From Diploptera punctata (lineage: Eukaryota; Arthropoda; Insecta; Blattodea; Blaberidae), in NCBI GenBank assembly GCA_030220185.1, contig JASPKZ010004568.1, positions 377,501-441,500 on the forward strand: a stretch of 64,000 nucleotides of DNA, given 5' to 3'. Position 1 is the first letter of the stretch, and every line of letters begins with the position of its first letter. The position numbers and the translations under genes were made by a program. Positions 1-64,000 of this stretch are shown piece after piece. The notes under the pieces were generated by a model that saw only the letters and a program-made list of their open reading frames with translations, had not been told where the DNA came from and searched no databases.

Positions 1-220
1 CATTCGTCCTCAACTAAATTATTAAACATTATTAAGTATTCCAATATGGAGGCCTTACAAAAACAATGTTTCGTCTTCTGCAGTTTAACTGTTTAAAATG
101 CTTTAAAAGGTTTTACCAGTTAAAATGAAGAAGATGAAATATTGTTTTTGTAAGGCCTCCATATTGAAACTACTTATTGAAGTTTAATAATTTAATTGAG
201 GACGAGTGACCTACCAGGTA
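1..220. mobile_element. Palindromic MITE, left end cut by window edge
   Basis: Positions 1-65 and 149-208 are inverted copies of each other. Both arms carry the blocks CTCAACTAAATTATTAAAC and ATGGAGGCCTTACAAAAAC, with a few substitutions, and enclose a short loop. The right end closes with CTACCAGGTA. The same terminal sequence bounds the palindromic element at 28734-28912, so this is a family rather than a chance palindrome. There is no coding capacity; I read it as a non-autonomous foldback or MITE-type element. Confidence 0.75.
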
Positions 221-480
221 CCAATTTTTATACGCTTTATATTAGCTTGGCCTGTATCAATCTATCTATCTGTCTATGTATGTAACGGAATCTTTCAACG
301 CGAATTTCACCCACTTAAAATCATTGGATCGACTTGAAACTTTGTATACTTGTAAAGGAGCCGTGACAATACAATAATTTCATATCTTTTACCTAAAATC
401 CTGGCCAGAATCATCAGAAAATAAAACAAATGAAAACTGGTATAATAGGTTGCGGACTTGTCGACTTTTAGTCACTCGTC
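221..480. other. AT-rich spacer, nothing recognised
   Basis: No open frame, repeat arm or motif that I can support. Confidence 0.5.
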
Positions 481-570
481 GTAAGAGCTCATTTGGTAGA
501 GCGGTTAACTCTAGTGGTGTATAATTTCAGTAATCCATAAGTCGCTGGTTCAAATCCGGCTGGGAGAATT
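481..570 (+). repeat. tRNA-like sequence with A and B boxes (SINE head or tRNA pseudogene)
   Basis: GCTCATTTGGTAGAGCG at 487-503 resembles a Pol III A box, and GGTTCAAATCC at 547-557 is a good B box about 45 bases later. The middle is too long and poorly paired for a clean cloverleaf, and no CCA-proximal acceptor stem closes on the 5' side. It is best read as a tRNA-derived SINE head or tRNA pseudogene, not a working tRNA. Confidence 0.5.
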
Positions 571-677
571 TTATTAGAAGAGTATTACTTTTAGCTCATA
601 CTACAATTGTATCGACTTTATAGATATTTACATTTTTATCTTATTCTGTAAATATTAAAACTAAAAAGTAAGAAAAT

Positions 678-1157
678 AAATAATAGTTTTAAAAATCTAA
701 AACAACACACTTTATTAGAAAACCGAAGTAAAAAATTAAATATAAATTGTAATTTCCAACTCGCTTGGGAAAAAATTAAAGTGGTCAACATAAAAATCGT
801 CTCCAACACATATAGAATAAAACTAGAGTTATCAACAAAAAGAAAATGATTTTACCATCAAAAGCGTGGGGTGCTTTTTATGATTTTTACATGTTCTTCT
901 TGGAGACTTTACTTTTACCAATATCTGTTTATTATCAAATATATGAATTGATATAGAGCACCCCACGCTTTTGATGGTAAAATTATTTTCTTTTTGTTGA
1001 TAACTCTAGCTTTATTCTATATGTGTTGGTGATGATTTTTATGTTGACCACTTTAATATTTTCCCCAAGCGTGTTGGAAATTATAATTATTTTTCATTTT
1101 TCACTTCGCGTTTCTAATAAAGCGTGTTGTTCTAGTTCTTTTAAAACTATTATTTAT
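678..1157. mobile_element. 480 bp foldback element with long inverted arms
   Basis: The left arm (678-870) and right arm (957-1157) are inverted copies. Long stretches are near identical, for example ATCAAAAGCGTGGGGTGCT at the inner left and its complement at the inner right. The ~85-base centre is unpaired. An open frame over the right arm (1023-1262) is a by-product of the arm and has no recognisable domain. This is the structure of a non-autonomous foldback or MITE element. Confidence 0.8.
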
Positions 1158-1160
1158 ATA

Positions 1161-1213
1161 TTTAATATCTTATTACATAACTTAAACAGTGCTTTAATAT
1201 GGATTTTAAAAGT
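1161..1213 (+). repeat. Copy 1 of a ~45 bp motif shared by three elements
   Basis: TATCTTATTACATAAC, then an A/C-rich link, then GTGCTTTAATATG. The same order recurs at 28941-28987 (+) and 63328-63380 (-). It lies just outside the right arm of the foldback at 678-1157. Confidence 0.6.
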
Positions 1214-1418
1214 GTTGAAAGTTCAGCGTAACTGTAAGATGTTCCACGATGCTATCAAGTAATGATACTGAAGTAACTTATAATCATATGTTAATATAAT
1301 AACCAATATGTGAATAGGTATTTAGCGCAGCCTACACTGAACAAATTTCGGTGTCAATATATCACAGTACTCACGCAGGGAATGAAAAAGAAGAGGAAGA
1401 AGGAAAGGAAAAAAAAGT

Positions 1419-1492
1419 GGCCTGCCCTAATTTCAACCATCAGTGTTCGAAGTCAAATCATTCGCTTTGACCATTAAGCCATACGTTAACTA
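1419..1492 (-). repeat. tRNA-like relic (weak SINE head)
   Basis: On the minus strand TGGCTTAATGG resembles an A box and GGTTGAAATTA, about 45 bases on, resembles a B box. A run of T (the A-run at 1409-1416 on plus) follows, as in a Pol III terminator. No cloverleaf can be drawn with confidence. Confidence 0.35.
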
Positions 1493-2001
1493 CACAGATT
1501 GTGCGTATTTCACTCTGAGCTAAGGCTTGTACCGATGGTACTTTAACAAGTGCAGTGGCGTGCAATCATCTGCTAAGTTCGAAATTTTAAGGAATTTGAT
1601 AACGTTTTTTATGAATTGTTAGCAATCAGGATCTCGGAAATATTAGCAACATCTGAAGTTATTCTAGTATAATTTTCACTCCTACTTTGCTCTCCTACTG
1701 ATGTATCTGTATATTAATTGTCGATTAATTTGATTCCCCATAACTAGCCCATTTTCTCTCGTAGACCATTTTAAATTACTTGTATACTACCCCTCTGTAA
1801 GCAGTTAAATTTGTGCGGTATAATTCATTTACACTCTGTATATTATGATGTATTAATTTAAAACGTTTGCTTAATAATAATTATTCAAACAGATGGAGAA
1901 ATCTCCGAAATCCTATCTTAATAAAAATAAGAACTAACAACACAAGACAACAAATAAAATCTCAATTCGGAAAAAAACTAAACAAAATTGAAAAATACTG
2001 T
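1493..2001. other. Spacer, nothing recognised
   Basis: AT-rich, with short open frames only and no repeat arms noticed. Confidence 0.45.
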
Positions 2002-2230
2002 TACCTAACTAACGTAATGGCAGTATCGAACCTGTAGATTCACGACGTCATGTATATTAGCTCTTCATACATCCCTATCTGAGCTAATATTTGCAATCAT
2101 TCCCTATATAATCTACTTCCCTCAAATCATGGCCAATGTTATTCTCCCAACTTTTTTTATTCTACCTACTGGATGCTTTCTCTCTGGTTTCCCTACAAGA
2201 CGCTTCCATGCCCGTCTTTCTGCCCCCATT
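2002..2230 (-). pseudogene. 5'-truncated LINE 3' end (RT C-terminus relic), copy 1 of 5
   Basis: On the minus strand this is a decayed copy of the same LINE end seen at 37148-37383, 54101-54414, 38975-39295 (+) and 59024-59297 (+). The better copies encode GRPRMRWE, NYDLREVDYTGNDW and WRAYVRAAMNLRV, the extreme C-terminus of a non-LTR retrotransposon polyprotein. Here the frame is broken, but the closing nucleotides (complement of GGCAGTATCGAACC at the low-coordinate end) and the internal blocks are clear. It is dead and has no EN or RT core. Confidence 0.75.
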
Positions 2231-3076
2231 CCTTTTACATAAGATATTGCTAGTGTCAATAATTACTATATTATTCTAATTATGCAAAGAGGTTATCGTA
2301 TTCGACATAAGTAGCTTTATTGAACTTTTTCACATCTTACAATTTGAATTGGAATTATGAGAAAAAAAAGTTAGTTTTGTGTTTGGTGGATTTTCTTGGC
2401 CCGACGTAATATTAATTCTGAAAGACAAATTTGTTCTTGGACTCAAAATGTGGATTCTATGTGAGCCCAAAACTATATTTTTTACATGAGTTGTCGACAA
2501 CAAAGTTATCAACAATTTTGATAGAAAAAGATTTACAATAATTTTATTGGGATTTATTGTTTATCATTTATGATACAATAGGTTTCTATACTTTCTTACG
2601 ATTTATACAGTGATGCCACCTAACCGCAACAGTTCATAAATGGAGTGAAAATATGAGCAATATTTTTTAACTAATTAAAGCGATATTGAAATGCTCATGA
2701 AGTGAGAAAAAAATTAAACCTCGCATGTATTGTGTAGGAACTATTTATTGAGGATGTTACTTCACAAGTTTAGTTTTAATGGGGTATTACACTCTTTCAG
2801 GTATGTATGCTATTGCGTTATTTATAAACGCATTAGTATTTTAAAAAATCACGAAGTTTGTGCACTTAACATTGTTTAGTCAATCATTATAAATAATATT
2901 ATGAGAAGCATTTTCAGTTTTCTAAATTAATTTTATGTATAAAAAAGAGGAAAAAGAGATCGGGGACGTTCACGAAAGAGATGGATACAGCAGCTATGAT
3001 ACTTGTAGCCGGAACGAAGCAATGAATTTTAATCCTTTTACGAAGAAGAATAAAGAGAAGAATATATATACATATA
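2231..3076. other. Spacer, nothing recognised
   Basis: AT-rich. A 61-codon minus-strand frame at 2330-2515 has no domain and looks like chance. Confidence 0.45.
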
Positions 3077-3203
3077 TATGACACGAAAAATATGCCTGGG
3101 TCGGGATTTAAACCCGAGTTTCTAACGTTATAAGTTTAGCGTTTAAATTTAGAATCTCGGGTTCAAATCCCGGCTTAGGCATTTATTTTTCTTCTCATGT
3201 CAT
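3077..3203. mobile_element. Palindrome of two head-to-head tRNA 3' halves
   Basis: The right arm (3149-3181) reads as the 3' half of a tRNA: CTCGGGTTCAAATCCCGG (T arm with B box) followed by acceptor-like CTTAGGCA. The left arm (3093-3120) is the inverted copy of the same half. Both are flanked outwards by an inverted ATTTATTTTTCTT-type tail and TATGACA. The D arm and anticodon stem are absent on both sides, so this cannot be a tRNA. The tail matches the tRNA-like elements at 6598-6727 and 54440-55055. Confidence 0.75.
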
Positions 3204-4460
3204 AATTGGCCTTCATAGCTAAATGTCAAGAAAATAGTTATTTATATACGTCACTAGAAAAGGCAATTCCTTTTTTTATGACCCACACTTATATTTTTTC
3301 TCCTAGAATTGTTTAGAATCATGAGACATATATGATATAGAAATTAAATAGAAAAGGTCATTTTTATATGAGCACTCCATGAGTTTATAAAAATATTTTT
3401 TGTGCGATAGGGCGTTTTGTCGTACTTACAGCAATGGCGACCACGATTGAAAGTTCAACTTCCTATTTTTCGGTGTTGCCAGCCTAAATAACTATACTGT
3501 AACCTAAATAACTATACTATAATATTACATATTACAAAACACGTGTGGGAAGTAAAACCACTGCCCTCTATATAGCTAATACTACAAACAATGTATGCCC
3601 AAAAATATCCAAACGTTAATGTTAATATATATATTATACGAAACAAATCACTGCATTTTAAATGAAGTTAACTTTATTTGGAACAATATAAAATAATAAA
3701 TATGTACTTCCGCAACTTTATCACTAATTGGTCTCACGGCTTCCTGTAGTTTCAACTAATAAACGTTGCTCACACTAACATTAGTGGGTTGTTTATAATC
3801 AACGCAAATATATCCAACAAAGATGTTATTATTTTAGTATTATTTATTATCTTCAAAACACCATCACGCAAAAAAATAATGTATAACGCACGTTTGTGAA
3901 GTGTTTTACAGAATCTCGGAAATTAAAAACCTCGCTATCGCTCGATTTTTATATATTTTCGTCGCTTCTGTAAAAACCACTTCCCAACCTCGCATCGTAA
4001 TGAAGCATTTTATATGAGCACTCCATGAGTGTATAAAAGCATTATATAAATAATGTACTAATAGCCACTCAAACTTAATAGCTGTACAGAGTTTGAAAAT
4101 ATTAGAGGAGAATAAATAAATCTGGCGACAACATTGAATTATTTCATGAAGACTTAACTAATACTTAAAGCATACAAGCGTAAAACACCAAGAAATATGC
4201 GCCAGGCCTCGGAACAATTCAGTTCACATATGTTCAACATCCCTCGAGGCTATTGTTTGCTCTAGTGTAACGAACTAACAATAGTGTGTGTTACAATAGA
4301 AACAAAAACTAAAGCAGAACCGCTCTCACTCACAAGTAAGCTCACTTAAATTACTTGATATTTAAGCGCATCATTAAAGTTATTTATCAGATCTTTGATT
4401 TAAAAGACTCGTCGACGGAGAGGGGAAGATTATAATACCTCTCTAAATAACAAAAAAAAA
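3204..4460. other. Spacer with a ~21 bp direct repeat
   Basis: TATATGAGCACTCCATGAGT occurs at about 3366 and again at about 4012, both followed by a TATAAAA-like stretch. No frame of interest lies between them. The pair could be the ends of a small unclassified element, but no inverted termini were seen. Confidence 0.4.
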
Positions 4461-4589
4461 TAACAAATTATGAATTGTGTTCCAACTGATTAAGCAACAA
4501 TACAACAATATTTATTTAAATGTTTTAATTTAAATAAATATTGTTGTGTTGTTGCTTAGATCAGTTGGAACACAATTCATAATTTGTTA
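4461..4589. repeat. 129 bp near-perfect palindrome
   Basis: The arm TAACAAATTATGAATTGTGT and what follows is mirrored by the complementary right arm ending AATTTGTTA at 4589. The arms cover almost the full length, with a small loop around TGTTTTAATT. It sits directly upstream of the ribozyme-like motif at 4591-4645 and may be one end of the same element. Confidence 0.8.
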
Positions 4590-4590
4590 A

Positions 4591-4645
4591 CATGTCTGAA
4601 GAAGGTACAGTGTACCGAAACAGCTGTCACTGAATTATATAATAA
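4591..4645 (+). ncRNA. Hammerhead-ribozyme-like motif (candidate)
   Basis: The order CTGAAGA (4596-4602), a perfect hairpin GGTAC-AGT-GTACC (4604-4616), GAAA (4617-4620), self-complementary ACAGCTGT (4620-4627), then C and A follows a type I hammerhead: core box, stem II, GAAA box, short stem III, UH cleavage site. The tiny palindromic stem III would favour a dimeric form, as known for Penelope-like and related retroelement ribozymes. Against it, one extra A (4603) separates the core from stem II, and stem I is only weakly supported (GT/AC, then ATAAT/ATTAT across an internal loop). This is a candidate only. Confidence 0.35.
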
Positions 4646-5216
4646 ATATGAAAATCAAATAAAACTACGTTTTATTTTTATTTAATTAATAAATATGGAT
4701 TTTCATCAAGTAAACACCAACTCAATTGATTAAAAAAGATTGCATAACTTATAAAAGGGTGTTATGAATATGAAGTATGTTTATCACCGCATTATATTTC
4801 GTAAATATTTAGAAATTATGTCCCTCTGAGATGAAGTACCTACCCGTGAAAGAAATTAAAAGTTCACAATGATCAGTATTAAAACTGAATGATGTATCTT
4901 TAAAGCTGACGGAACATAATAAGCTAGATATTTATAAAAAAATAAATTAAAATCTTGATTTATAGTCATAATAATAAAGGACACTCGTGTTCAAAGGGTT
5001 AAGGAAAATTCTACTTATTCTTTCTTCTTGAATTGAGTTATGCCCTCCAGACGTTGAAGATATGTGAAGAAAAAATAGATGAAATATATAGACACATGAT
5101 TTTACAGAACTCCATGAAATTTGAAAACGTATATACTGTAATTTCTTTCTTTACTTTCCTGTAAGCATTGCATACTTATTTTACTGTATACGTAAAGGTG
5201 TATATATATATATATA
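4646..5216. other. Spacer, nothing recognised
   Basis: AT-rich, with a short (TA)n run near 5200-5216 just before the dispersed repeat. Confidence 0.4.
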
Positions 5217-5798
5217 TTTCAATGAATTTTGTTTTGCAACCAATGACTGTCGTGTTTCACCTAGATAATTATCGAATTTTTATTACCTAAATAAAGAAAG
5301 CTCCTCCTTTTTAATATTCTGAACAGGTCAGAGCATTACTTTGGAGTGACTGACTCACTAACAAATACGTTGAATGTAGCAAATAGTGTACAGATTCCTT
5401 CGACCTACATATTTGATAATTGTGTGTTCAATAATTGTGTTTTAAGTACAGATTTTACTGAGTTGTCTCCGAAAAATATTAATTAATAACCTATAATGTT
5501 GGTTATAATCAGTTTGTGTTTAATTTTCTCTAATAGGGTGCATTTGTACAATATTGCAATTCTATTTGGCAATAAATAATATTGCAGTGTGAACAAACGA
5601 AACATAATCAAACTTCTCTCATTTGTTTCAAACATCGCCGTTTATATTACATATATAAATATTTTAAAATAGCTATATTTAAATAATGATTTGTGAGTAA
5701 ACAGCTTAATTTTATTCGTTAAATATTCCAAGCAAATGCCACTTATAGATTTTCAAATCCTCTAGAAAAATTGGAAATCGCTCGTGGTATTACTTATG
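5217..5798 (+). repeat. Unclassified dispersed repeat, copy A
   Basis: Blocks in the same order recur at 62954-63688: TTCAATGAATTTTG, AGCTCCTCCTTTT, ATTCTGAACAGG, GTGACTGACTC, ACCTATAATGTTG, GGCAATAAATAA, TCAAACATCGCCGTTTATAT and GGAAATCGCTCGTGGTATTA. Conservation is patchy and no frame survives, so I cannot say whether it was coding. It is probably an old transposable element or the remains of a duplicated segment. Confidence 0.75.
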
Positions 5799-6597
5799 AT
5801 AATTAAATCGCATACACTAGTTTCGTTGTGAGAAAAAAAAATTGTGGCCGCTGGAATACACATTGATGAACTTTACTTTACTCTTTTTATTCAAATGTTA
5901 GGGCTAACTTCCAAATTTAGTTGGGAAAACATAGCATCCACTAGAGCAATTTTTTTGTTCCGTTTTTCAGGAAAATCTCCACTCATATTGATCCGATTTA
6001 GATGGTTTTCGAATAATGTGTCTCTCATTTTATTACTGTAGCAAAAATGAGGAAATTCGCTCCCGTAGAATATTTATAATTTTGTTTTCTGATCAAGCCT
6101 CACACCTAATTGATTTTTATGATCACCAAACTCGATATTAATTTTCTAAATTTCTTAAATTACGAATTCGGTTTAAAATAAATTGCGGTTGCCAGAGCAT
6201 TAATACGTCTATATACAATTTTTTCAATGTTATTTTTAGTAACTAGTAAGTAAAATCGAAGAAGGTTTGAGGAAAAGTCTTGATAATGGTTTCGTGGGTT
6301 CAAGCTCAATGACTATATTTGCATAGAAGTAATTGTGTAGCATTTGTTCTAAGTGCATGCTACGTCATCTCATACGGTAATTCAATATCTCTTCTCTACT
6401 TTTAACATCTCATTTTAGCTTAAAACATCAATGTTATTATTAATGTTATAATTATTTTGTTTTACTTCACTAATCGCTCTGTGTTCAATGCTAATTATGT
6501 GCAGAAAGTTTGTAACGTTTACAAAATTTCGTAATGAAACTGTATATATATACATGTTATAATTAAATGTTTAACATTGAGCAATGCAAGCTTAATA
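5799..6597. other. Spacer, nothing recognised
   Basis: AT-rich. The 65-codon frame at 5844-6041 begins at a GTG and has no recognisable domain. Confidence 0.4.
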
Positions 6598-6727
6598 TGG
6601 TATGATAAGAAAAATAAATGCCTGGACGGGATTCGAACCCGGATCTCTGGGTCTGTACCTCAGTGTGATATCCATTACACCACCAGGCGAATCCAATTCA
6701 AACATTTATTTTTCTTATATATGTATT
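6598..6727 (-). mobile_element. tRNA-like element with inverted AT-rich flanks
   Basis: A tRNA-like sequence on minus (6619-6688) is bracketed by inverted copies of AAGAAAAATAAATG (left, 6607-6620) and its complement (right, 6702-6717). GCCTGG at the 5' side pairs with CCAGGC at the 3' side, the A-box region reads TGGTGTAATGG and the B box GGTTCGAATCC. The anticodon loop does not close properly (stem CTGAG against CCCAG with an odd loop), so it is unlikely to be a functional tRNA. The 3' half and tail match the half-tRNA palindrome at 3077-3203. Confidence 0.7.
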
Positions 6728-6856
6728 ATATTCTCCATTATTACTAGATGTCGCGAGAACTCGGCCTTCACTGCCATCTAGTAGCTGACTATAACAAGTA
6801 AGCAAATTAAAGGGAACATTTTTTTTACTTTATAAAGCGTCACTGCTATAAGACAA

Positions 6857-7085
6857 GTCACCTGTAAGACAAGTGTCAGGAAGACTTTAAGGCCCAAACG
6901 GTCCACGAAATCATATGGCCATCATCATCATCCTTATCATCATCATCATCCTTCACCGGTGTGGAAAGCAACGGGAAGCTACCACACCTGCACAATTCCC
7001 CAGTAAAGCTGCAAGCATAGCATGAAAATGCAATGATTGCAGTGAAGGACCTGCCTTCGGGCAGAATTACTATGGATGGATGGAT
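6857..7085 (+). mobile_element. SINE, tail type A, 5'-truncated
   Basis: This begins inside the conserved body (AAGACAAGTGTCAGG), continues through the ATC-repeat microsatellite typical of the family (6920-6950) and ends with TTACTATGGATGGATGG. The tRNA head is missing. Compare the full-length copies at 23058-23381 (-) and 32766-33109 (+). Confidence 0.85.
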
Positions 7086-7946
7086 TTAATCAAATGTTAG
7101 TCTATTTTTTTCCAACTCTTCACTGGTAATCTCTTGCAGTTTCATTTATATTTGGAGAAAATCTGAGTAAAAGAATGAGAACACAATTATATATGATATC
7201 GATAAAAGAAACAATTGCTCAATAACAATTATTATAGTTTCATCTCCTCGTTATCAATTGGAATGGCGATCCATTCTTGTCATTCTAGTGGCTATACCTC
7301 ATTTTTCTAGATTAATAGAATTAGTTTACATAGCATTCAACATATAATTGATGTCCTCAACTCGACATATAACAATTTATACTTCCATTATGGTAGATTC
7401 AGAATTAATTTATTCCATTATCTACATTTTATTTCGATGTGAATTTAGTAATTTATCCAAGGATAATTGATTCCAAATACTTAAAATTCTCTCTGTATAT
7501 GTGACAATTGTACCATTATCTTTCTAAATAACCTTTCTTGAATTAGATAACCTGTTTACATGTGTCGTGATTATGTTTTTTCTTGTTCTACTATTCGAGT
7601 GGTATATTTTAGCATTCTGAAAATAGTTTTATTTATTACTATTTTTCCCACAGTTTCACTCATAATATCCGTAACATTTTTAATATTTCCATTTGATAAT
7701 TTGTAACCAAAACAATTTAATTCGTTAATACTGCGAAATCCTGATCAAACTAAAAAAAAAAGTATTTAGTTTTAAAATCTTATAATTTCTCTTAATATTG
7801 GGGTGGACGTTACGTTCTCTGAGAGTGCCGGTACACTCACACGAACAATGTCGCACTGACTATAGAGAACAGTTAAGTACAAACCAGTTCAGTGCTGTGT
7901 ATTTGAAAATGCATATCCTGTAGTACAGGTGACTGATCAGACTTCA
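7086..7946. other. Spacer up to the 98 bp satellite
   Basis: AT-rich until about 7797, then more GC-balanced. The last 150 bases before the array are unique in this window. No gene seen. Confidence 0.4.
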
Positions 7947-10207
7947 TACCGTCTATGTGACCAAGTGAGGGACAGGAAACTGTACACAAAGAGAGGCGCG
8001 ATCCCACTGAGTATCTACACCCGGGCCTAACCTAATCATTTTCATCCCGTCTATGTGACCAAGTGAGGGACAGGAAACTGTACACAAAGAGAGGCGCGAT
8101 CCCACTGAGTATCTACACCCGAGCCTAACCTAATCATTTTCATACCGTCTATGTGACCAAGTGAGGGACAGGAAACTGTACACAAAGAGAGGCGCGATCC
8201 CACTGAGTATCTACACCCGGGCCTAACCTAATCATTTTCATACCGTCTATGTGACCAAGTGAGGGACAGGAAACTGTACACAAAGAGAGGCGCGATCCCA
8301 CTGAGTATCTACACCCGAGCCTAACCTAATCATTTTCATACCGTCTATGTGACCAAGTGAGGGACAGGAAACTGTACACAAAGAGAGGCGCGATCCCACT
8401 GAGTATCTACACCCGAGCCTAACCTAATCATTTTCATACCGTCTATGTGACCAAGTGAGGGACAGGAAACTGTACACAAAGAGAGGCGCGATCCCACTGA
8501 GTATCTACACCCGAGCCTAACCTAATCATTTTCATACCCGTCTATGTGACCAAGTGAGGGACAGGAAACTGTACACAAAGAGAGGCGCGATCCCACTGAG
8601 TATCTACACCCGAGCCTAACCCTAATCATTTTCATACCGTCTATGTGACCAAGTGAGGGACAGGAAACTGTACACAAAGAGAGGCGCGATCCCACTGAGT
8701 ATCTACACCCGGGCCTAACCTAATCATTTTTCATACCGTCTATGTGACCAAGTGAGGGACAGGAAACTGTACACAAAGAGAGGCGCGATCCCACTGAGTA
8801 TCTACAACCCGCGCCTAACCTAATCATTTTCATCCCGTCTATGTGACCAAGTGAGGGACAGGAAACTGTACACAAAGAGAGGCGCGATCCCACTGAGTAT
8901 CTACACCCGAGCCTAACCTATCATTTTCATACCGTCTATGTGACCAAGTGAGGGACAGGAAACTGTACACAAAGAGAGGCGCGATCCCACTGAGTATCTA
9001 CACCGGGCCTAACCTAATCATTTTCATCCCGTCTATGTGACCAAGTGAGGGACAGGAAACTGTACACAAAGAGAGGCGCGATCCCACTGAGTATCTACAC
9101 ACCGGCCTAACCTAATCATTTTCATACCGTCTATGGGACCAAGTGAGGGACAGGAAACTGTACACAAAGAGAGGCGCGATCCCACTGAGTATCTACACCC
9201 GGGCCTAACCTAATCATTTTCATACCGTCTATGTGACCAAGTGAGGACAGGAAACTGTACACAAAGAGAGGCGCGATCCCACTGAGTATCTACACCCGAG
9301 CCTAACCTAATCATTTTCATACCGTCTATGTGACCAAGTGAGGGACAGGAAACTGTACACAAAGAGAGGCGCGATCCCACTGAGTATCTACACCCGAGCC
9401 TAACCTAATCATTTTCATACCGTCTATGTGACCAAGTGAGGACAGGAAAACTGTACACAAAGAGAGGCGCGATCCCACTGAGTATCTACACACCCGGGCC
9501 TAACCTAATCATTTTCATCCCGTCTATGTGACCAAGTGAGGGACAGGAAAACTGTACACAAAGAGAGGCGCGATCCCACTGAGTATCTACACCCGGGCCC
9601 TAACCTAATCATTTTCAGCATACCGTCTATGTGACCAAGGTGGAGGGCAGGAAACTGTACACAAAGAGAGGCCGATCCCACTGAGTATCTACACCGGGCC
9701 TAACCTAATCATTTTCATCCCGTCGATGTGACCAAGTGAGGACAGGAAACTGTACACAAAGAGAGGCGCGATCCCACTGAGTATCTACACCCGAGCCTAA
9801 CCTAATCATTTTCATACCGTCTATGTGACCAAGTGAGGGACAGGAAACTGTACACAAAGAGAGGCGCGATCCCACTGAGTATCTACACCCGAGCCTAACC
9901 TAATCATTTTCATACCGTCTATGTGACCAAGTGAGGGACAGGAAACTGTACACAAAGAGAGGCGCGATCCCACTGAGTATCTACACCCGAGCCTAACCTA
10001 ATCATTTTCATACCGTCTATGTGACCCAAGTGAGGGACAGGAAACGTGTACACCAAAGAGAGCGCGATCCCACTGAGTATCTACACCCGAGCCTAACCTA
10101 ATCATTTTCATACCGTCTATGTGACCAAGTGAGGGACAGGAAACTGTACACAAAGAGAGGCGCGATCCCACTGAGTATCTACACCCGAGCCTAACCTAAT
10201 CATTTTC
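7947..10207 (+). repeat. Satellite array: 23 copies of a 98 bp unit
   Basis: The unit begins TACCGTCTATGTGACCAAG and ends CCTAACCTAATCATTTTCA. I count 23 unit starts, from 7947 to about 10109. The unit is much more GC-rich than its surroundings. Two subtypes alternate: ...CCCGAGCC... and ...CCCGGGCC..., the latter often followed by CATCCCG instead of CATACCG. Copies 1-6, 20, 21 and 23 are clean, while copies 7-19 and 22 carry many one- or two-base indels. Each unit contains CCTAACCTAA, two insect-telomere-like pentamers. No long open frame. Confidence 0.97.
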
Positions 10208-10804
10208 GAAGAATCGAGATACTCTCGTAATGGCGAACACCAAACTTATTATGCAGCAACCAATTTAGATTTTCAAATGGAAGCGAACTAAAAGAAGTCA
10301 CTTAACAGTTATTACGTTGTATTTTATTTAAATGTGAATTGGACTCAATTCTGATTTCTCAACATAATTAGAACGTACTTCTTCTGATTCCAGTTAATTA
10401 AAGAGGATGAAACATTTATATTGCCTGAGATGTAAGATATTTCAATTTTATACCATCCTGTGTTCACTGAAACGGACAGGTTAATTGCTCACATGTTCCT
10501 GGCAAGCTGAAGAGAAGTTAATATGATCTATATATTAATACGTGAAGAAAAAAGTTGTACCTCTTTTCAAGCAATTGCTCGCACGGAGGAGTGTGATATT
10601 TCGCATAATTAAAGTTAATGTAGACAAGTAGTGCAGAAAAATAATCTTATGTAGGCCTATAATATGGGTTACAAATGAATTAAATTAAACAAAATAAAAT
10701 AAATTGTCTCTAAGGAATTATGTGTATTACTCATTAATTTGTATACTCATTCGTTTACGTTCACACTGAAAGTGCATTTTTGTAAAAAGAAAATTATGTA
10801 ATGT
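10208..10804. other. Spacer, nothing recognised
   Basis: AT-rich, with no repeat arms or frames worth naming. Confidence 0.4.
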
Positions 10805-11320
10805 GAATTGACTTACTCTCGCGTATTTATTATTAGTGGTTTAAAAAAGGTGAGTACATTTTGTTATTGGAATTTAAGAGAAATCCTGTCTAATCCTGGT
10901 TTCAGTAATTTCATTAACATATTTTTATTATATATTTACATATTCGCACCTACTTTCATTATGCCACGACATAGAACAATGACGGCTCGGAGTGAGAGAC
11001 AAAGAAGAAGGGATACACACATAATAATATGCCAAATTCAAATTTAAATAGTATACACAGCAGCAAAGTGAATTGATTTATTCTCAAGTATTTATTATTA
11101 GTGGTTTAAAAAAGTGAATATATTTTATTATTTAAATTTAAATTAAACCCAGTCCAATCTTGGTTTCAATAATTTAATTACATATTTTTTATATTTAGAT
11201 ATTCGCACCTACTTCCATTATGCCTCGATATAGAACATTAACTGATCGAAGTGAGAGGCAAAGGAGAAAGAATATATATTCCCGTACACATAACAAAAGG
11301 CCAAATGCAAATTTAAATAG
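10805..11320 (+). repeat. Two-copy ~265 bp tandem duplication with a short basic reading frame
   Basis: 10805-11069 and 11070-11320 are diverged direct copies; both start GAATTGA and share TATTTATTATTAGTGGTTTAAAAAA. Each has an ATG opening a basic peptide: MPRHRTMTARSERQRRRD (from about 10960) and MPRYRTLTDRSERQRRK (from about 11220). Conservation of the peptide's start and its R/E/Q-rich pattern suggests descent from a coding sequence. Basic stretches of this sort occur near the N-terminus of Helitron-encoded proteins, but the match is too short to assign. The downstream sequence reaches a Helitron-like 3' end at 11509. Confidence 0.6.
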
Positions 11321-11510
11321 TAGAAATAGTATATAAATGCCAAATGACGCGTTGTTTTTTTTTAATGTGGCTTAGCCAAGCTATACCACATATTTCTTAT
11401 CGTTCGTATCTTAAAAATAAATCGAAAATTAGTGCATAATGAGATATTTGTGACAAACGTAAACATTTAATGAATTGTGGTTGAATTTCGACCGCTGGGT
11501 GACCACTAGT
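11321..11510 (+). mobile_element. Possible Helitron 3' terminus
   Basis: GACCGCTGGGTGACCACTAGT at 11490-11510 ends in CTAG followed by T, the form of a Helitron 3' end (CTRR, insertion between A and T). A convincing 5' TC end was not located, and the pre-terminal hairpin is weak. Confidence 0.3.
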
Positions 11511-13268
11511 ATTGATAAAATTTCATATTTATTGGACTCTGAAAAGTGAATTACATATCATAATTCGCTGCATAAAGATATAAAAGAAGTAACATAAAAA
11601 ACAGAACACGGGCAGTGTTTAAAACCAAAATGGAATATAAAGGGATATAGGTAACTGATAGACAAAACAAAAGTTTTATAAAATTCCCCCATTGTTAATT
11701 TCAGAACAAAACCTCACGCATGGTTTCTATCTGAGAGGTCCAATTTATTTTACAAATAAAAGGTGGCACGTAAAAATTCTAAGGCTACAGACAGTCTAGA
11801 TATGTAGTGGACACATATTACATACACATACATACATACACGGACCTCACATAGCCTTATATTGGAATTGAACTAGCAGACAAACTTGTCATAACCTATA
11901 ATATAATTTTTAAAACTGCTACAATACCTACAAATAAAATAATATTCACAAAATGAAAATAGTAGCAGGCACAAAAAAGTATTCGGAGTCATAATTACAG
12001 CATATTTATCTGAACACAAGATAGACTCAAGAATAAAATGAACCTTTAACGAAAATTAACCAGAACATATATCCATCGATTCAAAATTTCTGAAGTATCA
12101 ATGTCTCAGAGTACAGTACAGGCAACACAGAATGCATACATGTACACAGAGGTATTAAACATATGTAAATAATAGTTTAGGTTTGTGATAACACAATATG
12201 CCCTTGCAATGAAGACAAATAGACAGAAGACGTTTTAATTTTGACTGTAGTATACTTCAAAATCCAAGGTATCATCTTAAGAAACATGGTATAATTAGAG
12301 GACCATGGCTACCTATCAAAGTACAACTCATCAACATAAGCAAGTAATTATTATTATTCACGAAATGAACTGATTCAAAAATTTAATTACTTCTTTATTT
12401 AAATATAGATGAATTAATACTATTGCTACAATAATAAAGGCTAACAGAAAATAAAAGTAAAGAATCGATTTAAAGTAGCATTATCTACTGCAAATCCCCC
12501 TCAAACTCATTAATCGAGGTCAATACCATACTGTAATTATACTAAGTTAATGGAAATATATTATATTTGATTCTCATTTTAATATTAGCTAACCTTATAT
12601 TAATATTGATTTTGCAAAACATCTGAACAAATCTTACTTATGTTACGTTCTATATTTTAAGAATAGTATTCCAAATATAACAACCTTATTAGTTCTATTC
12701 ATTAAACAGCGCATCAGAACTTCCTCACTTCTAGATAAATACATAACTTATATAACAAAATAATCTAGCCTTACAATAATGAATGTTATCTAGCCATAGA
12801 TGGTACATATTTTACAATTATTGCATGGATTAAGTACATTGGTTGCATAGGAATGTATGTATGTAATGTTAATGTAATGCAATGAAGCCTGATGTGAACA
12901 TAGACAAATTGAAGATAATATACACACAATAAATTCATATATACAATGCAATGCAGCAATGGACACTGGAAGTAATGTTAAAATGTGGAACATTGCCGAG
13001 TACAAACTATTGATTATTTAAACGTATTGTAGGCCACTAATAGTTTAATTAGATATATAAAGTCAATAAATATTAATACCTTATAAAGTTTTCACACAAA
13101 ATATAATAGTTTACAACTACTATACCAAATTATGCTAATTATAGGCAATCATAAAATGTTTGAATTCACAATGTTGCAGTAGGAAAAATGGGATGTAATA
13201 TCACATAGTATAATGAGGCGTGAGTATAATAAAGACATTAAGGAAGTCATACATATATAGGTGAACGG
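11511..13268. other. Long AT-rich spacer
   Basis: It contains CATA-type simple repeats near 11820-11845. No frame or inverted termini that I can support. Confidence 0.4.
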
Positions 13269-13771
13269 TAATTACGCTGAAACACTTTAGGGACTGATTC
13301 CTGACTGGAAATGAAGGGGAAAATTTCCTATAAACATGTGTCCAGAAAAGAACGCTGTGCGTGCAAACACAACAAATCATCCCGGCACACAGTACATAGC
13401 ATAATCGCATCCACATCTCAACTGATGTTCAACGTGGCCTCCATGTGATGCAATGCACGCGTTCACACATCATATCATGGATTGTTCGCATGTTCTGGCC
13501 TCTCTACGAGTAGCGTCACAGGCGACGTGGACACGCTGTTGAAGGGTATGTATATCAGGAACTGGCTCAAGAAACACAACACTTTTCAGATGCCCCTAGA
13601 GGTAACAATCCAGGGGGTGTAAATCCGATGATCTAGCAGACCATGCAACAGGGTCGAGAGAATAATGTCATTCGTCAGTGGTAACGATGCATTTATGAAC
13701 ACTTATTCATAGGACATTTTTTCCTCCATTTACAGTCAGGAATCAGTGCCTGCAGTTTGTCGGTGTAATTA
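13269..13771 (-). mobile_element. Deleted mariner-like element with ~75 bp TIRs
   Basis: The left end (13269-13340) and right end (13695-13771) are inverted copies sharing TAATTAC, ACTGATTCCTGACTG and AAAATTTCCTAT-like blocks in the same order. Between them only the C-terminal part of a transposase remains (13420-13700, minus). The element is about 500 bp, far shorter than a full mariner/Tc1 element, so it is internally deleted. Confidence 0.75.
13420..13700 (-). pseudogene. Transposase C-terminal relic (IS630-Tc1-mariner type)
   Basis: The minus-strand translation gives, across small frame breaks, RSSDLHPLDCYLWGHLKS, then LQQRVHVACD, then VNACIASHGGHVEHQL. The SPDL-PLD-LWG motif carries the last catalytic Asp region of mariner-like transposases, and GGH.EH at the very end is a common C-terminus in one insect lineage of them. 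The catalytic N-terminal two thirds are missing. A related but longer transposase lies at 39454-40474. Confidence 0.7.
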
Positions 13772-14724
13772 AAACTCAGCTTTTATCCTTATTGCAATTA
13801 GACTTGTAAAATATTTATTTAAAACAAAATAAAATTATGCTAGACCTCCGGGTAAAGCTACTTTCTTACAACTTCTCTCAACTTATTAACGAGATAAATT
13901 GTTTTATATTAATGGAATGGCATGTAAGTGAATGTTTGTAATATTAGCAATGTAATGGGACATGCTGATTTAACAAAAGGTGGAAAAAATTACATAAATA
14001 CCCACAGACATAAGCATCACTGTCATACATATATAACATAATTTGCGGATATAACTCAATATATTTACTTACACATATGCAAGCTAACAAATAAACATAA
14101 ATCCACATACATAAGTAAATACAACATACACACATACACACATGCAAGCATTCTTACCATACATACACACATTGACAATTAAATGCGCCACACATGATTA
14201 CGGTGTGAAGAATTCCGATATAACAACATAGCTCACTTTTACGCTGCGTTAAAGACGGGAATGACATGGATGGTGTAATTCCTCCTGGCATCGTTATTTC
14301 TTCTCACAATAACAAGCGTTATGTGGAAGTATCAGGCGGTTTCTAGATTGCCAATTATAAACCACGTCATTTCCTGTCGCTTATTATTGTGAGGCTCAGT
14401 GAGTAGAAATGGGAAGTGGAAAGGATTTCAGGTTCAAACCCTTCTAACATCGAAGTACCATTCTAAAAAACCTACTGATTCAAGGAGCATTTTTTTCTCA
14501 GCGAGGATTCTATGCATTTTAAAAATAGTTTTTGATCTCCGTCAATACAGATGTGGTACATTAAACATTTTTATATATGGTATTATTATTTTATTTAACG
14601 GAGCTCTTTCGCAGCTTAGGGCCTGGCGTCACAATTTAGAGTTGGACGTGAAAAAACCGAGCAATTTAGATAAAAAAATCTTATTTAACGCTTGAAGTTA
14701 ATTTACAGTTTAATTTAAGTCAAT
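13772..14724. other. Spacer with CATA/ACAC-rich stretch
   Basis: 14060-14170 is rich in CATA and CACA units, giving low-complexity frames on minus. The 98-codon plus frame at 14399-14695 shows no domain that I recognise. Confidence 0.4.
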
Positions 14725-15330
14725 TTAAGTATTTGGTATCAATAATTCAAAAACATGGACCATCTGAATTAGGCATCGAAAAAGAATAATAGAGGCAAAG
14801 AAAGTTATTGGCATATCAAATTATATTTTATGGACTAAGCATATAATCAAGAGGATTAAATTATTAATATACAACAGAATTGTAAAAAGTATTTTATTAT
14901 ATGGCGCGGAAACATGGACGTAGAAGCAAATACACAGAAATAAATTATTAGTCAAAGAAATTGACTTTTTAACAAGATCGGTAACAATATCAAAATTATA
15001 TAAAATAAAAAATAGTATATTAAGAGAAATAATGAATGTAGAAAAGGATATTTTACAAGGGATTGAAGAAATCCAACTAAGATGGTATGGACATATGATG
15101 AGAAGAAGGGACACAGAAACAAAGAAAGAAGTATTGAAATTGGCACCTTCTGGAAAAGGGAAACGTGGTAGACCAAAGCCAACTTGGATAAAGGGAATTC
15201 AATACAATAAGAAGAAGAGAAATATGACAGAAACAGACATGTAATGCCGAGAAGTGTGGAAGAAAAAAAATTATATCTATTTTTTAGGATATCTGTGTAA
15301 ATAACAGAAACAATCCTGAACTAAATAAAA
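14725..15330 (+). pseudogene. LINE RT C-terminal fragment and 3' end
   Basis: In broken plus-strand frames this reads YNRIVKSILLYGAETWT, then RNKLLVKEIDFLTRS, then IQLRWYGHMMRR and GKRGRPKPTWIKGIQ. These blocks form the post-RT C-terminal region of a non-LTR retrotransposon (LLYG..TW, LRW.GH, GRP...W). The 3' end is near AACAATCCTGAACTAAAT. A homologous copy lies inverted at 29340-29955 and matches from about 14727 onwards, so both are 5'-truncated or trimmed at a similar place. Stops inside the RT-proximal part show that it is dead. Confidence 0.8.
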
Positions 15331-15404
15331 AAGTTAATTTGCTTGCAATAAATCTACGACACTGGAAACCATAGTAAGGATTTTCATTCTCCAAAAATTC
15401 CATC

Positions 15405-15472
15405 TACCTCGACCGGATTTGAACCCGCGAACCTCGGAACCATAGGCGTGCATGATGACCAAAAACCAACGA
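15405..15472 (-). repeat. tRNA-like SINE head fragment
   Basis: On minus, GCGGGTTCAAATCCGGTCGAGG contains a B box and T-arm-like pairing, preceded by GGTTCCGAGG. The A box is poor. Probably part of a tRNA-derived SINE. Confidence 0.4.
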
Positions 15473-15621
15473 TATAGACTACATCTTTTAAGGGAATATT
15501 TCGAGAATGTTACACTAAATCTAAGTGACACGTTTATATATACTATATATACATACATAAAAGTAACTAATTGTACATTATAAAAATATTAATATTAATA
15601 ATAATAATAATAATTTTTCAA

Positions 15622-15994
15622 ATGCCCCAGGTTTGTCTTTCGACATTCCTGGTTTCTCTTCTGGCATGGCGTACTTGTAACCCACTTCTGAGGTTGGGGC
15701 ACCTGGAAGGCGGGGTTACGTTGCCCCGATGATATGAGGGTGATGATGATGATAATGGTGTGCCAGGAGAGTCCCTAATCCTAAGCTTAACCTAAGATGA
15801 ATATGAATGATGATGATTGCGGTAGCCATATGATTTCGGGGACCATTTGGTCCCTAAAGTTTTCCTGACATTTGTCTTACAGATGAGGAAAAACCCCGAT
15901 AAAACTCACCCAGAAAAACTGCCCCGACCGGGGATCGAAACCGGGCCTACTGCGTGAGGAGGCAGCACGCTACCTCGAGACCACAGCGGTGGAC
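15622..15994 (-). mobile_element. SINE, tail type B, full length
   Basis: Read on minus: tRNA-like head GTCCACCGCTGTGGTCTCGA ... B box GGTTTCGATCC, then the body (GGGGTTTTTCCTCAT, GACAAATGTCAGG, CGAAATCATATGG). It then has a 3' part quite unlike the type A tail, containing GGCACACC, GGTGCCCCAACCTCAG and ending GAAAGACAAACCTGGGGCA. Head and body are nearly the same as in type A SINEs, so this is a composite family. A second type B copy is at 36102-36465. Confidence 0.85.
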
Positions 15995-17139
15995 ATAAAA
16001 ATAATATCAATAACAATAATTCTAATAGGGCTAGTAGTTGTGTTTAAACTGACTGAGGTAATGCTTCACAACGGTTCTAGAATGTAAAAGAGTGATTGAA
16101 ACTATTCATTAGCACGAAATTGTGCTTAAAATTAATATTACAGAATTAAATACAAAAGCAATAAATACATGTAAAATAACATATAAATCATGTCATTAAA
16201 AAGTAGTAGTAATGTAGAGCTTTCAGAAATGTTGTGAACTTAAATTAAAATAGTCTATCGACCGGGCGATCCTGATTTCCACGTGTAGTATATTCCAATT
16301 TACGAGAGATATGGTGAAGGGGAATAATAATGTATTGTTATGTGATACAGTATGTATAATATTCGAATATCCAGGCATCTAGTATTAACGTTATGTTCTG
16401 AAGATAAAATATTGAAGCCAGCTGACAGGGTAAGAGATGTGAATAATTTGGAATAGAAGATTAATGGTATGTATTGTTCTGTCACTCCGTAGCATTACAA
16501 AATATGTGATCTACTTTCGGGCATGACTAAAGGATGATCTTTGGAAAGCGACATACCTTTTTACCGTGATATTGGATCACAATATATAGTGAGTTTCACT
16601 CGACCTTCGGCCGATAGAGGGAAAAATTACTGCAAGCATTGAATCATCAACTCGCGCTGCCCACGCAGTGTCCACGCTAGTGGCCGCAAGTCAGTGAAAC
16701 TAACTGTATTAAGTAATATTTTATTTGATCACATTGTTATATCAGTTATTTAACATGAACATTAAAAATATAATGTTTGACAAATGTTATGTAGATAATT
16801 AATATCTCAGCCTTGAAGTCTTTGTGTGTTGTAAATTCGCTACACGAAATACACGACTTTACTTCTCTTCCGAAGGAAACCGTACTGAAGATTTTATACC
16901 TCTTGAATATCCATCGAATTCATTTTGATTTTAATACGAGGCACGTTAAATCAGAAGAGAGTTTTAAAATCATTACATTACTGTGAACAACTGTATCCAC
17001 ACTTTTTAAAGCATAGCACTGTTAATTCACATTATCACAAGCTCAATATCCTGGTATCTAGAAACAATAAGTAAGGAACAAAATGTTGTGTGAAACGTCA
17101 CTAAACATAATTTGCCTATATAAATAAAAATCAAGTATC
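15995..17139. other. Spacer, nothing recognised
   Basis: Mostly AT-rich, with a slightly GC-richer patch at 16600-16690. No supported frame. Confidence 0.4.
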
Positions 17140-17213
17140 GTGCCGTAGCCGAGTGGTTTAAGGCACCATATATCTTGGTGCATAGCTAGGAGGCGTGCCG
17201 ATTCGAGTTGGCA
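17140..17213 (+). repeat. tRNA-Ser/Leu-like pseudogene or SINE head
   Basis: TGCCGTAGCCGAGTGGTTTAAGGC is a typical A-box arm of class II tRNAs. A B-box-like GATTCGAGT and a closing GTTGGCA, whose GGCA can pair with the initial TGCC, follow. The anticodon arm is not well formed. The same type of head drives the SINE at 34443-34783. Confidence 0.5.
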
Positions 17214-17271
17214 TAAATATATTTAATATATAAGAATGATTTAATACACAAGTGATCTTCTTGGTGATAAA

Positions 17272-17419
17272 ATATTAAAATATATATGCAGTCAATATGC
17301 CCATTGACTGAGTCAATATCTGGTCTTGAGAATGACAGCTTGGCTGTAGAAACTTGTTGACCATTTTAAAACATTAATTGGTGAAATGGGCATATTGACT
17401 GCATATATATTTTAATATA
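17272..17419. mobile_element. 148 bp foldback element with 31 bp perfect-looking TIRs
   Basis: Left TATTAAAATATATATGCAGT... (17273-17303) is complementary to right ...CATATATATTTTAATA (17387-17418). Both include GTCAATATGCCCA or its complement. Related AATATAAGAATGA sequences lie just outside each side (about 17229 and 17416) and could be a target duplication. Non-coding. Confidence 0.75.
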
Positions 17420-18152
17420 AGAATGAATGTATGTTTGTTTGTTCGTACTTTATGCGCGGCCCAAAAAGTAAATTAATTCATTTATAGTAAAATAAACACT
17501 AATAAAATATAATTCTAAGTAATCTTAAAAAGATCATAAATAACAAATGTATATAAGCTTCACAATCTAGGATAATTATTTTAAAATACCGTTGATCCAA
17601 ATGTAGTGGGACTTTTTGCATAATGGTCAGGAGAAATCCCGGGATGAAAATAGACTATAAGAGAGTTGTGATATATAAATCCTACACCTTTAAAAATCGC
17701 CGTTTGTAGTGGAAAACGTGAAAAAAGTAGCTCTTTGGACGCTTAAGTGCCTTACACTGCCTAAACCATACCAAATACACAACATTCATTTACACAGAAT
17801 TGACTATGTCAAAAAGCTCTACAAAAAAGTCCGCGACAGCTTACGTTTATCACTTATGGATAACTCACAATAACCATTTTTGTCTTTCATTGATGCAAAG
17901 AAGATCGAGAAAAGTACGTAGATTCCTGTGCAAACGTAACAGCACATGGTGGGTATTCTTTTACGGATAACTTTTTTAGCTCATTTATGCCAAGAAGATC
18001 GGAATGAGTAGATTCCCAGGCAACGCCGCGTAATCAGCACGGGGTATCTAAAAGAAAAATAAAATTATAATAACGTTTCCTTTTACTGATTCAACTAAAC
18101 ATAGAAGTTTTTATTTATTTAGGCGTAGCAGCGCACGCCGGGTATTAGCTAG
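17420..18152 (+). mobile_element. Putative non-autonomous Helitron, 3' end well formed
   Basis: GCGTAGCAGCGCACGCCGGG at 18124-18143 followed by TATTAGCTAGT gives CTAG then T, with an immediately upstream GC-rich inverted segment. This is the usual look of an insect Helitron 3' end. The left part begins AATATAAGAATGAATGTATG with TTTGTTTGTTCGTAC following, which resembles Helitron 5' regions, but the foldback at 17272-17419 obscures the 5' TC terminus. No Rep/helicase frame. Confidence 0.45.
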
Positions 18153-18239
18153 TTGTAAATAATAATTATACTGTAGATATACCATGCTATGTTTTTGATT
18201 ATTATAATTTAGACATAATAATAAGTTTTGTATTCTTTT

Positions 18240-18303
18240 AAACCTGGTTGAGTGGTAGACAAGGCCTTAAGGGCTAAACTCTGCCAGGTAAAATAAAACA
18301 ATT
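18240..18303 (+). mobile_element. LINE 3' terminus (hairpin type)
   Basis: GAGTGGTAGACAAGGCCTTA, then GGGCTAAACTCTGCCAGG and an A/T-rich tail. The order GAGTGG, AAGGCC-hairpin, AACTC..CCAGG matches the 3' end of the near-intact LINE at 40475-44892 (44829-44880). Only the end is recognisable here. Confidence 0.6.
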
Positions 18304-18305
18304 AT

Positions 18306-18375
18306 ATTATTATATTTCTTCTTCTTCTTCTTCTTCTTATTATTATTATTATTATTATTGTTGTTGTTGTTGTTA
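18306..18375 (+). repeat. Compound (TTC)n(TTA)n(TTG)n microsatellite
   Basis: Three trinucleotide blocks follow one another directly after the LINE 3' tail. Confidence 0.9.
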
Positions 18376-19644
18376 TTGACGACAAAATAATTTAGGCTAA
18401 AGGAGAAAGACCGTATTGTGGAACATTGCTAATAAAAAATATTATTATTATGTGGAATATAGCTACTTCCTAATGTAATTTTGACCAATATGGGACAGCG
18501 TCCGCACAGGAAAGTGAGGAATTTGTGTACCTACAATAGCCTAAGTACCAACACCAAGTTCAAGAAACAGACTCAAAGGCTTGGGAATATGAAATGCTGA
18601 ACACATACCTTGATGACCGTCCATCTTTATGACTAACACGTGTGTTTGTGAGACTAGCAGTCGGCTGATGGGCGGAAGTCTGTCTCGACATTCAGATTTG
18701 GTAACAGTAAGAAAAAATGAGTGGAATTCAAAAGATTTATGTGATATAAACGTAACGTAACCAAAACGTATATCTACTGTCACCAGCGTATTTAGTTAAC
18801 TGTAAAAATATATACCTAAAATTGTCAGATACCAAAAACAGTCTAAAACATGCATCTGTATCGGAATGTTTCTGCGTATAAAATGTCATAAAGTAGGAAA
18901 ATTGTTAGAATCTGATCTAGAACTCTAACTCAATAGCACATCGAATCCGGATGATCGTGCCGCGCGGAGATTTGTTCTCCATACACTCTTATTCTGAGAA
19001 AATGTTTACCAAATATTTCCCGCATAATTCATCTAACTCTAATCATGGTTAAATATCACTATCCCCCCTCATTTAATTAATTATATATCTATATTAAAAA
19101 GTACTATCTATGTGGCACTTTCGCTATGATTTTCCTACAATAAGTAATACGTTTACAATTTTCATTCCCATTCGTGCCACATTTCTAAGAGATTTAATTG
19201 TTTTTATTGGACTTAGTGCTCCATCAAAATCATGTAGCTATCTATTCTCCTACATTCATATGTCTCTTCTTTTCTTTGGTTCAGATATGTTTAATTGTTA
19301 ACCTGTGTTATTTCCATGTGTTATCTGTGGTAAACTCGTCGGTATATTAAGTATTCGGTGCGTATTCCTTCTTCCTATTTCCACTCTCTGCCTTAACAGT
19401 AAGTCAGGAGACTGTGCAAAAATGTCTGCAGATACATTACTTACCAAAACTGAACGCAGCGACAGATAACAATTTTTAAACTGGTTTGGTTTTGTTCGAA
19501 AGGCATAGGAAGACAGAGGGTGGCTCCCAAAGCCTAGTTATTGTTAAGGCACTGCTGATGTGATGAAGAAGAGGTTTGAGATGCTGTATGGAAGGAATAC
19601 ATGAATGGATTGGAGAGTGCATAATTTGTAACTCATTTGATTTA
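18376..19644. other. Spacer, nothing recognised
   Basis: Short frames (18541-18783 minus, 19110-19301 plus) show no domain and no repeat copies in the window. Confidence 0.4.
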
Positions 19645-19978
19645 TCCATCCATAGCAATTCTGCCAGAGGACTTTCACTGAAATGATAGCATTTTAATGC
19701 TACGCTTTGTAGCTTTACTAGGGAATTGTTGGTGTGGTACCTTCCCGTTGCTTTTCACACCGGTGATGGATGATGATAATGATGATGATAAGGATGATGA
19801 TGATGGCCATATGATTTCGGGGACCGTTTGGGCCTTAAAGTTTTCCTGACATTTGTCGTAAAGGTGAGGAAAAACCCCGATAAAAACCTCATCCAGAAAA
19901 ACTGTCCTGACCGGGGATAGAAACCCGGGCCCGCTGCGTGACAAGGCAGCACGCTACCTCGAGACCACAACGATAGAC
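19645..19978 (-). mobile_element. SINE, tail type A, near full length
   Basis: On minus it runs from a head related to GTCCACCGCTGTGGTCTCGA, through B box GGTTTCTATCC, the CCGGTCAGGACAG body and the ATC-rich microsatellite, to the type A tail that ends CTATGGATGGA. Frames reported across it (19675-19970) are not genes. No clear target duplication seen. Confidence 0.85.
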
Positions 19979-20389
19979 ATTTTATTTATAAGTAACCAGA
20001 TTGTTAAAGATTGAACTTTATATTTACTTGTTATATTTTCATTGTCACAATGCTTCACAACTTGTATTTCATGTGTTGAATATTTTAAAGTTATACATAT
20101 ATTTGTTAACTTCATTGGTGTTTCTGAAATAAACACAGGCCTGCGAATTTAAGCGTTCTTGTAGGGCACTAGGTTTAACAGGTCTCTAAACCTAATTTTC
20201 GTGTGCTGAATTCAAACATGTTAACAGTATTTTCGTATCATGTAAGGATTTTTTTTGTAATGTTAAAATAAAATACGTGTTACCTTTTGCAATATCTGCA
20301 GTATTACTTGTTCATTTAAAACAGTTTAATGAAACAAAGTACTAATATACCTTGAGGTCTCTATTTTATCTTCCGATTAGCAAGATATT

Positions 20390-21100
20390 GACGGTGAGTT
20401 GATAGTCGTTAGTGCTCCTACCGAGGATGTTTTCTTACCGAATGATAGTAGTCAATCTTGGACACATTCCATCGACCCTGACACCTCGTTTACATCTCTT
20501 TTCTGGCTTTATGGTTGAATCTCTAATCACATTCTTCACTTAATGCTCATAATTCTCTGGGAAATGTTGATGATGAGAGTGGAGGAAGTGTAACTTAAAG
20601 CTCATATTACATCCCAGTGCCTTGAACTTTTCGAGCATGGTTTTTACAATTTTCTCACATTAATATTACCAGGAAACTTCTCCATGACGTCCTTGTATGA
20701 TTCCCAAGCTTCTAGTTCCATGTCAGACATGCAGGTTTTAAAAGTAACATCCCTAACAAGTTTGCGAATATGTGGCCTTCAAAAAGTCTTCCTTCACAGT
20801 AACATTTTTTTGTAGCAATTATATTAGTATCGAGGGACAATTTTGTCCAAAGGTTTAGCTAATTGCTTAATTAATCCTCGTTTTATGTGCAAAGGAAGTT
20901 GTAATATTTTTTTCAGAATCCACTAATGGGCGATTTAATGCATTTTTCACCTGGCACCAGTTGTTTTCTTTTTGGGCAATTAGTAACTTTCCAATACCTT
21001 TTACCGGCTCTTGGAGTCCCGATCACACACACACACACACACAAAAGACGGAAATTTCGTATACCCTCCTTTTTGCCCAAATAAAATACCGCACACATTA
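20390..21100 (-). pseudogene. Decayed TE-type gene of a widespread insect repeat family
   Basis: Successive minus-strand fragments in shifting frames read GGYTKFPSFVCVC, then WKVTNCPKRKQLVPGEK, then LPLHIKRGLIKQLAKPLDKI, RKLVRDVTFKTCMSDMELEA, WESYKDVMEKFPGN, a stretch equivalent to LHFLHSH..FPEN, and TRCQGRWNV. I recognise this order (GGYTKF, LVPG, LHIK.GL.KQ, RKL..D..F, F.HSH, YQGRWN) from an abundant, poorly named insect protein family that behaves as repetitive DNA. I do not know a firm name or activity. Multiple stops and frame breaks; a (CA)n tract has expanded inside the former coding region. Confidence 0.6.
21024..21042. repeat. (CA)n microsatellite inside the pseudogene
   Basis: About nine CA units; on minus they translate as a VCVC run between the former FPSF and DSKSR blocks. 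Confidence 0.9.
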
Positions 21101-21539
21101 AGGTGATAGCAAACATACCACTTTTGTTCATTATATTTTTTTCTAGAATAGTACATATGTTTGTATATGTATAGTGAGGGAAACAAACTGAAGCTAATTT
21201 ATTCCCATTATCCATAAGAATGCCCTTTAGATACTTTTGCTAGAGTCAATAAGTATATACCAATTTGCCGGTTCATAAACTGTTCCCAGACTACTTTTCA
21301 AGCCAGGGATATAACAATAGTACACCATTCCCCCCATTAAGAAATACAATTTTAATTCATCTTCACGATGTTTATACCAGTAAAAAGTTACAGGAAGCTA
21401 AAAGATTATTTAAATCTCGAACATAAACGTTTATTTTTTTAATTTATAAAGCCCAGATATGCGTACTAAATCGTTTAATTTTGATTCTTCTTAAACATAA
21501 TTTGTAGGATTTTCATCCTGTTTATTTCTAAAATCACTC

Positions 21540-22230
21540 CTCGGAGGAAGACGTATTGGATGTGCATCCACTGTTTCCGTTTTTATCCGAGACTTGATCC
21601 TTGGGACAGCGAGCAATGTATAAGATACACCTTGAAGTGGGTTGCTATCCCGTTTTCAAGGCGGGTTTATTATTCGGAGTTTCCTCCCTAGGCCGATTGC
21701 CTTTACTCAGCTCCAGAGCTCAGCCCGCCCCATTTTATTTCGGAGTTGTCTATCCTAGATGGGTTGTCTTGCAGGACTAATAAAACCCATCCGCCCGTTT
21801 GTCAATCTACAAGGCAGTAGATGTACAGTTGCCTCTTCCGTCAGGTACACCGTACCTAAGGACTCTTTCTCCGTTGAGGTCTTCACCGTAACCTTGGCAA
21901 GGGGCCCTCAGAAGGTACTATCAGCTGGGCAAGCTGAACCAAGGTTTTTTATGAGGTGTTACTCCTCCCCTTCTCACTTTTTCAACCTGACTTGGGGCAG
22001 GCTACGGCGGGTTTTGTCTTTTGATTGTAGGAACAAATTGAATTCGTCCTCTGTGCTAGAGGTGGAAGCAAGCAGTGCTGATACTACTCTCTTGTTATGT
22101 TGTAGGTGGTATTAGAATTGTTATATCTGGCCCATGTGCTGGCTGCCAGTTGCTTCCGCAGGTGTTTCGCCGGAAACTGTGTAATGTAACCACGAGCGAG
22201 TCGTAGGATGAACCTACCCTCATTTAAACT
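21540..22230 (+). other. Unassigned GC-rich block
   Basis: This ~690 bp block is markedly richer in G+C than its neighbours and starts and ends fairly sharply. The plus frame 21759-22115 (118 codons) begins MGCLAGLIKPIRPFVNLQGS. It has no domain that I recognise, and neither strand shows RT, transposase or GAG motifs. There are no terminal inverted repeats. It could be part of an unrecognised element, an exon-like or UTR-like fragment, or a transferred piece of a gene. Confidence 0.4.
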
Positions 22231-22507
22231 CAATGACAAACTAGTGCGAATGAAATCAGTAATTATATTATAAAATTATATTATATTTTAGGTGTTTACG
22301 TATTTTAATACAGCACGTACATACCGCATACAAGTGGCGGACCGCGAGCTCTAATTTTTTTAAGTTAAAAATAGAATTATACAACATCTGTACGTGATAC
22401 GCAAAAAATAGTAACAGTTCCGTTATCAGGGTGTTTGACATGACTTATTTACATTAAAATATTTCATGCCACAAAATATTATGTTAATAAACATAAGTTC
22501 ATGGAAG

Positions 22508-22552
<45 letters not shown>

Positions 22553-23046
22553 CTTCAAAGCTGATAATTGCGTAACATATATAATTATACCACATTAGCA
22601 GATCTTGAAGAAATTTTAACGAAATATACATTAGCAGATATGTTAGAGAAATGACATTTAGTTTGTGTAATGAGCATAGCTATAGACATTGTCATTTAAA
22701 GGCAAAAAAATACGACTCCGCATATCCACAGCACAAATAAATAGTGTGCATTTGAACGAAGTGTTTTTAAATAAATAAAACATAGAAATTATATATTTTT
22801 GGTCACAAATCTCTCATGGATTTTTTAAATTATGTTATGTTTGTTTCCAACTTTTATTTTAGATGTATACGATAATATGTTACACCAAATAATTATAACA
22901 ACAGTAGACAACAACAAAAAACATAACCCGAAGTACCAATAAGTGAACTTTACTTAAATCGGTGTGCTAACTTCAAATATGTAATTAGATTTTCCCTAGC
23001 ACATTTAGTTTTTGAGATAATACTGGTCAACATGATTTTTGTCTCA
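22231..23046. other. Spacer with one microsatellite
   Basis: AT-rich apart from the (GT)n run at 22511-22551. Confidence 0.4.
22511..22551 (+). repeat. (GT)n microsatellite
   Basis: About twenty GT units without interruption. Confidence 0.95.
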
Positions 23047-23392
23047 TGAGTACCAATCCATCCATAGTAATTCTGCCCGAAGGCAGGTTCTTCACTGCAA
23101 TCATAGCATTCTCATGCTATGCTTGCAGCTTTACTAGGGAATTGTAGGTGTGGTAGCTTCCCGTTGCTTTCCACACCGGTGAAGGATGATGATTATGATG
23201 ATGATGATGGCCATATGATTTCGGGGACCGTTTGGGCCTTAAAGTTTTCCTGACATTTGTCTTAGAAGTTAGGAAAAACCCCGATAAAAACCTCACCCAG
23301 AAAAACTGCCACGACCGGGGATCGAACCCGGGCCCGCTGCGTGACATGGCAGCACGCTACCTCGAGACCACAGCGGTGGACTGAGTACCAAT
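23047..23392 (-). mobile_element. SINE, tail type A, full length with 11 bp TSD
   Basis: The SINE body is 23058-23381 on minus: head GTCCACCGCTGTGGTCTCGA, B box GGTTCGATCCC, body, ATC microsatellite, tail ending CTATGGATGGA. It is bracketed by TGAGTACCAAT at 23047-23057 and again at 23382-23392, a clean target-site duplication. Of the copies here this is closest to a reference for the family. The SINE has no protein; it would depend on a LINE for mobility. Confidence 0.95.
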
Positions 23393-25302
23393 AGTTGTAC
23401 TTAATGCATTTTTTTATCGTGTTTTCAAATATGTGTTCGGAATTTGTCCATCATCCACAGTTTTTATTTCAATTTCAATTAACGGATTTAAATAATTATT
23501 TTTTAATAAACCTTTCTTCGTCCATTTGTCCATTGTAAAATAAAACCTAATGAGCTAACTCAGGAGATTTCAGCTATGGAAAAGAGATATCAAGGCAAAT
23601 AGAATCCTAATATGCTTGCCGATTATTTTTGGACCATCAAGAGGCATGCTCCACAGGCAAAACATAGCACAAAATCGTCATTTCTTACATCTAGGTGAGA
23701 CCGAATGTTCGAATATTGTATAGTTACAAATGTAGAAAATATTAAAGTGTTTGAAATTGTAAATTCGTGTCTCTCGGAAACCTTACGCGATGAAGAAGAA
23801 CCGATATCATATGTGAATTGAGGAGAAAAAATATTATGAGAACCACATATGTTTGTTTCTGAGAAAAAAAAAGTTAATTTTTTGTTGCACAGTGTAATTA
23901 GAGGTGACAGAATGTCATCCTTGTGAAAATTGTATATATATATCAACCTTACTGACAGCATATCAGAAAATATTTCTAACATCCAAGCAATGGTCGAATC
24001 ATTTTCAGTATTAAAAAGTCTAGACAGATTTCCTTATACTGTTACTTGTAAAAATTATTTTATTCAGACTGGAGGCCTACATCGCTTTGCTGTGAAACCT
24101 GTTACAATGTCTCTATCTATTTACAAATATCGGACAGAATTAATTAGAAAAAATAAATGAAAACAAGAACTCAGTAAAAGTATTAAATTTCCGTTTTACA
24201 TTGACGTAGAAAATTAATGATTCTAGGAAATAACACGTCTGGTGTTATACCGTCATTGAAATTAATAGCAGATGAAAAAGGCCGTGACAAATGTCTCTAC
24301 AATTATTTGTATTTATCCGAAAAGTTCTCAGCTCTAAAAGCAATAATTCTTTTTCCGAGAAATACAAAGATTCTTACTGCAGAATAACAAATACAATATC
24401 ATAACTCCTTTAAATATTTTTTAATGAGCGCAAAAAAAACAATGTAATCAAATTCAGGATTACAATTAATATCGTGCAATATATATACATTCAACATTTT
24501 AGAATTTTTATTTATTGTCACTGTCAAAGTCTATAGCCATACTACCCCTAATGAGGAAAGGATGTTCCCTTGCGGGAGTCACTTAACTAGGACAACATGC
24601 TTATATCCCTACAGATGTCAGCGAAAGACAAGTAGTTATTTCATCATCTCAAACAGACATCCATTACGCAACTAAGATATTACTTGGTTGGGAATGGAAG
24701 ATTCAATTTTGCTAAATGGCTCTAATTAACGCTTGAGATTTTCTACGCCCGAAATTCTTGAGACTAGGAACCTCGGGTTTAATCTTCTTCCCTTGGATTT
24801 TACCTTCCATCAACCAGATAGAGATTAGAACCCGAGACTCTCTTAACAAGAGGCAATGAATTTAACTTTTAAAATACTGAGGCCGATACCCTTACCAGTA
24901 ACATTTTAAAGCCATTTGAAGCATTGCATTTGTAAGGTTATTATAATTATCGAAAATTATGCGATTTTAAAAAGTATCACCTATGATGCTAATTAAATTT
25001 ATATTTAAAATTTGAAGTAATTATTCAAGATTTTATCGTTCCATCCCCATCAATCTAATTTTTTCGAGGATATTGAATTCATATGTATTCAAAGTAATTT
25101 TAGGCAGCCTGTAATTATTAATTTTTTCCGTTCCTCCGGTTACAAATTATTTTCTAGGATTTTGTACATTTTTGTATAGGTATAAGTGTACCTCATAAAT
25201 ATTGAACACAATAAATTTGAGCAATCCTTAGGAGTTTGCTGTCACAGAGAACTACACAAAAAATTCATTTTCGATGATACTGAATGTAGACTGTGTATAC
25301 AG
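23393..25302. other. Spacer, nothing firm
   Basis: Overlapping frames at 23623-23982 (-) and 23930-24160 (+) show no domain. A small inverted pair, CTCGGGTTTAATCT (24775-24788) and its approximate complement (24822-24838), resembles B boxes but lacks an acceptor side. Confidence 0.35.
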
Positions 25303-25460
25303 AGTGTTCGGAAACACTCATTAAAAACTTATATGGCTTGTAAAGGGGACTAAGCAGATAAGGTTCTGAAAGGGACTTTTGTCTAGAAATCTACTGTTTT
25401 CGCACTGCAAGTACAGTCATTTCGAATTGAACGTTTGAATATCTCGCGTCTGCCGAGCAT

Positions 25461-28371
25461 AAATAAATAGTAATTTAACGATTTATGACTCAATTCTCTA
25501 CAAGGCAATATATTTAATAAATAAAAATATCAAAGTTTTATTTACTAAGTACATAATATATTATCATCAAGTAAATATAAAATCAATTGATTATACAATT
25601 AATTATATTAGTTATAAATAAATAGTAATTTAACGATTTATGACTCAATTCTCTACTAGGCTATATATTTAATAAATAAAAATATCAAAGTTTTATTTAT
25701 TAAGTACATAATATATTATCATCAAGTAAATATAAAATCAATTGATTATACAATTAATTATATTAGTTATAAATAGTAATTTAACGATTTATGACTCAAT
25801 TCTCTACTAGGCTATATATTTAATAAATAAAAATATCAAAGTTTTATTTATTAAGTACATAATATATTATCATCAAGTAAATATAAAATCAATTGATTAT
25901 ACAATTAATTATATTAGTTATAAATAGTAATTTAACGATTTATGACTCAATTCTCTACTAGGCTATATATTTAATAAATAAAAATATCAAAGTTTTATTT
26001 ATTAAGTACATAATATATTATCATCAAGTAAATATAAAATCAATTGATTATACAATTAATTATATTAGTTATAAATAAATAGTAATTTAACGATTTATGA
26101 CTCAATTCTCTACTAGGCTATATATTTAATAAATAAAAATATCAAAGTTTTATTTATTAAGTACATAATATATTATCATCAAGTAAATATAAAATCAATT
26201 GATTATACAATTAATTATATTAGTTATAAATAAATAGTAATTTAACGATTTATGACTCAATTCTCTACTAGGCTATATATTTAATAAATAAAAATATCAA
26301 AGTTTTATTTATTAAGTACATAATATATTATCATCAAGTAAATATAAAATCAATTGATTATACAATTAATTATATTAGTTATAATAAATAGTAATTTAAC
26401 GATTTATGACTCAATTCTCTACTAGGCTATATATTTAATAAATAAAAATATCAAAGTTTTATTTATTAAGTACATAATATATTATCATCAAGTAAATATA
26501 AAATCAATTGATTATACAATTAATTATATTAGTTATAAATAGTAATTTAACGATTTATGACTCAATTCTCTACTAGGCTATATATTTAATAAATAAAAAT
26601 ATCAAAGTTTTATTTATTAAGTACATAATATATTATCATCAAGTAAATATAAAATCAATTGATTATACAATTAATTATATTAGTTATAAATAGTAATTTA
26701 ACGATTTATGACTCAATTCTCTACTAGGCTATATATTTAATAAATAAAAATATCAAAGTTTTATTTATTAAGTACATAATATATTATCATCAAGTAAATA
26801 TAAAATCAATTGATTATACAATTAATTATATTAGTTATAAATAGTAATTTAACGATTTATGACTCAATTCTCTACTAGGCTGCTATATATTTAATAAATA
26901 AAAATATCAAAGTTTTATTTATTAAGTACATAATATATTATCATCAAGTAAATATAAAATCAATTGATTATACAATTAATTATATTAGTTATAAATAAAT
27001 AGTAATTTAACGATTTATGACTCAATTCTCTACTAGGCTATATATTTAATAAATAAAAATATCAAAGTTTTATTTATTAAGTACATAATATATTATCATC
27101 AAGTAAATATAAAATCAATTGATTATACAATTAATTATATTAGTTATAAATAAATAGTAATTTAACGATTTATGACTCAATTCTCTACTAGGCTATATAT
27201 TTAATAAATAAAAATATCAAAGTTTTATTTATTAAGTACATAATATATTATCATCAAGTAAATATAAAATCAATTGATTATACAATTAATTATATTAGTT
27301 ATAAATAAATAATAATTTAACGATTTATGACTCAATTCTCTACTAGGCTATATATTTAATAAATAAAAATATCAAAGTTTTATTTATTAAGTACATAATA
27401 TATTATCATCAAGTAAATATAAAATCAATTGATTATACAATTAATTATATTAGTTATAAATAAATAGTAATTTAACGATTTATGACTCAATTCTCTACTA
27501 GGCTATATATTTAATAAATAAAAATATCAAAGTTTTATTTATTAAGTACATAATATATTATCATCAAGTAAATATAAAATCAATTGATTATACAATTAAT
27601 TATATTAGTTATAAATAAATAGTAATTTAACGATTTATGACTCAATTCTCTACTAGGCTATATATTTAATAAATAAAAATATCAAAGTTTTATTTATTAA
27701 GTACATAATATATTATCATCAAGTAAATATAAAATCAATTGATTATACAATTAATTATATTAGTTATAAATAGTAATTTAACGATTTATGACTCAATTCT
27801 CTACTAGGCTATATATTTAATAAATAAGAATATCAAAGTTTTATTTATTAAGTACATAATATATTATCATCAAGTAAATATAAAATCAATTGATTATACA
27901 ATTAATTATATTAGTTATAAATAATGTAATTTAACGATTTATGACTCAATTCTCTACTAGGCTATATATTGAATAAATAAAAATATCAAAGTTTTATTCA
28001 TTAAGTACATAATATATTATCATCAAGTAAATATAAAATCAATTGATTATACAATTAATTATATTAGTTATAAATAAATAGTAATTTAACGATTTATGAC
28101 TCAATTCTCTACTAGGCTATATATTTAATAAATAAAAATATCAAAGTTTTATTTATTAAGTACATAATATATTATCATCAAGTAAATATAAAATCAATTG
28201 ATTATACAATTAATTATATTAGTTATAAATAGTAATTTAACGATTTATGACTCAATTCTCTACTAGGCTATATATTTAATAAACAAAAATATCAAAGTTT
28301 TATTTATTAAGTTCATAATATATTATCATCAAGTAAATATAAAATCAAATGATTATACAATTAATTATATT
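25461..28371 (+). repeat. AT-rich satellite: 19 copies of a 151/155 bp unit
   Basis: The unit starts AGTAATTTAACGATTTATGA and contains CTCTACTAGGCTATATATTT and ATCAATTGATTATACAATTA. I place 19 starts, from 25469 to 28231. Units are almost identical except for one or two AAAT tetramers at the junction, giving 151 or 155 bp, and rare single changes. The first copy is the most diverged and fuses with the left inverted repeat; the last few copies are also slightly diverged. No long frame. Confidence 0.97.
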
Positions 28372-28383
28372 TTCACAACCCAA

Positions 28384-28685
28384 CATTCACTGATTTCGTG
28401 ACAATGTCCAATGTCAAGGGCTAAATAATGAAACTTCTTTGACACTGTATGAATAAGATTGGAGGAGTAAAACAGGATAGGCCTACTATTCACTGTACAA
28501 TGTGTGCAATGAGTAGAGGTAATGACCTCATTGACCCACTGTTGTAGTAACATTAACATTAACCACAATTTTAAATGCTGATTAGAAGTTTCGTTAGTTT
28601 CGCGAATAAACAAATAAATAATCTCCAGTGTGAGAAAGTGAAGTTCTTCCGTTGACATTAGGCATTGTCACGAAATCAGTGAATG
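28384..28685. mobile_element. 302 bp MITE with ~23 bp TIRs
   Basis: CATTCACTGATTTCGTGACA at 28384 is repeated inverted at the right end (28663-28685). Just inside, ATGTCAA and TTGACAT also mirror. The 97-codon minus frame over it has no domain. It abuts the end of the satellite array. Confidence 0.85.
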
Positions 28686-28733
28686 GTCTATTGTATAGAT
28701 TTAAATAATTGATGTTAAAAAAAATATATTTTT

Positions 28734-28912
28734 TACCTGGTTAGTCAGTCGTGCTCAACTAAATTATTAAACTTATTCAAGTTATTTTAATTATTAGAAT
28801 TATGGTAAGTCAGTCGTGCTCAACTAAATTAATAAACTTCTTCAAGTTATTCTAATAATTAGAATAACTTGAAGTTTAATAAATTAGTTGAGGATGACTG
28901 ACTTACCAGGTA
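28734..28912. mobile_element. Palindromic MITE, partial dimer, same family as 1-220
   Basis: There are three arms. 28734-28802 and 28803-28850 are direct copies carrying GTCAGTCGTGCTCAACTAAA; 28855-28912 is the inverted copy ending in CTTACCAGGTA. The outer end TACCTGG and right end CCAGGTA match the element at 1-220. An (AT)n run of about 24 bases follows at 28912-28935. Confidence 0.85.
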
Positions 28913-28940
28913 ATATATATATATATATATATATACATAT

Positions 28941-28987
28941 AATTAACATCTTATTACATAACCTCAACGGTGCTTTAATATGAATTA
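28941..28987 (+). repeat. Copy 2 of the ~45 bp shared motif
   Basis: AACATCTTATTACATAACCT then CAACGGTGCTTTAATATGAA. It lies immediately before the right inverted repeat of the composite. Confidence 0.75.
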
Positions 28988-29339
28988 ATTGAGTCATAAA
29001 CCGTTGAAGTACTATCGATTTATTGCCGGAAGACACGGGAGATTTACGTTTAATGCGATCCAGTCCCTACAGAAGAAGAATTATATGTTTCAAAGACAAG
29101 TTTTCATATTAAAGATGTTACCTACTAAAGTTCCCTCTACAAGCCCTTGAAGTTTCTAATGGAAATTTCCGAACACCTGAATATTACACATTCTCAGTGA
29201 ATAAATCTAACTTGCATAGTGTACATTTTAATGTGGTCATACACAACTAGAGTCGAATATTATATTTTTTAAAAGAAGCTTTAGTGTTATATGTGCACAT
29301 ATTTTTTACAGTGTCCAGGATTTTTAACAGTTTGATGAA

Positions 29340-29955
29340 GAAACTACTTTTTTTAAATTTCAGGATTGTTTATGTTATTTGCACAGGTATCCTCAACCAA
29401 AATTTACAATATTTTTCTTCCACACTTCTCGGTCTTACGTGTCTGCTTCTATCATATTTCTCTTCTTCATGTTGTCTTGAATTCCCTTTATCCACGTTGG
29501 CCTTAGTCTACCATGTTTCCCTTTTCCAGGAAGTATTCATTTCAATGCTTCTTTGTTTGATTTTGTGTCCCTTCTTCTCATTATATGTCCGTACCATCTT
29601 AGTTGGATTTCTTAAATCTCTTGAACAATATTCTTTTGTACATTCATTATTTCTCTTATTGTATTATTTTTATTTTTTATAATTTTCATATTCTTGCCGA
29701 TCTTCTTAAAAAGTCAATTTCTGTGACTAATAATTTATTTCTGTGTTTTTGCTACAACGTCCTAGTTTACGGACCATATAATAAAATACTATTCACAATT
29801 GTGTTATATATTAATAATTTAGCCATCTTGATTATATGATTACTCAAAATATAATCTAATATGACAATAAATTTCTTAGTCTCTTTTATTCTTTGTTTCG
29901 ATGTCTAATTCAGATGATACATATTTTTTAATTATTGATCCCAAACACTTAAAAT
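29340..29955 (-). pseudogene. LINE RT C-terminal fragment, inverted paralogue of 14725-15330
   Basis: On minus it repeats the 14.7 kb fragment block by block: TTTGGGATCAATAATTAAAA, ATCTGAATTAGACATCG, the LLYG coding block, IQLRWYGH and GKHGRLRPTWIKGIQ-like blocks, and the closing AACAATCCTGAA. Plus-strand frames here (29284-29839) are shadows. Stops and frameshifts show that it is dead. Confidence 0.8.
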
Positions 29956-31858
29956 ATTCTACTGAGAAACTACTTAATGTCAACAAAATAGAGTATCATC
30001 TCCGTTTATGGAGTTCGATTTATACACAGGTCGTTTCAACATTTAGTTTAAAATAACAGAATGTAATGTTAAAGGCGAGCTGGCGAAGTGTGTATCAATA
30101 AGTATATTATTCTTATCTTTCATTACTCCAAAGATGGAGAACGCAAAACAGAAAAAATGTAATCATAGAATACCCACCCCTACACCAAAATATTCATTTA
30201 CAAGATATATGACAACACAAAGCGGGTAGTCAGTAAGATTCCATCATGGTTAACGTAGCCATCAGATAAATATACATTTCGTTTAGAATTGGAAATTGAT
30301 TATTTCTGCAATCAGAATTTAAAAAAAAATGCCGAGTAGTTTATTGTATTCTAAACAGTCCTGCTAAGTGAGACAGATGATACTTCACATGCTGATGAAC
30401 ATGGGAAATAAAACTTTAAGGTATTATTCATTACCATAGAGAACCGATAGAGGCGCCTCTCTGTGTTAATTTTTTACAACAATTTAACGCCATCTAAATT
30501 TGACCGGGACGTAATTTCAAACAGGTCTCGCTGGCTCGGTCACGGTGGATCAGTCGCATGGAAAGTAGCCTATACACTCTCATCCATTGAAAAATAAAAT
30601 TGAAAGCTCAACACAAGCAATGCTACTTTGTAAACAATTTTCGCATGTTTTAATACTTACTCTTTTCAGAATAAAAACAAGGAATTTGCCAACTTTTCAG
30701 ATGTCTTTAACTATAAATTATTTTCAGTTTTCTTTCTATCTTTCAGAATTCATTAAGGAAGTTGACTAAAATAATGTACATTATTTCCTAAGCATTTATT
30801 AAAAAAGTAGATGAACATAGTAGATAAAGTAGATCACTATTTAATAGGAAGTTATTGAAAAAGTTATACAAGAAAAATATTGGCAAATATTTTGTAATTC
30901 TTTTTCAAAAGAAATAAAAATGAAAAATGCAAAATTGTTTACAAAGTAACATTTCTTGTGTTATTTCCAATATGAAGTATCGAACAGGATCTGGGTAATG
31001 TATATGCTATGGCAGTGACATTGGACGAGCCTGGTGTAATGAGTAGTAATATGCTCTTTTGTGTTTTAAGAAAACAAAGTAATTTAAGTACGAGTGAAAA
31101 TTACTGGCATAATAAAACACATAAAATTATAGATGATGAACATTTAAAAATAACTTAATTTAAAAATACCTTAAGTTTAGAAGAATGTAGCAAAAAAAAT
31201 CTAACTTAAACTTATGCATCATTTCTCTAATCTGAACGGTTTCATCATGTTTATATGTGAATGTGCGCACATTAATTCTTAACCAGACTTGTCATGATTA
31301 GTTTAACGAAATAACACTAATTTCATTTTATAACAACACTAATTCATTTATTGTTTTGAATTAATATTAATATTTCACAAAAACAAAAATGTTTATACAT
31401 TTTATGGTCACTATAGGAAGTACATTATTCAAGAGGAATAGACTTTCCTCAATGAAATTACTGTACACACAGACGTCACATACACAGTTCAAGATTCAAT
31501 AATTCTGCAGTATACATATTTATTTGTTATGTAACATTATAGTCTATTTGCAAAAATTAGTTACTATTACCTCTAAAGCCTTCCGAATCCATTAATGGAA
31601 TCACTTACCTTTACTTTTTACTTAGGAAATCTAACAGTTCATTATAGAAGAAATTCAATGTACATTTTCGACTGAGAACGCCATTGGCCTATCAGCCAAC
31701 TGTTGTCCCAACATCTACATGTGACAAGAAACCAAATAATTTGAATTTTTTTAGTCATAAACATTTTTTAATTCTAACATCAATGTCTATCTTCACATTA
31801 TTACCAAGAAATCACTGAATAGTCAAAGGTCAGGTCAAATTATTTTTGATAAAAGGCT
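29956..31858. other. Long spacer, nothing recognised
   Basis: AT-rich, with a slightly GC-richer patch near 30440-30560. No frame, repeat arm or motif supported. Confidence 0.4.
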
Positions 31859-31978
31859 CAGTTGTCTGAACAGTTAGGTTCTCGAAGTAATTACCATCAC
31901 TTCATACTAAGATTTTTTGCATATATTAAACAAGTATAAAAGGTGTAGAAAGTTCTCAACAAGATAGATGTAACGATA
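31859..31978 (+). repeat. ~120 bp direct repeat, copy 1
   Basis: CAGTTGTCTGAACAGTTAGG through AACAAGATAGATGTAACGAT is repeated nearly unchanged at 33767-33884. Family unknown. Confidence 0.85.
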
Positions 31979-32436
31979 AATTCAAATTTATGTAACACAA
32001 TATTAACATAATTAATTAGTTTTTTCTAAATCACAAGCACATTTCTGTATAGTCTATAATGTACTGGTATGTTCTTGCAATAAATTTGTTGTCCAATGTT
32101 CTTGAAAGAGAACCTCACTGCACCTACTGTAGATTCTGAAAAAAAAAACTGTATGTGGCAACTTTTAAAATACACCAAAATAGCCTGCACAATTGTGTCA
32201 ATTGTACTCTTATGGTTTTGTTTTAAATAATATTAGTATTTAAAGTTTTTCTAACAATTATTCTAATTCTCTTCTTTACAATTCATAATTATCTATTTAT
32301 TTCCAATTGGATTTAGGGTCATGTTGTTTTTCAAGCAATAATGATGATCCAATGCAGCCACATAAAATTCCAAAGTTCCTATAATAATTTCCATTGCAGC
32401 TAACATATAACTTTTAAGTTTCAATTTTCTGTACTA

Positions 32437-32760
32437 TATATCGATGGTGGGCAATGAAAACCTCATAACTCCATTTTGGTAAATTTACAGGAGAAACAAA
32501 TAACTGTTTTAAATAATTATGAAAATTGATAAGCAATAGTTCCTAAATATTTTACTACAGAATACAAGTCATGTTATTAATAAATTTGAAGTCCGTATTC
32601 TCAACAGGTTATGCATCACATGAATTAAATTAAACCTCATAGTGCTTTTTCCTTGTGAAAGTTATATATATGCATCACATATTTCTGTGCTGGCAACTGG
32701 AGTTATGTGGCTTTCAATGACTGATGGAGTTATGAGGTTTTCATTGCCTACCGTTGATAT
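32437..32760. mobile_element. ~324 bp MITE with ~37 bp TIRs
   Basis: GGCAATGAAAACCTCATAAC near the left end (32450) is mirrored at the right end, and the outer ATATCGATGG/ATATCAACGG agree with two changes. Non-coding centre. The next SINE begins almost at its right end. Confidence 0.85.
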
Positions 32761-33118
32761 GATCAGTCCACCACTGTGGTCTTAAGGTAGCATGCTGCCT
32801 TGTCACGCAGTGGGCCCAGGTTAGATTCCTGGTTGGAACAGGCTACTGGGCGAGTTTTTTTCGGGGTTTTTCCTCACTTGTAAGACAAATGTCAGGAAAC
32901 TTAGGGCCCAACGGTCCCTGAAAATCATCTGGCCATCATCATCATCATCATACTTATCATTATCATCATCATCCTCTTCACTGGTGTGGAAAGCAATGGG
33001 AAGCTACTGCACCTATAATTCCTTAGTAAAGCTGCAAAGCATTGCATGAAAATGCTATGATTGGAGTGAAAGACCAGCTCTCGGGCAGAATTACTATGGA
33101 TGGATTAATATATGATCA
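32757..33118 (+). mobile_element. SINE, tail type A, full length with 9 bp TSD
   Basis: The body is 32766-33109: head GTCCACCACTGTGGTCTTAA, a weak B box GGTTAGATTCC, body with GGGTTTTTCCTCACTTGTAA, a long ATC-type microsatellite (32934-32975), and tail ending TTACTATGGATGGATTA. ATATGATCA at 32757-32765 and 33110-33118 is the target duplication; the first copy overlaps the end of the preceding MITE, so the SINE landed at that MITE's edge. Confidence 0.93.
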
Positions 33119-33685
33119 AACTCCTACCTATGACAAAACTAAGGTTAGAGTTATTATTTATATTTCAGCTAGTTTTTATTTTTAAGACTTCAATAACAAG
33201 GCATTTCTTCTGTAGTTGGTAATGAGCTATGTATGTTGACTGCATCGTGTCTTTCTAAATTGTATCCACTTTTATTTAGTGGTGCATGTGCATGTAGTCT
33301 ACTTTGGATTTAGAAAATATTCTTTGTCGCATAATGAAAACTTTATCCTTAAATTCGGAAAAAAAACTGTAGAATAACTTTACCAATGCATTTTTCTAAG
33401 TTCTACAGAATAATAGTGCGCATGCACATATGCTTATGGAACCACATATCTGTGAAATATTAATAATCATCTTTGCAATTAATATCCATATGTTTTATTA
33501 AAAATGAATGCACACTAACTTGCTCCAACATCTAACCAAATAAATTGCACATATATTAATTAATATACTCTGATCTACTTTGATGTACACTAACTTGTCA
33601 AATTGAAACCTTACAAAATGAAATGGGTGAACATCAATTTCTTAAAATATATTTTGGAACTAACGGCGAATGTTGATCATACTGA

Positions 33686-33690
<5 letters not shown>
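33119..33690. other. Spacer, nothing recognised
   Basis: AT-rich. TCTACAGAATAATAGTGCGCATGC near 33405 has a partial echo near 34085 (CTACAGAACCACAGTGCGCA). Confidence 0.35.
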
Positions 33691-33743
<53 letters not shown>

Positions 33744-33765
33744 ACACATATATATATATATATAC
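33691..33765 (+). repeat. (CA)n then (TA)n microsatellite
   Basis: More than twenty CA units followed by TA units. It lies immediately upstream of the second 120 bp direct repeat and creates a low-complexity HTHT frame. Confidence 0.95.
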
Positions 33766-33766
33766 A

Positions 33767-33884
33767 CAGTTGTCTGAACAGTTAGGTTCTCTAAGTAATT
33801 ACCATCACTTCATACTAAGATTTTTTGCACATATAAAAAGTATAAAAGGAGTAGAAAGTTCTCAACAAGATAGATGTAACGATA
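33767..33884 (+). repeat. ~120 bp direct repeat, copy 2
   Basis: Matches 31859-31978 with a handful of substitutions and a small deletion in the TATTAAACAAG part. Confidence 0.85.
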
Positions 33885-34427
33885 TATCCTGCCACCTGGT
33901 TAAGTTACATTAAGCAATTGCGCATACTGAAGTTCTACACTACATTCTTGTAATTCTGTTGCCCTACGTACGTCTGCTTTTATTAACATTTTGTACTATT
34001 TTAAACTTTTTAAGATACTTATAATTTTTTTTTACAATCAGGCCTATTAAATATATATGTATGTACACAATGATTTCTTCAGTTCTACAGAACCACAGTG
34101 CGCATGCGCGAGATGTGTAAATACTTAATGTAATGTCCACAGAGAAATCTATAGAATCAGTGTTACCAACATTCTCAATTAATTCCATATATTTCAAGAA
34201 TGTATCTTCATTTTGTTAGGTTAGTATTAGAGTTAGTTAGTTACATCAGAATAGTATACATTTATTAAATAATATGAATGTTACTTATTTTTGTTAGGTT
34301 ATGAAGGGAAAAGTTAGTATACATCCATTTCTAATAATCATTTGGGAATTTATTACAAAGGTTGGTCGTATCAATTGACAGCTGTTTGGGGCCATCTAAC
34401 GACAACTCTATAAACATAAACACGTGT

Positions 34428-34798
34428 GCACAGCTTTCCCATAAAAAAAAACTCCTGGCGCGACAAGCCTAGAGGGCTCTTAGCCTACCAGCCAGCTGCT
34501 GGCCTCACATCCACGTGTGTCAATCACAGAGGTAGATGGTCATCAGCTAGTGTTGGGGTGACATGTGGTCAGCATGTCGAGTCCCCCAGCCGTTATAGCT
34601 GGTTTCCTCAACCTGGAGCCGCTATTTATTGTAGCTACCCAAATGCCTCACGATGTTGGGTGGGCACCGGTCCCATACTGGCCGAAATACCATGCGAAAA
34701 TTGCTTACCCCATGGAGACTCGAACCAGCGCAAGTCCCGTAGCTCTGCGCCAAGGCTTCCTGCCTTAACCACTCTGCTACGGCGCACAGCTTTTCCAT
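34428..34798 (-). mobile_element. tRNA-Ser/Leu-headed SINE with 15 bp TSD
   Basis: The element is 34443-34783 on minus. The head GCCGTAGCAGAGTGGTTAAG is a class II tRNA A-box arm, and TGGTTCGAGTC downstream is the B box. A GC-rich body unrelated to the other SINEs follows, ending in a T/A run (the A-run at 34443-34451 on plus). GCACAGCTTTCCCAT (34428-34442) and GCACAGCTTTTCCAT (34784-34798) are the target duplication. The plus frame 34426-34884 crossing it is an artefact of the GC-rich body. Confidence 0.9.
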
Positions 34799-35816
34799 GC
34801 ACACTGTTATTCTCTAGGTCAATTTATGGTGGAAATCAAACTAAAGTTTTTCTTAGATTATATTATGCTAAGCAAGTAAAGTAGCATTATTCACAATACA
34901 CTTTATTTACTTGCCTAGAATTTTATACATCTTTAGTATTTGCTGCCACTTCCCAAACTGCCATAAGAAGTTACACCCATAGGGTTTGATCCTGACAGCC
35001 AGATTTATTCTGTAAAAGAAATATTGAGTAATCAGTACACATTGAAATATTATAGGTTAGAGATAAATGTGAGGCATTGATTACAGTTTTTCTAAATTAC
35101 GGTATTCTAATTTAAATATAAGCATGATAATGTCATGACGTAAACCAATGTAATAACACATACCATTTTACATAATTAATATATCATAGTTTTTTATTTC
35201 AAAACACCTTTTTTAAAAAGTAAAATATAAAACATATTTCAGATAAAAGCAACCACATATGCAATCATGGATTTACCTTCCATTATGTATATTCTTCACC
35301 TTCGCTTTCTGCTTCAAATTGCAGTAAATTATAATTTAGGAATTAACTTCTATGCGGTAAAAATATAACTTTATTCAATTTGAAATTTCTCTCCACCAAA
35401 AGAGAATTACGTTATTTAACTTCATTAATTCAATTTTTCAATCGTCCAATCAGAAAATTCAAATATATTTTAATAATCCAATAAGAAAATTAGAGTTTAA
35501 GCATAGAGGAAGTAACTCCTCTATGGCCTAGAATTGACTTCAGTGTCATCTGAAGATGACCGGAGTACTAGCGGCCAAAAAATGATGTAATATCTTCCTA
35601 TAAAGTATCATACACGTGCTTCATTACATGCCACACGCGTCTCACAGGGGCAAATACATGTTGGAAAGGATTTTAAATTCTCATACTTTTCTGACCACAT
35701 AAGTCAAGGACGGTGTGATTGGCTTTATGCCAAGGCCATCTCCTATAAAACATAAACATTTAATTTACGACACTATACTTATTCATTCAATTGATCTGCA
35801 TAATATTAATTATCGG
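34799..35816. other. Spacer, nothing firm
   Basis: AT-rich. CATCTGAAGATGACCGGAG near 35540 resembles the CTGAAGATG...GGCC..AAA signature of retroelement termini but lacks a GAAAC box. Confidence 0.35.
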
Positions 35817-35955
35817 ATACATTTGGGGCTTAACATTTATCTTAGTGACGAGGAAAATATCCAACAAACTCACCAAGGAAAACTGTCTCAATCGGAAATC
35901 GTACCCGGGCCAGCTGCATACGAGGCAAATATTCTACTCCGAGACAACAGTGGAC
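35817..35955 (-). mobile_element. SINE head and body fragment, degraded
   Basis: On minus it contains GTCCACTGTTGTCTCGGAGT, then GGCCCGGGTACGATTTCCG (B box equivalent), then a corrupted TTTTCCTCGTC and GGCCCAAATG-like body. The tail is absent. Confidence 0.65.
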
Positions 35956-36101
35956 TTATTTTCCTTAGTAATTTATTTTATTTTAATCTATTTTAGAATT
36001 TGAAATTTGCTTCATTAGACAATTTATGTTAATATTAGGCCTAATTAAAGACTCGAAAAGAATCTTAGCAAAATTTTAGTCAATTCAAAGTTTTTTATTC
36101 A

Positions 36102-36465
36102 ATGCCCCACGTTGTAATTTCGACATTTCTGGTGTTCTATCCTGTCATTGGCGAAATTGTAACCATGTTATGAGGTTGGGGCGCCTGGAAGGCGCGGTAA
36201 CGGCTGCCCCAATGTTATAATAATGCTAGTGATGCGCCTGGAGAGTCCTTAATCCAAACTTAATCTGAGACAAATATGAATGATGATGATTATGACGGTC
36301 ATATGTGTTTGGGGACCGATTGGGCCTTAACGTTTCCCAACATTTGATTTACAAATGAGGAAAAACCGCGAAAAAAACCTCACTCAGAAAATTTTTCCTA
36401 CCAGAAATCGAACCCGGGGCCGCTAGATGACAAGGCGGTAACGCTACCTCGAGACTACAGAGGCC
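36102..36465 (-). mobile_element. SINE, tail type B, second copy
   Basis: Head at the high-coordinate end (complement of CGAGACTACAGAGGCC), B box GGTTCGATTTC, body with GGTTTTTCCTCAT, then the type B tail containing GGCGCATCAC and GGCGCCCCAACCTCATAAC and ending near GTGGGGCATT. It confirms that the 15.6 kb copy is not a one-off chimera. Confidence 0.8.
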
Positions 36466-36749
36466 AATTGAAAGTAATCTAGTCTTAATAGTCTTTGAAA
36501 ACATTGAGGGTGCCCAGAGACTATGTCCATAAGAATCCCTAAATAATTCGACAATAACGAATTTACTTCTTTCACATTTAAATGCATATTTTCAATTATA
36601 ATAATTTTCATAACATTTTAGATTTTTATATTTATATTCATTCTTCACTATTTAATTATCCACTTCAACATCTCAGGTAATTAGCGTCGCAATTAAACGC
36701 CGGACGTGAAACGACTAATAAATGTTCCTTTGACACCACATTACTACAG

Positions 36750-36930
36750 TATGATTTGCATAACGTAAATGAGAAACTCGTGATGCATGTTTTACTTACC
36801 TTTCGATGGAAGACAAAATCAGAATTTTTACAGCCAGAAAAATCCCAGTTCAGTTTAAACCTATGCATCTTGGATCGAGAAGCAGACGTCGTAACCAGTA
36901 GACCACGTAGACCGGCAAATTTCATATTTT
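36750..36930 (-). repeat. tRNA-like SINE candidate
   Basis: Minus strand: GCCGGTCTACGTGGTCTACT then GGTTACGACG (A-box arm), a middle section, AGGTTTAAACTGAACTGGGA (B-box-like) and a T-rich tail (TTTTTCTGGCTG). The spacing suits a tRNA-derived SINE more than a tRNA. Confidence 0.4.
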
Positions 36931-37106
36931 TTCGGTATGCTTATATTCGTATGTATTTTCCCTACCAGAAGAAATTAGCGACTGCCGGACATTCACATCT
37001 TTTAAAATAAATATAAATTTATATTTGCTCTAATCTCGACTTTATCATCACCCAGTGTAAGATATATAATATATTAATTGGTGTTTCTCGTATAATTTAA
37101 TATATT

Positions 37107-37110
<4 letters not shown>

Positions 37111-37147
<37 letters not shown>
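37111..37147. repeat. (AAT)n microsatellite at a LINE tail
   Basis: An uninterrupted run of ATA/AAT units abutting the LINE tail at 37148. Confidence 0.9.
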
Positions 37148-37152
<5 letters not shown>

Positions 37153-37383
37153 CTTACTCACTGGCACTATCGAACCCGTAGGTTCATGGCCGCACGGACA
37201 TAAGCTCTCCATACATCCCTATCCTGAGCTAATGCTTTCCAATCATTCCCTGTATAATCTACTTCCCTTAAATCATAGTTAATGTTATTCTCCCACCTCA
37301 TTCTTGGTCTACCAACTGGGCGTTTTCCCTCTGGCTTTCCTACAAGAAGCTTCCATGCAAGTCTTTCATTCCCCATATGTTCA
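37148..37383 (-). pseudogene. 5'-truncated LINE 3' end, best-preserved C-terminus
   Basis: The minus frame 37376-37167 reads MGNERLAWKLLVGKPEGKRP, then VGRPRMRWENNINYDLREVD and YTGNDWKALAQDRDVWRAYV. It ends RAAMNLRVR and then continues through GGTTCGATAGTGCCAGTGAG into (TAAG)n. This is the last ~70 residues of a non-LTR retrotransposon ORF2, the post-RT region. There is no EN or RT, so it is a dead-on-arrival insertion. It is flanked on both sides by AAT microsatellites, suggesting insertion into or generation of simple repeats. Confidence 0.85.
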
Positions 37384-37392
37384 ACATCGCAG

Positions 37393-37411
37393 AATAATAA
37401 TAAAATAAATA

Positions 37412-37444
<33 letters not shown>

Positions 37445-37462
37445 TATTATTATTATTATCAT
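37393..37462. repeat. (AAT)n/(TTA)n microsatellite
   Basis: AATA and AAT units switch to TTA units midway, forming a short potential hairpin. Confidence 0.9.
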
Positions 37463-37539
37463 TAATATTATCATAAGTATTATTATTGTTATTATGATCG
37501 TATAAAATGTTGTTTGTACATTTCTTAATTTTTATAATT

Positions 37540-37632
37540 TTTTAGTGTATTTATAAGCTAAGTGTATTGTCAAATACGTACTTGTAATTTGTGCTTGTGA
37601 CCGTAACTCTGCCAGAATAAATAAATAATAAT
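37540..37632 (+). mobile_element. Possible LINE 3' terminus
   Basis: GTAACTCTGCCAGAATAAAT followed by AAAT units resembles the AACTC..CCAG(G) plus AAAT-repeat ends at 44850-44882 and 18279-18300. Only about 40 bases support it. Confidence 0.4.
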
Positions 37633-38974
37633 AATTATTATTATTTTCAAAATGGATTAGAGGATTTATAATGTGTAATCTTGAAGTATAAAAACAGTAA
37701 AATCATCTTAATTTCGTTGTTTTTCTTATATTTTATATCTTTGTAACGTTTGTTTTAAATGTTCTACTTTGCTAGAGACTCATAGTTATTTGACGACGAT
37801 AAATAAATTGAATGGGCGAAAACCACAACTGTATAAGTACATTTTTTGTGAAAATTGAGTTAAGTATAATTACCGCAAGTTATCAGGTGCTTCGTTCGAA
37901 TGGCAGAAGGACTGAGATATATGCTGTAAACTACTTCTCTCTACAACTGTTTTCATCGGTTTGATATCTATAGCAAATGTTTAAACTGATTCTTCTCTGA
38001 GTGACCTAAATGTTACTTATACCGTTATGGTTTTCACCCACTCAATTTATCAATCAATTTTTCAAAATAAATAAATGAACCGCAGATACTGTTTGAAATT
38101 AAAAACTTTGTCTCACATAGAGTTGGACCACCAAATGTTCTGATTATTTCATAAAAATTAAATCAATGTTTGTTGTTTTTCCAAGCACGAAAACAATAAA
38201 TTTGTTTTATTAAATCCAAACTCGATGTTTTTGTCCTTCATATAGACTCGATGGTTTGCAATAAGCGGAAACAACGCCAACACTTGTAATTTTCCCAGTA
38301 GCGTACATCTGCACGATTCAACATCAGATATTACGAGATAACAATAATGAATTTGTTATCATCTATTGTAGCAAGTAGATATTGCCTATTTTCATCCATC
38401 CACTAACCATGATCCATCCAACACCCACTTCGTCTGAATGTAATGAAATTAGAATTGCGGGTTTCCGATGAAATCTGACCTATTACTAAACATGACTTCT
38501 CTCCCGAACATTTTTATCACAATTCATTGCATTAAAGATAGGACAAAGCGCCTAAATATTAAATAAGATATTTTTGTTTACAATATTAAACTAATTTATT
38601 TATAGATGTTTAACTATGTGGGTATATTTCGTTTTAAATATTTATGTTGTTTCGGATGAGGCTCTGAATTGAGCTGATACTCATCCTAGGATATCCTCCA
38701 TTTTCCTGTGTGATCAAAAATTATATATCTGATCCAAAGTTTAAAATCTCTCGTTCAACAGATCGTAAGCCCAGGGTGGTGTGGGACATGTGTAAGGTGA
38801 GGAGTTAAACTACGATGGAAAAGGAGAAGTTATATAATGATAATTAGTACTTAATTTAAAATGACGTTTATTAGGAATACCAAAAAAATGGAGTTTAATG
38901 CTACGTATTACTCATTGCGGAAACTCTTACCTCCGAACTTATCTAAACAAGATTAAACTAAAATTATTTTAAAC
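37633..38974. other. Spacer, nothing recognised
   Basis: AT-rich with no supported frames. Confidence 0.4.
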
Positions 38975-39295
38975 GGCGATTTTTCCAGTTATGTTATATG
39001 AATGCGAAACATTGTCAAAACTATTGCGACCATTTGAGAAGACAGTGTCCAGAGACATATTAAGGCCAACCCGACACGAACATACAGACGAATGGACAAA
39101 ATTACATAACAAGTGAACTGTACTATTTTAATGGGAAGCCAAATGTAATAAGAACAGTTAAGTCTCGTAGACTGCGATAGCAAGAATATTTGGCAAGAAT
39201 GGGCAATCAAAGATTCACATGGAAACTTGTAGGAAAATCAGTCTAGTAGACAGGCCAAGAATGAGGTGGGAGAATAGCGTGATTTGAGAATTTTA
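38975..39295 (+). pseudogene. LINE C-terminal fragment
   Basis: Broken plus-strand frames read YECETLS, LRRQCPETY, VKSRRLR, LARMGNQRFTWKLV and RPRMRWE-like remnants. It is the same family as 37148-37383 but starts further 5' and stops short of the tail. It ends abruptly against the minus-strand RT piece at 39296, so the junction is a later rearrangement or insertion boundary. Confidence 0.7.
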
Positions 39296-39335
39296 ATCAT
39301 TCTGGCATTCAGAACTGCGTCATCAGCATAACGTA
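39296..39335 (-). pseudogene. RT fragment with YADD box, downstream half of a split LINE
   Basis: Minus strand RYADDAVLNARMIKI. RYADD is the catalytic box of reverse transcriptase. The upstream half of the same RT is at 45229-45525; the two halves rejoin in frame if the mariner-like element between them and one TA are removed. Confidence 0.75.
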
Positions 39336-39453
39336 CCACCGTGTCCTCAAATGTAGTATCATAATTTAAACTACCACTACGTCGCTTTGAATAACCGCAT
39401 CTAAATGAAATTGGTGACAATCAAAAGAAAAACTCAAACCTTTTTGTTATACC

Positions 39454-40474
39454 TCATAGACATTGAATGTGGCCGCCACGAGTGACACTGCAAAGAACGA
39501 GGCGATATTCCCATTCACGCCACAAACGCTGCAACATAGGTGAAGAAATTGACTGGATGGCAGCAATAAAACGAAGCTGGACTACATGCAGGTTTTGAGG
39601 CAACGGGGGTACATATACACGATCCTTTATGTAACCCCATAGAAAGAAGTCACAGACCGTCAAGTCAGGTGACCTAGGCGGCCGCTTGCACAAAATATCA
39701 TCATATCCGGCACGTCCAATCCATCTTCCTGGAAGCCGGTCATTGAGATGCTCCCGAACATGCAAATGCCAAAGAGGAGGTGCTCCATCTTGCTGGAAAA
39801 TATATTCATTGTCTTCTTCTTGTTCCAATTGTGGAAATAACCATTCAGTGAGCATATCAATATAATTTGCACCGTTTGCCTGTAGAAAGAAAATGAGCCA
39901 CATACTTTACGTTTCGATACGACACAAGTGACATTCACTTTAGGGGAGTCTCTTTCAACTTCCTCAATGGTGTTTGGATGCTCACTCCCTCAAATCGTAA
40001 TATTATGCCAGTTCACTTTTCCACTAACGTGGAAAGTTGCCTCATCACTGAAAATTATTTTTTCTGGCAGTTCCTGTTTATCCTCCATTAGTGCCATGAA
40101 ATGTTCAGAGAAATCTAATTGTTTTGCATGGACATCAGATGTCAACTAGTGAACTATTTGGAGTTTGCAGGAGTGGAACTTCAGTCATGTACGTGGGATC
40201 TTAGATACGGTGGATTTAGGTATGTTTAATTGTTGACTATCTCTATGGACAGACATCTTAGGACTACGCACAAATGCCTCCCGCATTTGATACACAATTC
40301 TTGCATAGACAGATGGTCTCCCTGAATGACCTTTCCTTTGAATGCATATGCAGCCACGATCCACAAAATCACGGTACAACTCGAAGACTGACTTTTGTGT
40401 AGGAGCCTGACATTGTAACCTTCGCCTAAAAGTACGCTGGACCAGCACCGGACGCTGCGTGGTGTGAGTGTCAT
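39454..40474 (-). pseudogene. Transposase, main part (IS630-Tc1-mariner, insect lineage)
   Basis: From the LINE junction it reads DTHTTQRPVLVQRTFRRR, APTQKSVFELYRDF and GHSGRPSV: the helix-turn-helix N-terminal domain with the GRP motif. After several frame breaks in the middle (40185-39910) it continues FQQDGAPPLWHLHVREHL, RPPRSPDLTVCDFFLWG and YIKDRVYVPPLP, ending WEYRLVLCSVTRGGHIQCL. DGAPP and SPDL-CD-FLWG hold the second and third catalytic Asp positions. An insertion near GYDDILCK stretches their spacing. The N-terminal 14 residues lie beyond the LINE at 44893-44939. Inactive. Confidence 0.85.
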
Positions 40475-40605
40475 GGCGGATTGTGAATAAGAGTGAAACT
40501 GGTTGCTCGTGTTTTTGCACAATTTTCAGCAGGTGTTAGTTTGTTTTTATAAACGTAATATCGATATTGCGAATTTATTTTGTTTGTAGCTTAATTTTAC
40601 GTATA

Positions 40606-41262
40606 ATGGCTCCACGTAAAACAAGAAATTGTGAAGAAAGCAAAGAAGAAATAACTAAGCGTGTGGTCCAAGAATGTTTGCGGGATCCAGCCATGTTGCA
40701 GCTGTTGAAGGACTCCGTGCGTGAGGCTATTGTATCGGAGCTAAAGGTAACTATAGACCGTAATACGGAAGTTATTAGGCAGTTGGAACTCTCGCTTCAG
40801 GAGAGGGACAACAAAATATTAAAACTGGAACAACAGTTAAGTGAGAAAACCGACTCGCTAGAGCAATACCAACGTCGACAGTGTCTACGTATTTTCGGTA
40901 TACCTGAACAGGATGGTGAAGATACGGACAATATAGCAATCGACGTGGCCTCCAAAATTGGAGTTAAATTAGAAACCTGTGATATCGACAGGAGTCACAG
41001 GGTTGGGAAAAAGTCGGATCGACACGGCCTGTTATTGTTAAGTTCATCAGTTATAGAAAGAGAAGGGAGGTCTTCCAAAATAAAAAACAATTGAAAGGCA
41101 GTGGGATCACAGTAAGAGAAGATCTCACCCAAATTAGATGTAAATTGTTAAAGGACTGCATCACAAAATTTGGCGTCACAAATGGGTGGACAATTGATGG
41201 CGCAATACATGTGAAAAATGGAGATACCAAACGCATCATCACCCGGGCCTCTGATATGTAAA
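40606..41262 (+). CDS. LINE ORF1 protein (coiled coil plus RRM-like), one frameshift
   Basis: Translation is best started at the ATG at 40606 (MAPRKTRNCEESKEEI) rather than the earlier non-ATG start at 40567. Residues ~45-105 form a heptad-rich coiled coil (QLELSLQERDNKILKLEQQL). They are followed by an RRM-like section (QRRQCLRIFGIPEQ, DIDRSHRVG) typical of L1/CR1-type ORF1 RNA-binding chaperones. The frame breaks at about 41025 and the plain reading ends at 41094. The adjacent frame carries the expected continuation (RPVIVKF, GITVREDL, TNGWTIDGAI) to TAA at about 41262. One lost base explains it, either a real mutation or a sequencing slip. Confidence 0.75.
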
Positions 41263-41489
41263 TCTACCTAGTGCAAACACGCCCAGTGATACCATATCCC
41301 CAATTTAGCACTTTTATATAAATTATTAAAATTATATTTAGAAATTTCACATTAATTATTAGTATTATATTTAGAAATTTTACTTTATTTATTAATTTAA
41401 TATTTGAATAAGATATTAGTGACTTGTTCTTTTCTTATAATTCTAGTTAAAATATTTTTAAAATTTTCCATCCAAATAATGCTATTCAT

Positions 41490-44384
41490 TTGGCGGTCTC
41501 TGACAGGTTAGAGGACACTACCCTTCTCAAACCCCTTCCAAACAACAATAATGCAAGACAGGTTCTAGAAACAGCATTCTCCCCCTTCCCGTCTTCCCTA
41601 CATGTGGTTCACTTGAACGCACAAAGCTTAACTGCACATGCAGACGAAATTAGTATGATTTTTTCTTCTTCCAATATTCATGCTATTCTCGTATCAGAAA
41701 CATGGCTCACTCCCTCCATTAATTCTAGTTTAATTGACATGGATGGTTATACTTTTCTTAGACATGATCGTGTACATAGTCGAGGGGGCGGTGTTGGTGT
41801 CTTCGTTAGGACAGACCTTTGCCCTAAGTCTGTATACTTTTCTAATAACGAGACATCTCCTGAAATTATGTTTATAGAAATATACGCAAGCTTCCAAAAA
41901 TGCCTTCTTTGTGTAGTGTACCAACCCCCTAAAATGAAAAAAATAGCAGAAATAGAATCCGCTCTACAAAACGCACGTATACAATATGAACACGTTATCG
42001 TCATGGGTGACTTTAATATAAATATACTAGACACTGACAACAGACATACACAACAGCTTATGTCCGCGTTCCAAGTTTGTGATATGACTATCCTTCCCTT
42101 ACAGCCTACACATCACACCAATCATTCTGAGACTTTACTTGACTTAATTGCTACTAATAATCCAGACAGAGTACTAACCCACGGGCAACTGTCAGCTCCC
42201 GGAATATCAGCACATGATATTATATTTTTAGCATATTCACTGCAGTGCCCTAAACTAGCTCGTAAGACTATCACATATAGAGACCTAAAACATATAAACA
42301 ATGCAGCTCTACTTGAAGACGCTATAAAATTACCCTGGCATACTATATGGACGTTGCATTCTGTTGACGAAAAAGTTGAGGCATTAAATAACCTTATATT
42401 ACAACTATATGACAGACACGCTCCACTGAAAACTAAACTAGTGAAACGACACCCTGCTAACATTCGTGACTTGATGACTGAAAGAGACGCAGCATATCGG
42501 AAATATAGACTCGACAAAACTGATATAAATCTTAATCACTATAAACGGTTACGAAACAAGACTACACAAACTATCAGAAACGCCAAACTTAGACATCTAT
42601 ACAGCCTTACTGAACCTAATAACAATAACCCAGATATTTGGAAAAATCTGAATAAAATGGGTGTAGGAAGGAAAGACACACAGGTAGAAAAACTACCTGT
42701 TTCTCTGAACACACTTAATAACCATTTTACAAGCACATTCTTTACTCCTAAAGACAAAACACATACAACAAGTGAACTACTATTGACAAATCCATCAGAC
42801 AGAGAACATTTCCATTTTTCATATCTTACAGAAAATGACATAAAGAAAGCTCTCAAACGAATAAAAACAAAAGCAGAAGGTACTGACCGTATAAATATCA
42901 CTCTACTTAACAAAATAATCGACGTTATACTACCTACCATAACTCATGTTTTCAACTCCTCACTACAAACCTCTATATATCCCACATTATGGAAGCAAGC
43001 AATTGTACGCCCACTCCCGAAAGTAAAAACTCCCTTAACTCCTAACGATTTTCGACCCATTAGTATTTTACCTACCCTTTCAAAAGCTTTGGAACGATTA
43101 GTCCACAAACAACTGACTGACTACCTAACTGAACACGACCTTTTAGATCAATACCAATCAGGCTTTAGGACAGGACACAATACAAATACTGCTCTACTAA
43201 ATATATGTGAAGACATACGCGAAGCATCTCATAATCGAAAACTTACTATTCTTACACTACTTGACTTTAGTAAAGCATTTGACACGGTAGACTTGGACTT
43301 ATTGTTGCTTAAACTAAAAAACCTCTCACTTTCTGACAGTGTCACGCAATGGTTCAACTCCTACCTTCGTGAGCGCCAGCAATATGTTGTAGGAAATTCT
43401 ACATTACGCTCTTCTTGGACCTACCGTAAAGCTGGAGTTCCACAGGGCTCGGTGCTCGGCCCATTGCTTTTTTCAATCTATATAAACGACATATCTGACT
43501 CCCTAAAACATTGCAAACATCATTTATTTGCGGACGACATGCAGATCTACCTTCACTCAGACAAATATTCTTTAAATGACGCGGTAACCAAAATTAACGA
43601 GGACCTTGACTCGCTAACGGCGTGGACAGAGAAATATGGACTTGAATTAAATCCTAGAAAGACACAAGCAATCATTATGGGCCATCAGAGACTATTATCC
43701 TCAATTAACACAAATGCAGTATTACATGTGTCACTTAATGGGGTTCAGATCCCTTATAGTGAGACAGTAAAAAATCTAGGAGTGTTTATGGATAAACATT
43801 TAATTTGGAATAAACAAATAAATAACATTTGCAAAACTATCTTCTCAATAATACACTCATTAAATCGTATAAGAAATTGTTTACCGTTTTCTCTAAGAAA
43901 AATGCTAGTACAAACACTTGCAATGCCCCATTTTGATTATTGTGATACTCTTTTTACTGACCTAAATACTGTTCTTACCCAAAGACTTCAACGTGTTCAC
44001 AATTCTTGCATACGTTTTATTTGTGGTATACGTAGATTTGATCACGTTACACCATACCTGGAACAATTGTCATGGCTTCGTCTTCAAGATCGTAGAACCA
44101 TCCATTCCCTATGCCTACTCTATAACATATTACACACATCTTTACCTTATTATTTATCACACCCGCTTCACTAAACTCTCTGATACACATAACTTAGATA
44201 CCCGATCCCTTGGGCACAGTGTCCTTTATATCCCTCCTCATCATACTACCTATTATTCGAAATCTTTTACAGTTTCTCTTGCTAGAACATGGAATTCACT
44301 TCCACCCTATGTCAGAGACTGCCAAACTTTACCATCTTTCAGAAATAAATTGAAAATAAAATCACTAACAGAAACAACTCACTA
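41490..44384 (+). CDS. LINE ORF2: AP endonuclease and reverse transcriptase
   Basis: This makes and inserts the cDNA copy of the element. The uninterrupted frame spans 894 codons to 44174 and opens at a TTG; no in-frame ATG lies near it, so the true start or any reinitiation is uncertain. Endonuclease: HLNAQSL (~40), SETWL (~70), RGGGVGVFVR, MGDFNINI (~172) and SAHDIIF (~250). RT: TLLDFSKAFDTVD, GVPQGSVLGPLLFSIY and FADDMQIY (~680). The C-terminal domain continues after a frameshift near 44150-44170 in the next frame (RFTKLSDTHNLDTRSLGHS, ARTWNSLPPYVRD) to TAA at 44384. All catalytic boxes look intact, so only two single-base shifts (one here, one in ORF1) separate the element from full coding capacity. 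Confidence 0.9.
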
Positions 44385-44649
44385 ATACTACTTTTTAAGA
44401 ATTAATAATGCGTTTTTGCATTATTTAATAAAAATAGACTTAGGATTTGTTAATATATTTACCTAATGCCTTGTATAAAAAGCGTAGATTAATTCATTGT
44501 AGTGTTTTTTTTCTCTTCTTTTTATGCATAGTAGATTCGAGCTGTTATTCCTTTTTTATTCATTGTATCATTAATTTAATTTTAATTGTATTTAGTTTCA
44601 TTCTATTATTAGACATTAATTTCATTATTATTCAATATGACAGATAATG

Positions 44650-44826
44650 AATTGTTCAATAACTATTATTGTAACTTTTTTTTGTATTCATATGTAACAT
44701 GTTTGTCCTGTCTAATATGACTACTATTGTAATTTTTTTGTATTCATGTGTAACATATGTTTGTCCTGTTTTATATGACTATTATTGTATTTTTTTTGTA
44801 TTCATATGTAACATATGCTTGTTCTG
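44650..44826 (+). repeat. Three ~58 bp tandem repeats in the LINE 3' UTR
   Basis: Each contains CTATTATTGTA (or one variant), a T-run, TGTATTCATATGTAACAT and GTTTGTCCTGT. Copy number in such UTR repeats often varies between elements. Confidence 0.85.
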
Positions 44827-44892
44827 GTGAGTGGAAGAGAAGGCCACATGGCCTTAACTCCACCAGGCTAAATAAATAAATCTAAAAATAAA

Positions 44893-44939
44893 TCTAAATA
44901 TTCCAAAACACACCAACTACGTTCCTGTGGGTTTGCCAT
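44893..44939 (-). pseudogene. Transposase N-terminus, cut off by the LINE
   Basis: Minus strand from ATG at 44939: MANPQERSWCVLEY, then the LINE tail. The next residues of the transposase (DTHTTQRPV) resume at 40474 on the other side of the LINE. Joining GAATAT to GACACTCAC keeps the frame, which fixes the LINE insertion point to within a few bases. Confidence 0.85.
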
Positions 44940-45228
44940 AACTCGTTAAAACTTCATAACTTCTTTAATAACACAATTTTGAAACACAGCAAATATTCAC
45001 ATTTAACCTGTTTCCTAAATATCCAATAAAGAATCCATGTCGTCTACAAAAAAACATTATTAAGTTTAGTTTAGTTTCTGTATTGATATCCATCTTTCTC
45101 CATTGTTGACGTCATTAACATGCACAAAACGTTTTGAATTTCTCTTTTGATTGTCAACAATTTCATTTAGATCCAAAGCGACGTAATACTAGTTTAAAGT
45201 ATGATACTATATTTATGGACACGGTGTA

Positions 45229-45525
45229 TATTCAAATGTTTATTTCCCATTTGGCAACCTGGCAGGCACCTTACTTCATGTATAATTGTATCCATTATAC
45301 GATTAAACAATAAAGGATTTAGAGAACTTCCTTGTTTCATTCCTTTGTCACACTTAATTCCTTCCGTAAGTTTCTCATTTATAGAAATCTTTGATTCAGT
45401 ATTTGTATTTACATCCTATATCAAATTTATTACTGTGCTTGAAATTTCTTTCTCTTGCAAGATTCCTACTATCTCTTATAATTTGGCTCTATCAAAACTT
45501 TTGTAAAATCTATAAAACATAAAAA
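45229..45525 (-). pseudogene. RT fragment, upstream half of the LINE split by the mariner-like element
   Basis: Minus strand: FYKSFDRAKL (palm motif, like DF.KAFDR), then two stops, then KLTEGIKCDKGMKQGSSLNP, LLFNRIMDTIIHEVRCLPG and MGNKHLNI, directly before the mariner end. It continues as RYADD at 39335. It is 5'-truncated and already carried stops, though when those arose relative to the mariner is unknown. Confidence 0.85.
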
Positions 45526-45534
45526 AACAGGTGT

Positions 45535-48500
45535 TTGTGCCTCTCCAGGTCCGATTCATCATGGATTCCGTTGTGAAGAGTTCTTCGTAGATGTCCTCCC
45601 TTTTCTTTGTCCTCTCGACTAGTACCTCCTTTCAGCTGGGAGTGGACGGCAGGTCAAACCTCGGTCTAAGGTTTTCTATCAAGAAAGTATCTTGGGCGAG
45701 CATGTACACCAACTAGGAGAGAATGTGTTGAGACATTTATAGTGTGGCTTTCAGAAAGCGAGTATTGACGTTCTCTAGAGTATGGAGGTCTTTCTTGTGG
45801 AGTTTGTCCCATGTTAGGTCTGGACCACAAGTAAGTATGGGGACTATCTTGTCATCAAAATTATCATAACAGATTTTAGGGATTGCTTAGTTATTTCTCT
45901 GATGTCACGTATGGCCTTTGTGACCTTTATTGCTCTTTGTTTACTGTATATTCTGAATGACTTTATTTTTGTGTGTAGGTCAAACCGTAGTATTTGACAT
46001 CGTTAACAGTTTGTGGCAGTTCTTCTATTAGGAATATTTAATGTTCCGCGGGTATTTTCCCACTTTTTCTAAAAATAATATGTTCATTCTTCTCATCATT
46101 TACCTGCAGTTCTTGTTCGTCAGCCCATTATTCCAGTACACACATTGCTTCTTGGAGGCTTCTTCTATCATGAGATCGCATGGTCATGTCGTCGGCATAA
46201 ATATAGAATTTTAGTTCTGCCGATTTTTTCTTATTGTCTGTACGACGTCATGGCTTGCGATGTAAAATAGTGTTGGGCTGAGAGGATCCCCCCGTAAGAC
46301 TCCATTTGTCTGCGTGAAGATAATTGCCGTTGTTATGTTGTCTGAGATCTGAACATTGTTACTTCTCAGGATATTTTCAATCAGGCTTGTGACATCTTCG
46401 TTTATCACGGCAATAGATTTTAGTTTTGAGGAAATGATGATCCTGTTCAATTTATCAAAAGCTTCGAGAATTCAATGAAAACAGCCTGGAATTTTTCCTT
46501 GGGGTGCCGTATGGCGGCCTCAATATCTTCAATGAGTTTTCTGATTCCTTGTATTGTATTTCTCGCCTTTCTGAACCCGAATTGTTCCTCGGATACGTTA
46601 TGATCTACCTCTTCTGTGATCCTTTGTGTGATAAGCGTTGTGAGAATATTTAGGTGGTTGTTTTCTAGAGCTATCCCTCGATAAGAGTTAGGGACATGGC
46701 GGTCCCCCTTGCCTTAGTATAATATCTTAATTGTTGATATTTTCTATGATGTTGGGATGTTGACCTGTTGTAAGGCATACTTTTAGCAGATCTGTTAGGG
46801 CTGGGACCAGTATTTCAGCTGATGCTTTGATGTGTTCGTTGATAACACCGTCCAATCAAAATGCTTTCCTGTTTTTGAGTTTTGATAACGTGCTCCATAA
46901 TTCTTCTTGTGTGAAAGGTTGGATGGAATTATTTAACCCTATCTGCTTTATTGGGTATGCTTCAATGGATCTTTTCTGGTTTAGGAGGTCTGTGAAATAC
47001 GTATTCTTCCTAAATATACATGTCTATTTTGATAGTTGTTTGAGTTTTCGCGACTTCAGTGCTCTGTACAGGATTTCCCTTGCATCTTCTACCATCTTGG
47101 CTGCTCCCGACTCGATGTAGTTATTTCGGGTATTTCTAAGGAGGGTTTTATACTGCTTACTGATAGCGCTGTAATGTGATTAGGTTTTCAGGAGAATCGC
47201 TGGCTCTTGCCTTATGTAGTGCTTGACTGACCCGTTTCCTCTCTAAGTAGCACGTTTTGTCGAACTACTTTTGAGATTTCCGTTTCATTATTGGGAGTTT
47301 TGCACATTTAATAATGTCCTCCCTGATCTTGGCGGCATCGTTTATATCATCTTCTTTCTCTTCTCTTGCAGCTCCACTATTTTAGATTACTGTTGAGAGA
47401 GGGTAAGGAGGTTAGCATTATTGAACTGGGCTTAGGAATGGTTGACTTTTTGCGTGTGGAGTTTGCAGACTTATGTTGAAACTTGCTGTCACAGGAATGT
47501 ACTTTTTCAGGTGCGCCTCATTTATTGAGTAGTTTATTTTACAGTTCGTAAGATTGATTTCTGGACCAGTATAGAAAATTAGGTTATTGTGCTACTCCCA
47601 TTTTAAATGAGATACGTTTTGTTATTTTTATTGTTTATTAGCCTTAAGCCTTCTTCTGCCATCACTGCAGTAGTTCTCTGCTCCTGTTGTCGTTAACATC
47701 CATTCTGCAGATCACGTCTCCAGCTATGATGGTGTTGTGTCTAGTGATAGTCTTTGCGAAGGCTGTCACTATTGTGGCTATCATATCTTCGATCGGTGTG
47801 AGGGACTTTATGTATACTTATATTACTGTAAGTCTCTTGGTTTTAATTATTATGTAGTCTTGGTCTCTATCAGTTGCTAGTAATTTCACAATTTTTGGTT
47901 TATAATAGCATGCCAATCCTCGCATCGGTCTTCCGCTTGGTGCTTGAATAACGGGCATTTGTTGTGAGGAAAATTTCGGTATATATATGGTATTTACTAC
48001 GAAGATCTCGTTTAGGATCGAAATATTATACCTTTGTAGCTATTCGTTCGTTGTTAGATTGACAGCGTTTTTAAGTCCTCGACGTTCTACAGAAGTAGAT
48101 TAATTGTCTAGTATTACTCACTGCTCCGGGGGAAGCCGATATCGTAGTTTCATAGGTCTCTGAGCGATACTCACACTTTGAAAGCTTTTAGTGAGCCTCT
48201 CTTTTGAATTTCTTTACACTCTAGTATTTCTGTTACTTTTGATTTCTTCACATGGTTTATTAACTTCTCCTTGGACGTATTTTGGTGCAGTAACCAATAT
48301 ATAGTCATACTCTGTGTCAGGCTGCTTGCAGTTGATTTTAATTGTGATTGCTTCCGGAGTATGCTTGGTGCCTACGATTGTCGGGGTTTGGATGAGTAAT
48401 GTTTTGGGGTTCCGACACCTTCTTACGACATCTGTACATCTATCGTTCCTATTTTGTATTGCTGTGGTTGGTTGTTCTGCGCAGGGGTGGGCTTATTCTT

Positions 48501-48620
48501 CCTCTTCTATAGTGTTTGTGTTATTCCTATGTGTATTGGATCCATGTAATTTTGTTGCTTCTCTTTCTATAGGCTTCTCAGTTTGTTGTGTATTTTTTAT
48601 TTATTCTTTTATCTTATTTT
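45535..48620 (-). pseudogene. LINE, ~3.1 kb, ORF1/EN/RT/C-terminus in broken frames
   Basis: Read on minus from 48620: a gag-like stretch (VTAPKYVQGEVNK, KRGSLKAFKV), an endonuclease with MPVIQAPSGRPMRGL and AGDVICRMDVNDNRSR (GDFN box equivalent), an RT with NGVLRGDPLSPTLF (46300-46250) and FYIYADDMTMRSHD (about 46205-46165), then QELQVNDEKNEHIIFRKSGK. The C-terminal part reads NVNTRFLKATL, LVYMLAQDTFLIENLRPRF and EDIYEELFTTESMMNRTW. Many stops and shifts; clearly dead. It is a different family from the near-intact LINE: its RT box is GDPLSP and its C-terminal block is its own. Confidence 0.8.
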
Positions 48621-48639
48621 CTCATTGTTGAGAGCACAA

Positions 48640-49005
48640 CATTTCAGCATAAGTATATTCATAGATACACCTGGACGTCTCCAGATGGAGAAACTCTAAA
48701 CCAGATCGATCATGTATAAGTGGACACACGCTGGCACGGTAGCATCATCGATGTTAGAGCAGTGAGAGAGACAGACTGCAATTCGGATCATAATCTGGTC
48801 AGGATGATAATCAGACAATGGCTATCGCTCATGAGGGGAACAAAGAATAAAAATTATTCTGAAACTTGGATTAAAAACATGAAAATATATGAAATGCGGC
48901 AAGAATACCAAATAAAAATTGCTAATAGATTTGAAGTACTGGAATCTTCAAATGACAATGTGGTAAAGGAAGAAGAAACTATGCTGATCTTGATGCAGAT
49001 TTTCG
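48640..49005 (+). pseudogene. LINE endonuclease end, upstream part of an interrupted LINE
   Basis: TWTSPDGETLNQIDHV, one stop, VDTRWHGSIIDVRAVRETDC, NSDHNLVRMIIRQWLS: the last third of an AP endonuclease with its SDH motif. Then KNMKIYEMRQEYQIKIANRF and EVLESSNDNVVKEEE. The next expected section (NEWEAIRDTI...) resumes at 51915 on the same strand, so about 2.9 kb of foreign sequence splits this LINE. Confidence 0.8.
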
Positions 49006-49200
49006 GGCTGTAGGCCGTGGTCTTGTGGCTTGTAGTTCCCCGACGTTTCGCCAAAGACTGCGTCTGGCATCCATAAGGGTAGTCTTGAGACTGGCAATTC
49101 ATGAGGTATGCTCGCTTCAGGTTCACCAGGATACTGGTGTAATCACCTTGATCTCTTCTTTAGGAAGTGTTAAGTTCAATCAGTTATTTATACTTTTGTA
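49006..49200 (-). mobile_element. Terminal region of a Penelope-like (or similar) retroelement
   Basis: Minus strand contains GGATGCCAGACGCAGTCTTT then GGCGAAACGTCGGGGAACTA, a GCCA...TGGC hairpin followed by GAAACGTC. This signature is frequent in Penelope-like terminal repeats and related to their hammerhead motifs, but the 5' CTGATGA box is degenerate here (TTATGGATG). It borders the LINE break at 49005, as expected of an insertion end. Confidence 0.45.
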
Positions 49201-49204
49201 ATAG

Positions 49205-50655
49205 GCATATGAGCATCTAACTTTCTAGGCCAGATAGAACTTTGGTATTTTATATTTCGTCCGTTCCTTTTTGTTGTATGCTCCTAGGCTATTAATAAGA
49301 GAATTTTCGCTCAGAGTCGCTTTTTGATATACTTTTCGTGCCAATTTAGTCATCACTTCCTGAAGAAAGTTAATGTTTAAATCTTGATGAATTTTGGTGC
49401 TTTTCGTCCTAATAGGATAGTATCCTGCACTTCGTAGACACTTGCTCTGAAGAACGTGAAGCAAGTTTATCATATCCTTTGATAAAGTCAGCTATGCGGG
49501 AAATGCATAAATTATTTGGCTGCCTATACAAGCCCAGTATATCAACGTACGTGATTGAGGTGTTAGAGAGTGGGCTCTCAACATGGGCTTGAGTTGTCAA
49601 AAACGTTTATTAAAGTTATTTCGATTCTGCTCGACATGTTTAGCCCATGTGAGGCGGCGATCTAGTATAACCCCGAGATAATGAACGGTGGGCTGATATT
49701 TGATTAGAGTTCCGTCATATTCTAGTAATTCTGCACCACTAATATCCTTGATTCTTCTCTTTACCAATTTCGATTCTCCATTTATCAATCCACCGCTCGA
49801 TATCTCGTAGGCCTCTCTGCACCTTCCCACTACACCTAATTAATGATCTGTCTTTACTGTATATCGCAATATCATCGGTATACAGGGCCAGTTGCGTATA
49901 TGTTCTCCCAGGAACGTCGGCGGTATAAATATTATATAGCGCTGATGAAAGTACGGATCCCTGAGGCACTCCAGCTAGAATACTTCGTCTATCATAGGTA
50001 GCACCCCCTCGCAAGCAACGAAATTCCTATCCGTTAAAAAGGACGAGATGATTCCCACTATCCCATCCGAAAATCCCATTGAATCCATCTTCCTTATTAG
50101 GCCTTCATGCCAGGTCGTGTCGTAGGCTTTCTCGACATCCAAGAACACTGCAACTGCGCTCTCTCTATAATTGAGACCTGATGTTATATATTCCGTGAGT
50201 CCTACCAGTTACAGTGTCGTGGAACGACGCGGCATGAAACCGAATCGCTCTTGTGGAATGATGCGCAGTTCAGTAGTCATACCGATCAGTCTGCCCAGCA
50301 CAATTCTTTCAAATAATTTTCCAAGTTTGCTGAGCAGATTGATCGGTCGTCTATTAGAAACAAAAATAGGATTTTTGCCTTCTTTAGGTAACGTTATGAT
50401 ATTTGCTTCTTTCCATTTGCGCGGAAAATAATTGAAATGTGAACATATATTAAAATAGTTACTAAATAGCGCGTCATCCCAGATGGGAGGTGCTGAATCA
50501 TCTCGTTTGATACATGATCTGTACCAGCAGCTATTTTCTTTGGAAGCGTCTTAATAATTTTCTTAACCTCAGCGAAGGAGGCCAACCGCAATCTCAGTAG
50601 TGGAGCCCTCTCAGAGATCCGCTCCGCCTTCGATTCCACCCCATCTATCCAGTCA
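49205..50655 (-). pseudogene. Jockey-type LINE reverse transcriptase, minus part
   Basis: Minus strand: ERISERAPLLRLRLASFAEV, IIKTLPKKIAAGTDHVSNEM, FLTLPKEGKNPIFVSNRRP-like fingers, AGVPQGSVLSSALYNIYTAD, LALYTDDIAIYSKDRSL (catalytic YxDD), VHYLGVILDRRLTWAKHVE, and a C-terminal KCLRSAGYYPIRT. LGVILDRRLTW after YxDD is typical of jockey and its relatives. There are several stops. The endonuclease is absent upstream; an inverted ORF1 lies there instead. Confidence 0.8.
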
Positions 50656-50699
50656 TCATCATATTGATCCTAGAGATGGGTAAAAACCCACCCTCTAGT

Positions 50700-51515
50700 G
50701 ATACAATCAAGGGATACTTACTATCAGAACTTCAACAAAAACTACTTATAGGCGTGCCTACAAGGAACTTAAGAAATCCAAGACTCAATTCTATACTCAT
50801 GGCTACGGCAGACCTCCTATCTTCAAAATAGTAATGAAAGGGCTTCCAAGCTCAATCAAAATATCTGAAATATTAGATGAACTCCAACATAGGAAGCTGC
50901 CAATAAAAGAAGTAAGGAACATTGAAAAACAAGTCATACAAAATGGTGAAAAGTAGAAGATTGAACTACCAATCTACATTATAACTTTTCACAAAACAGA
51001 AGATCTCAAAGTAAGAATTGAAAATGATCCCCGAGAACTATTCAATATTCGCATCAGGCTGGAACCATACAGGAAACCAACAGGAGGCACTCAGTGCTTC
51101 AATTGTCAGGGCTTCGGCCACATAGCGGAGTTCTGCTTTAGAACTACAAAATGTGTAAGGTGTTCTTGCGATCATAAGCTATCTGAGTGTACTCAGACGA
51201 CAAATAGGTGCACCAACTGCCACCAGGAACATGCTGCAAGTCATCGAAAATGCTCCGTCTTCCAGAAATATCTGAAGATCAGACAGCAAACACGACGAGA
51301 AACAAAACAATCTACAACACCAAGAAAAATAGAAACTGCAACTAGAAAACCAGAAAATACTGAAGATAACTTTCCTCCATTATTGACCAACGATCCTAAG
51401 CCTGAGAATTTACTCCAATCAATCCTTCTTCTCCTGACCACCATCCTTCAGAACCCTCAAATCCTCCAATCCACATTATCCTATGTAAACTCACAAGTAT
51501 CTTCAAGTAAATAAA
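50700..51515 (+). pseudogene. Jockey-type ORF1 (gag) with three zinc knuckles
   Basis: Plus strand, one internal stop near 50956: AYKELKKSKTQFYTHGYGRP, FKIVMKGLPSSIKISEILDE, LFNIRIRLEPYRKPTGGTQC. Zinc knuckles CFNCQGFGHIAEFC, CVRCSCDHKLSEC and CTNCHQEHAASHRKC follow, then a low-complexity tail ending STLSYVNSQVSSSK. The pre-knuckle domain plus CCHC array is the nucleic-acid-binding gag of jockey-clade LINEs. It points the opposite way to the adjacent RT, consistent with a 5' inversion during insertion of one element. Confidence 0.85.
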
Positions 51516-51689
51516 CTACACTGAAGAAAACTTCAAGGAAGAAATTTTAAGACTGCTAAGCTTATGTCAAACTCCAGAAAAATGAATGAAGACACCAAAA
51601 GACATCACATTGAACTAGAAAAATCTAAGAGAGGATCACTCTTATTAGCAAAAATCTAAATTGCAGCAGACCTTAACTACAAGCACATT

Positions 51690-51912
51690 AATGAATGGGT
51701 CAAGACCTCAAAAAGGTCGGTACCATAGAACGCACTTCATTGAATACAAGTGCTTCTGATAGTCTAGTCGACCGTACTTGCAGATGTTTACATTTTGCGT
51801 TTTTTAGAACCGCTATCCATACTTTGTTCACTTTTAATAATCCTTCTTTTCTATTGAAACTGTTTTTATGTTTGAATATTTCGATGGCTTCTCGTTGTAG
51901 ATGGGTAAAATA
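51690..51912 (-). pseudogene. Possible Penelope-like C-terminal fragment
   Basis: Minus strand: REAIEIFKHKNSFNRKEGLL then KVNKVWIAVL. EAIEI.KH..FNR.EG is the kind of ending that I associate with the GIY-YIG end of Penelope-like elements. Short, so uncertain. It borders the right break of the interrupted LINE at 51915. Confidence 0.45.
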
Positions 51913-51914
51913 GT

Positions 51915-53875
51915 GATATAAGTAATGAATGGGAGGCTATAAGAGATACTATTACATTGTCAGCATCAGAGACCATTAGTTATTTAAAAAAGAGGCAAAA
52001 CAAGAAATGGTTTTATGAGGAATGTTCCGACATTGTAAAAAAAGGAAATCTAGCAAAAGTGAAATGGTTACACGAGCCAAATGAGGTAAATTTAGAGCAA
52101 TTGGGTAGTATTAGACAGAAAACCATCTGGTTACTTAAAGCTAAAAAAGAGTGAATATTTGAGATAGAATATTAATGATCTTTAAATGAATGCAAAAAAT
52201 AGGAACCTTAGAGAATTATATCAGAGAATCAGGATACACAAGAAATGGTTTCAGGCAAGAACAATCAGAATTCAGAATGAAAATAGGGAACTGATTGCAG
52301 ATTCCAGGACTATATTAAATAGATGGAAAAATTTGTTTATTCAGCTATTAAATGAATATACATTACTGGATATTGAAGGGGATAATTTACGGATAGCAGA
52401 AATGTTAGTCCCAGAACCAAGTGCATTAGAGTTTGGAATGGCGATAGAAAAATTTAACATGTATAAATCATCAGGTTCAGATGAGATCCCAGTAGAACTG
52501 ATAAACTCAAGAGGAGAAATATTTACTGACAAGATACGTCGGTTGCTTACTACGATTTGGTAAACAGAAGCTCTTCAAGATGAATTACAGGAATCGGTTA
52601 TCGTACCAATTTATACGAATGGAGATAAAACTGATTGCAATAATTACGTGCGAATCTCATTACTTTCAACTTCGTACAAAATTCTAACAAATATATTATC
52701 AGTAAGCAGACTTACTCCATTTATTGATGACATTCTAGGAGATCATCAATGTGGATTCAGAAGAAACAGGTCTACAATAGATCAGATTTTTAGTTTGAGG
52801 CAGATTTTAGGAAAGAAATATGATTATAATGGTACTGAAAATCAAATATACATACACTTCAAAAAGGCTTATGATTCAATTAAGTGGGAGAAGTTATATA
52901 GTATCCTGCTGGAGTTCATGGATTCCTAAATAGTTAGACTTATACGAATGTATCTAAATGGCAAAACGAATAGGGTTCGTGTAAGCAAACTGTTTTCGGA
53001 TACTTTTGAAACCACAATGGGTTGAAGCAAGGAGATGCACTATCTCCACTACTACTTAATTTTGTACCAGAGTATGTCATCAAGTCTTTAGAGGGCGAAG
53101 AAGGCCTAAAAATGAGTGGTATTAATAATCTGTTATTCTATGCTAATTATATAGTACTTTTGGGCGATAGAGAGGAGATACTAAAGCCAGCAGGCACACA
53201 CTGCTGAGTAACATTAAGGAATTGAGACTGGAAGTAAATATCAATAAAACTAAATATATGATCACACATATAAGTACATTATTTAATGAAAATATAGCTA
53301 GCTAACGACAAATGAGTTAAATTTTGAGGAAGTTGCTGAATTCAAATACCTAGGAATAATAATCACAAACAGGAATGAAATGTACAAAGAAATTAAACAT
53401 AGGCTCAATTTTGAAAATTCGTGCTATTATGTATTACGAAGATCTCTTTACGTCCCAACTCCTTTCAAAAACGTTATACTGAAAATATATAAAAGTATTA
53501 TTCTACCAGTTATATTACATGCATGCGAAACATGGACTATTACTTTAATGAAGAAAAGGAGATTACCAGTATTTGAGTATAATGTTCTTAGGAACATTTT
53601 GGACCAAAGAGAGGTGAACAGACCGGTGAATGGAGAAGACTACTTAACATTGACCTATATGGTCTTTATAGGAATATAAGAAAAATTATAGTGGAATTAT
53701 TGAATAAGTAAATTAATATACGAATAATTCCTAATCGATTTAACCAAGATATTATAATGAATGTAACTCAACGACATAAATATAAAATAGAAGATATTAA
53801 AAATAACTATATCATATATCAAAATAATGAGACAATTATGAACATCACGAAAATAATAATAAAATCCCTCTGATT
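51915..53875 (+). pseudogene. LINE RT and C-terminus, downstream part of the interrupted LINE
   Basis: Plus strand in broken frames: NEWEAIRDTITLSASETISY, KKWFYEECSDIVKKGNLAKV, NILNRWKNLF-like, KFNMYKSSGSDEIPVELI, NYVRISLLSTSYKILTNIL, DHQCGFRRNRSTIDQIFSLR, IHFKKAYDSIKWEKLY, KQGDALSPLL, LLFYANYIVLLGD (catalytic YADD decayed to YANY), HACETWTITLMKKRRL and GPKRGEQTGEWRRL. The family is the one whose last ~70 residues appear as the five truncated 3' ends elsewhere in the window. Loss of the catalytic Asp pair and many stops show that it is inactive. Confidence 0.85.
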
Positions 53876-54059
53876 TTTAATAAAGAATGTAATTTCATTA
53901 GACATAGAATTTAAATAAATAAAAAAACTACATACAAGTTAAATTATCAGAGTGTTGAGATCACCAGAAAACCCATCAACAAATGGTAACAAGTGAGTGA
54001 CAGTTTTATATGTTTGAATATGTCTTAGAAGTGGAAAAAATAGGAACACTATTGTAACC
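53876..54059. other. Short AT-rich spacer
   Basis: Nothing recognised. Confidence 0.4.
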
Positions 54060-54100
54060 ATCAACAAATATTTAACTTTTCCAGTACTGTTATTGTAACA

Positions 54101-54414
54101 CTTACTTACTTACTCACTGGCACTATCGAACCCGTAAGTTCATGGCCTCCGGACATAAGCTCTCCATGCATCCCTGTCCTGAGATAATGCTTTCCAATCA
54201 TTCCTGTATAATCTACTTCCCTCAAATCATAGTTAACGTTATTCTCCAAACTAATTCTTGGTCTACCAACTGGGCGTTTTCCCTCTGCCTTTCCTACAAT
54301 AAGCTTCCATACAAGTATTTCATTGCCCATACGCGCAACATGTCCTGCCCATCGCAGTCTACCAGACTTAACTGTTCTTATTATATCTGGCTTCCTATAA
54401 ATACCGTGTAAATT
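54101..54414 (-). pseudogene. 5'-truncated LINE 3' end with preserved empty site
   Basis: Minus strand: LHGIYRKPDIIRTVKSGRLR, WAGHVARMGNEILVWKLIVG, KAEGKRPVGRPRISLENN, VNYDLREVDYTG, a frame break, then GGTTCGATAGTGCCAGTGAG and (TAAG)n. It belongs to the same family as 37148-37383. The uninterrupted sequence survives at about 54740-54750 in the second tandem copy, so its ends can be placed to within about 4 bases; any target duplication is at most 3-4 bp (CAC or ACAC). Confidence 0.88.
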
Positions 54415-54439
54415 AGCACAGTTCCAATAATGGATCATA

Positions 54440-54620
54440 TTATAATATTATAATGATATTGTTAGAAGAAAAATTAATGTGTGAACCAGGAATCGAACCT
54501 TGGACCTCTAATTATCCAGACTTGTGTGCAGCCCATTACATCATTCCACGCCTGGCACAAATATTAACAATTCTTTCCACATATACAAATCTTTAATTCT
54601 CGTTTCGTCCGCTGTCAGGT
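54440..54620 (-). mobile_element. tRNA-like element unit
   Basis: On minus: a ~70-base body (AGCGGACGAAACGAGAATTA, TTGTATATGTGGAAAG), then tRNA-like GCCAGGCGTGGAATGATGTA...GAGGTCCAAGGTTCGATTCC (B box), then CACATTAATTTTTCTTC. The plan is the same as at 6598-6727: tRNA-like core, then an AT-rich ATTWWTTTTTCTT tail. Confidence 0.7.
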
Positions 54621-54764
54621 AGATGACACGGCCATCGCCAACGGCCGGCTTCGTTTAGAAGTAACTGAATTTGAGAATTTTACACCACCACTTTTTTATA
54701 AGTAGTAAACGGTGTTATTTAACATTTTTCAGTACTGTTATTTTAACACAGTTCCAGTAATGGA

Positions 54765-55055
54765 TCAGATTATAATATTATTATGATATCGTGAAAAGAA
54801 AAATTAATGTGTGAACCAGGAATAGAACCGTGGACTTCAAGTTCTCCAGACTAGTGTGCAGCCCACTACACCATTCCATACCTGGCAGCGGACGGAACGA
54901 GAATTATAGATTTGTATATGTGGAAAGATTTGTTGGTGTTTGTGCCAGGTGTGGAATGGTATAGTGGGCTGCACACTAGTCTGGAGAACTAGAGGTCCAC
55001 GGTCCGATTCTTGGTTGACACATTAATTTTTCTTTTCACAATATCATTATAATAT
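54765..55055. mobile_element. Inverted dimer of the tRNA-like element
   Basis: The left arm (54765-54893) is the minus-strand tRNA-like sequence and the right arm (54951-55050) is the plus-strand one. Arms share GTGCAGCCCACTA and its complement, CTCCAGACTAGTG and its complement, and the tail AAAAGAAAAATTAATGTG and its complement. The ~58-base middle is the body sequence of the unit at 54440-54620. A transcript would fold into a long hairpin with a tRNA-like moiety in each arm. Confidence 0.85.
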
Positions 55056-55060
55056 CATCC

Positions 55061-55939
55061 ACAAATAGTAAAAAATTAATTACACTTTTATATGTTTTAA
55101 TAAACCTGAGAAATAAGAATAATACGAGCCCATTGTAACCATCATCACCAGTAGACTGATAAATACACTACATACATGTGAAGAATAACTAAATTCCAAG
55201 AAACAGTTAAAAAATTAATTAGATATGGAGAAGGAAAAAAAGACGATCCCATGACAAAGACATTACTACAATGAACAGACCTAGATAATTGGAAATCCCA
55301 AAGAGGATGGCCTAGCAAATTAGAAGTGTCTTTAATCATAGGTAACCAATAAGATTTATTGTAATAAATACGATTAAATAATTGTTAAAGTGATGGTGGA
55401 ACAAAATTAAGATGGAAGGGATATACCGAGTTTTCTTCTATAGTGATGAAAGCTGGAATTATTAGTTTCTCGCTCTAACATGGATTGTTAATTACTCTAG
55501 CTCTGACTTCGATTCTCGTCCTAACTCCGATTTTAAATATACGGCGACCAAGAAAGTGTATCAGTGTTAATTTGGGGACTTACAGCCGTCGAGTAAAAAG
55601 GACTTACAAATGTTTGTTTGGATCGAACACTTTTCGCTACAATTATTACACGAGTTAAATAGGTAAATATTTCATCTTAATATTGATCCGCCAACGTCTT
55701 TTGTCTATGTAAGTGTATGCTGCTGTAATTTAATAAACTGTGTAAACTACTAACGACTTCAATTCGACTATTTACAGTACATAGAAATTCTACGAATTCT
55801 GAAATCCATGCTTCTGCCCCTGAGCTAACCGGAGTCCCGTCGCAGATATAACAGTAGATAGGCTTGTAATAACTACAAATGCGCCTACATAACAATGCAT
55901 CTAATCGACGCTAAAAGGGACTGGTGGACTCCATCACTG
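55061..55939. other. Spacer, nothing recognised
   Basis: AT-rich with chance-sized frames only. Confidence 0.4.
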
Positions 55940-57774
55940 TAAAGCTACGTACACATATGCTCGAGGCGAACACGCGCGGCGCGCGTCCTGCTCCTGTTAT
56001 GTTCGTCGAAATTATTAATTTCAACGAACCTCGTGCGATCCATAGGGAACCCATAAACCTTCAGTAGGCATTTTGCAAAGACAAACGCCTACACTTTGTC
56101 ATTCCATGTCTACTTATTCAATTACTTTATTTTATCAAAACTATTTATTTTGTTCTGGATGGGATACTGACGAATTTTTACCTCATTACCATATTACATT
56201 GTCAAATAATTTCAAAACTACAATCACTTCAGAAATGTTTTTAACCAATTAGAGAAATTTTATTTAAAAAATTGAAAAATATGAAGAAATATTAAATGTT
56301 TACTAAAATATTAACATTTCGCCAAAATATTATAAAATATGAAAAAAATATGTTGGTCTTATTTGATACTATAGATTATAAAATGTAAAGATACTCTATG
56401 GAGCAACAAAAATTTTTATAGAACGCAAAAATAGTATTATAATATATTAATTTTAATATCAACATAAGTACAATTTACAAATGTAATTCATGTAAAGATA
56501 CTCTATGGAGCAACAAAAATTTTTATAGAACGCAAAAATAGTATTATAATATATTAATTTTAATATCAACATAAGTACAATTTACAAATGTAATTCATTA
56601 CAAAATTATATATAGTACCAGTATTATTTTATTCTTCGGCATATTTCTCATTTGAGTAAATTTTTTATGTAGATTGCTGTCGTTGTTTAAAAGGTCATGA
56701 ATTTGTTCACAAGAATTTGTTAAATTATATTGCACACATAAAATAACTTTCAAAGACTCAACACTCAATTGCGATTTTTTTTATGACCACACTTTATTTG
56801 CCAAACAATGGTGGTCGAATCAACCATGTAAACTTTGATAAGCAGTTCTCAACAATGATTAGTTATTATTAAAGTTTAACATTATAAAACTAACAAAAAT
56901 AATATAAAACCCTTATCCTGGTGAAATAGCTACATGGGCGCCGAAAACCGGATAATCCCTTTCCGTTCTCCCGCCGCTCCCTAGCTTGTCGTGCATTCTT
57001 TCCCAAAAATCGGGACTTATTTTTTAAATGCCGCGGGACGCGGGTCAAATTGTTGAAAATCGTGACGTCTGGTCACCTTACACAATACGCTTATTATTGG
57101 TATGTGTTTATATATTCTATTGTTTCTTGATACTTCATACATAACATTATGAAATGAATGTGTTTAGTTCACATGAAATAAAAACATAACATTGAAATAA
57201 ACAGGCATGCTGTAACAATATTGTGAAATCATTTTTTTTTATTCTATAGAGTAAAAAATATCGATAGACATTAACGTGCACACTAACCTGACCAACTTCA
57301 CTATACTAAGTTATGTGTAACAATATAAAAATATTTTACTTTCCTCTCGCCGGTAGGAAGAAAGTAAAGTAATTATCTTCTTCCTGCATGTATCCGGAGA
57401 TATATCCATTTTACCTCCTATTTCCCTCCAGGCATCTCCATTCAATGATTTTTAAAATGATCCTTATGTTGAGGATCCCACAATAATTGTTTGTTTCTAT
57501 AAAGATCAATAAGTTTTAACTTGTTTCCCTCTGACCACTCCATACTCAAATAATAATACTAAGGTGCGCGCCGAATACAACGAACCTCTCAAGTACCCGT
57601 CTAAATCTAAACAGCGAACCATCAAATTGTTCGTGGAAAAAACCGACAATGAGTGGATCGTGGTGCGCCGCATGTGCGCGGCGCGCGCGGGCGCGCACCT
57701 TAAAACCCTGTACAAATCTGACGAACATGGTGCACGCGCCGCGCGGCGCGCAAATGTGTACTTACCTTAAAGCT
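55940..57774. mobile_element. TIR element with GC-rich ends and AT-rich interior (hAT-like?)
   Basis: The left end (55947-56010) and right end (57700-57767) are inverted, diverged copies. Outer GTACACAT, then a CG-dense block (ACGCGCGGCGCGCG on the left, CGCGCCGCGCGGCGCG on the right), then ATGTTCGTC. TAAAGCT at 55940-55946 and 57768-57774 fits a 7-8 bp target duplication, as for hAT elements. The ~1.7 kb interior is AT-rich and non-coding; frames over the GC-rich right end are artefacts. A second inverted pair (AAGGTGCGCGC at 57561 and its complement at 57693) nests inside the right end. Confidence 0.6.
56383..56597 (+). repeat. Two identical-looking 107 bp tandem copies
   Basis: ATGTAAAGATACTCTATGGA ... 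CAATTTACAAATGTAATTC occurs at 56383 and again at 56490 with no difference that I can see. Either very recent or an assembly duplication. Confidence 0.93.
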
Positions 57775-57790
57775 CACTCGGACCGCAATA

Positions 57791-58977
57791 TACACCACCT
57801 ACCGAAAAGTAATTGGGCATTTTGTTTTGTCCTCTTGAACCTCGTGGTGCCATCTCTGGCTGCTATAACCGCAACTACCCTGTTAGGCATGATCTCCGCC
57901 AGTTTGTGTAGAATATCCACTGGAATATGTCGCCATTCCTCTTGCAATATGCCACACAGTTGGACAATGGGAGTTGGTCGTATTTGCTGAGACCTCATTC
58001 GCTGGTGTAAATGGTCCCTAAATTGCTCAACGGAATTGAGATCAAAACTCTGAGCGGACCAGTCCAACCGGTGAACAATATTTTCTGCACACCACCGCGT
58101 AGTATCCGCTGAAACATGACACTTAAAATTGTCATCCTGGAAGTAACAAGGGTCCATTCCATAAAACGGTCACATTATTAGGAGCATTTCGTTATCCAGA
58201 ATTTTACAGTATGACTCAGGGTTCATTTTATCACGAACAACTACCAGTGGTCCTACCCAGTAGTACGAGAAACATCGCCACACCATCACTCCACCACCAC
58301 GAAATTTCCTGGTAGGGTCTATACACTCTAGTAGAAGCCTTTCCCCTGATAGGGGCCACACCCAAACACCTCCATCAGATCAAAACAATGTGAATCTCGA
58401 CTGGTTACTCCGTAAAACAAATTTCCATTGCTCCAGATCCAGTTACGATGGTCCAAACATCACTTGAGTCTCTGAGCTTTATTTGTCTTCGTGATATGTG
58501 GCTTATACGCTGTTGCTCTTCTGTGGTATCTGAGTTGATGGGCCTCTGTTCGTAAAGTTCCAATGGAATGAGTGGCGTTTTTGCTGCTTGAAACTCCTAT
58601 CTACTGATAGCCATCGGTTGTGTCCTGTTCTTATTCATCTCAAGTTTGATGGTTCTGTGATCTCTGTTGGTCAGACATTTCGGCTGCCCTAAACATTGAC
58701 AATTTTCACAATGTACATCGACCTTCCACTTACGTTGGATGAATGAGAATGTTGATTTTTACCAGTTTATCTTAGTGAATATTGCCCTGATAGAGAGTGC
58801 ACTGAGGTAGCAGCCCACAATTATGCTCTTATCAAAGTCCTATAGCTCTGCACCACGTGTCATGTCGTTCTCAACGGGTACTCTGACTCACTGCATCACA
58901 TACCAACCACAACAGTCAAATGACATACTAAAGTAACCAAACTCATGGGTGCCCAATTACACTTAGTTGATAGTGTA
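57791..58977 (-). mobile_element. Tc1-like element relic
   Basis: TIRs: left TACACCACCTACCGAAAAGT then AATTGGGCA (57791-57819); right, inverted, TACACTATCAACTAAGTG then TAATTGGGCA. TA lies at both edges. The total of about 1.2 kb is shorter than a full Tc1 element (usually ~1.6 kb), so part is deleted. Transposase is on minus. Confidence 0.85.
57800..58600 (-). pseudogene. Tc1-like transposase relic (DD34E type)
   Basis: Minus strand in shifting frames: YKPHITKTNKAQRLKWCLDH, SRDSHCFDLMEVFGCGP or SDGGVWVWPLSGERLLLECI, RKFRGGGVMVWRCFSYYWVG, CYFQDDNFKCHVSADTTRW, RLDWSAQSFDLNSVEQFRDH, then LQEEWRHIPVDILHKLAEIM and PNRVVAVIAARDGTTRF. QDDN and LN.VE hold the second Asp and the Glu; the first catalytic motif (W-S-D-E-S-R-F in family members) is corrupted. 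Dead. Confidence 0.85.
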
Positions 58978-59023
58978 TAATTTGTCCACATGCTTACACC
59001 GACGAACTGCCGCAGAGTTAAGT

Positions 59024-59297
59024 CTCATAGACTGCGACGGGCAGGACATTTGGCACGAATGGGATATGGGATACGTGTATGGAAGCTTCTTGTAGGAAAA
59101 CCAGAAGGAAAACGCCCAGGTGGTTACCAAAACTGATGTGAGAGAATATGATTATCCATGATTTGAGGGAATCAGATTATACAGGGAATGATTGGAAAAC
59201 ATTAGCTGAGGATGGGGATGTATGGAGAACTTATGTTCGCGCAGCCGTGAACCTACGGATTCGATAGTGCCAGTGAGTTAGTTAGTTAGTTAGATAG
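59024..59297 (+). pseudogene. 5'-truncated LINE 3' end with (GTTA)n tail
   Basis: Plus strand: VKSHRLRRAGHLARMGYGIR, VWKLLVGKPEGKRP, a frame break, then LRESDYTGNDWKTLAEDGDV-like and WRTYVRAAVNLRIR. It ends GATTCGATAGTGCCAGTGAG and TTAG units. Same family as 37148-37383; the tail phase differs (GTTA versus GTAA). Confidence 0.85.
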
Positions 59298-59394
59298 GCT
59301 ACATTACTTTATTATTACTGCTGTATTTTGTGCTTCCTCTTTATCTTTATCAACTAAATTATCGTCATAATAGAGGTGCTTAAAATTCTGTTTC

Positions 59395-60125
59395 CATGTC
59401 GCTTAATTAATTTTATTTATTTTTATTGTTTCACTTAACTCAGCTCTTTTATTTCCAAGCATTCGCCACATGTTTCTTTGCGCACCATACAAAGCCGATT
59501 TCATTCCTTCTGAGAATCTTTCCCAGTGGGATTCTTTTATTTGTCTTATTCTTATGTTAGTTTCATTTATAATTTTCTTTATATATCTCTCTATCTTCTG
59601 TTTTTGTGTACTTCTAAATTTAATAAAAGCTTTTCTTTTGAGCTGGTTGTTTTATTTCTTCTGAAAACCATGACTTTTGTTAATAGGAGCGAACTCTCAT
59701 CTTCCTTTTTCCTAATGTCTGTTCAGCTGTGTTTAAAACGCTATTTCTTACTTTATTCCATGCCGTTTCCTCATTGTCATTATCTATATTAATTTGTTTG
59801 ATTTTATGTGCTAAGCGTCTTGCATATAGACCTCTAATTGACATATGGCCCATTGATTCTTTTTTAAATGTATCCATATATTCTGGCTTCTGTCTTTTGA
59901 ATATTTGAATATCCCATCTTAATTTACCAAGCAATAACATGTGATCTGTGACTAATTCTGCTGAATTAAGTGTTCTTACATCCAATATTGTAACACTCTA
60001 TTAGTTATTATGTAATTAATACCTCGGTATCCTCTAAAGGTGTATTTATATATTAGACCATGATTAAAGAAAGTATCATTAATCCTTCAGTTATTTTGAC
60101 AGCAAAATTCTCAAGAGATGGAATG
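59395..60125 (-). pseudogene. LINE endonuclease end and linker, inverted relative to 60472-61967
   Basis: Minus strand: NHGLIYKYTFRGYRGINYII (frame-broken), DVRTLNSAELVTDHMLLLGK (TDH motif of the endonuclease), LRWDIQIFKRQKPEYMDTFK, IRGLYARRLAHKIKQINIDN and AWNKVRNSVLNTAEQTLGKR, then a decayed linker. It appears to be the 5' half of the same LINE family whose RT half follows on plus. Confidence 0.75.
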
Positions 60126-60139
60126 ACAAGTAATCATCA

Positions 60140-60425
60140 TTAGCATCATCAACATATAATCATGGTTCTACAGCCCGTTGTAAGCCTTGACGGCTCTTTC
60201 AATGCGCCTCCATTTGTCTCTATTCTCCGACTTCCTTTTCCATCCTCGTTCACCCAGTAGTCTCAGGTCTTGTTCAATGCTATCCAGCCATCTAATATTT
60301 GGACGTCCATCTCTTCAGTTTCAATTTAAAGTTTTCAGTGCAGCTTTAAGATATATAACTGATTTCTCCTCTATGTAGAGATGTCCCAGACATCTAATTC
60401 TATCTTAATTATCTTAATGATAACT
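60140..60425 (-). pseudogene. Another LINE C-terminal fragment
   Basis: Minus strand, broken frames: RWLDSIEQDLRLLG, RGWKRKSENRDKWRRIERAV and KAYNGL stop. The GRP..RW.D...DL..LG..GW...DR..WR pattern is the last part of a LINE ORF2, from a family different from its neighbours. It separates the inverted 5' half from the plus-strand RT half. Confidence 0.7.
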
Positions 60426-60426
60426 T

Positions 60427-60508
60427 AATGATATTATGGAATCTGTCTCATTATTATTTCGGATACAATTTTCCGAAATAATAATGAGACAGATTCCATA
60501 ATATCATT
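60427..60508. repeat. Perfect 37 bp inverted repeat at a LINE 5' junction
   Basis: 60427-60463 and 60472-60508 are exact complements with an 8-base spacer (TACAATTT). The right arm is part of the LINE coding sequence (NNETDSIISLEEL), so the left arm is an inverted duplicate of the LINE's own first bases, consistent with snapback synthesis when the insertion ended. Confidence 0.95.
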
Positions 60509-61967
60509 GGAAGAATTGAACAATAGTTTAAAGAAATTAAAAAATGGGAAGGCAACTGGCACAGATGGCTTGAATTCTGAATTGTACAAATATGCAGGCA
60601 AACAGTTCCATGAAAGACTGTTGTCCTTCTTTAATAATGTATTCAAAAATGCAGATATACCACAAGAATGGAAGACAAGCATTGTTATACCCCTGTTCAA
60701 GAAAGGAGACAAGAGAAAAATGGACAACTATAGGGGAATCAGTTTGTTAAACACATGCTAACAAAATTTATGCAGACATTTTAAATGGAAAATTGAAAAG
60801 TTTCAGTGAAACATTCCTTATGGAATGTCAAAATGGATTTAGGAAAGGACGATCTTGTATTGATTCAGCATTTTCTGTTAAACTATTGCTTGAAAAAAGA
60901 AGAGAATTCAACTTAGAAACACATTTTGCTTTCATAGATTTTGAAAAAGCATTCGACACAGTCAAGAGATCAAAACTCTTAAATATATTGGAAGACAGAA
61001 ATATACCAAATTTACTTCGGCAGAACATACAAAATATTTACAAAGACAACACCATAAAGATTAAATTAAATAACAGATTTTCTGAAGAAGGAATTATAAA
61101 TCGTGGTGTGAGACAAGGCTGCCCCCTATCCCCAACACTGTTTGCAATTTATATCAATGAAGTAATATGTTGCTGGAACAAAACATATAAATTTGGAATA
61201 AGAATATCAGAAAATAGAAAATTAAACACCCTACTGTTTGCAGATGACCAAATAATAATAGCAAATTCCGAAGATAATCTACAGAAAGGTCTGTATGAAC
61301 TTAACAAAATTACAGAAGAATATGGATTAAAGATATCTACAGAAAAACAAAAATTATGGCATTTCAAGGTGTAGATCCTGTCAGAAGTAAAATTGTACTG
61401 GACAATAAAATTTTGGAGCAGGTGAATAATTTTACATATCTAGGATGCAATATCTCATATGAAGAAGAAAAGGATGTAAATGCAAAAATATCTAAATTTT
61501 TAAGAATTTTAGGGTTAATAAATTCTATCTTCAAGCCACAGTTAGTCCAAAAGCATTCAAGACTGAAAGTGTATAAAACACTGGCTCTTCCAACTCTTTT
61601 GTATGGTAGCGAAGTATGGACGTTGAAACAGAAGGATATACAGAGACTTAGATCTGCTGAAATGAGATATCTTCGGAGGACTGCAGGATACACACTACTA
61701 GATCACAAAAAAAATGAAGACATCTTAGAAGAATTACACATGGAATCTTTAGAAAACAAAATTTCTGATTATAAGTCAAGATGGATACAACATGTTCATC
61801 GAATGGAAGATCACAGAATACCCAAACTAATGTTAAGATATCAACCTGCAGGAAGAAGAAGACCAGGACGTCCACTCAAAAGACTTCTGGATGGTGTTTC
61901 TCTTGAGGCCGAAACAGGTCAACAAATGGCCTAAATTCGTGAATGTACTATGATGATGATGATGATA
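60472..61967 (+). pseudogene. LINE RT and C-terminus, fairly young, two frameshifts
   Basis: Plus strand: EELNNSLKKLKNGKATGTDG, FFNNVFKNADIPQEWKTSIV, NYRGISLLNTC, then an extra base near 60761. It continues LMECQNGFRKGRSCIDSAFS, FAFIDFEKAFDTVKRSKLLN, INRGVRQGCPLSPTLFAIYI and TLLFADDQIIIANSEDNLQ (catalytic FADD intact). A second shift near 61340, in an A-rich run, leads into the C-terminal frame (MAFQGVDPVRSKI, NNFTYLGCNISYEEEKDVN, LLYGSEVWTLKQKDIQRLRS, GRRRPGRPLKRLLDGVSLEA) to the stop at 61934. An (ATG)n run closes it. It is 5'-truncated within the linker region. Confidence 0.88.
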
Positions 61968-62953
61968 ACTGTATCACCATATAGTTCATTTAATTCATCT
62001 TTATATCTGTTGTGTTTGTAAATTAATGATTGGCATGGTATGCAATCGATAGCTCTAAAGCCCTTTCACACACAGAAAATGTTAAAACTACTATTCTAAA
62101 ATATAATTCATAGTTAAAAAAACTAAATACAAATATAAAATAAGGTAATGTGAAAGTACAATAAATTCCAATCTTAATAATAAACAAGCATATGCCTACA
62201 GAAAAAAGAAGAATAAGGATTATGCATGGTATGATATGAGCAGTCATGATTTATTTTAAATATTGAAAATTATTTAGTTATTACTTATTATAAAGTATAC
62301 TACTAGAATTAATCCGACTAAATAATAAAGAAATTTCGACTACAAATTGAATACGTTTAATCTTCGGCACTCTTCCTTCATCTGCGTGTCATAATATTGA
62401 GAAATAAACTTTCAAAACTTTTTCTGTCCACTTTGGGTGAAAACGAAATTCTCGTTGTGTTTGCCTTTGAACCGGTTGAATGTAATTATGGTAAAGAGGT
62501 CTATGGTTATGAGCTAATTAGTAAATAGAAGTCATATCAATGGTCACATTTTATGTGAGTGGTATTGTTTACATATATTGAAATATGTTTATTGAACTTA
62601 CATGAATGAAGTAAGCGGTCATTGAAAGTGTCTACATGTCTTTCCTTTTTATAGACACAAATAAAGCATAAATGTTTATTTTAAATGTATTTTATCTCTG
62701 ACTTCTAAATTAGTATGAAAGGTCTCGTAATATCTTCTGAAATACCACAAAACATGTATACATTCTGTGAATATTAGGATATTCTTTCTGTTATTTTCAG
62801 TCAAACCACTTTGTTCAGTAAGGACCCATTTTTCCCATAAAATCTTGAATGTTGTCTACATTGATACTGGTGGAGTGGGAGAAAATATTTTCAGAAAACA
62901 ATTATTATGACTATTTAACTCATGCCCCAAATGGGAGTCAATGACCAATCGTT
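61968..62953. other. Spacer, nothing recognised
   Basis: AT-rich. The 74-codon minus frame at 62023-62247 is hydrophobic but has no homology signal that I know. Confidence 0.4.
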
Positions 62954-63688
62954 TTTCAATGAATTTTGATTTACAACAAATCAAAGTCGTGTTTGACCTT
63001 GAGTATATCAAATAAGTCTATCATACTCGTATTAAACGAAGCTCCTCCTTTTAACATTCTGAACAGGCCAGATCATTATTTTGCAGTGACTGACTCTCTA
63101 CGAAATATGGATACCAGATTATATTTATAGTGTACGCATCTAAACAGATATTGCTTGCGGGATATACTAGAAAAACATCCGTAGTACTTGATTATACCAC
63201 TGTAAAAAGAAATCACTGTTTACACTTTCTTAAACGTATTATTTACCAGGAATTTACGTTCGAGAAAATATAATTTATACCATACGACATCAGGAATTAA
63301 TTAATAACCTATAATGTTGATCAACATTTTTAAAATTCATATTAAAGCACCGTTGGGGTTATGTAATAAGATGTTAAATACAATATTGGTACCAATATTA
63401 TAGTTAATGTCCTATAATGTTGGTTATAAACAGTTTGATGTGTTTCATTTTTCTCCTCTACAATATTGCGATCCTTTGGCAATAAATAAAATTATCTGGT
63501 TGCAGTGATGAACAAATGAAGCATAACAAACATTTCTCATTTGTTTTCAAACATCGCCGTTTATATTTGTTAGATAGTCCTAACAAATGACACTTTTTAC
63601 TTCCTAATTCTGTAGATAAATTCAATCCTCTTTTCCTGTGTCGTGAATTTATCGATAATTTGGAAATCGCTCGTGGTATTACTTATGG
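62954..63688 (+). repeat. Unclassified dispersed repeat, copy B
   Basis: Matches 5217-5798 block by block on the same strand. It is longer because of an extra ~100 bases at about 63320-63405, which are flanked by a near duplicate of ACCTATAATGTTG (63306 and 63411), and other small insertions. Confidence 0.75.
63328..63380 (-). repeat. Copy 3 of the ~45 bp shared motif
   Basis: Minus strand AACATCTTATTACATAACCC then CAACGGTGCTTTAATATGAA, nearly identical to 28941-28987. Here it is the core of a small insertion inside dispersed repeat copy B. Confidence 0.8.
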
Positions 63689-64000
63689 ATGCACTCTATC
63701 TCTGGAATGTAACAGTAACACATTTCTTGTATAAAAAGATCATGTTGATGTAGTACTGAGCATGGTAGTTAAATTTACAAACTTACAGGTTAATATTTTT
63801 AAAAAAATGTCTTCCTTTTCAAGCCTTTATTTTGCAAGATATAATTGTGTATAAAATTATTTAGGCCTATATGATAACAATATTTATTTGCCATAAAATA
63901 AAGAATACATTAGGATAATTATGAAAGTGGAACGCGGAGGGATGGAGTGTATTTTATTTGTGTCTCGGGATGTAGTAATATTGCTAATAACAAATTGCGC
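63689..64000. other. AT-rich end of window
   Basis: Nothing recognised. Confidence 0.4.

Follow-up and report, generated by a model that had tools for sequence, protein, structure and literature searches.

A LINE within a Tc1/mariner transposon within an older LINE relic: three nested transposable elements in Diploptera punctata

Three transposable elements are nested at positions 39296-45525 of the window, the whole stretch of 64,000 nucleotides of Diploptera punctata DNA that was analysed. A LINE (non-LTR retrotransposon) with endonuclease and reverse transcriptase (RT) domains lies inside the transposase gene of a Tc1/mariner-superfamily transposon, and the transposon lies inside the RT gene of an older LINE relic. 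The nest is real once its coordinates are corrected, and the earlier note that described it from the letters of the DNA is partly confirmed. Both nestings, of the LINE in the mariner element and of the mariner element in the older LINE, are supported, and none of the three layers is intact. The locus is a tidy, ordinary set of nested transposable elements with the following parts.

39115-39305, plus strand: tail of a different LINE family, which abuts the RT box and does not belong to the older LINE; right limit at about 39288-39305 (alignments to four copies)
39306-39333, minus strand: left part of the older LINE relic, with the RT catalytic box RYADDAVLN; about 28 bp at least, perhaps 45 (translation of the join, profile)
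39334-39335, no strand: TA target dinucleotide, left copy (sequence)
39336-39447, plus strand: left terminal inverted repeat (TIR), beginning at 39336/7, with one extra C beside the TA relative to the right end (alignment)
39336-45226, minus strand: Tc1/mariner-superfamily DNA transposon, LINE-interrupted, 1,460 bp when the LINE is left out (TIRs, transposase relatives, length)
39454-40466, minus strand: transposase, residue 15 to the stop codon (tblastn with the relative P0121; relatives of the C-terminal part)
40467-44897, plus strand: inner LINE of 4,431 bp, comprising a 5' leader, two ORFs (ORF1 and ORF2) and an A-rich tail (ends from P0121 tblastn)
40606-41263, plus strand: inner LINE ORF1, two frames, one frameshift at about 41000-41090 (list of open reading frames)
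41451-44388, plus strand: inner LINE ORF2, endonuclease and RT, one frameshift (Pfam domains, list of open reading frames)
44898-44939, minus strand: transposase residues 1-14, MANPQERSWCVLEY (P0121 tblastn)
45124-45226, minus strand: right TIR (alignment)
45227-45228, no strand: TA target dinucleotide, right copy (sequence)
45229-45537, minus strand: right part of the older LINE relic, an RT palm segment with MGNKHLNI at its end (RVT_1 profile, frames)

Two successive insertions followed by decay very probably account for this anatomy. A fragment of the old LINE would have sat on the minus strand when a Tc1/mariner transposon of the rosa DD41D group, or of one close to it, entered by a cut-and-paste mechanism at a TA within the RT gene, just before the YADD catalytic box; the TA would have been duplicated on insertion. 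A LINE with endonuclease and RT domains would later have entered the mariner transposase gene by target-primed reverse transcription, and all three elements would have decayed after insertion. From the element families we infer both the insertion mechanisms and the arrival of the LINE after this mariner copy was in place. Several findings count against this history: an unmatched C beside the left TA, an opposite-strand LINE next to the RT box, a search for a LINE target-site duplication that found none and, as set out below, decay that does not differ significantly between old LINE and mariner element, a search for old LINE relatives that found none, and a better profile score with one more residue at the outer join.

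A relative of the transposase places the inner join exactly. A query made from the transposase N-terminus, joined at the boundary proposed by the earlier note, returned three candidates, two of which are relatives (P0121 and P0122). P0121 is 69-70% identical to the joined N-terminus with the full query covered. Its residues 1-14 match 44939-44898 and its residues 15-163 match 40466-40020 in one frame by tblastn; the relative thus spans the join with no residue gained or lost, and the LINE splits the transposase between codons 14 and 15. Because these two segments abut at residues 14/15, the inner LINE is limited to 40467-44897, and the exact join, 40466/44898, reads MANPQERSWCVLEY-HTTQRPVLVQRTF. 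The excision first proposed, 40475-44892, had been said to restore a single frame. Taken literally it does not, giving MANPQERSWCVLEYLE and then a stop in one frame and DTHTTQRPV in another. The residues DT of that reading are absent from all three relatives that cover the join in the alignment (P0121, P0122 and P0109); the fifth alignment row, P0079, begins beyond the join and is uninformative on DT. The placement of a LINE within the mariner transposase is upheld, since P0121 aligns on both sides in the same frame, with the coordinates and the DT slightly off.

ORF2 of the inner LINE has a 907-aa open frame running to 44174 (plus strand), with its C-terminal end in another frame. The protein carries both RVT_1 (139.1 bits) and Exo_endo_phos (40.8 bits), each above its Pfam cut-off, and is matched by 8 distinct solved sequences, R2 retrotransposon proteins among them; ORF1 matches no Pfam family above its cut-off. 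The element presumably belongs near the CR1/L2 group. Like non-LTR retrotransposons with endonuclease and RT domains, it has two ORFs, the Exo_endo_phos and RVT_1 pair and a short A-rich 3' tail, but it differs in that both ORFs are frameshifted and that it yielded no target-site duplication, the longest word common to the regions near its two ends being the 5-mer AATAA. Such duplications are frequent in LINEs, not universal, and nothing was found in the literature that settles how often LINEs of this kind go without one. The element had been called nearly intact, a description contradicted by ORF1 and the end of ORF2, each of which is spread over two frames; the two frameshifts were counted from overlapping frames rather than from an alignment of the family.

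The mariner element is flanked by a TA on both sides and ends in TIRs with 91 of 103 aligned bases identical and 9 gap columns; their alignment scores 140, against at most 93 among 500 random pairs from the window. Its transposase contains three internal stops and one frameshift (at about 39870), and 40 residues separate the second and third catalytic D. The window pieces fall below every Pfam cut-off, whereas P0121 matches DUF4817 (helix-turn-helix) at 30.9 bits against a cut-off of 22.6. P0121 comes from a contig of 994 bp, and its last 11 residues match window positions 39482-39450 out of frame with the end of the transposase, as would be seen in an element of this kind that had lost an internal segment.

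For the C-terminal piece of the transposase there are 1,559 relatives; the genera named among the 120 listed include Periplaneta, Blattella, Cryptotermes, Araneus and Callosobruchus. The spacing pattern was readable in 82 of these 120 (38 gave no pattern match): the second and third D are 41 residues apart in 59, 40 apart in 4 and separated by other, uninspected distances in 19. The transposase would fall in or near the known rosa DD41D group. Two papers describe rosa DD41D and LTIR DD40-41D mariner-like elements in aphids and Ceratitis rosa (PMC5490172), and DD41D/VS elements in bees, among which DD40D variants are also reported (PMC8472432). If rosa and VS are one group, as we take them to be, DD40D is on record for the rosa/LTIR/VS group (PMC5490172, PMC8472432). 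The window element resembles the rosa/LTIR DD41D elements in its TA target and its transposase of about 350 codons, and at 1.46 kb it is near rosa's 1.3 kb (PMC5490172); its D spacing, 40 in the window copy and 41 in 59 of the 82 readable listed relatives, may fit them as well. It differs in its TIRs of 103-112 bp, which lie between the 28-32 bp of rosa and the approximately 460 bp of LTIR (PMC5490172).

Several other repeats occupy the window. A second, more decayed transposase scrap lies at 13425-13649 (minus strand), where P0004, P0027 and P0062 match at 32% identity (E of about 1e-6 to 1e-7). One tandem array, at 25459-28371, has a 155-bp unit in 19 copies with 98% matches, and GC is 0.151 at 26-28 kb; another, at 7943-10207, has a 98-bp unit in 23 copies with 96% matches and lies in the 2-kb step where the window's GC is highest (0.487). 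Positions 1-208, 676-1157 and 54772-55058 match their own reverse complement at 81-85%, and a predicted tRNA-Ser (54808-54881) sits within the last of these stretches. Comparisons with viral contigs gave 7 pattern matches for the inner LINE ORF2, 17 for P0121, 4 for the older LINE and 2 for the LINE tail, with 0 confirmed for each.

It follows from the nesting that the old LINE preceded the mariner element and that a mariner received the LINE, though not necessarily at this site. The assertion that sequence alone fixes the order of events is slightly too strong, because the LINE could have entered the mariner element before that copy moved here. Under such a history, a loaded 5.9-kb element would have moved in trans into the old LINE, leaving the same anatomy by a different order, and a cut-and-paste element would have been the vehicle for a copy-and-paste one, the 4.4-kb retrotransposon. 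The nesting geometry is compatible with this course of events, and the two TIRs and two TAs are what a complete element has. Mariner transposition falls with element length, however, and the transposase is more decayed than the LINE that it would have carried, with 4 of 350 codons disabled against 2 of 1198 (one-sided Fisher, p = 0.026). At E <= 1 the window offers no match to the transposase pieces beyond the pieces themselves, and thus no sign of a second composite. Prior loading elsewhere is accordingly given little credence, and entry of the LINE into the mariner copy already seated in the old LINE is preferred.

Decay rises with depth across the three layers. The old LINE has 3 of 111 codons disabled, namely two stop codons in its right part and a frameshift near 45500 read by eye (FIDFTK in one frame, SFDRAK in another). 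It is more decayed than the inner LINE by one-sided Fisher test (p = 0.005, or 0.038 when only its two stops are counted), but its difference from the transposase is not significant (p = 0.22; 0.44 with stops only).

The outer join also restores a reading frame. Excision of 39336-45228, the element plus one TA, yields QMGNKHLNIRYADDAVLNA in one minus-strand frame and brings MGNKHLNI to RYADDAVL, written GCQMGNKHLNIRYADDAVLNA at the join. The claim that removing the mariner element and one TA joins MGNKHLNI to RYADD in frame is therefore true for these limits; the excision first given, 39334-45229, is likewise in frame, but costs the I (HLN-RYADD). The RVT_1 score of the right flank alone is 29.0 bits and climbs to 37.0 with ten left residues and to 38.3 with 22, while controls (TIR read-through, the wrong frame and two scrambles) score 28.5-28.9 bits. 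A shorter right flank goes from 26.1 to 35.2 bits on joining. One extra residue at the join scores higher still, at 40.2 bits in a query that also begins one residue later, so a codon may be missing there. A protein search for relatives of the older LINE gave 19 candidates, none at E <= 0.001, which leaves profile and motif as the basis for the outer join. Both support an RT domain that runs continuously across the mariner element.

The motif is rare in the window. Counting both strands, 12 starts out of 127,940 read [YF]ADD within their first residues (four motif places times three offsets). Apart from the outer join, the places are all in RT stretches of LINEs, at 43.5, 46.2 and 61.2 kb. Relaxing the pattern to [YFLVC]ADD brings in two LADD places, 1576 and 34550, with no RT noted around either. 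To the right, the relic stops near 45540, next to a further decayed RT, also of a LINE and on the same strand; this second RT (45541-47400, minus strand) directly adjoins the relic.

The left mariner flank had been read as a continuation of the LINE. It contains only about 28-45 bp of RT, followed by the opposite-strand tail of another LINE that the earlier note missed. The tail at 39115-39305 aligns to copies at 2.0 kb (score 75), 37.2 kb (99), 54.1 kb (169) and 59.0 kb (119). A shuffle control, run for the 37-kb copy only, peaked at 79 over 300 shuffles; by that measure the 2-kb match does not rise above noise. Two of the alignments end at 39291 and 39288 and two run on to 39324 and 39330; with the tail limit placed at about 39288-39305, the old LINE keeps only the 28-45 bp on this side. 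The LINE 3' coding tail copies themselves lie at 2005-2238, 37147-37388, 54103-54373 and 59016-59290, as if short 3' pieces had inserted repeatedly, and the best of them reads from MGNERLAWKLLVGKPEGKRPVGRPRMRWENNI to AAMNLRVR (37170-37388, minus strand).

Since the tail comes so close to the TA and, for two of the four copies, the gapped alignment reaches into the RT box, RYADD could be a chance antisense reading of the adjacent LINE tail, in which case the mariner flanks were never one LINE. Beyond 39305, however, the tail extends no better than random window segments, of which 32, 95 and 150 out of 150 matched its extension for the three copies compared. RYADDAVL falls in frame where the RT needs it and adds 8 bits, and elsewhere in the window [YF]ADD occurs only in RT stretches. 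An accidental box is thus very improbable, and a plus-strand tail reaching the mariner element with the RT box as chance was rejected on the extension and motif results. Two other accounts of this flank were also rejected. Twin priming, by which tail and RT box would be one element whose 5' part is inverted, does not fit because the two pieces lie in the wrong order; the nearest minus-strand tail, 37170-37388, is a whole tail, so it supplies no missing remainder. Insertion of the old LINE into the tail LINE would call for a tail remainder near 45540, where none is present. The boundary between RT box and LINE tail is a rearrangement that stays unexplained, beside an older LINE whose interruption by the mariner element remains the favoured reading of the two flanks.

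Least credible of all is that the junctions are assembly chimeras and not insertions: the window is repeat-rich, but misassembly would not be expected to leave an inner join exact to the codon, an outer join in frame, TIRs that match and a TA at either end.

Transposable elements that interrupt other transposable elements are numerous in mammalian genomes, according to a genome-wide study of transposon interruption (PMC2517846). The present nest is alike in kind, an element within an element, but concerns one locus where that study spans genomes (PMC2517846). What the D. punctata locus offers is a clean local stratigraphy, with three element families and two insertion sites, one codon-exact and one in frame. 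It changes no general idea; its use lies in annotating the elements of this genome and calibrating their decay.
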